DNA from: Planctomycetota bacterium | GTDB lineage: Bacteria > Planctomycetota > Planctomycetia > Pirellulales > Pirellulaceae | Assembly (NCBI GenBank): GCA_018970165.1 | Contig: JAGWWZ010000044.1 | Coordinates: 1-32,708 of the forward strand | Direction: 5' to 3' | DNA: 32,708 nt | Shown here: positions 1 to 32,708 of the stretch, piece after piece | How the letters are laid out: every line of letters begins with the position of its first letter | How positions within the stretch are numbered: position 1 is the first letter of the stretch | Position numbers and translations under genes: made by a program | Notes under the pieces: generated by a model | What the model was told of the DNA's origin: nothing | The model's database searches: none | What the model saw: only the letters and a program-made list of their open reading frames with translations

Positions 1-1
1 G

Positions 2-70
2 GATTTATCTGAGTTGCAAGGGATGATCGAAACGCTTCGAGTCCAAGTCATCGCTCGACCTTCTGAGTGA
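2..70 (+). CDS. C-terminal end of a gene cut by the window edge
   Basis: The first bases read open in one frame for 22 codons and end at TGA (68-70). The peptide DLSELQGMIETLRVQVIARP then SE looks like an ordinary, partly helical protein tail. Nothing identifies the family. It points toward the minus-strand haem gene, so the pair would be convergent with about 245 bases between the stops. The frame could be open by chance because it is so short, so this is a tentative call. Confidence 0.4.
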   Translation, partial: DLSELQGMIETLRVQVIARPSE

Positions 71-123
71 GTGCCCCGCATCGTAATCATCAACGATTGC
101 ATATTGGGCACGAGCAATCATGT

Positions 124-162
124 CCAGGTTTCTTCTCCAGGTTTCTTCTCCAGGTTTCTTCT
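124..162. repeat. 13-bp unit repeated three times in tandem
   Basis: The unit CCAGGTTTCTTCT occurs three times without mismatch at 124-136, 137-149 and 150-162, in the gap between the cut gene and the haem gene. A 13-bp period is not a codon multiple, which fits non-coding sequence. Further on, the arms ACTTCCcAGTC (242-252) and GACTGGAAGT (near 274-283) form an imperfect inverted repeat with a loop of about 20 bases and no T tract. Otherwise the gap 71-314 holds nothing that can be supported. Confidence 0.85.
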
Positions 163-314
163 CAGGGCAAAAGATCGATCTATCTTAGGCTTTCCTATTT
201 CGCCCTCCATCTTTTGCCATGCTATTTTACGTGTACGATGGACTTCCCAGTCGGTCGTCGTTATGAGCAACGGACTGGAAGTCGACTGGTGGTCCGTCTC
301 AGGGGGAATTGCCG

Positions 315-3300
315 TCAGTCCCGCACAATCAACTCCCCGTTCATCACCATCCAGTGCCCCGGGAAGGTGCATAGATAGGGGTACACACCAGGATTCTTGG
401 GTGCCTCGAAGTGAATCGTAAACTCCTCGCCCGGTTCAACGATGTCGGTGTAGCAAATCACCAAATCGCTTTGTGGCACATACTGTTGCAGGTAGGCATC
501 GGGGCTGCCGATTAACTTATTAGCCATGTCCCCTACCGATTCCAGCGAACCCGACTTGATCAATGCCCAGTTATGCGGAACGACATCCGGATTCTTAAAC
601 TTCAGTGCGAGCCGTTCTCCTGGTTTGGCTTCCAGACGACGCGTTGAGAATTGAAGATTGTCTCGAGCTTCTATGGCGATGGAACGGGCACTCTCTACAG
701 GCTTCGCCCACGGGTTAGGTATCTTCTTGGTCAACATATCCAGATCGCGTTGCATCGGATGAGGCGATTTGGTTTGCATCCAATTTCGTTCACGGTATTG
801 TGCGAGGTACGGCTCGTCGAGTTCATGCACCGTAGCGAAGAGTTCGGATGGATAAGGAGCATCGGTTTGGATCCATAGATGCAATTGGCTGCATCGTTGA
901 ATATCTGGAATCTCAAGAAAAACAGAGCGCCCGTTTTCAAGAACCTTGGCCGAGCGAATATCGAGCACATCGTGCCCGATCGCTCCTGGATGAATGACTG
1001 AGTATTCTTTCGATCCGTAGCCTGGTGAGTATCGATAGTTCCAGCATTGAGCGAAATGATTCTTCACATCGTTTACCTTCTCCGCAGATAGCTGTTCGGC
1101 AAAATCGATGCGCACTCCATCGGCATGCACATGGAATCCCACCGGAAGTTGTACCGATGCGCCTGTGTATCGCAACCGATCAAAGCAACCGGCATCCGGC
1201 GTATAGGTACCCCATCCATGCATGCCCGTCATGTAGATACAACCGTCTTGAGGTCGCACGCGTGCGCGATGAATGCCGCTACGGTACTCGCCGGGAAGCG
1301 GGACTGCTGCCCCTTGCCATTGCTGTCCGACGCGGTCTCGCAAAATCATCAGTGCAGTGCCTGTGCCAAAGCTGGTGTGAACAATTTGGCCGTTGAGTGG
1401 TCCGAGGGCGGGATGATCGATGTGGGTTTGGCCACCGCTGGAGTTGTCGATACCGCGTGGCAGATACAGAAGCGGGAGTTCGATCTTCTGATTGTTGCGA
1501 GGACCGCGATAACCATAAAACGGAGGTTCGCTCGTTGCGTAACGCGATTCTACGGGGCCACCGGTCTTGGGTTCGATCTGACAAATCATCGAGGTCGGTG
1601 TCCAATCCCCTTCGGAGCATGGGACCGTGATGGTCCCATCTTTCAGAAGGCCGATCCCGTCTGGGTTGCGGAATCCGACACCGACCACCGATGCTTCGCG
1701 ACCGTCGGGTGAGATGCGGACGATCCCTTGATTTCCAGATCCGAAATAGAAGTAACCATCGCCATCGCGTTCGAGTCCGCACAGGTAATCATGACCGCTG
1801 GGGGAAGTGATGAACGCATTGGAAAAGCATTCATAGAAGTCGATCTCTTCATCGCCGTTCAGATCATGCAATCGGGTGATCTGATTCCGACCCAGCGTGT
1901 AGATGACATCGTCATGAACGACGACCCCGAGCAAATGATGCATCCCGGCGGCGATGCGACGCCAAAGAGCCTGTTCCGAATCCAAGCCATCGACCAACCA
2001 AACGTCTCCTTGCATGGTCACCACTACTGCGCGGCCGTCGCTGAGAAACGCGTGACCTCCGCAAGCGAGCGGTGTCTTCCAAGGATTGTCTGTGGGCAAC
2101 TCGATTCGATCGACGACATAGCCGTCTCCCTTGCCGCGAACAATCTTGGTTGCGATGCGTTGCGGCCATTGCGCGGGCCCACCCTTCAGCGCATAGGCTT
2201 TGGGGTGGTTCGGTGCCGGGGACATGGTCCGCACGATCTCGCCTGCGCGGACATCGAGGGAATCGAGATGCAACTCGCCGTCGAGTTCGTAAGCGAATAC
2301 TGTCTCCTTGCCATGTCGGTAGAGCCCGCGGTAGCGACGAGTCGAGGCGGAATCGGCTGCAGTACCAGCGGGTTTCGCATAGTCCCCCAAAGGCAAGACT
2401 TCGCCAGAGATGCGAAAGCCGTCGATGTAGCCTTGTCGCACATCGGAGTAGGCTACGAATCCGTTTCGCCAGACTGCTTCATAGCCTAGCGTGTCCGTGT
2501 TGAAACATGCCGACCACTGAAGCGAGTCACCGAATCGTACCGCAACAGCGCGTGCGATAGGCCGCTGCAAGCCGACGAGCACATTCGATTGGACCGTCCC
2601 CATATCCAAGCTTGCCCAAGTGTTCCCCTTCCATGACTCCTCGTTCTGGTTACCCCAGTGCCCGAATTTGGAACCATCCAAGCCCGGAAACTCCTCGATC
2701 CATGCTGGCCGGGGAGTGAGTTTGGAAAAGTGCGCAGCCTGTTTGGAATAGAAGTCGTACAAGCGATTGCGATTGATATTTTCGCCATGCAAGGGTCGCA
2801 ACTCGGGATAAAACGGGGAAGCAACCCAATCAAAGCGAATTGGCGAGTGCGTGCTGGCCGATTGGACGGCGGCCTCAATGGCTTTGCGGTCTAGGGAGTT
2901 CGGCTTTCCAAGATCGATCAGGAACCGTAGCAAGTCGGCTTGCTCGGGTGGTGACAAGGCTTCGAAGAGACCGACAGGCATCAGCGAAGCAGAGGGCTGC
3001 ATCTGCTCGATATCCGTTTTATCGATGGATTGTTCCTTGCGAGTCGCGGGTTCGATCCACACGATGTTCGGCTGGCTGTCGTCGAGGCTGCCACGGACAT
3101 ATCCGGATAGAACCGTGCCATCCTCGAGTTGGATTTTGTAAGGTTGGTAAGTGGTAGCAACTGTTTGGTTGGGCCACAGCAGACTTTCCGCAAGCTCGAC
3201 GGCGGACCGTGTACGGCTGGTCTCCGTCAATTCCGGTCCGATCAAACCTCCGGCATCGCCAATGCGATGACATGAAAAACAAGCAAGATTGGCGCGGGTG

Positions 3301-3464
3301 AATAGGCGGAGTCCACGGGTAGCATCCCCGGATGCGACAGCCCGCTCCGCCAATTCCTTTGCAATCTCAGGATTAGCAGTTTGAGCGAATGCATACGAAC
3401 AGAACAAAGCGGCATTGAGGCAAAAAACGCTTGCCACACGCATGAATGACGGAGTAAATGGCAT
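315..3464 (-). CDS. Secreted multi-domain redox protein: N-terminal CxxCH haem-binding domain, beta-propeller-like region, C-terminal azurin-like copper domain
   Basis: The protein has about 1049 residues from the ATG at 3464 and carries a signal peptide ending near AYAFAQ-type residues (about 28). CFSCH at residues 62-66 is a c-type haem attachment site. It is followed by a planctomycete haem-binding module of about 130 residues with SASLMPVGL as a possible methionine ligand. A stretch with [14 protein letters not shown] and [14 protein letters not shown] resembles the domain often labelled DUF6797. Next comes a region with sugar-dehydrogenase-like propeller strands ([28 protein letters not shown]). 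The last 110 residues form a cupredoxin: VPHNW supplies one His, and [10 protein letters not shown] has the azurin spacing C-x4-H-x3-M. It probably acts in the periplasm as an oxidoreductase or electron carrier; the substrate is unknown. An ATG at 3443 is an alternative start. No clear ribosome-binding site is visible at either. Confidence 0.88.
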
Positions 3465-3570
3465 AACCGCAGTTGGAATCAAAGAGGATGGGATCGACAA
3501 CCGAAGAACTCCTATTGTAACGTGGGAGCAGTGGCAGATGTCGGACACAAGACTCGAGGGAGCGATAGAA

Positions 3571-4596
3571 ATGCAGCGATGCAACCAGGGTAGCGGTCGC
3601 GTCTGGCGATCGATCTGCGTACTCGGATGCTGGCTTGCTTGCTGTGCGATCGGATTGGTTGATTCCCGCCTCCCGCCAGCAGCATTTGGGCAATCAACCT
3701 CGTTTGATGATTGGTTTCACGGACTGGAGGAGCTGGAGTTCCCGTGGTCACCTCAGCCTACCGAGTCGAAGGATTCCTCGGGGGTAGTGATGGCTTCGCA
3801 TGCCGTCGTTTCCATTCCCGATTCGGAGCGACCGGCCCCTCGGAGCGCCGAGTTTGCCGAAGGTTCGAGTCCGGCGACGATGGGGCCTAGCGAATCGGAG
3901 TTGGAGGAGCTGAGCCGATGGGTTCGTTGGCTCGCCCTTCGGAATCTCCCCCCCAACATCGAAGACAACCGTAAATGGGGGAGACAGAAACAGGTTTACG
4001 ATGGCGTAGACATGCATTGGGACGGACTGAGACTCGACACCAAGCGACGCTGGAAGATGGTGGATCATGGCACTTGGGCTCGATACTTTATTGAGTTTAT
4101 CGAGCCAGCCAAGAAGCTAGAAATCCGAGTTCTGTCGCTCGACACCCATGAGAATGGCCGAAGCTTCGCAACTCGCCTACGTATCGTTGCGCCGCTAAAG
4201 CTCTTTGCTCGCGTAAGCCAATTTCAGCGGGACATTCAATGGATCAGTGTGTCCATGAAAGCCGATGCAACGGTCGCTTTGGAAATCGATTTGGAGGTCG
4301 GCATACGGATCAATCCCTTAGTCTTTCCGCCGGATGTGGAGTTTTCTCCCAAGGCCACGCGGGCTGAAGCACAACTACTCGAATTCGAAATGCATCGTCT
4401 GAGCCAAATCCATGGCGATCTCGCGGAGTGGCTCGGGAAAGGGATCCGCAAGATCCTCGATCGCAAACTCGTTGAATACAACGACAAGCTCGTTGCAAAG
4501 ATCAATGATGGTCTGGCAAAGCAGAAAGATCGGTTGAAATTATCAGCTCAAGAGTGGCTCTCGAGCACATTCAACAAGAATGCATCGAGCCGTTGA
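3571..4596 (+). CDS. Secreted protein of unknown function
   Basis: About 341 residues. The ATG at 3571 is preferred to the upstream in-frame ATG at 3415 because GAGGGAG (3556-3562) lies 8 bases before it and because the protein then begins with a signal peptide (basic start [19 protein letters not shown], hydrophobic core [11 protein letters not shown], cleavage near PPAAFGQ). The mature part contains a conserved-looking beta-rich block ([56 protein letters not shown]) and a long charged helical C-terminus ([20 protein letters not shown] onward). I do not recognise the family. It is divergent from the haem gene, with about 105 bases between starts, so the promoters probably share that gap. 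Its last 26 bases overlap the tail of the glycosyltransferase on the other strand. Confidence 0.75.
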
Positions 4597-5899
4597 TGCA
4601 ATCCATCAAACGCCGCGCATGGGTTGCGATATCCAACTCATTGAGCAACTCCTGTGAGACCGATCGACGCCGAGGGGCAGTGCCGATCGCTTGATTGAGG
4701 ACACTGACGAGATCCTCGATGGAATCGTGTTGAAAGAGCCATCCTGCAGGATGTTCGGGCAAGGATTGAATGCGACGGTGCAATTCCGGAAACGCTCCGT
4801 GGTTGGGCATGACGTAGGGCAAACCCATGCTGACCGCTTCCAAAAGGAATCTTCCCTTGGGCTCCGCGTAAACCGTAGGCACACAGAACAGATCCAAGGA
4901 TCGCAAAAACTCCAGTTTGCCCTCACGGTCTACCGAACCGGCATAGTCCCACTGGAACGACGCATGGGATTGCGATAACGATTGCAAGATACCCCGTTGC
5001 TGCTCCCAGAATTGCTGATGCTGTGGCCCCATCCATCCTGCCAATCGCAATCGAAGCGGTGGATGCGTTCCCGGTTCGTTGAGTAGGGCACCGAAGGCTT
5101 GCACGATATTTTGGAGCCCTTTCTCGGGGGCCATGCGAGCTAAATAGCCAACGGTAGTTGGTTGAACTGCAGTTGCAGATTCCCTCGCATCGGGATCGCC
5201 TGCTTGAAATTCATGGGTGGCGATAGCAAGAGGGACAACGTGCAATTTTTCTTGTGGAATGTGAAGTCGAAGAGCCATCGATTGACCATAGGCCTCTGAG
5301 TGAACGATGAAACCATCCACCTCCGGCACCAGGGCTTGCATTAGTTTTTCACAGCTCAAACGGTCCTGGGGAGCTAGGGAATCCAGAAAGATATCGTCTC
5401 CTTGGAGAGTCACAAAAACGGGTGAACCCAGACGTTTCTTCAGGACCGGAATGGCACCGCCGATCAGCAGATTGGTGAGCACGATGACATCGGGACGGAT
5501 ATCGGTTTCAAGCCAAAGGAGCAGACGCTCGAATTCCTTTTTCTGCTTTCCCTGAAACCCCTGCAGCATGGAAATACTTAGAGCACCGAGCAGCTTGGGA
5601 GAAGTTTTGCCAGCATCTTTAGTTAGCCAACGAATCAGCCACGGTTGATTCAGGATCGCGTCGAAAACCCGCGGGACCCGCGACATCCAACCGAGTTTCT
5701 GTTGCAGGTAGACGTTGACCCCACCCAGAAACACGCGGGGCACGCTCACATCGTCGTCATCGGTGCGAATGGGTGTGTAGACGGGTACGAGGAGGCAATC
5801 GTGACCATCGCGGATAAGTGCGCGTGCGACTGCGTTGTCGTTCATGCACGAACCACAAAACATTCCAGCGGCGCCAGCAGTTAGATAAGCGATCTTCAT
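4571..5899 (-). CDS. GT-B glycosyltransferase (family 4 type)
   Basis: A 442-residue protein of normal length for GT4 retaining glycosyltransferases. The N-terminal half has the glycine-rich start MKIAYLTAGAAGMFCGSCMN and acceptor-side motifs (GHDCLLVPVYTP). The C-terminal half has the donor-binding domain: VGYLARMAPEKGLQNIVQAF, FLRSLDLFCVPTVY, and EPKGRFLLEAVSMGLP with the E-x7-E pair. It is predicted to transfer a sugar from a nucleotide-sugar to an unknown acceptor at the cytoplasmic face of the membrane. No other sugar-polymer genes are adjacent, so the product cannot be named. ATG start at 5899. The 3' end overlaps the convergent upstream neighbour by 26 bases. Confidence 0.93.
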   Translation of the reverse strand: MKIAYLTAGAAGMFCGSCMNDNAVARALIRDGHDCLLVPVYTPIRTDDDDVSVPRVFLGGVNVYLQQKLGWMSRVPRVFDAILNQPWLIRWLTKDAGKTSPKLLGALSISMLQGFQGKQKKEFERLLLWLETDIRPDVIVLTNLLIGGAIPVLKKRLGSPVFVTLQGDDIFLDSLAPQDRLSCEKLMQALVPEVDGFIVHSEAYGQSMALRLHIPQEKLHVVPLAIATHEFQAGDPDARESATAVQPTTVGYLARMAPEKGLQNIVQAFGALLNEPGTHPPLRLRLAGWMGPQHQQFWEQQRGILQSLSQSHASFQWDYAGSVDREGKLEFLRSLDLFCVPTVYAEPKGRFLLEAVSMGLPYVMPNHGAFPELHRRIQSLPEHPAGWLFQHDSIEDLVSVLNQAIGTAPRRRSVSQELLNELDIATHARRLMDCINGSMHSC

Positions 5900-6466
5900 G
5901 ATTTGTCAAAGTGTAGCGAAGGGGCAAAAGGTTCCAACCTCAACTAGAAGCTGGGTAAACTATGCGGCCGAACAAACGTTGGCTAGGAGAATGTTTCGCC
6001 AACCGGCAAGGTCAACGCAAGTTATTGCTGCCGTGCATTTTCTGAAAAATGGCCCCGAGTGCTCAAGGGTATTTCCCAAGGTGGCCGATAGCATCGCATG
6101 TCGTCGCATCTTGCCTCGGTTGCCTCGGTAACCTTGGGCAAATGAAAGGCGAAATTGCCGGTGACCCAAAACTGATCGAGTCGATGGATGGCTCGGCCGG
6201 CAACCGTAACCCGTCCCATCAAGCAACCTTGCTAGAGGGGCGTCGCGGAACATGGATGGCTGATGAAGGATTTAGGAATCATCATCGGTCGGGATGTGAG
6301 GCTAACGAAGTCAACGGCGGTCGTGGAAACACGACTGCAACAGCCGCGCCAGTCGAGGGCGATTTCGGCGGCGACTTCGTGCGCCGAAATCGGTCTCAAC
6401 TCCACCATGGAACTTCGATGTTGGGAGATGGTCAGTGACCCAATGTACATAGGGAGATTTGGTTCG
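5900..6466. other. Long divergent gap without a convincing gene
   Basis: This 567-base gap separates the glycosyltransferase start from the cysteine-rich gene. Several frames are open for 60-130 codons here, but their translations have no recognisable features. It contains a direct repeat TTGCCTCGG at 6111-6119 and 6120-6128, and the arms CCCAAGG (6074-6080) and CCTTGGG (6132-6138). Promoters for both flanking genes and a long leader for the cysteine-rich gene are likely here. Confidence 0.6.
6360..6392. promoter_or_regulatory. 11-bp perfect inverted repeat upstream of the cysteine-rich gene
   Basis: CGATTTCGGCG (6360-6370) and CGCCGAAATCG (6382-6392) are exact reverse complements separated by 11 bases. 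The element ends about 75 bases before the preferred start of the cysteine-rich gene. It could be a protein-binding operator or a hairpin in the leader RNA. No T tract follows, so it is not an intrinsic terminator. Function is inference. Confidence 0.5.
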
Positions 6467-7324
6467 ATGAAGTGGAACATTCTTGTAGGTTCGATGGTTT
6501 TGGGCGCTAGCCTCTGCGGACAAAGCTTTGGTGGCGACCTGTTGCATCGACTTTTGGGTGGAAACGGTTGCGGAGCAAGAAGCTCTTGCTGTGACACCTC
6601 TGTTTGTGATCCGACTTGCGGCGCTGAAATCGCTGCTTGCGATCCTTGTGGAAAAGGTCCTTCCTGTGGAGTTGAACAAGCTCCATGCGGATCGGGCTGT
6701 GGCTCAGGTCCTTCCTGCGGTGCCGAGATCGCTTCCTGCGGTCCTTGCAATGCAGCACCAAGCTGCGGCGCTGAAGTAGCCTGTGCAGATCCTTGCGGAA
6801 CTCCTGTTTGCGTTCGCACTCCTGTTCTTGACAAGCTCAAGGGCCTGAAGTGCAAGCTGGTCGCTTTCAAGAACCGTCTGCATGCACATGCAAATCGTGG
6901 CTGCGACAATGGCTGCAGCGATCCTTGTGCTCCAAGCTGCGGTGCTGAATCTCCTTGTGGAGGTTCGGTTGGTCCTACCTGCGGTGCTGAAATCGCTTCT
7001 TGCGGTCCATGCAATGCAGCTCCAACCTGCGGCGCCGAAATCGCTTGCAACGATCCATGTGCAGCTCCTGCTTGCGATAGCGGTTGCGGAAGCAAGAAGC
7101 GTCATGGTGGTCTGTTGAACAAGCTGTTCAGCCACAAGAAGGGTTGCGATAGCATCGCTTGCGACGCTTGCCCAACCGCTGGTCGCTCGTCCTGCACCGG
7201 TACGGCTGCTCCTGCTGCCGCACCTGCTGCTGCACCTGTTACCCCAGCACCAGCTGCTGATCCGCATGCATACATGAACACCAATCGTCGTGTCATTCAA
7301 GCTAGCAGCACCCGAGTTCGCTAA
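6467..7324 (+). CDS. Secreted cysteine-rich repeat protein
   Basis: About 285 residues from the ATG at 6467, which has AGGGAG at 6451-6456. An in-frame ATG further upstream at 6263 would add 68 residues with no export signal in front of the real one. The start MKWNILVGSMVLGASLCGQS is a signal peptide. The mature protein contains about 35 cysteines arranged in repeated modules of the type PSCGAEIASCGPCNAAPSCG; a nearly identical module recurs further on with one Ser to Thr change. Two basic stretches (LKGLKCKLVAFKNRLHAHAN, GGLLNKLFSHKKG) separate the Cys blocks, and an Ala/Pro-rich segment precedes the tail NRRVIQASSTRVR. Disulfide cross-linking in the cell envelope or metal binding are possible roles. 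I do not recognise a named family. A strong terminator follows directly. Confidence 0.85.
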   Translation: MKWNILVGSMVLGASLCGQSFGGDLLHRLLGGNGCGARSSCCDTSVCDPTCGAEIAACDPCGKGPSCGVEQAPCGSGCGSGPSCGAEIASCGPCNAAPSCGAEVACADPCGTPVCVRTPVLDKLKGLKCKLVAFKNRLHAHANRGCDNGCSDPCAPSCGAESPCGGSVGPTCGAEIASCGPCNAAPTCGAEIACNDPCAAPACDSGCGSKKRHGGLLNKLFSHKKGCDSIACDACPTAGRSSCTGTAAPAAAPAAAPVTPAPAADPHAYMNTNRRVIQASSTRVR

Positions 7325-7362
7325 TCGCGACCCCGATTGCTAGACTTCAGACATGACGACAC

Positions 7363-7400
7363 AAAAATCGGCCCGTCAGAAATGGCGGGCCGATTTTTTT
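7363..7400. terminator. Strong bidirectional intrinsic terminator
   Basis: The arms AAAAATCGGCCCGTCA (7363-7378) and TGGCGGGCCGATTTTT (7383-7398) pair over 16 positions with one G-T wobble and enclose a GAAA tetraloop. The plus strand ends in seven Ts, and the A run on the 5' arm gives a T run when read on the minus strand. It lies between the convergent cysteine-rich gene and the 109-residue gene, so it can stop transcription from both sides. Confidence 0.95.
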
Positions 7401-7432
7401 CATTTCAAGACTCTTGCTTTTGATCCTCTTAC

Positions 7433-7762
7433 TCAACGTGAGTTCATCGCTCGACTAGCTCGCAGCTCTTCGACCGCCAGTCGAAACTCCTCGGGGCTGA
7501 TCCCGTAGCGGGATAGAACCTTTTCCATCAGACCGCCTGCGTGCTCGCAATGTCCCACCCGCTCGGAATGGCTCTTGGCAACCAACTGCGGTTGCGACTT
7601 CTTAGCAGCCATCAAAAAGCAATCGCTGGCCCCCTCACTCTTGATCGTGTTTGGTGCATCCCACTGAAACGTTTGTTGTACTAGTTGCGGCTTGGATGAT
7701 TTAGCCTTGCCTTTAGTCCTGTTCGCTGCCGACGGTCTGCTGAGTGTTGCGGAGTTGGTCAT
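7433..7762 (-). CDS. Small hypothetical protein
   Basis: 109 residues from an ATG at 7762. The N-terminal 35 residues are low-complexity and basic (TKGKAKSSKP). The C-terminal 40 residues look helical and folded (GGLMEKVLSRYGISPEEFRL). It has no signal peptide or membrane segment. Family unknown. It is supported mainly by its isolated position between a terminator and a divergent neighbour, and by protein-like composition. Confidence 0.6.
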   Translation of the reverse strand: MTNSATLSRPSAANRTKGKAKSSKPQLVQQTFQWDAPNTIKSEGASDCFLMAAKKSQPQLVAKSHSERVGHCEHAGGLMEKVLSRYGISPEEFRLAVEELRASRAMNSR

Positions 7763-8045
7763 GTTTTTTCAGCTTTCGTATTCCAAACGGGATCTCACTG
7801 GCGGCCACAAAACCCGGGGCCGACACACACAAGAATCGCAGAGGTCGTGACACCTCCGGTCACTCTGCCGAAAAAGATGAGAATTCCGGAAAAATCGTCT
7901 GGCAGATCACTAGTCGATCAGAAGGGGGAGGAACCCGTCACCTCTTGAGGGTAGGATGATTCGGTTTGGAAGCTGTTTCTTAGAACCCCCGACACACACT
8001 GTTTTGGAAAGCGTAACGCCAGTGACCTCCGTCCCAATCAACTCC

Positions 8046-9290
8046 ATGATTCCCAACCGCGACCGCTTGTTGGAACGCTTCCTTCAATACGTTCGGATCG
8101 GTTCGTCCGCGAATCCTCACACCAGCGATTACCCCAGCAGCCGCGGCCAGTGGCTATTGGGGCAGCTTCTCGTCGAGCAACTCAAAGGGATGGGAATCGA
8201 CGATGCCGAACAGGATGAGCATGGATTGGTATGGGGTACGGTCCCGGCAACCGTAGACGGTCCGGTTCCAACCATCCTATTCAACGCCCATTTGGACACT
8301 TCCCCGGAAGCACCTGGAGATCGCTGCCAACCGCAAGTCATCGAAAACTATCAGGGTGGCGATATCCCACTTGAATCAGGTGAAGTCATCCGCTTTGCCG
8401 AAGCCCCAGAGTTGTCCGATCTCATTGGCCACACACTGATCACTACCGACGGAAGAACGTTGCTCGGTGGAGATGATAAAGCAGGGGTGGCAGCCATCAT
8501 GGAATTGGCCCACCATTTCATAGAGCGACCCAACTTGCCACACGGTCCGATCCGGATTCTTTTCACCTGCGACGAAGAAATCGGTCGAGGAGCGAAGCAC
8601 TTTCAGACCCATCGAACCAAGGCGATCGCTGGTTACACGCTCGATGGAGGTGGTGAGGGGGTGCTCGATATCGAAAACTTTTCGGCCGATATGGCTACCG
8701 TCCAGTTCCGGGGCTACAACATCCATCCCGCTTTGGGCAAGGGACGAATGGTCAACGCCCTTCGCGCAGCATCGGAACTGGTGGCTTCCCTCCCGGTCGA
8801 TCGCCTGTCTCCCGAAGCTACCGATGGTCGCGATGGCTTCATCCATCCGTATGAAGCGACCGGCAGCGTCGCACAGGCTAGCGTGCAGTTTCTGCTCCGC
8901 GATTTCGATACCGGCAAGCTCAAAGAGTACGGGGCGATGATCCATCAGTTGGCTCAAAAAATCTGCGAGCGCAATCCCAAGCTCACCTACGAATGCGAAA
9001 TCGTAGAGCAGTATCGAAACATGGCAGATCATCTGCGATCGTTCCCAATCGCCGCAGACTTGGCAGAACAGGCTTACGCGAAGCTTGGGATCCCTTGCAC
9101 TCGAGGCTCCATACGGGGCGGCACCGATGGAGCGCAGATGACGGCGATGGGACTTCCCACCCCGAATCTATCGGTTGGACAATACAACATCCACTCGGTC
9201 AAGGAATTTGCCTCGCTCGATCAAATGGCTCGTGCCGTTCAACATGCCATTGTGCTGGCCGAATTGTGGCAAGCCCAAGGACGATCGTGA
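8046..9290 (+). CDS. pepT: Peptidase T (tripeptide aminopeptidase, M20B)
   Basis: The ATG at 8046 gives 414 residues, matching the roughly 410 usual for PepT; an in-frame ATG at 7956 would add 30 residues with no family resemblance. M20 metal-site motifs are all present: HLDTSPEAPG (His82, Asp84), GGDDKAG (Asp143/144), CDEEIGRGA (Glu177/178) and the late GGTDGAQ and NIHSVKEF segments. The enzyme is a dinuclear zinc cytoplasmic exopeptidase that releases the N-terminal residue from tripeptides. The ORF ends 33 bases before the convergent ExbD pair. No substrate-uptake genes are adjacent. Confidence 0.95.
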   Translation: MIPNRDRLLERFLQYVRIGSSANPHTSDYPSSRGQWLLGQLLVEQLKGMGIDDAEQDEHGLVWGTVPATVDGPVPTILFNAHLDTSPEAPGDRCQPQVIENYQGGDIPLESGEVIRFAEAPELSDLIGHTLITTDGRTLLGGDDKAGVAAIMELAHHFIERPNLPHGPIRILFTCDEEIGRGAKHFQTHRTKAIAGYTLDGGGEGVLDIENFSADMATVQFRGYNIHPALGKGRMVNALRAASELVASLPVDRLSPEATDGRDGFIHPYEATGSVAQASVQFLLRDFDTGKLKEYGAMIHQLAQKICERNPKLTYECEIVEQYRNMADHLRSFPIAADLAEQAYAKLGIPCTRGSIRGGTDGAQMTAMGLPTPNLSVGQYNIHSVKEFASLDQMARAVQHAIVLAELWQAQGRS

Positions 9291-9323
9291 TGCGACCTCG
9301 GTGGGTCTTGTTTGTGAAAACAG

Positions 9324-9776
9324 CTATCGACCAACCAAATAAACCGCGAGCGAACCGAAGCCGCGTGCCAAGTCGTACACACGAATCGCATCTCTCGCCG
9401 GCACATCGTCGCTCGGATCGATCACCAGCGGGAGATCGGGTCGAATGCCGACGATCGCTTTCATCCTCCCCGCCAAGACATCCACCGATTCGATCTGTTC
9501 GTCGTTCAGTCGATAACGGATGCGATCCCCTTCGATTGCGATCTTGATGACACAGTCCGACAAGTCCGAATCGGTTGGCTTGGGTATGTCATCCGCCTTG
9601 TTGCCTGCTTGTGATTGCGATTCCGCTGAAACGGCACTGGGCAAAAGTTGTTCAAGCTTTTGGAACGAAGCTGTGGTCAAAAAGAAGATCAACAGGAGAA
9701 ACACCACGTCGATCATGGGAGTCATGGTGGAATCGAACCCGGAGCGGTCCTTTTGAGATGAGAATCGCGTCTTCAT
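9324..9776 (-). CDS. ExbD/TolR-family protein (second of pair)
   Basis: 150 residues. A short cytoplasmic N-terminus is followed by one membrane helix with the family signature TMTPMIDVVFLLLIFFLTTA, in which the Asp is the proton-carrying residue. A periplasmic domain ends with DLARGFGSLAVYLVGR. Proteins of this family work with an ExbB/TolQ/MotA-type channel to couple proton flow to outer-membrane work. The ATG overlaps the stop of the upstream ExbD by four bases (9773-9776), which indicates translational coupling. Confidence 0.93.
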   Translation of the reverse strand: MKTRFSSQKDRSGFDSTMTPMIDVVFLLLIFFLTTASFQKLEQLLPSAVSAESQSQAGNKADDIPKPTDSDLSDCVIKIAIEGDRIRYRLNDEQIESVDVLAGRMKAIVGIRPDLPLVIDPSDDVPARDAIRVYDLARGFGSLAVYLVGR

Positions 9777-10198
9777 CGACTCGCTCCTTCGTAGACAGAG
9801 AAGACGACGTCTGATTGGCCGGTCAACGCAATCGTTTTCAACAATTTTGAGATCGCTGCATACGGGACGGTTTGATCGGTGCGGATCCTGATCCGGATGG
9901 GCAGGTTACCCTCCGCTTGAACACGGGTGAAGATGGCGGACTGGAGTTGGGTCAGGTCTGACGTGACGCCTCCGATTTGATAGGTGCCATCGCGGGGGAC
10001 CTGGATGGTCAGGGTCGGTCGGTCGGAAAAATCCCCGATCCCCGAAGTTGCCGACGGCAAATCCAGGGGAAGGAAATTCTCCTGTTTGGCCAAATGGCTG
10101 CTGACCAAAAAGAAGATGATCAACAGGAACGTCACGTCGATCATGGGGGTCAAATTGATCGCGACACGGCCGGTACCGCGGTAGCTCGGGATTCTCAT
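9773..10198 (-). CDS. ExbD/TolR-family protein (first of pair)
   Basis: 141 residues with the membrane segment INLTPMIDVTFLLIIFFLVS, again with the conserved Asp, and a periplasmic part (DRPTLTIQVPRDGTYQIGGV) typical of ExbD. It is the upstream member of a two-gene unit. A partner ExbB/TolQ/MotA-type gene normally sits just upstream, but here the next gene is a divergent MFS transporter 248 bases away. The pair therefore depends on a channel protein encoded elsewhere, or forms a different kind of complex. Confidence 0.93.
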   Translation of the reverse strand: MRIPSYRGTGRVAINLTPMIDVTFLLIIFFLVSSHLAKQENFLPLDLPSATSGIGDFSDRPTLTIQVPRDGTYQIGGVTSDLTQLQSAIFTRVQAEGNLPIRIRIRTDQTVPYAAISKLLKTIALTGQSDVVFSVYEGASR

Positions 10199-10446
10199 TG
10201 TTTACCTATTGTAGCCTTTCCGGGCGGCAGACCAAGTAACGGGATCACAAGCCGTGGCATGGGAAAATGACGGTTGCGCAAGGGTTTGCGGATTTCAGGG
10301 ATCTCCGACTGCGGACTCTGAGCAAGGTTAGAGAATCGCCCTTTGTGGGCTGTCACTGGTAGCATTTCTGTCCGCTGGCGAATAGACTCTCGGGGTCATT
10401 TAGGACGTGTTGTTTTCCTCTAACTCCTTCCATCAAGCGCATTGAC

Positions 10447-11994
10447 ATGAGCTCTACGACAGACAATTCCGGGGCAACGGCCCCTAACGCCCATCGGCTT
10501 TTGTGGGCGGGATTCATGGCCATTCTCGCCGCGGGTGTCGGTTTTTCAATCCGAGCCGGTATTTTAAGCCAATGGGCAGAGAAGTTTGGCTTTACGATGA
10601 CCGAACTGGGGCAGATCACCGGCGGTGGTCTGACAGGATTCGGAATCATCATTCTTCTGAGTTCGTTTCTCGCTGATTCGCTCGGTTATGGACGATTGAT
10701 GAGCTTGGCGTTCTTGACCCATTTGGTGTCAGCGATTCTGACTTTGGCAGCAGGCTATGCGTTTGCTTCTGGGGGCAAGGACGCAGCGTTCCAATGTTTG
10801 TTCTGGGGAATGTTCTTGTTCGCTATCGGCAACGGTATTGCCGAAGCGGTGGTCAACCCTTTGGTTGCAACGTTGTTTCCCAACAACAAAACGCACTACT
10901 TAAACATTCTTCATGCGGGCTGGCCCGGAGGATTGATTGTAGGCGGATTGGCTTCTTATTTTATGAATCCAGACGGTGGCAAACCGGTTTCTTGGGAAGT
11001 GCAGATTTCGCTATTTTTGCTTCCGGTGGTTGTCTACGGTGCCATGCTAGTCGGGCAAGCCTTTCCGAAGTCTGAGGCCAGCCAAGCTGGAGTCAGTTTG
11101 AGCGAGATGTTCACGCAGGTCTTCGCACCACTGATGTTGGTCTTGTTGTTGATCCATGCTCTCGTCGGATATGTTGAGTTGGGAACCGACTCGTGGATCA
11201 CCAAAATCACGGGAGCGATTATGGAATCCAAGCAATCGGGATTGTTGCTGTTCGTCTATACATCGGCTCTTATGTTTTTGCTGAGATTTTTTGCCGGACC
11301 CATCGTGCATCGAATCTCCCCTCTAGGTTTGCTGTTCGTCAGCGCTGTCCTTGGTTTTATAGGACTAAACATGCTCGGCGCAGCCACCACGGTCCTCGCA
11401 TGCGTCGTTGCCGCCACGGTCTATGCCATCGGTAAAACGTTCCTCTGGCCAACGATGCTGGCGGTCGCCTCCGAGCAATTTCCCAAAGGAGGCGCAATCA
11501 CCATCGGTGCCTTGGGTGGCGTTGGCATGCTCTCGGCAGGCTTGCTCGGTGGACCAGGGATTGGGTTCAAGCAGGACTACAATGCGACGGCGAATCTCAA
11601 GGAAAAGGGGCCAGCGGTTTACGAGCGTTACAAGGCTCCGTCTGAGAACTCCTTCTTTGGTTTCAAAGTTCAAGGGCTTGATGGAGCCAAAGTCGGCGTC
11701 CTGGAGGATGGCGGCAAGGAGCTTGCACGAGCATCGGAGTTAAGCAAGAAGGAAGGCCGCACCGACAAGAATAACGAAGAGTTATCGAACTGGTGGAAGC
11801 AAGCCTCCGAGTCGGCAGATGCAGACAAGAAACTTGTTACTGATGCTGGTCTCTACGGAGGACGACAAGCTTTGAAGCTCACGTCGTTTGTTCCGCTCAC
11901 CATGGCTGTTCTTTACCTGCTCCTGATTTTGTACTTCCGAGCAAGCGGTGGATATAAAGCCAAGAATGTCGAGGCTCAGGAATCCTCGCACTGA
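10447..11994 (+). CDS. MFS transporter with a long loop before the last helix
   Basis: 515 residues with about 12 hydrophobic helices, beginning LLWAGFMAILAAGVGFSIRA after a short polar N-terminus. ATG at 10447. The helix pattern and glycine-rich segments (GGLIVGGLASYF, AIGKTFLWPTMLAVA) fit the major facilitator superfamily, with resemblance to sugar/nucleoside permeases; the substrate cannot be assigned. Residues about 374-478 form a polar, charged insertion (KQDYNATANLKEKGPAVYER and onward) between the penultimate and last helix, longer than in typical family members. It is transcribed away from the ExbD pair. Confidence 0.88.
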   Translation: MSSTTDNSGATAPNAHRLLWAGFMAILAAGVGFSIRAGILSQWAEKFGFTMTELGQITGGGLTGFGIIILLSSFLADSLGYGRLMSLAFLTHLVSAILTLAAGYAFASGGKDAAFQCLFWGMFLFAIGNGIAEAVVNPLVATLFPNNKTHYLNILHAGWPGGLIVGGLASYFMNPDGGKPVSWEVQISLFLLPVVVYGAMLVGQAFPKSEASQAGVSLSEMFTQVFAPLMLVLLLIHALVGYVELGTDSWITKITGAIMESKQSGLLLFVYTSALMFLLRFFAGPIVHRISPLGLLFVSAVLGFIGLNMLGAATTVLACVVAATVYAIGKTFLWPTMLAVASEQFPKGGAITIGALGGVGMLSAGLLGGPGIGFKQDYNATANLKEKGPAVYERYKAPSENSFFGFKVQGLDGAKVGVLEDGGKELARASELSKKEGRTDKNNEELSNWWKQASESADADKKLVTDAGLYGGRQALKLTSFVPLTMAVLYLLLILYFRASGGYKAKNVEAQESSH

Positions 11995-12068
11995 CAGCAA
12001 TAGATGTCCCTCGAGAGTCCAGTGGCGGAACAGGGGCGGAACGGGGATCGTGCGACAGTCTCGATGGA

Positions 12069-12096
12069 TATCTTCCTCTGCAAATCGAGGAAGATA
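12069..12096. terminator. Hairpin between convergent genes, possible terminator
   Basis: TATCTTCCTC (12069-12078) and GAGGAAGATA (12087-12096) are perfect complements with an 8-base loop. The hairpin sits between the MFS stop (11994) and the stop of the minus-strand neighbour (12111). Neither strand has a proper T tract, so it may only slow polymerase or protect 3' ends. Confidence 0.45.
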
Positions 12097-12110
12097 CCTA
12101 GGTCGCGAAC

Positions 12111-12647
12111 CTATTTCTTGAACGCATCGAAGGCGATTGTCATCGTTCTTTCGACTGCATCGGAGATCATTTGGGAGGTCCCCCAGCGGCCTCCAAATGA
12201 CGGGATGATCAAAATCGTGATCAAGGCTGCGAAGACAACCATCAAGGGCATCAGCGAATCGCCACTTGAGAGTTTGACCGTCTTGGGGACACTGAACAAA
12301 CTCCATGCTTTGCGTTCGGGCCGGATCGGCTCGTCGATCTGCTCCATCTCCAACTGCACCTTGCCGTGGTCGAGCAATCTCTTTTTCCGAACCGCGACCT
12401 TGCAGTCTTTGTCCAGGATACGGATCCGAGCATAGCCTCCAACCCGCACCTTCTGGGATGGTTTGTGATCAACGATCGCCGTGAACTGGCAAACGCTCAT
12501 CTCGACAACGTTCATCGGGTACTTTCTGCGCCCGATTTCCAGTGTCCCCGGCTGGTTCTCTTCGATGAGTTTGAATCGTACCGCGCTGAAGCTGATTTGC
12601 TCTGCGGTGGCTGTTCCGGGTTCTTGCGACTGCTGATTGTCGGTCAT
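12111..12647 (-). CDS. PilZ-like small protein with a C-terminal membrane helix
   Basis: About 178 residues from the ATG at 12647 (MTDNQQSQEPG); an upstream in-frame ATG at 12695 adds 16 residues. The middle part alternates short beta strands (VRFKLIEENQPGTLEIGRRK, KVRVGGYARIRILDKDCKVA) in a way that recalls a PilZ-type barrel, but the RxxxR and DxSxxG c-di-GMP motifs are not evident. A helix near residues 130-150 (LMPLMVVFAALITILIIPSF) would anchor it in the membrane. The resemblance is weak and the function is unknown. Confidence 0.65.
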   Translation of the reverse strand: MTDNQQSQEPGTATAEQISFSAVRFKLIEENQPGTLEIGRRKYPMNVVEMSVCQFTAIVDHKPSQKVRVGGYARIRILDKDCKVAVRKKRLLDHGKVQLEMEQIDEPIRPERKAWSLFSVPKTVKLSSGDSLMPLMVVFAALITILIIPSFGGRWGTSQMISDAVERTMTIAFDAFKK

Positions 12648-12905
12648 GCCAGACTTGCTCCATGAAATGAGTCTTTCAAGCCTAGGTTTCAGCATATGGC
12701 CGGCGGAAAAACGGCTTGAAGACGCCGCATGAAATCTGCTGGTGCGCCGAGGAAAACCGGTTGTAGGGGTCGTAGCGAGGGGCGGGATTGCAAAACTGAG
12801 GGAACAAAAAACGATTGTCCTCTAGATTTTGCTCCTCGGTCGAAGTTAAAACTTGGGAATCCTCTTGCGTGAATGTGTGGCTTCAAAATATGCGAGCCTG
12901 TGTCC

Positions 12906-14384
12906 ATGGACAGCGAAGCGGTGATGGAAAAAGGTTTCGATCCTCTAGGGATTCGAACATATAACTCTTTGGGATTTTTTGACGAAATGTTCTCTTCTCC
13001 GGGCCAACCTCGCCCCGGAGTCGAGTTCTTGGTCGATCGTTTGGAAAGTCTCCCACTGGGCGAATTGCAGCGCCGCCAAAGGGCCGCCGACCACGAATTG
13101 CTCAACATGGGGATCACCTTCAACGTCTACGGGCATGCAGCCGGGACCGAAAAGATCTGGCCATTCGACTTGATCCCTCGCGTGATTCTGGAACGCGAAT
13201 GGCAACTCATCGAATCGGGGCTCAAGCAGCGGATCCGAGCGCTGAACATGTTCATCGACGACATGTACCACGAACAGCGCATCGTTCGTGATGGCGTGAT
13301 GCCTGAGTACATGGTCTCGACCAGCAAAGGCTACCTCAAACAACTGCACGGCATGAATCCATCGCGTGGCATCTGGTGCCACATCACGGGAACGGATTTG
13401 GTGCGAGGCGCAGACGGTCAAATTTACGTGCTCGAGGATAATCTCCGATGCCCTTCAGGTGTGTCGTATGTGATCGAGAATCGCGAGGTGATGAAGCGAA
13501 CATTCCCTCAGCTATTCGAAGGGCACAACATCCTGCCCGTTGAAACCTACCCGGAACAATTGCTGAAGATGCTTCAGTATGTCGCCCCAGCATCCGCTCG
13601 CGATCCCAACGTCGTTGTGCTGACCCCCGGTATCTACAACTCGGCCTATTTCGAACACTGTTTCCTTGCACAACAAATGGGAGTCGAGTTGGTCCAAGGC
13701 CCCGACTTGGTTGTCAAGGATGGTTACGTGTGCATGCGCACAACCAAAGGGCTGCAGCGCGTCGATGTCATCTACCGACGCATCGACGATGATTTCCTTG
13801 ACCCCGATACCCTTCGCCCGGACTCCACGTTAGGTGTACGCGGACTGATGGACGTCTATCGCTCCGGACGAGTGGCATTGGTCAACGCACCGGGTACCGG
13901 CGTGGCGGACGACAAGGCGGTTTATGCTTATGTTCCAAAGATGATCGAATACTATCTCTCGGAAACGATGATTCTGCCGAATGTGCCTACATACATGTGC
14001 GCGGATCCCGAGCAACGCAAATATGTCCTCAGCCACTTGCATGAACTGGTCATCAAGCCCGCCAACGAGTCCGGAGGCTATGGCATCCTGCTCGGACCTC
14101 GCGCGACCCGGGACCAAATCGATCAATACCGACATCTGATCGAAACCAATCCACGCAATTACGTTGCTCAGCCGATGCTCGCCCTATCGACGGTACCCAC
14201 CCTTTGCGGCGACACGCTCGAAGGCCGGCACGTGGATCTACGACCCTACATCCTGTATGGCGAAGATATCTATATCGTCCCCGGTGGCTTGACCCGCGTC
14301 GCCCTTGTCAAAGGCTCGCTGGTGGTCAACTCATCGCAAGGTGGGGGGAGCAAGGATACATGGGTCCTCAGGGAAGAGTTCTGA
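12906..14384 (+). CDS. Circularly permuted ATP-grasp protein
   Basis: About 492 residues from the ATG at 12906; an ATG at 12873 would add 11 and one at 12924 would remove 6. None has a ribosome-binding site. The motifs [73 protein letters not shown] and [17 protein letters not shown] identify the circularly permuted ATP-grasp family (DUF404/DUF407 region). These enzymes are predicted to ligate amino or carboxyl groups using ATP, probably to build a small peptide. The alpha-E gene starts 84 bases downstream, the usual order for this system. Confidence 0.92.
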
Positions 14385-14468
14385 GCAACCGCCAGGCGAA
14401 ACTGGGGCCTGACAGATGAGGGTGAACGATCGGTTCGGTAATATTCATTTTTGGGATATTGATTCAAT

Positions 14469-15419
14469 ATGCTCTCAAGAGTCGCTGATTCGATTTTCTG
14501 GATGCGTCGCTACACGGAACGAGCCGAGAATGTGGCACGGTTCATCGACGTGACACTTAATCTGACCCTGGGGCTCGGCGACCACCTGGATCATCAATGG
14601 GAAGCTCTCGTCTACACGACTGGAGACCAGGAGCGATTCTTTGAAACCTACCAACATGTTTGCCAGGAGTACGTGATTCGCTTTCTGACATTTGACGAGC
14701 AGAATCCCAATTCGATTTTATCGTGCCTGCAATATGCTCGCGAAAACGCACGGCAGAGCCGCGAGATGCTCAGTAGCCAGATGTGGGAAGAACTCAACAA
14801 GTTCTATCTCTTCGTACGCGACAGCCGAAACGATCCGCGCGCGATCGATTCGCCTTTCGAGTTCTTCACCCGAGTTCGGCAATTCGGTTATCTCATCGAC
14901 GGCGTTGTCACAGGAACCATGTCGCACGGCGAAGCATGGAACTTTGGGCGATTGGGCGCGATGCTCGAGCGGGCAGACAAGACATCGCGCATCCTCGATG
15001 TAAAGTACTTTTTGCTTCTACCCAGTGTCACCGATGTTGGTACCTCCCTCGATATCAGCCAATGGGGCATGCTCCTCAAGAGCGCCAGCGCCTTGGAGAT
15101 GTACCGTCGACGATTCGGACGATTGTCACCAAAACTGGTAGCCGCGTTTCTGCTACTCGATCGCGATTTTCCGAGAGCGGTCCATTTCTGCATCGCGCTC
15201 GCCGAGCGATCGCTCCTGTCGATCACGGGTGGGACGCCTGGTAATTTCCGCAATCGACCCGAACAGCTTCTCGGACGTTTGCGAGCCGAATTCGAGTTTC
15301 TCGATATCGACGAAATCATGAACGAAGGACTGCACGATTTCATCGATGGCTTCCAAGGCAAACTCAACTCCATCGGCGAAGCAGTCCAAGAGATGTTCTT
15401 CGAAGTCCAGATGGCGTAA
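14469..15419 (+). CDS. Alpha-E domain protein (DUF403)
   Basis: 316 residues starting MLSRVADSIFWMRRYTERAE, the typical start of the all-helical alpha-E family. Further family segments include RFLTFDEQNPNSILSCLQYA, HGEAWNFGRLGAMLERADKT and ARENARQSREMLSSQMWEEL. The family accompanies circularly permuted ATP-grasp proteins, and its own activity is not established. In many genomes a transglutaminase-like protease gene follows; here the next gene is dnaX on the opposite strand, so that partner is missing from the site. It is probably cotranscribed with the ATP-grasp gene. Confidence 0.93.
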   Translation: MLSRVADSIFWMRRYTERAENVARFIDVTLNLTLGLGDHLDHQWEALVYTTGDQERFFETYQHVCQEYVIRFLTFDEQNPNSILSCLQYARENARQSREMLSSQMWEELNKFYLFVRDSRNDPRAIDSPFEFFTRVRQFGYLIDGVVTGTMSHGEAWNFGRLGAMLERADKTSRILDVKYFLLLPSVTDVGTSLDISQWGMLLKSASALEMYRRRFGRLSPKLVAAFLLLDRDFPRAVHFCIALAERSLLSITGGTPGNFRNRPEQLLGRLRAEFEFLDIDEIMNEGLHDFIDGFQGKLNSIGEAVQEMFFEVQMA

Positions 15420-15637
15420 GGCTATCACCTGGCTTTCACGGCATGAGACTCGCTCCACAAGATGCGTCATCTGGGCTGCGAAGGTCCAATTGGCAACAGC
15501 CGAAATCAAACAGGCCGAGCACTTGGTCGCGATGCATGGCTCCGATTCTTTTGTCAAGCTAGCCGATTCGAGTCGCTTGAGCCCCGCTCATGCATGCACT
15601 GGCTGACTGAAGGAGTCTCTACTCTCACTTTCAAAGA

Positions 15638-17485
15638 TCAGGTATCTGCTGAGGTATCTTGCTCAGCTTCCTCGGCGATCAAAGTCTTCGGTGGAGGAAT
15701 CGTTGCGCTGGCAGGATCATCGACTCGGAAAACATGTCCTTCGAAGGTGCTCATGAACTTCTGAACCAACGGATGCCCCATCGCTTCTCGAATCCGTTGA
15801 TTCGAGCTACCTGGAGACAATGCCCTTTGTGGCTCTGGCGATGCAGAAACCTCTTCTGCTGGCTTGGCGCCCGGTGGCACCTCGCGATGGGTCAAAATCC
15901 ATTCCAGCTCGATGGCGTTCCCGATGTTCTGACCGAGAGCGTATTGAATGAGTCCTTGGTTCTCCGGTTTGCGGAACCATTCGATCGCGAACTTTGCATC
16001 GCGAGCTAAGAGAACTCGCCATCTGTGACTCGAACTGGGCTGGACTTCGAGCGTCATCCACGCCGCCTGCTGAACAACACCATCGATTTTTCCGACCACG
16101 CATCGGAAAATCTCCAAGGCGGCTTCAGCAGAGATTAACTCATCCTCTTTTTTTTTTGAGTCGGCCTCGGATACCGTCGGAGCGATTGGAGACGGGTCAA
16201 CTGTTGGAGGCGGATCTATTGTTGGAGACGGAGTTGTTTCGGTAATGCGAGGCTTCGGCGGCGCGGGAGGTGGTTGGGGTGGGGGTGCAACGGTGAGGGT
16301 GGGGCGATGCCCTGTCGCCAGTCCTCTGACGACGTCGGACAGAAGTTGCAGATCCTGAAGATTGCATATCTGCACCAACGCTACTTCGAGGAGAATGCGA
16401 GACTGAACACTGTGCTTCATGCGCACAATCGTTTCGTCGAGCAGTTGCATGGCAGACAGCAGCGTCATCGTTCCCCAGTATTTGCCGGACTCGCGAAGCG
16501 AGTCTGCACCATTCGGATTAGCCGTTCGCATCAAATCGACGGGGCCGCCGATGGACAGTGCCATCATGTCTCTTAGATATCCGAGCAACTGTTCTGCTAG
16601 TTGTCCTGGGTCGACTCCTTCACTCACCGCCGCATCGAGTTCCTGCAGTGCTCCTGCGGCGTTTCGCTGAATCATGCACTGCGCGAACGATGCCAATCGG
16701 CTTTCGTCCGCAGTGCCGAGCATAGTATTCACATCGTCGACCGTGATGCGATGGCTACCGAAGCTCAATAGTTGTTCCAACAAGGATTGGCTATCCCGCA
16801 TGGAGCCAGCGGCCCGACGCGCGATCAATCGCAAGGCATCTTCGTTCGCTTCGGTCCCTTCGTGCTGGCAAATGAACTTCAAACGCTCGAGAATTTGGTC
16901 GATCTGAACAGGAGGAAAATCAAATCTTTGGCAACGGGATAAGACCGTGATCGGAATCTTTTCGGGGTCGGTGGTGCAAAAGATGAATTTGACATGTCCG
17001 GGCGGTTCTTCGAGCGTCTTAAGGAGTGCATTGAACGCTTCCTTGGTGAGCATGTGCACTTCGTCGATGATGTAAATCTTGAATCGACATCGAGTGGGGC
17101 GAATCGAAGCGTTGGCTCGGATCTGGCGTATTTCTTCGATCCTGCGATTGCTCGCTCCGTCGATTTCGATCACATCCATGTCTTCGCCACTATCGATGGC
17201 CAGTGAAATCTCCGAGTTGGGATCAAAGCGCCCGGTTCCGTCTTCAGAGGCGTTCAGGGCCTTGGCAAAAATGCGGGCCGTGCTTGTCTTGCCGACCCCT
17301 CGGGCGCCGGTGAACAAGTAGGCGTGCCCCACGCGATGTGTCTCGATCGCCCGCAACAAAGCCTGGGCCACCGTGTCCTGGCCGACCAATTCCTGGAAGG
17401 TTTTGGGACGATAGCGTCGGGCAACGACCGTATATTTCTCTTCGGCTGAGGAATCGATTTCTGAGGTTTCCGATGTGTCCTTCAT
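15638..17485 (-). CDS. dnaX: DNA polymerase III subunits gamma and tau
   Basis: 615 residues, close to the 643 of E. coli tau. The N-terminal ATPase has ARRYRPKTFQELVGQDTVAQ, the P-loop GARGVGKTSTA, the Walker B motif IIDEVHML, and TTDPEKIPITVLSRCQRFDF with the SRC sensor. The clamp-loader domains run to about residue 390, followed by a proline-rich linker (392-442) encoding repeats like TIDPPPTVDPSP, and then a tau-specific domain. The gene loads the sliding clamp and couples polymerase to helicase. Two oddities: the Cys4 zinc module normally found after the P-loop is replaced by a Cys-free stretch (ALNASEDGTGRFDPNSEISL), and the coding strand has ten consecutive A residues at the end of the linker (16148-16157), described separately. 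ATG start at 17485. It is convergent with alpha-E and divergent from the ThuA gene. Confidence 0.96.
   Translation of the reverse strand: MKDTSETSEIDSSAEEKYTVVARRYRPKTFQELVGQDTVAQALLRAIETHRVGHAYLFTGARGVGKTSTARIFAKALNASEDGTGRFDPNSEISLAIDSGEDMDVIEIDGASNRRIEEIRQIRANASIRPTRCRFKIYIIDEVHMLTKEAFNALLKTLEEPPGHVKFIFCTTDPEKIPITVLSRCQRFDFPPVQIDQILERLKFICQHEGTEANEDALRLIARRAAGSMRDSQSLLEQLLSFGSHRITVDDVNTMLGTADESRLASFAQCMIQRNAAGALQELDAAVSEGVDPGQLAEQLLGYLRDMMALSIGGPVDLMRTANPNGADSLRESGKYWGTMTLLSAMQLLDETIVRMKHSVQSRILLEVALVQICNLQDLQLLSDVVRGLATGHRPTLTVAPPPQPPPAPPKPRITETTPSPTIDPPPTVDPSPIAPTVSEADSKKKEDELISAEAALEIFRCVVGKIDGVVQQAAWMTLEVQPSSSHRWRVLLARDAKFAIEWFRKPENQGLIQYALGQNIGNAIELEWILTHREVPPGAKPAEEVSASPEPQRALSPGSSNQRIREAMGHPLVQKFMSTFEGHVFRVDDPASATIPPPKTLIAEEAEQDTSADT
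16148..16157 (-). promoter_or_regulatory. A10 run in dnaX, candidate slippage site for making gamma
   Basis: The minus strand reads TCA AAA AAA AAA GAG GAT GAG at codons 443-449, giving ten consecutive A residues. With one extra A the frame reads Lys-Lys-Lys-Arg-Gly-stop (448 residues). With one A missing it reads Lys-Lys-Lys-Arg-Met-Ser-stop (449 residues). Both shifted frames therefore end at once, at a gamma-like length. A GAGG lies seven bases before the run. Thermus dnaX is known to make gamma by transcriptional slippage on nine A residues, and E. coli by ribosomal frameshifting; use here is inference. Confidence 0.65.
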
Positions 17486-17628
17486 GGTTGCCTATTGTGG
17501 TCCAGATCGAGCCCAGCGTACAGATCTCGACAAGGGAATAAAAATTGCCTTGCAGTGTGTATACTGTCGGATGCCTATGGTGCATCGATAGGCAGCCTTT
17601 TCTCCCCTTTTCACCACAAGAACACAAC

Positions 17629-18636
17629 ATGATCGGCACTCCTCTTCGACCCCTCAGCGTTCCTTTTCTAGGTTTGATCCTCTGTTTCGTTTGTGTGCAT
17701 TGGACAACCGTCGGTTCGGTCGCTTGGTCGCAAACCAGCGATCCGATGTCGGTACTGATCATCGATGGTCAAAACAATCACGGGGTTTGGCCGAAAACCA
17801 CGATGATGATCAAGAAGTATTTGGAGGAGACGGGGCTATTTCGCGTAGATATCGTACGTACAAAATTCACTTGGCAGGGAGAAGAATGGCTGGAAAAGTA
17901 TCCGCTCCATGACGGAGTGAAGCGGGAGGCGGTCAAGGAACCCAAATCGGATCCAGACTTCCGCCCAGAGTTCTCCAAGTACAAAGTGGTTCTCTCCAAC
18001 CTAGGATTTGGCGCGGCAGAGTGGCCGGAAGGGACAAAGACCGAACTCGAAAAATTCGTCTTCAATGGCGGGGGGCTCGTGATTCTCCATGCTGCCAATA
18101 ACTCGTTCGGGGAGTGGAAGGCGTTCAATCGAATGATCGGGCTCGGAGGATGGGGAGGCAGGAACGAAAAGACCGGCCCCTACGTCTATCTCAATGAGAA
18201 TGAAAAAGAGACCCGTGACACCAGCCCAGGCGCGGGGGGGAGCCACGGTGCTCAACATGAATTCCAAATCGTGATTCGAGATCCCAAGCATCCGATCACC
18301 CAAGGCCTGCCTCGTGCCTGGCTTCACACTCAGGACGAACTATACGATCGATTGCGAGGTCCTGGCGACAACATGCAAATCCTCGCCACCGCTTTTTCTA
18401 ACAAGGACAAGGGAGGAACCGATCGCCATGAACCGATGATCATGACCATCGGCTATGGCAAGGGCCGCGTCTTTCACACCCCAATGGGTCATGCGGATTA
18501 CTCCATGGAGTGTGTTGGCTTTATTACCATACTCAAGCGTGGAACCGAATGGGCTGCAACGGGAGATGTCACGCAAACAGATGTACCTGAGGATTTCCCC
18601 ACTGAGGACAAATCTTCACGACGTCCCTTTGAGTGA
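17629..18636 (+). CDS. Exported ThuA-like (glutamine-amidotransferase-fold) protein
   Basis: 335 residues from the ATG at 17629, chosen because it directly precedes a signal peptide (PLSVPFLGLILCFVCVHWTT, cleavage near VAWSQ). The mature part is ThuA-like: MSVLIIDGQNNHGVWPKTT at its start, YKVVLSNLGFGAAEWPEG, the turn FNGGGLVILHAANNSFGEWK, and HPITQGLPRAWLHTQDELYD. The ThuA fold is related to class I amidotransferases. In planctomycetes such proteins are common and probably act on sugars or their derivatives in the periplasm; the reaction is not known. A TATACT at 17560-17565 could be a -10 element but no matching -35 is seen. Confidence 0.88.
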   Translation: MIGTPLRPLSVPFLGLILCFVCVHWTTVGSVAWSQTSDPMSVLIIDGQNNHGVWPKTTMMIKKYLEETGLFRVDIVRTKFTWQGEEWLEKYPLHDGVKREAVKEPKSDPDFRPEFSKYKVVLSNLGFGAAEWPEGTKTELEKFVFNGGGLVILHAANNSFGEWKAFNRMIGLGGWGGRNEKTGPYVYLNENEKETRDTSPGAGGSHGAQHEFQIVIRDPKHPITQGLPRAWLHTQDELYDRLRGPGDNMQILATAFSNKDKGGTDRHEPMIMTIGYGKGRVFHTPMGHADYSMECVGFITILKRGTEWAATGDVTQTDVPEDFPTEDKSSRRPFE

Positions 18637-18675
18637 TACCTGTCCTTGTCCGTCGGTCAAACTCTTCGGCCGGAG

Positions 18676-19416
18676 TTACTGCTTTTCCTTGGTATCGCTC
18701 TTTCCGTTACTTTCGTTTCTAGCCTTTTGAACCTTGCTGAATTCCTTGAATGACCGCTCGAACTTTCCGATCTTAGGGCGGATGTTGGTGACGCAATATG
18801 GCACATCAGGATGCTTGGCAAAGTAATCTTGATGGTACTCCTCGGCGAGATAAAAGGCTCTCAACGGCGAGACCTCGGTGACAATACGGCGTTGGAACGT
18901 CCGCTTCTTCTTGAATTCTTCCAGGATCTCTTCAATGATCTGTTTCTGTTCTTCATCGGCATACAGGATTACCGAGCGATAGCGTGTACCGTGATCGGGC
19001 CCTTGAGCATTGAGAAGGGTTGGATCGTGGGACTTGAAGAAGATGCGGACCAAGTCTTCATAGGAGATTATTTCAGGATCAAAGACGATGCGGCAGACCT
19101 CTGCATGTCCGGTTCGATCGGTTGAAACCATTTGATAGGTTGGGTTTGGCACAGTGCCACCGGCGTAGCCCGATTCGACGGATTGTATGCCGAGCACACG
19201 CTCGAACACCGCCTCGATACACCAAAAACACCCCCCGCCGAAGACGGCAATTTGTTGCTTGGGTACACCCTTGCCGTCTTTCCCATTCACTTGAGATGCG
19301 GAGTTCGATTCCTGCGCGAAACAAAACGATGCTTGACATAACACCATAACCGACATCAGTAAGGTATTATGTAGGCGAGATGATCGCGACCACAAGGAGC
19401 AAACGCTGAGGGGCAT
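18676..19416 (-). CDS. msrA: Exported peptide-methionine (S)-S-oxide reductase
   Basis: 246 residues. The N-terminus is a signal peptide (LLMSVMVLCQASFCFAQ), so the enzyme should work outside the cytoplasm. The catalytic motif GGGCFWCIEAVFERV has the active Cys63 in GCFWC. Other family blocks are GYAGGTVPNPTYQMVSTDRT, GHAEVCRIVFDP, FFKSHDPTLLNAQGPDHGTR and YHQDYFAKHP. It reduces methionine sulfoxide in damaged proteins. The last 25 residues are charged and extend beyond the usual fold. No MsrB domain is fused and none lies next to it. Its stop faces the ThuA stop at a distance of 39 bases. Confidence 0.96.
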   Translation of the reverse strand: MPLSVCSLWSRSSRLHNTLLMSVMVLCQASFCFAQESNSASQVNGKDGKGVPKQQIAVFGGGCFWCIEAVFERVLGIQSVESGYAGGTVPNPTYQMVSTDRTGHAEVCRIVFDPEIISYEDLVRIFFKSHDPTLLNAQGPDHGTRYRSVILYADEEQKQIIEEILEEFKKKRTFQRRIVTEVSPLRAFYLAEEYHQDYFAKHPDVPYCVTNIRPKIGKFERSFKEFSKVQKARNESNGKSDTKEKQ

Positions 19417-19610
19417 ACTCGTTACCTCGTACGGGTGGATTATACGAACCTGTTAATCTCTTTCGATCGCATTGGTTGGAAAGAAGCCACCATCAGTATA
19501 GACGTTGGGCATCTGCCGAAAAAGCCGCAAGATCGAAAGCATCGACTGACTGACCCATAGCGACGCACTTGGTTGAAACCGCTATCAGAATGATGGGCGA
19601 TTCGAGCCCG

Positions 19611-20729
19611 TCAACTTCCTTTCGGTCGTCGGTCCCACAGGAGACTAGGGTCGATCGCTCGCCCGTCGGTCATGGCATCGATCAGTTTCATAGCCAACAG
19701 GGGGGCCATCAAACTCCCTTTGCTACCCAGTCCATTGAGGCACCAAATATTCGGGGATCTAGGATGCGCACCGATCAAAGGGTGCCGATCGTAACTAGCG
19801 GGTCGAACCGCGATGCGATGCTCAAGGATTTCCGCACCGTCAGGCTCGAATTTCTCGCCAGTCATGGCCGTCCACCGCATGCATAGTTCCTCGCGCCACC
19901 TTCTGGCCGCATCATCGTGACCATCCGTGCTTAACGCATGCCGGTCATAGGTAGCCCCGAGAAGGAATCGCTTTCCTCCGAGAGGAACGATCCAGCCTTG
20001 ATGGTGAAGGACACGATCTAACTGCACCGAGCGGCTTCGAATCATCAGGATATCTCCGCGCGCAGGGTGGAGCGGCAAATCGGAAAACCAACCGTTGGTC
20101 CGTGCTAGGTTACCCTGGCACAAAACAGCCCAGCGAGCGGTGAGTCCTAGACTGGGCACGACAACTTGATCCAAAGATGGCTGCAGATCTCGATCGATGT
20201 CTAGATAGGCGGAAACGAACAACTCTTCGGATTGCAGGACTCTGCGTGTGGCATCGAGATACCGCGGAACATCCAGTCTAGCGGTGGGTGCCATCTGAAT
20301 ACCACCGTGGGTTGCAAGCGACGTTGGGAGTTGGGCTTGCGTGATCGCATCGACGTCGATCGGATCTAGGTGGACCATCGCATCATCAAATTGTCTTCGA
20401 GCGTTTTTGCACTTCTGTTCGCAGAGCTTGGCTTCGTCCTGCGATACAAAGGCTCGCCAAGCTGGGGTGACCGACCAAAAGGATTGGCCGGATTCCTTCT
20501 CCACGCGTTGATACAAGGTGTCCGCCGCAGGAAAGAACTCAGGCCAACGCCACGATACCGCGAATCGCGAGCCTGTGACGGGAGTGACCAAACCTGCGGC
20601 AACTCGCGATGCACTATCGGGCCGAGGATCATCAATCACCAAGGTTCGCAACCCCTGAACTCGGCACTGCCAAGCCATGGCACATCCGGCGATGCCACCC
20701 CCGACAATCAATACGTCAACTGTTTCCAA
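19611..20729 (-). CDS. FAD-dependent oxidoreductase, DAO family
   Basis: 372 residues. The start is TTG at 20729: an in-frame TGA lies two codons upstream, and the FAD-binding motif VDVLIVGGGIAGCAMAWQ begins at the fourth residue, leaving no room for a later start. Other family features are the adenine-ribose acidic segment (TLVIDDPRPDSASRVAAGLV) and the C-terminal flavin-contact region (LIGAHPRSPNIWCLNGLGSK, GSLMAPLLAMKLID). Glycine/D-amino-acid oxidases and the oxidase half of MnmC share this pattern; the substrate cannot be told from sequence. It is divergent from the zinc-ribbon membrane protein. Confidence 0.9.
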   Translation of the reverse strand: METVDVLIVGGGIAGCAMAWQCRVQGLRTLVIDDPRPDSASRVAAGLVTPVTGSRFAVSWRWPEFFPAADTLYQRVEKESGQSFWSVTPAWRAFVSQDEAKLCEQKCKNARRQFDDAMVHLDPIDVDAITQAQLPTSLATHGGIQMAPTARLDVPRYLDATRRVLQSEELFVSAYLDIDRDLQPSLDQVVVPSLGLTARWAVLCQGNLARTNGWFSDLPLHPARGDILMIRSRSVQLDRVLHHQGWIVPLGGKRFLLGATYDRHALSTDGHDDAARRWREELCMRWTAMTGEKFEPDGAEILEHRIAVRPASYDRHPLIGAHPRSPNIWCLNGLGSKGSLMAPLLAMKLIDAMTDGRAIDPSLLWDRRPKGS

Positions 20730-20782
20730 ATCTCAACTCGCTATACTTTATGGATAAAAAGTGATGTGCGGTTTGCCGTGTT

Positions 20783-20811
20783 TTGCGCGAGGGACTTAGA
20801 ATAGGTATACT
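20783..20811 (+). promoter_or_regulatory. Candidate sigma-70-type promoter for the zinc-ribbon membrane protein
   Basis: TTGCGC (20783-20788) and TATACT (20806-20811) are separated by 17 bases, a good housekeeping spacing. Transcription would begin near 20818, just before both possible starts (20827 and 20884). Two hexamers with mismatches can occur by chance. Confidence 0.45.
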
Positions 20812-20826
20812 GCATGCAGGCTCGCA

Positions 20827-22941
20827 TTGCAGTGTTGCATCGGCTCACGAATTCACAAAGCCCCAGAACGGATTGCTCATCTCTTGCAACCTTTTCGACT
20901 TGCTTGCCCAAACTGTTCCAGCCGAATTGTAGTGCGGCATGAGCATCTTGTCGGTCAGACGTTGCCCTGTCCCAAATGCAAACACCCGGTCCGCGTCGTC
21001 CCACCGGCAGATCCCTTGTTTCCCGCTCCGATACCCGAGGTCATGGGAGTTGGCAAAGGGGTTTTGCCACCAACGGTGAACTCCGATGCGATTACCAAAG
21101 CCGATCCTGCCGACTGGGATGTCGAAAACCTTACCTCGCAACCTTTTCAGGATCTCCCCTCCAACTTCTCCGAATCGGAACCCGTCGCACAGCCCACAGT
21201 GCTCGTTGCCAACAATGAGGTCGCTCCGGTTTCCAATCGCCGGCCGGACGATTGGGAAAGCCGCAATGTCGTTGCGAGGAGGAATATCCTGCTGGTGACT
21301 CTCGTCGCCGCAAGCGGGCTGCTTCTGGCCGGGATTGCTTTTTACGTCTTCGTCCGTTCCTTCGGGAAGCAGGCAGATCGCCTCGTCAATAATCCTGCCG
21401 TTGTCGAAAAACCGGATGCGGAAAAACCAGCAGAAAAGGGGGAAGTCAATCTACCGATCGAAAACCCACCCGAGTCGAAGAACCCACAACAGCAGCCTGT
21501 TCACGAAACAGCCACGCCTGAAACGAAACTGCCACTCAATCTTGTCCCAGATTCGGACCTTACAGGCGAAAACAAAGGCAAAGCAGACGAAAACAACGAA
21601 AACGATGCAAACAGTGATGCAGCAAACTCGAACACGCCCCCTGACGCTGCTCAAACTGCCGTCGAGGACAAGCTTCCCAGCATCTTCGAGGATTTCCAGC
21701 GCATGTTCGATGCGCCGAGTCGCGGCTCTTGGGATGACATCGGCAAATCCGATCGCACAGTCGAGAGCGACATTGCACTCGAGAATCGTGAGGTTCTTTT
21801 TCGCGAGGAATACTACCCTGACCCCATTCCCGTGACCGACTGGGCCGAACGATCCCAACGCAAGTTAGCCTCCGTAAAAACGCAACCGATGCCCCTACTT
21901 CGGTGCATCCTTTGGTTCAGCAAAGTCTCCAATACCGGCATCTCCGCCGATTGGTTGGAACTGCGGCTCGCCGGAGTGGATCTTGAAGAACCGATCGCCA
22001 TCGAAGGCCAAAACGCATCCATCGGCGAACTTCTCGACCAGATCTGCCAACCGCGAGGATTGGAGGTGCAGATCGATGATGCTGGTTTTCCCCGTGTTCG
22101 ACCGACACAAGATCGATTGATCGCCTTGGTTGCTGCCGACGGGATTCTCAATACCGACAAATGGACCAATGAGATCCCTGCACAAGATCGAGACAATTGG
22201 GTCCCCTTGGTGATCCGGATGCTCGACTTGACCCAATGTCGTTACGCCCAAGGTCGCGTGGAATGGACCGAGGAAGCCTCCATGTACGACCGCGCACGAT
22301 TGGTTGCCGCATTACAGGGGTTGAAGCACGCTGCAGCCAATCCGCCTGTAGAAGTCAAAGTGCCTAACGACGCATTTGATTTCGGACGACCCGAGTCGTG
22401 GTGGAGGGTCCGTGAAAATGCCCAAGCAAAGATGCCGATGGACCGGATCGTCCACGAAGAGCGACCCGTTATTGATTTACTTTCGATGGCATGTGAACAA
22501 TCCGGAATGCAGTTGGTGATCGACTGGCCCGCCGCTTGGTCCCACGGTTTGCACCCGTCACGAATGAGCCTTTCCATCCTGCGAGGTAGAACTCTGGAAG
22601 AGATTGCCAATCGCTACCTCGAAGACTACGCGCTCGACTTGGTTCCCTTGGATTCGACGACGGTACTTCTGACCACCGACAGGGTTCGGCGTTCGATAGA
22701 ACAAGTGATCCCGATTCGGCTCGATCGCGGTATGAATATGGATGACATCAAGGGCGCGATACGTTTCCTGGTCCCGCGCGGCATCGATCAGCGTTCTCGA
22801 TTCCGCTCGGAAACAGTGCCAGGAAATGATCAACTCGCACTCTTGCGGATTTGCCTACCCGCCTTAATTCATCTTCGAGATTCCGACTTGCAACGCGCGT
22901 TCGGCGTTCAGTCGCCAAATACAAATATCGATCGGGAATAA
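20827..22941 (+). CDS. Zinc-ribbon, single-pass membrane protein with a large C-terminal domain
   Basis: Up to 704 residues from a TTG at 20827; a second TTG at 20884, giving the start MQPFRLACPNCSS, is at least as likely, and no ATG is available. A Cys4 zinc ribbon (C27, C30, C48, C51 counted from the first TTG) sits in the cytoplasm. One membrane helix follows at about residues 154-178 (LLVTLVAASGLLLAGIAFYV). A long Asn/Glu/Pro/Lys-rich linker reaches to about residue 290. The C-terminal half, outside the membrane, contains two similar-looking segments (ASIGELLDQICQPRGLEVQI and PVIDLLSMACEQSGMQLVID) that recall the small STN/secretin N-type folds. Function unknown. The 3' end overlaps the convergent neighbour by 34 bases. 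Confidence 0.75.
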   Translation: MQCCIGSRIHKAPERIAHLLQPFRLACPNCSSRIVVRHEHLVGQTLPCPKCKHPVRVVPPADPLFPAPIPEVMGVGKGVLPPTVNSDAITKADPADWDVENLTSQPFQDLPSNFSESEPVAQPTVLVANNEVAPVSNRRPDDWESRNVVARRNILLVTLVAASGLLLAGIAFYVFVRSFGKQADRLVNNPAVVEKPDAEKPAEKGEVNLPIENPPESKNPQQQPVHETATPETKLPLNLVPDSDLTGENKGKADENNENDANSDAANSNTPPDAAQTAVEDKLPSIFEDFQRMFDAPSRGSWDDIGKSDRTVESDIALENREVLFREEYYPDPIPVTDWAERSQRKLASVKTQPMPLLRCILWFSKVSNTGISADWLELRLAGVDLEEPIAIEGQNASIGELLDQICQPRGLEVQIDDAGFPRVRPTQDRLIALVAADGILNTDKWTNEIPAQDRDNWVPLVIRMLDLTQCRYAQGRVEWTEEASMYDRARLVAALQGLKHAAANPPVEVKVPNDAFDFGRPESWWRVRENAQAKMPMDRIVHEERPVIDLLSMACEQSGMQLVIDWPAAWSHGLHPSRMSLSILRGRTLEEIANRYLEDYALDLVPLDSTTVLLTTDRVRRSIEQVIPIRLDRGMNMDDIKGAIRFLVPRGIDQRSRFRSETVPGNDQLALLRICLPALIHLRDSDLQRAFGVQSPNTNIDRE

Positions 22942-25100
22942 CTGCTGCCGTCCTCGTTTATCGTGGTCACGCTGGACATTTCTCCGAGCTTCTCGATTGT
23001 TCGCCAAGCATTTACGATATCCCCAGGGCTCAAGTCAATCGTGAAGTCAGTAGCGAAAATAGAAATGGGCCGCAGATCGCCAAGCATCCCTTGCGACTGA
23101 TCGGCACCATAACGGATCCATGGTGTTAACATCCTCGCGATTGCACCAAGATCGATCCACGCGGCTTTGGCCATGTTCTTGGTCGCATCGAATTGATCAT
23201 GACCGATCGTCGGATCGGCGGCCGCTCGAACCGAGGCCGAGAGAGAATCCGAATACGACAGGAGCGACCATGCGGATTCAATGTCCAACCTAGGCATCAT
23301 CGCCTTGGGTGCAGGGCAATCGTCTGGGATGGGATACCCCAACGTGACATAACCGTCCCTATCGAAACGTTGAGGTTCGGGCATTGCCATGACGGTCGGG
23401 GACGAATCACCCCAAGCATCGATCACCGAGCGGACGAGTCCTCCCCAGCCGCGAAGCGATTGAATCCAAGCTTGCTGGTCGCGAATGCCGATGAGTACTG
23501 CAACCTCGGGCATTGGAAGGGGTTCCGAGGAACGAGGTAGATTCGGATGCCATTGTTGACTTGTCAATCCGCCCGAACTGAGAATGAATGTGTGCTCACC
23601 ATTCATGTTTGGGAGCGATTGGTTTTGCCACAGTTCGGCACCCTGAAAAAGAAACGGCCAAGCTCGATCAGCGATCGCAGGGAGCTCACCCAACTGCGGA
23701 GCAGGCAACTCTTCGCGCGGGATCGTTTTGAGGTCGTCCAGGCGTTGTTTGAGTCTCTGCACAATCGCGCGAGCGGCCTTGAAGTATTCAGGGTGTTCGG
23801 CAAGTTGGACATCCAATACCAGCAGCGGTTGATTTCCCCAATGCTTCATGCCGCGTAGAGGTGTATCGCCTCGGAATAATGCATTGACCGTTCGATAGTG
23901 GCCGAGTACTTCCCAGCGGTTTTCGCTGAGCAGACTGAGTTCCGTTGAACCTCGAGGATCCGGAATCATCGCTTCGATGGTCGAATCGATCCATCCTGCA
24001 TCGTCGATGCAAGTCATCAGCCATTCACGATATTCTGAGTCATCCAAATCGTACGTTGTCGGCCTTACAAAAGTATTCGCGAGCTTGCTGAAAAAGTCCT
24101 TCAGCCCCAGCTCAAACGTCGCTTTCGCAAGCCGATCTGAAATGTATCGAATGCCGGTGATGTTCTGGTCTTGATAATCGCGAACCAGTTTCATCTCGGG
24201 ATGGTTGAGCAGCGATGACTCGACGGCAACGGACGGGAGAGGCTCAGTGGAACCTCCCAAGGCCGCGACAAATCGGCCATCGAGAATGCCAAAGGTCAGG
24301 ACGAGCGACTTTTCGGATAACACATCTCGAAGTCGGTCGCGCGATTCGGCATCAAAGATCTCGTTGGTCGGCACCGAGTCCCAGGGAATCAATGCGAAAG
24401 GGATCTGCCACTGCAACCTTGTACCCCGTTGATCATCGAGCCGGACCAGCGACTTGAGCGCTTGCCGAGCCTCGGGTCGCATGCCAAGCCCGAATCGCAG
24501 CAAGCCCTCGACTTCATCCACTTTCGATAATGCCCGCTCTTTGTCGGCAATCGAACCCGCCAAGATCAGTGTCGGCAGATTCCAGTCAGGCCCCAAGGTG
24601 TCGATCCACTCGTAAACCAACTCCGCTTTCTCGGCACTCGATATCGATGGGTCGCTCAATCGATGTGTTTTATGCTGAACGATAGAGAGCCGATGCATGA
24701 AATCCGATAGCATCCCGTCAGCTACGAAAAAAACGTCTTCCGATATGACATCCTTCAAAAACAGCAACGCATCCTGAGTATTGCGATTTTCGAAGACTGT
24801 GCGGACCCGAGATAGGTTGCCCCGGCGTTCTTTCCAGGCTTGTTGAAATTCCCTGTCCACTTCTTTCGACAAAGCTGAGTCGCGAAACCCGCGGAGTGCG
24901 GGTGACTCCCAAAGCTCCAACCACGGATCGAGCATTCGAAAACCGCCGATGTAGAGATCGACATCGCAGGATACCTGTGCGACCGAACGTTTCTCCAATT
25001 GGCCGAGAGCGGGCGCAGTAAATGTTGCGTTGGCCAGGATGAGCATCGCAAGGAAACTCATCCAGCCAAGTTGATTCGGCATACTGGCAAAGCGTCTCAT
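22908..25100 (-). CDS. Large secreted protein of unknown function
   Basis: About 730 residues from the ATG at 25100, which directly precedes a signal peptide (MRRFASMPNQLGWMSFLAML onward, cleavage near PALGQ). An upstream in-frame ATG at 25121 would place seven polar residues before it. The mature protein is mixed alpha/beta with few cysteines, with segments such as VDLYIGGFRMLDPWLELWES, LVLTFGILDGRFVAALGGST and FALIPWDSVPTNEIFDAESR. The repeated mix of a measured value and a name-like hydrophobic core suggests a DUF3352-like or similar planctomycete secreted family, but I cannot confirm this. It overlaps the preceding plus-strand gene by 34 bases at the 3' ends. Confidence 0.75.
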   Translation of the reverse strand: MRRFASMPNQLGWMSFLAMLILANATFTAPALGQLEKRSVAQVSCDVDLYIGGFRMLDPWLELWESPALRGFRDSALSKEVDREFQQAWKERRGNLSRVRTVFENRNTQDALLFLKDVISEDVFFVADGMLSDFMHRLSIVQHKTHRLSDPSISSAEKAELVYEWIDTLGPDWNLPTLILAGSIADKERALSKVDEVEGLLRFGLGMRPEARQALKSLVRLDDQRGTRLQWQIPFALIPWDSVPTNEIFDAESRDRLRDVLSEKSLVLTFGILDGRFVAALGGSTEPLPSVAVESSLLNHPEMKLVRDYQDQNITGIRYISDRLAKATFELGLKDFFSKLANTFVRPTTYDLDDSEYREWLMTCIDDAGWIDSTIEAMIPDPRGSTELSLLSENRWEVLGHYRTVNALFRGDTPLRGMKHWGNQPLLVLDVQLAEHPEYFKAARAIVQRLKQRLDDLKTIPREELPAPQLGELPAIADRAWPFLFQGAELWQNQSLPNMNGEHTFILSSGGLTSQQWHPNLPRSSEPLPMPEVAVLIGIRDQQAWIQSLRGWGGLVRSVIDAWGDSSPTVMAMPEPQRFDRDGYVTLGYPIPDDCPAPKAMMPRLDIESAWSLLSYSDSLSASVRAAADPTIGHDQFDATKNMAKAAWIDLGAIARMLTPWIRYGADQSQGMLGDLRPISIFATDFTIDLSPGDIVNAWRTIEKLGEMSSVTTINEDGSSYSRSIFVFGD

Positions 25101-25186
25101 GGTGTGTCCGTGATCGGGCAATGTGTTATGTTGAGAGGAATGTGTCAGTCAAGTCTCTAGCATACACTTACCCAACTCGGAATGTT

Positions 25187-25945
25187 ATGGATCCCGTTAA
25201 CGGCAACAGCGCATATCGCGAATCTTGGGCGTCGACTTGGGGCGAACGCATCGAGCGGTTTGTTGAGCAGCAGTTAGCCGATGCCGACTCAGGCCACGGG
25301 GTGGAGCATGTCGTGCGTGTTGTTGAAAACGCATTCGGGTTAGCGAATGGGACCGACGCGGATCTTGCAGTCTTGCTTCCGGCCGCTTGGCTGCACGATT
25401 GTGTGATCGTTCCGAAGGATTCACCTTCCCGCAATCAAGCATCCCGGATGGCCGCCGCTCGAGCCCGCCAATTCTTAACCGAGATCGCCTATCCCGAGGA
25501 GCGACTCGCCCCAATCGAGCACGCGATCGCAGCCCACAGTTTTTCTGCCCGTATCCCGTGTGAGACACTCGAAGCGAAACTGCTCCAGGATGCCGATCGG
25601 CTCGAAGCGTTGGGAGCGATCGGCCTGGCTCGATGCCTGATGACCGGAGGGGCAATGCGGCAACGGTTGTACGCTCCGGGTGAACCGTTTCCTATCGGCC
25701 GGCAACCCGACGACACGCAGCAGTCGGTCGACCATTTTTTCTGCAAGTTATTGGGTCTGCACCGCACGATGCAGACCGAATCCGGGAGGGCCGAGGCGGT
25801 TCGCCGCTCCCGTTTTTTGGTCGTTTTTTTGCGGCAGCTAGCAATCGAATTGGGATACTCGGTTTCCGAAGTGGACCGTAGCATCGAGAGTGCCCTAGCG
25901 GATTCGCCGGATCTTGTGTACATAATGGAGTGGAGCGGGGTGTAG
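25187..25945 (+). CDS. HD-domain phosphohydrolase
   Basis: 252 residues from the ATG at 25187; an ATG at 25121 is also in frame but its extra 22 residues have no homology-like features. Metal-binding signatures are DSGHGVEHVVRVVENA (first His), LPAAWLHDCVIVP (the HD pair), IEHAIAAHSF and LLQDADRLEALGAIG (final Asp). The family hydrolyses phosphate esters or nucleotides, and YedJ-like members have no firmly assigned substrate. The TAG stop at 25943-25945 lies inside the following tRNA gene, so the last ten coding bases are also tRNA sequence. Confidence 0.9.
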   Translation: MDPVNGNSAYRESWASTWGERIERFVEQQLADADSGHGVEHVVRVVENAFGLANGTDADLAVLLPAAWLHDCVIVPKDSPSRNQASRMAAARARQFLTEIAYPEERLAPIEHAIAAHSFSARIPCETLEAKLLQDADRLEALGAIGLARCLMTGGAMRQRLYAPGEPFPIGRQPDDTQQSVDHFFCKLLGLHRTMQTESGRAEAVRRSRFLVVFLRQLAIELGYSVSEVDRSIESALADSPDLVYIMEWSGV

Positions 25946-26010
25946 CGCAGTCTGGCTAGCGCATCTGGTTTGGGACCAGAGGGTCGTAGGTTCGAATCCT
26001 ATCACCCCGA
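25936..26010 (+). tRNA. tRNA-Pro (anticodon UGG)
   Basis: A complete cloverleaf can be drawn: acceptor CGGGGTG pairs with CACCCCG, the D arm is GCGC/GCGC, the anticodon stem is TCTGG/CCAGA around the loop TTTGGGA, giving anticodon TGG, and the T arm is GTAGG-TTCGAAT-CCTAT. The discriminator base is A and CCA is not encoded. The C1-G72 pair is typical of bacterial proline tRNAs. The 5' ten bases overlap the end of the HD-domain gene. Confidence 0.97.
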
Positions 26011-26027
26011 CTATCTTTCAAAATGAG

Positions 26028-26055
26028 CCCTTTGGCCAACAGGTCCAAGGGTTTT
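26028..26055 (+). terminator. Intrinsic terminator after tRNA-Pro
   Basis: CCCTTTGGCC (26028-26037) pairs with GGTCCAAGGG (26042-26051) around the loop AACA, with one mismatch and one wobble, and four Ts follow. It lies 18 bases after the tRNA and in the right direction to end the HD/tRNA transcript. Confidence 0.7.
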
Positions 26056-26155
26056 CTCATGGATGCGCTTCGACTTACGTCAACCAGCGAGCAGTTCAAA
26101 CAGAGAATTTCGAGGATTCTTCGATTTTGCTACGTAATCCGTCTTAGAGAGAGTC

Positions 26156-27922
26156 CTACTCGTGCTCTGCAATCATGAGCGTGTCAATTTCAAACTCGCC
26201 CCAAGCCTTGAGAAAAAGGCTGAGCGGATCTGGCATGTCAAAGGGGCGACCATCAAGCGATGCGTAGTCGGCTTTCCACTCTAACTTTGCTCCGCTGTCA
26301 CCTACGCATAAGATGCGGTCAGGGCCAACATCCACGGTCACCGTATGCCAGTCGGTTGTCGGAAAGAAATCTACGGGATATTCGATCATTGGTCTGGCTT
26401 CGGGGATTTTACTGCCGCTCCAGCCACCAGAGAGATACGCACCAAATTGTCTCCCTGAAAAAACAAGTGGGACGATCAATCCACCGTTGCGGCTTCGTCT
26501 TGCTCTCAAAGTAAACGTGTAGGCTCCCCTAGGTCTGTAATCGATGTGCAGGGCTGCTCCAACAGTCTCATTGACGCCACTTGGAGAAACAACAGACAGT
26601 ACTCCGTCCGTCTTTGTCCACAGACCTCTGAAGGTATGCTTTGGAGGGTCGATCAGCGGCAACAGGTCCACGGTGCCGCTCTGAGGTGAAGCTGCGGGTG
26701 CAACGGGCTTCGTTGGCTCGACCGAGCTGTGAGTCAACGGCTGTTCTTGTTTTGCTGCTGTTTGGGGGAGCTCTTCCTCTGGTTCACTTACTGGGGCATT
26801 ATTGCTTTGGTTGACTGTGTCCTTATTGGGATTATTCGGAGACAACTTCCACCAAGCCACGGTACCAAGACCGGCAGCAACCAGGGAACCAATCAGCAAT
26901 GGCAAGAAGGCAGGGATCGAAGAGGAGCGATGGCCCGCCTCTAGGAATTCTCTCAGTGTTGCCACAATTTTGACAGTGGAGGGACGATCCTCAGGCCGAA
27001 GGGAAAGGCACTGCTCACAGAGGCTCTTGAGTTGTAATGGAGCGTCAGTCAGAGGCTCAGGCTTACCAGTGTTGATCTTGCGAATGGTCTCCGAAGACGT
27101 TTTGCTCAGGAACGGATGCTTGCCTGCAAGCAGTTCGTACAACATCACCCCAAAAGAGAAGACATCTGACTTGGGTCCCATGAGCTTGGACTCACCTTGG
27201 ACCTGCTCGGGAGACATGTACGGCAACGTGCCTGTCAGTGGTTCGATCTGGTCAATTTCATCGGCATGGAACGCGATCCCGAAGTCAGAGACCATCGCTT
27301 GTTGGTCTTTGTTGATGATGATATTGCTCGGCTTGAGATCCCGATGAACAAGACCATTTCGATGGGCTACTTCAAGAGCCTCCGCCACTTGTTTCATCCA
27401 GTTTGCAATCTGACTTACGGAAGGCTTGGCACTGTAGGCAACATCCTTCAGGCTACGTCCTTCGACAAGTTGACTGACGATAAACACACGTTCCTCAAAT
27501 CGGCCTACATCGTAGACAGTGATGACATGTGGATGATGTAGGCTAGCTGCTTTGCGAGCTTCAGTAAGCAATGTATCTGGATCGTTGCGATTCGGATTAG
27601 CGATCTTGAGAGCGACAGAACGAAGAAGCTCGGTATCCACAGCACGATAGACCGTTCCAAAACCACCTGATCCCAAGACTTCCTCGATGTGAAAACGGTT
27701 GGCGATCACGGTGCCGTTGGCGAGTGTTTCCGATGCGTAAGAGTCCCATGTGGATGTGAGCCAACGCATCCGCTTGAGCTTGGTGATTTGCTCAGACACG
27801 ATCTGTTCAAGCTCAGGATGTTCAAAACAGATCTCCTTGGGAGTCAGGTTGAGCCCAATCTCGACGCCGTCTTCCCATTTGGTGACGAGGTCAGCGATGA
27901 GATCTGAGGTTTCATTGGGCAT
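26156..27922 (-). CDS. Membrane Ser/Thr protein kinase with an external lectin-like domain
   Basis: 588 residues. A short N-terminal region (1-75) precedes a complete Hanks-type kinase: G-loop GSGGFG (84-89), Lys106 in ALKIA, Glu121, catalytic HRDLKPSN (193-200), DFG (213-215) and PYMSPEQ (235-240). A single membrane helix lies at about 338-357 (AFLPLLIGSLVAAGLGTVAW), then a Pro/Gln-rich linker. The external domain of about 170 residues has beta-rich segments (GAYTFTLRARRSRNGGLIVP, DWHTVTVDVGPDRILCVGDS) that resemble lectin/DUF1080-like folds and may sense a ligand. All catalytic residues are present, so the kinase should be active. Its start overlaps the ECF sigma gene by 11 bases, which indicates coupled expression and a signalling pair. 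Confidence 0.94.
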   Translation of the reverse strand: MPNETSDLIADLVTKWEDGVEIGLNLTPKEICFEHPELEQIVSEQITKLKRMRWLTSTWDSYASETLANGTVIANRFHIEEVLGSGGFGTVYRAVDTELLRSVALKIANPNRNDPDTLLTEARKAASLHHPHVITVYDVGRFEERVFIVSQLVEGRSLKDVAYSAKPSVSQIANWMKQVAEALEVAHRNGLVHRDLKPSNIIINKDQQAMVSDFGIAFHADEIDQIEPLTGTLPYMSPEQVQGESKLMGPKSDVFSFGVMLYELLAGKHPFLSKTSSETIRKINTGKPEPLTDAPLQLKSLCEQCLSLRPEDRPSTVKIVATLREFLEAGHRSSSIPAFLPLLIGSLVAAGLGTVAWWKLSPNNPNKDTVNQSNNAPVSEPEEELPQTAAKQEQPLTHSSVEPTKPVAPAASPQSGTVDLLPLIDPPKHTFRGLWTKTDGVLSVVSPSGVNETVGAALHIDYRPRGAYTFTLRARRSRNGGLIVPLVFSGRQFGAYLSGGWSGSKIPEARPMIEYPVDFFPTTDWHTVTVDVGPDRILCVGDSGAKLEWKADYASLDGRPFDMPDPLSLFLKAWGEFEIDTLMIAEHE

Positions 27923-28502
27923 CGTGCGAGTCCTCCCTGATTGAGTCAGCCAGCAGCAACCTCGCTTGAGTCCATCTGCGCTTTAGTGTTGTAAGGCTGA
28001 TTCCCAAAACCTCCGCTGCATCGGCTTGGGTCAGGCCGTTGTACCAAAGCTGCTCAACTACCATTTTGAGTTCAGTTGGTAAAGCTTCGACGCTTTCATG
28101 GAAGGACTCCCACTCGACCAACTTGGCAGGCTCTTCTGGATTGGCCGTTCCGGTCAGGATCTTTCCTGAGTCGCTGTGATGATTAGCTGCAAGTCCTTCA
28201 GGTCCGTAAAAATGTCGTGTAAGATCGATTAGTTCCCGCCGGATCTGTGTAGCTGCAAGTCCAAAGTACTGTTCAGGAGTCTCTGGCTTGACGCTGCTCA
28301 ACGCCTTGTACAGCCTCAACGTAGCTGCCTGTAGTACCTCATCGGTATCGGACCAACGCTTCAGTCTGGGGTAATTCTTGAGCATTCTGCTGGCGAGCCT
28401 ACGAAGCCGCTCGCAGGTCAGATCGAGTAGAGCCGCCTTGGCGTCCTCGGCACTGTCCTGCAAATCTACGAGCAGTTTATGGATGTCGGTTTGTGGTGGC
28501 AT
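27912..28502 (-). CDS. ECF-type RNA polymerase sigma factor
   Basis: 196 residues from an ATG at 28502. Region 2 is visible as LRRLASRMLKNYPRLKRWSD followed by TDEVLQAATLRLYKAL, and region 4 as LPTELKMVVEQLWYNGLTQA with the helix-turn-helix DAAEVLGISLTTLKRRWTQA. There is no region 1 or 3, as expected for ECF factors. No anti-sigma gene is adjacent; instead the kinase gene overlaps its 3' end by 11 bases. ECF sigma/kinase pairs are well known in planctomycetes and the kinase probably controls this factor by phosphorylation, which is inference here. Confidence 0.92.
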   Translation of the reverse strand: MPPQTDIHKLLVDLQDSAEDAKAALLDLTCERLRRLASRMLKNYPRLKRWSDTDEVLQAATLRLYKALSSVKPETPEQYFGLAATQIRRELIDLTRHFYGPEGLAANHHSDSGKILTGTANPEEPAKLVEWESFHESVEALPTELKMVVEQLWYNGLTQADAAEVLGISLTTLKRRWTQARLLLADSIREDSHDAQ

Positions 28503-28636
28503 GAGTCGATTCTACCGGTCGCTACTCAGCCTTTGACAGGCGTTTCCGTGTCCAAGACGTAGGGAACTTCCATTCTCAACCGCAGTCGACCGGATTCCAT
28601 GCTTCTGCCTCCCGAGAGCGGAAATGGTCGAAAAAA

Positions 28637-28661
28637 TAGCTCAGAAATAAATTTTGAGCTA
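28637..28661. promoter_or_regulatory. AT-rich inverted repeat in the ECF/GYF divergent gap
   Basis: TAGCTCA (28637-28643) and TGAGCTA (28655-28661) are exact reverse complements across an A/T-rich 11-base centre. The gap between the two divergent starts is 274 bases. It could be a regulator binding site for either gene. No direct evidence. Confidence 0.4.
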
Positions 28662-28776
28662 CTTTGGGCGTGGCTTCCGCTTACGTACGTGGAGGTTTAT
28701 CTTCACGCCCTATCCAAAAACATACGGCTGGTTGCGCAACTCAACTGACTGTGAACATACGTGAGTATCGACCAAA

Positions 28777-29706
28777 ATGGCAAAGTGGTACGTTAAGCGG
28801 AACAATATGCAAGTTGGTCCTTTTGAAACAGCACAGTTGAAACAACTTGCTGTGGATGGCAAGATCAAGCCCGCTGATTTAATTCGACGGGAGGATCAAA
28901 CCTCTTGGAGCAATGCATCCGATGTTAAAGGACTTATCGCCGGCTCAAGTGTCCAACCGACAGCATCTCCTGCTTTGCAGGCAACCGACGAACCAAATCG
29001 TAACACACCACCCCCGCTACCGATTAAGACACATTCCTTGTCGATAACGGAAGCCCAGATAACATTGGCGAGGGCCTTACTGTATGCAATCTTCGGATCA
29101 TTGATCGTAATTAGCTTTTGTCCCAGTACAGTCTTAATCGACGAGGAAGGCCTACCCACTATATCCGTGGGCTTCGCTCTCTCTACGATATTGAGCCCTA
29201 TTTACATCATCGCGGACACGGTTCTGCTGGTTCTGTCGTGGCGTGCACTGCCTCCGTCAAAACGTCCTTTCAAGCTTCAGCCAGCAGTAATTGTGGCAAT
29301 GACATTTATTCCTTTCATCGGCTACGTTGCATACTTTTTCGCATATGGAGCGCTTGGTGCCGCATGGTGCACGGAAGGAACTGAAGCAAGAGCGAAAATG
29401 GACCAGAAGCGCCTAGAATCACTTCGATGGGTGGGCTATCTCTTAGCCGGTTGGCTCGGCTTTCTATGGGTTATGTACTGGTTAAGCGAGATAGCTCCCT
29501 TTGCAGAATTCGATATGTCGTGGTGGAGCAATCCAATGGCCGAAGGCAAACGCAGGGCGAGATTCCTTGAACGGTGGTTGTCACCAAACGGCCTAATGAC
29601 TATTTTCCTGGCACTTTGGTATCATGGTTTTTATTCGTCGCAAATCATTCTCTGGAATCACTTAAGAGGCAAAAGCCAAGACAACTCGGTGTTATCTAGC
29701 CAGTAA
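28777..29706 (+). CDS. GYF-domain multi-pass membrane protein
   Basis: 309 residues. Residues 1-55 (AKWYVKRNNMQVGPFETAQL, then a DLIRREDQTSWSNASDVKGL stretch) form a GYF_2 domain, a peptide- or protein-binding module. A proline-rich linker leads to about five hydrophobic segments (LLYAIFGSLIVISFCPSTVL, GFALSTILSPIYIIADTVLL, PAVIVAMTFIPFIGYVAYFF, WVGYLLAGWLGFLWVMYWLS, LMTIFLALWYHGFYSSQIIL). GYF_2 plus membrane helices is common in planctomycetes and their relatives; the cargo or partner is unknown. It is divergent from the ECF sigma/kinase pair. By eye this gene uses more AT-rich codons than the genes to its left. Confidence 0.82.
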   Translation: MAKWYVKRNNMQVGPFETAQLKQLAVDGKIKPADLIRREDQTSWSNASDVKGLIAGSSVQPTASPALQATDEPNRNTPPPLPIKTHSLSITEAQITLARALLYAIFGSLIVISFCPSTVLIDEEGLPTISVGFALSTILSPIYIIADTVLLVLSWRALPPSKRPFKLQPAVIVAMTFIPFIGYVAYFFAYGALGAAWCTEGTEARAKMDQKRLESLRWVGYLLAGWLGFLWVMYWLSEIAPFAEFDMSWWSNPMAEGKRRARFLERWLSPNGLMTIFLALWYHGFYSSQIILWNHLRGKSQDNSVLSSQ

Positions 29707-29781
29707 TTAGCGTTCAGCATGAGTGACAATAATCACTAAAACGTGAAGTCATTCCCCCTCCAATTCGCTTGGTAGCAATGA

Positions 29782-29979
29782 TCAGTGACGCTTCTTGCTC
29801 TTCCATGTACCGCCGTACTGATACAGTGGATTCCCAGGCTTCACACACTCGAGACAAGCCGGGCAGACAAATATCCAGCTGCGAGACTCGTCGATGCGGA
29901 CGCGATAGAGGACCTCCTCGGTTCTCTGACAACGATCGCATGCTTTGATGCGAATCCGTTTGATGGGCAACTCAATCAC
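29782..29979 (-). CDS. Small zinc-binding protein
   Basis: 65 residues with two cysteine pairs, C14-x2-C17 (ACDRC) and C39-x2-C42 (VCPAC), plus C45 in LEC, spaced like a zinc ribbon. The C-terminus is basic (GGTWKSKKRH). Its ATG overlaps the stop of the DUF2805-type gene by four bases (29976-29979), which means the two are translationally coupled. Function unknown. Confidence 0.75.
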   Translation of the reverse strand: MIELPIKRIRIKACDRCQRTEEVLYRVRIDESRSWIFVCPACLECVKPGNPLYQYGGTWKSKKRH

Positions 29980-30236
29980 CCCTTTTGGCTAGGACATCGA
30001 AACCGACCCACTTCGAATCCTCGTTTAGCAACGTGCTTCGTCTTGCGTCCTGCAGTCCGCGCTCTCCATAGCCGGAACGAAGATGCATTCAATTCCCGTC
30101 GCATCAAATGGATCACTTGGCCGGGAGTCAAGCCGAACTGACGTCGGATCGCATCGAAGCTGGTCCGATCCTCCCACGCCATCTGAATGACGCGGTCGGT
30201 TTCCCATTTTGCAAGATTCAAGTCTGCTGTCTTCAT
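29976..30236 (-). CDS. DUF2805/TIGR03643-family protein
   Basis: 86 residues. The segments DRVIQMAWEDRTSFDAIRRQ, FGLTPGQVIHLMRRELNASS and FRLWRARTAGRKTKH are those of the DUF2805 (TIGR03643) family, a short helix-turn-helix-like protein of unknown function found in marine proteobacteria and relatives. It is the middle gene of a three-gene unit: the upstream 41-residue frame and the downstream zinc protein each overlap it by four bases. My recall is that family members sometimes neighbour photolyase-like genes; none is present here. Confidence 0.88.
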   Translation of the reverse strand: MKTADLNLAKWETDRVIQMAWEDRTSFDAIRRQFGLTPGQVIHLMRRELNASSFRLWRARTAGRKTKHVAKRGFEVGRFRCPSQKG

Positions 30237-30358
30237 CGATCGAATTCCTGCTCGCGATACATTTCTCCAATAGTGGACCGCATTTCGTGAAGCTGCTTAA
30301 CACAGCGATTGCCTCGATACACGAATGGCTGGGTACTTCGATGAGCGGACATGGGCAT
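30233..30358 (-). CDS. 41-residue protein at the head of the DUF2805 operon
   Basis: The frame MPMSAHRSTQPFVYRGNRCV continues to KQLHEMRSTIGEMYREQEFD and ends in Arg, with a TGA that overlaps the ATG of the DUF2805 gene by four bases. GGAGG lies about seven bases before the ATG at 30358. The good ribosome-binding site and the ATGA overlap argue that it is translated, although it is short and has no recognisable domain. It could also be the remaining C-terminal piece of a longer protein. Confidence 0.55.
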   Translation of the reverse strand: MPMSAHRSTQPFVYRGNRCVKQLHEMRSTIGEMYREQEFDR

Positions 30359-30635
30359 GTTCCCGCCTCCAAATAATTCAAACCGCCGATCGGCGACGGA
30401 CTGTATCAACGACCTGCGTTTCCGCGTTGCCTTGAGCCTGTCTTGGATTCCTTACCCACCGACACGGGCGCTCGGTACCTGCAAATACTGTGAGCTTATT
30501 CATCAAACCCCATGATTTCGCAAGCTATCTTGCGAACTTACATCACCCTGCATGCAACCCATGCAGAGCTCTCCGCCGGATGATAGAATTGAAGCTCGAA
30601 AGAGCCTTCATTATCCGCCCCGGGACTTTTGCGCT

Positions 30636-30989
30636 ATGTCCCAGCAACCTAGTAACGACGATCCTACGAATCCACCAGCTACGACTCCCCCAGCGACGAG
30701 CCCAGCTCTGTACGCGACGACTGCCCCGTATCAAGACAACACACCGAAATCTTTTGATCGATATCGCGTCGTCTCCATGCTCGGTAAAGGAGGCTTTGGT
30801 GCGGTCTATCGCGCCGTCGATGACCAACTCGAGCGCGATGTTGCCATCAAAGTCACCCTTGGCTTGTTGCTTGATCCTTCCATGCGCTGCCACCCACGTG
30901 GCACCCACCTAACGACCTCTGCTTGTAAGTACTGCGGAAGCCCTCAAGCCCAACCCTTCTCCCCGGCGGGCGTGCGAGCCCAACGCTAG
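30636..30989 (+). pseudogene. 5' remnant of a Ser/Thr kinase gene
   Basis: From the ATG at 30636 the frame gives a Pro/Thr-rich N-terminus and then kinase sequence DRYRVVSMLGKGGFGAVYRA with the G-loop GKGGFG and the VAIK lysine (residue 72). Homology stops right after VAIKVT near base 30857. The remaining 45 codons (LGLLLDPSMRCHPRGTHLTT and onward) do not continue the kinase, and no catalytic loop or DFG follows in any frame. The gene has lost about four-fifths of its length, and a repeat-like segment begins where it breaks. Confidence 0.75.
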
Positions 30990-31095
30990 TTGAGGAAGCT
31001 TTGCCTCCAGTGGCACAAGGCAACCGCGGGCCACCTGAACCCACGCCCGTCGCAAAGCCTCCGAGCGTGCCACCCAATATCTGATCATCGCCCGA
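30888..31095. repeat. Repeat-like segment at the kinase breakpoint
   Basis: The segment begins with the inverted pair TGCCAC (30888-30893) and GTGGCA (30898-30903). The 9-mer TGCCACCCA occurs at 30888-30896 and again at 31069-31077. In reverse it reads as peptides of the kind ARRGEGLGLRA and GKASSTSVGLARPPGRR, which I recall as typical translations of dispersed non-coding repeats in planctomycete genomes. No transposase gene is present. Only one copy lies in this window, so the repetitive nature is inference. Confidence 0.4.
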
Positions 31096-31124
31096 TAGCG
31101 TTGTCGCAACGCCCAGAATGCCAG

Positions 31125-31718
31125 TCACACCAGATCATCTTCAACAGGCTTTGGCGTACGTTGCGTGTTGGAAAAGTAACCGAGCAGGCCACCCGCAATC
31201 GCGCTGGTCAAATGGCCGTCCCAGGATACATGCTCGCCGACTGTCGGGAGAACGCCTGACAAAAGCGTGCCTCCATACAAAAAACCAACTACGAGCGCTG
31301 CCAATGCAGGCCCGAACCGACCTTGGCGGAATCCCGCGGCCATCATGTATGCGATCAACCCGTAGATCAATCCACTAGCGCCGACATGCATGGCTGATCG
31401 ACCAACGATCCATAGCAACAGGCCTCCCAGAAGAACAATCTGCAAAACAATCCACCAACCATCGCGCTGCGTTACGAGCAGCATGCTCAGAAGGATCATC
31501 AGTGGAATAAAGTTGCTCAACAGATGGCCAAGGTCCGCATGCAGAAACGGCGAAAAAAGAATGCCCCAAATGCCATTCAAGCTTCGCGGGAGAATCCCCC
31601 ATTGATTGAGATCGGCAGGCAATAGCCAATCGGCGATAAATACCAGCCAAAGCGCAGCTCCAAAGACCCCCAACCTAACTCCCGCCAGTTTCAGTTTCTC
31701 AAGACTCGACGATGCCAT
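31125..31718 (-). CDS. Rhomboid-family intramembrane serine protease
   Basis: 197 residues with about six membrane helices. The catalytic serine is Ser115 in HVGASGLIYG, and the catalytic histidine is His169 in SWDGHLTSAIAGGLLG. His65 and Asn69 in LGHLLSNFIPL are the conserved oxyanion-side residues. The compact six-helix form matches bacterial rhomboids without extra domains. It cleaves membrane proteins within the bilayer; the substrate is unknown. ATG at 31718. The 3' end lies next to the repeat-like segment. Confidence 0.93.
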   Translation of the reverse strand: MASSSLEKLKLAGVRLGVFGAALWLVFIADWLLPADLNQWGILPRSLNGIWGILFSPFLHADLGHLLSNFIPLMILLSMLLVTQRDGWWIVLQIVLLGGLLLWIVGRSAMHVGASGLIYGLIAYMMAAGFRQGRFGPALAALVVGFLYGGTLLSGVLPTVGEHVSWDGHLTSAIAGGLLGYFSNTQRTPKPVEDDLV

Positions 31719-31914
31719 GTTATTCTTTCCAATCTAATCTATACGATCCGTGGACCGCACGACCCGTGCGTTGCCATGCCTGTGCACCTAAGCTTAACTC
31801 TGCTGAATACTCTCGCAGAATTAAATTCGCGTCATCCGCTATTTCCTCGGCTATTCTAACTAGCTAATCTCGCTCGATGGAAAAGGGGCGTTCTCTATCA
31901 CGCTGACGTCCCTT

Positions 31915-31943
31915 GCATACGCCAGCGACCGGCGTTCGTATGC
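31915..31943. promoter_or_regulatory. Inverted repeat just upstream of the chalcone-isomerase-like gene
   Basis: GCATACG (31915-31921) and CGTATGC (31937-31943) are exact complements, with an inner GCC/GGC pair possible. The element ends 27 bases before the ATG, so it would fall in the promoter or leader. The gap 31719-31970 contains nothing else that can be named. Confidence 0.4.
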
Positions 31944-31970
31944 CAAATCAGCAATAAGGTAGCTAGCTAG

Positions 31971-32535
31971 ATGATTCGTAGATTTCTCATGGCTATATTC
32001 CTGTGTTTAGCTGTCATTTCTACCGTCCGCGCCGAGCTTGGCCCGCAACTTAAGATCGGAGAGCAGGTGCTGCAGCTCAACGGGGCGGGCGTACGAACCA
32101 AAACCCTCGTGCAGATTTACGAGAGTGGTCTGTATCTCTTGAAACCGACCAAGGATGCAAGCGTGGTCTTGGCCGCAGACGAACTGATGGCCATTCGGGT
32201 CCGGATCGATCACCTCCGGGTTTGTCGGCCGAGCATCGCTCGTTTCGTCTCTTGAGGAGGGGTTGGCTCGTTCCAACAAAGGAAATACTAGTGCATACAA
32301 ACGGGAGATTGAGCAATTGCAGCAGATGCTTCGAGATGAGGTCAAAAGGAACGACGTCTATGATTTCGTGTATGTGCCAAACAAAGGGCTTCACGTCTTG
32401 AAGAACGGAAAATCGCAAGGAGTTATTCCCGGCTTGGAGTTCAAGCAAGCCTTCTATGGTATTTGGCTTTCCGATACTCCAGTCGACAAAGACCTCCGCC
32501 AAGCGATGTTGTCGGGCAAATCGGGTTCGTACTAA
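31971..32535 (+). pseudogene. Chalcone-isomerase-like secreted protein gene broken by a 4-bp duplication
   Basis: The first part (MIRRFLMAIFLCLAVISTVR signal peptide, then LKIGEQVLQLNGAGVRTKTL, VQIYESGLYLLK) and the last part (DFVYVPNKGLHVLKNGKSQG, FKQAFYGIWLSDTPVDKDLR) together make a complete bacterial chalcone-isomerase-like domain. They are in different frames. At 32204-32211 the sequence reads GATCGATC, and removing one GATC joins them as MAIRVR-ITSGFVGRASLVSS, the continuous family sequence, giving about 186 residues. As it stands the first frame stops at 32255 after 94 residues. This is either a real inactivating mutation or a sequencing error. Confidence 0.85.
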
Positions 32536-32593
32536 GTTTGTTCGATTCGCGTTGCACATACCTGGATCTTGGAAAAGGTATGCTGAGTAGGAG

Positions 32594-32708
32594 ATGACAT
32601 GGAGCATTGATCAGCTGGGTGGCACGCTCGGAAGCTTCGCGACGGGCGTGAGGTTTCGATCGGGCATGTCACCATCTCCTGACATCAAGCAAAGCTTTTT
32701 GCGGATAC
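32594..32708 (+). CDS. Possible start of a gene running off the window
   Basis: An ATG at 32594 opens a frame (MTWSIDQLGGTLGSFATGVR and onward) that stays open to the window end. An in-frame TAG lies two codons upstream. AGGAG touches the ATG directly, which is too close for a normal ribosome-binding site. Only 38 codons are visible, so this is a weak call. Confidence 0.3.
   Translation, partial: MTWSIDQLGGTLGSFATGVRFRSGMSPSPDIKQSFLRI

Follow-up and report, generated by a model that had tools for sequence, protein, structure and literature searches.

A putative transcriptional slippage site in dnaX: an A9 or A10 run backed by double out-of-frame stops in most sampled genera of the Planctomycetia

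Results and Discussion

Sequence comparisons among planctomycetes indicate that a run of ten A's (A10) in the dnaX gene of a 32,708-nucleotide contig (the window, meaning the whole stretch of DNA analyzed) is in all probability a programmed transcriptional slippage site. Two observations carry this reading: an A9 or A10 run is kept at this place in most sampled genera of the window's class, which named relatives place in the Planctomycetia, and stop codons are kept shortly behind it in both shifted reading frames. The features of the locus are as follows, all on the minus strand.

15638..17485: dnaX, encoding the 615-aa tau subunit of DNA polymerase III and, nested inside it, a shorter gamma-like form (NCBIfam profiles)
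16364..17434: clamp-loader ATPase domains I-III, common to both forms (TIGR02397 positions 1-355; Pfam PF13177, PF22608, and PF12169)
16158..16324: proline-rich linker, about residues 388-443 (translation; last residue of the domain III match, 387)
16148..16157: putative A10 slippage site, the third base of codon 443 plus codons 444-446 (sequence; kept in relatives)
16140..16142: TGA, met after addition of one A (448 aa; in silico translation)
16135..16137: TAA, met after loss of one A (449 aa) or addition of two (450 aa; in silico translation)
15641..16147: C-terminal region specific to tau (residues 447-615), absent from the short form (position after domain III)

The dnaX product scored 433.7 bits against NCBIfam PRK05563.1 (cut-off, 400) and 417.9 bits against TIGR02397 (cut-off, 250), and a profile search of the genome returned it as the sole match above the TIGR02397 cut-off. 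On the plus strand of the window the run reads as T10 at 16148-16157, exactly where a sequence-only reading of this DNA had put ten consecutive A's in dnaX, and it is the only A/T run of at least 8 in the 32.7-kb window. The coding strand reads TCA AAA AAA AAA GAG GAT GAG TTA at the site. Translated in silico, ten A's gave the 615-aa protein (67.7 kDa), eleven a protein ending in ...SKKKRG (448 aa, 49.3 kDa), and nine a protein ending in ...SKKKRMS (449 aa, 49.4 kDa); the product lengths given in that reading were reproduced, and the 431 aa that it quoted for Escherichia coli gamma matches the annotated CDS. Adjoining dnaX, on the plus strand at 12873-15419, lie a circularly permuted ATP-grasp gene and then an Alpha-E domain gene.

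Conservation of the run

A total of 139 dnaX loci were read (L001-L139). A first set of 60 genomes gave a match in every case, at a permissive threshold under which paralogues count too, and five of these (G009, G023, G026, G028, and G058) were left out for having no dnaX match over the linker; in a sample of the phylum, 286 of 294 genomes were matched at an E value of 1e-50, and two genomes of the class (G111 and G307) were left out. Outside the class, 234 genomes gave a match; the 39 loci used from there were picked among the matches listed, best first, to cover families, with a lean toward better-scoring ones. One locus whose contig ends before the linker (L008) stands outside the run counts.

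Within the class, 84 of the 99 loci with a linker carried A9 or A10 there and 15 did not; by genus, the run was found in every member read in 49/60 and in no member in 11/60. Linker runs among the class loci were of 9 or 10 throughout, with none of 8 and none of 11 or more. Among the loci from outside the class, the run was present in 7/39 and missing in 32/39. The sequence-only reading had named nine or more A's in a row with both nearby stops as what to look for in relatives, and loss of the run in close relatives, or its interruption by G, as the case against it: the latter was not encountered within the window's genus, where all 22 other loci with a linker had A10, but it did arise farther out, as one of the 11 genera lacking the run (g35; L031, L034, and L036, with no A run longer than 5 seen in the linker) belongs to the window's own family. 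Named loci close to the window were similarly mixed, with A10 in Aporhodopirellula aestuarii (L164), A9 in Gemmata sp. IIL30 (L169), and no A run of 8 or more in “Candidatus Anammoximicrobium” (L165) or Planctomycetota SZUA-1497 (L166). These absences inside and outside the class weigh against the slippage reading, in that gamma, or this route to gamma, would be dispensable.

The position of the run relative to the codon was not constant. Over 100 runs, the first A fell on codon position 2 (ph1) in 45, on position 3 (ph2) in 52, and on position 1 (ph0) in 3, and the flanks of the run also differed between loci. Since phase varies and residues differ while the run stays, selection appears to act on the nucleotides; conservation at the level of the peptide was rejected on account of the changing phase.

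Two runs within a single linker were found in 9 of 91 run-bearing loci. In seven of these, all of one genus that is not the window's (L050, L054, L055, L056, L058, L084, and L089), the pair lies 4 codons apart; in the other two, from the window's genus (L005 and L007), two A10 runs lie about 40 codons apart. Shifted-frame stops in the two-run loci fell within 10 codons. An A10 far behind the linker in L117 was kept out of the counts.

A tree was built from 110 of 135 rows, after removal of L008, L079, L119, and L114 and then thinning to no more than two rows for each combination of genus and label. All rows that carry a run in the linker fell in one group of 80 (SH-aLRT, 95), and the fewest changes required on this tree, as raw counts, were 12 for presence, 12 for phase, and 18 for length.

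Stops in both shifted frames

The stop tests covered 90 run-bearing loci, with L139, whose layout is reversed (see below), left out. In the frame entered by adding one A, a stop lay within 12 codons in all 90 loci, and in the frame entered by losing one A, in 84; one shifted frame stayed open beyond 12 codons in the remaining 6. Both stops lay within 3 codons in 36/90, the window's site included, compared with about 1% at matched positions in the rest of these genes, and within 6 codons in 71/90. This last count was far above both null models: permuting the 22 codons that follow the run (300 trials) gave a mean of 6.5 and a maximum of 15 of the 90 loci, and synonymous resampling (300 trials) gave a mean of 12.5 and a maximum of 23. 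Weighting by genus (55 genera) left the contrast in place, with a rate of 0.69 for both stops within 6 codons versus 0.06 under shuffling (maximum, 0.15) and 0.13 under resampling (maximum, 0.25); the genus-averaged rate at other positions of the same genes was 0.03. Moreover, the stops were built from different bases in different lineages. The view put forward from the window's letters, that a double stop directly behind the run is hardly accidental, is thereby borne out, and these comparisons constitute strong evidence that both of the shifted frames are under selection. A stop on either side fits a slippage that adds or removes bases.

Two loci deserve separate mention. In L250, added later, the shifted-frame stops are 20 and 14 codons off. 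In L002 (G025:C331), frame 0 ends 16 codons past the run and the tau part lies in another frame, which may reflect an assembly error or a broken gene.

Rarity of A10 in the genomes

Both strands of eight genomes were scanned for A10. The 5.2-Mb assembly of the window's genome (G000) held two A10/T10 words, dnaX included, where about 17 word positions would be expected from the dinucleotides of the window; the second (G000:C240:7768) lies, by our own reading of the sequence, at a terminator-like GC hairpin between genes. Counts for the others were 2 (G006), 7 (G032), 5 (G036), 0 (G041), 1 (G283), and 5 (G177), and the two overlapping words of G226 amount to one A11 in an open frame other than dnaX. 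The dnaX gene was among the A10 words in G000, G006, G032, G036, G283, and G177, and the dnaX genes of G041 and G226 carry A9. Several of the words outside dnaX also sit in long open frames (some in G032, G036, and G177). With five to seven A10 words in each of these three genomes and an A11 in G226, a long run alone is no proof of a program. In G000, G006, and G283, by contrast, A10 is rare, which supports the slippage reading. A chance origin of the dnaX run was rejected, because A10 falls below expectation in the window's genome, the run is kept in relatives, and the stops exceed the null models. An artefact of sequencing or assembly was likewise rejected, as four genomes assembled into a single contig (G006, G036, G032, and G283) also have A10 in dnaX.

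RNA polymerase or ribosome

The slippage-site interpretation that had been offered for the window gains support from the kept run and the kept stops; slippage in the RNA itself, the ratio in which it would occur, and the use made of the short product are what we infer from them. In the proposed mechanism, RNA polymerase passing over ten template T's would sometimes add or drop an A, yielding dnaX mRNAs with 9, 10, 11, or other numbers of A's. Those with 10 (or 10 plus or minus 3) would be translated into the 615-aa tau; the others would reach a stop within 4 codons past the run, and their product would be a gamma-like protein of some 447-450 aa, which would keep the clamp-loader ATPase and lose the tau-specific C-terminal region.

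An alternative is that the frame is lost at the run by ribosomes and not by RNA polymerase, whether by -1 frameshifting of the E. coli type or by free sliding on AAA codons. E. coli dnaX does use -1 frameshifting (PMC5009743; annotation), ribosomes in E. coli extracts were reported to slide into several frames on AAA stretches (PMC4363877), sliding of that sort would be expected to leave much the same mark on the sequence, and A_AAA_AAA is present in the window's frame. The E. coli site, as described in PMC5009743 and PMC3711429, combines A_AAA_AAG with an upstream Shine-Dalgarno sequence and a hairpin. A_AAA_AAG in frame was found in only 5 of 100 runs (from a table of the next bases) and is absent from the window (A AAA AAA AAA GAG). 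Stimulators were assessed as the percentile, within the gene itself, of the downstream fold and of the upstream match to the anti-Shine-Dalgarno sequence in 56 genus representatives, with L139 kept in the fold test. Neither was enriched: mean percentiles were 0.527 for the downstream hairpin (Kolmogorov-Smirnov [KS] P = 0.55) and 0.525 for the upstream Shine-Dalgarno (KS P = 0.41), with 2/56 at or below 0.05 in each case, and a conserved hairpin or Shine-Dalgarno near the run was rejected on these flat distributions. The window ranked at 0.41 for the fold, versus 0.05 for the E. coli control, and at 0.14 for the Shine-Dalgarno. E. coli dnaX itself reached only 0.05 and 0.10, respectively, which makes the test weak for any single gene and places its strength in the set; individual loci did stand out (L063, fold percentile 0.00; L045, Shine-Dalgarno 0.01). 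Three further points speak against a ribosomal shift: (i) stops are kept in the +1 frame as well as in the -1 frame, (ii) the runs keep to a length of 9 or 10 although, depending on phase, they contain two or three complete AAA codons, and (iii) five reversed A7/A8 loci of the same phylum do have hairpins (see below). Overall, we regard a ribosomal loss of frame as unlikely. The lack of stimulator enrichment and the scarcity of A_AAA_AAG favor RNA polymerase slippage of the kind known from Thermus over E. coli-type frameshifting. Selection against A/T runs was reported to set in at length nine in a large share of the bacterial genomes examined in PMC1088944; this threshold, together with the precedent of Thermus dnaX, makes slippage on runs of at least nine the best reading.

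It is very improbable that the run is kept for the peptide, as a patch of lysines, or for the shape of the DNA, as an A-tract, with the stops incidental. The linker is presumably flexible and tolerant of lysines; against this stand the changing phase, the varying residues, a stop count in excess of synonymous resampling, and the fact that AAG would serve equally well (976 of 1,819 lysine codons elsewhere in these dnaX genes, the other 843 being AAA). Long runs of A are prone to mutation at the DNA level (PMC1088944), but a contingency locus, at which slippage in DNA replication would toggle tau between cells, is scarcely credible given that frame 0 remains open for at least 105 codons past the run in 89/91 loci (the exceptions being L002 and L139; L039, ending at 105 codons, and L017, at 126, are the two of the 89 that end early), which fits a fixed genomic run length and not a switch.

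The region lost in the short form

The region behind the run could be aligned for 46 rows spanning the class, with 19% identity per column on average. At E values up to 0.1, Pfam matches among the 46 members were to DnaX_C (PF20964; 7 members), DUF3646 (PF12362; 6), and DNA_pol3_tau_5 (PF12170; 3), and the window's own region matched none of these three families at that threshold. The best PDB match of the profile was E. coli tau, with an insignificant E value of 0.082, and a predicted model of the window's region (pLDDT, 84) bore a weak resemblance to domain V of E. coli tau. It is designated tau-specific on the grounds that it comes after domain III; beyond that, the designation is putative.

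Relation to known dnaX systems

Transcriptional slippage in dnaX is proven for Thermus, at an A9 with stops in both frames (Larsen et al. 2000, as told in PMC1088944 and PMC5009743). As in Thermus thermophilus, where the ATPase domains are followed on the coding strand by nine or more A's, tau is templated, and stops are close in both frames, the window has its A10 after domain III and the stops of the 448- and 449-aa products close behind. The Thermus type also entails mRNAs of varied run length and tau and gamma near 1:1. The planctomycete runs differ in being A10 or A9, in extending over 49 of the 60 class genera, and in sometimes being doubled (9/91 run-bearing loci). With E. coli dnaX the window shares the principle of one gene with two products, of which the short one would end just past the shift site; it differs in having no A_AAA_AAG, and its relatives differ as a set in the lack of enriched stimulators. 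The GeneTack survey (PMC3711429) listed 17 two-ORF dnaX genes, nine with A10; its 1,106 genomes include two planctomycetes, which may be among the 17. These genes resemble the window in having a poly-A run of 7-10 in dnaX, yet their layout is reversed, in that frame 0 there encodes the short form, a shift being required for tau, whereas in the window tau is frame 0.

No report of dnaX slippage in planctomycetes was found among the papers listed in searches of the open-access literature, a body that excludes most subscription journals. As far as that search reaches, the candidate site would be new for the group and class-wide, by a mechanism already known in kind. Slippage that yields a truncated product was described as hard to judge by sequence comparison, as it opens no extensive new coding sequence (PMC1088944); the double-stop test supplies comparative evidence of this sort, with a slip-prone run and both stops kept across 55 genera. 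The standing of gamma in E. coli has been disputed for years, and the routes to gamma differ between bacteria (PMC5009743). If slippage at these runs holds true in RNA, a whole bacterial class would make gamma in the manner of Thermus, and the need for gamma would be testable there.

Reversed layouts and other lineages

Twenty-five loci belong to a lineage that we call Phycisphaerales-like, after L207, L228, and L179 (the last identical to L123 at the run). Fourteen loci from such families were added later, partly for their short-looking open frames; these fourteen are descriptive and stand outside the main counts. Tau was in frame 0 in 13/25 with A9 or A10 (L250 among them) and in L253 with A8. 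L139 had A10 in a reversed layout and a downstream fold percentile of 0.02. Five loci (L134, L251, L260, L207, and L228) had A7 or A8 just after domain III with a frame-0 stop within 2 codons, hence also reversed, together with downstream fold percentiles of 0.00-0.08 and a -1 frame open for 105-178 codons; these probably use ribosomal frameshifting. Four more (L254, L256, L257, and L259) had G_GGA_AAA_G (GGGAAAA), a stop in frame 0 after one further codon, and downstream fold percentiles of 0.005, 0.005, 0.07, and 0.61, strong in three. The -1 frame is open for only 67-76 codons in three of the four (243 in L257), which makes those less sure. The remaining locus (L258) fits none of these classes cleanly.

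On a 39-row tree with more Phycisphaerales-like rows, reversed loci fell among A9/A10 loci, for example L257 with L135 (99/90) and L251 with L255 (88/83). The same tree parted the window's class from the Phycisphaerales-like rows (97/85), unlike the 110-row tree, and the run may have arisen once or twice. We tentatively propose, at chances that we would put slightly short of even, that planctomycetes keep both DnaX products while the shift machine and the default product are exchangeable, so that selection would act on nothing but the two products together. The routes would be RNA polymerase slippage at A9/A10, with tau templated, on the one hand and, arising more than once in the Phycisphaerales-like lineage, ribosomal -1 frameshifting on the other, at A7/A8 or GGGAAAA and aided by a hairpin, in which case gamma would be the default.

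Comparable layouts were also seen in other phyla, for which the best 80 of 594 dnaX loci from many phyla were considered. Among these 80, one locus of the Opitutaceae (L210) had a reversed layout without a hairpin (fold percentile, 0.57). A linker A9 or A10 was present in members of the Ignavibacteria (L178), Bacteroidetes (L199), and Omnitrophota (L202) and in two Pyrinomonadaceae (L231 and L239), and in all five of these loci stops lay in both shifted frames within 7 codons.
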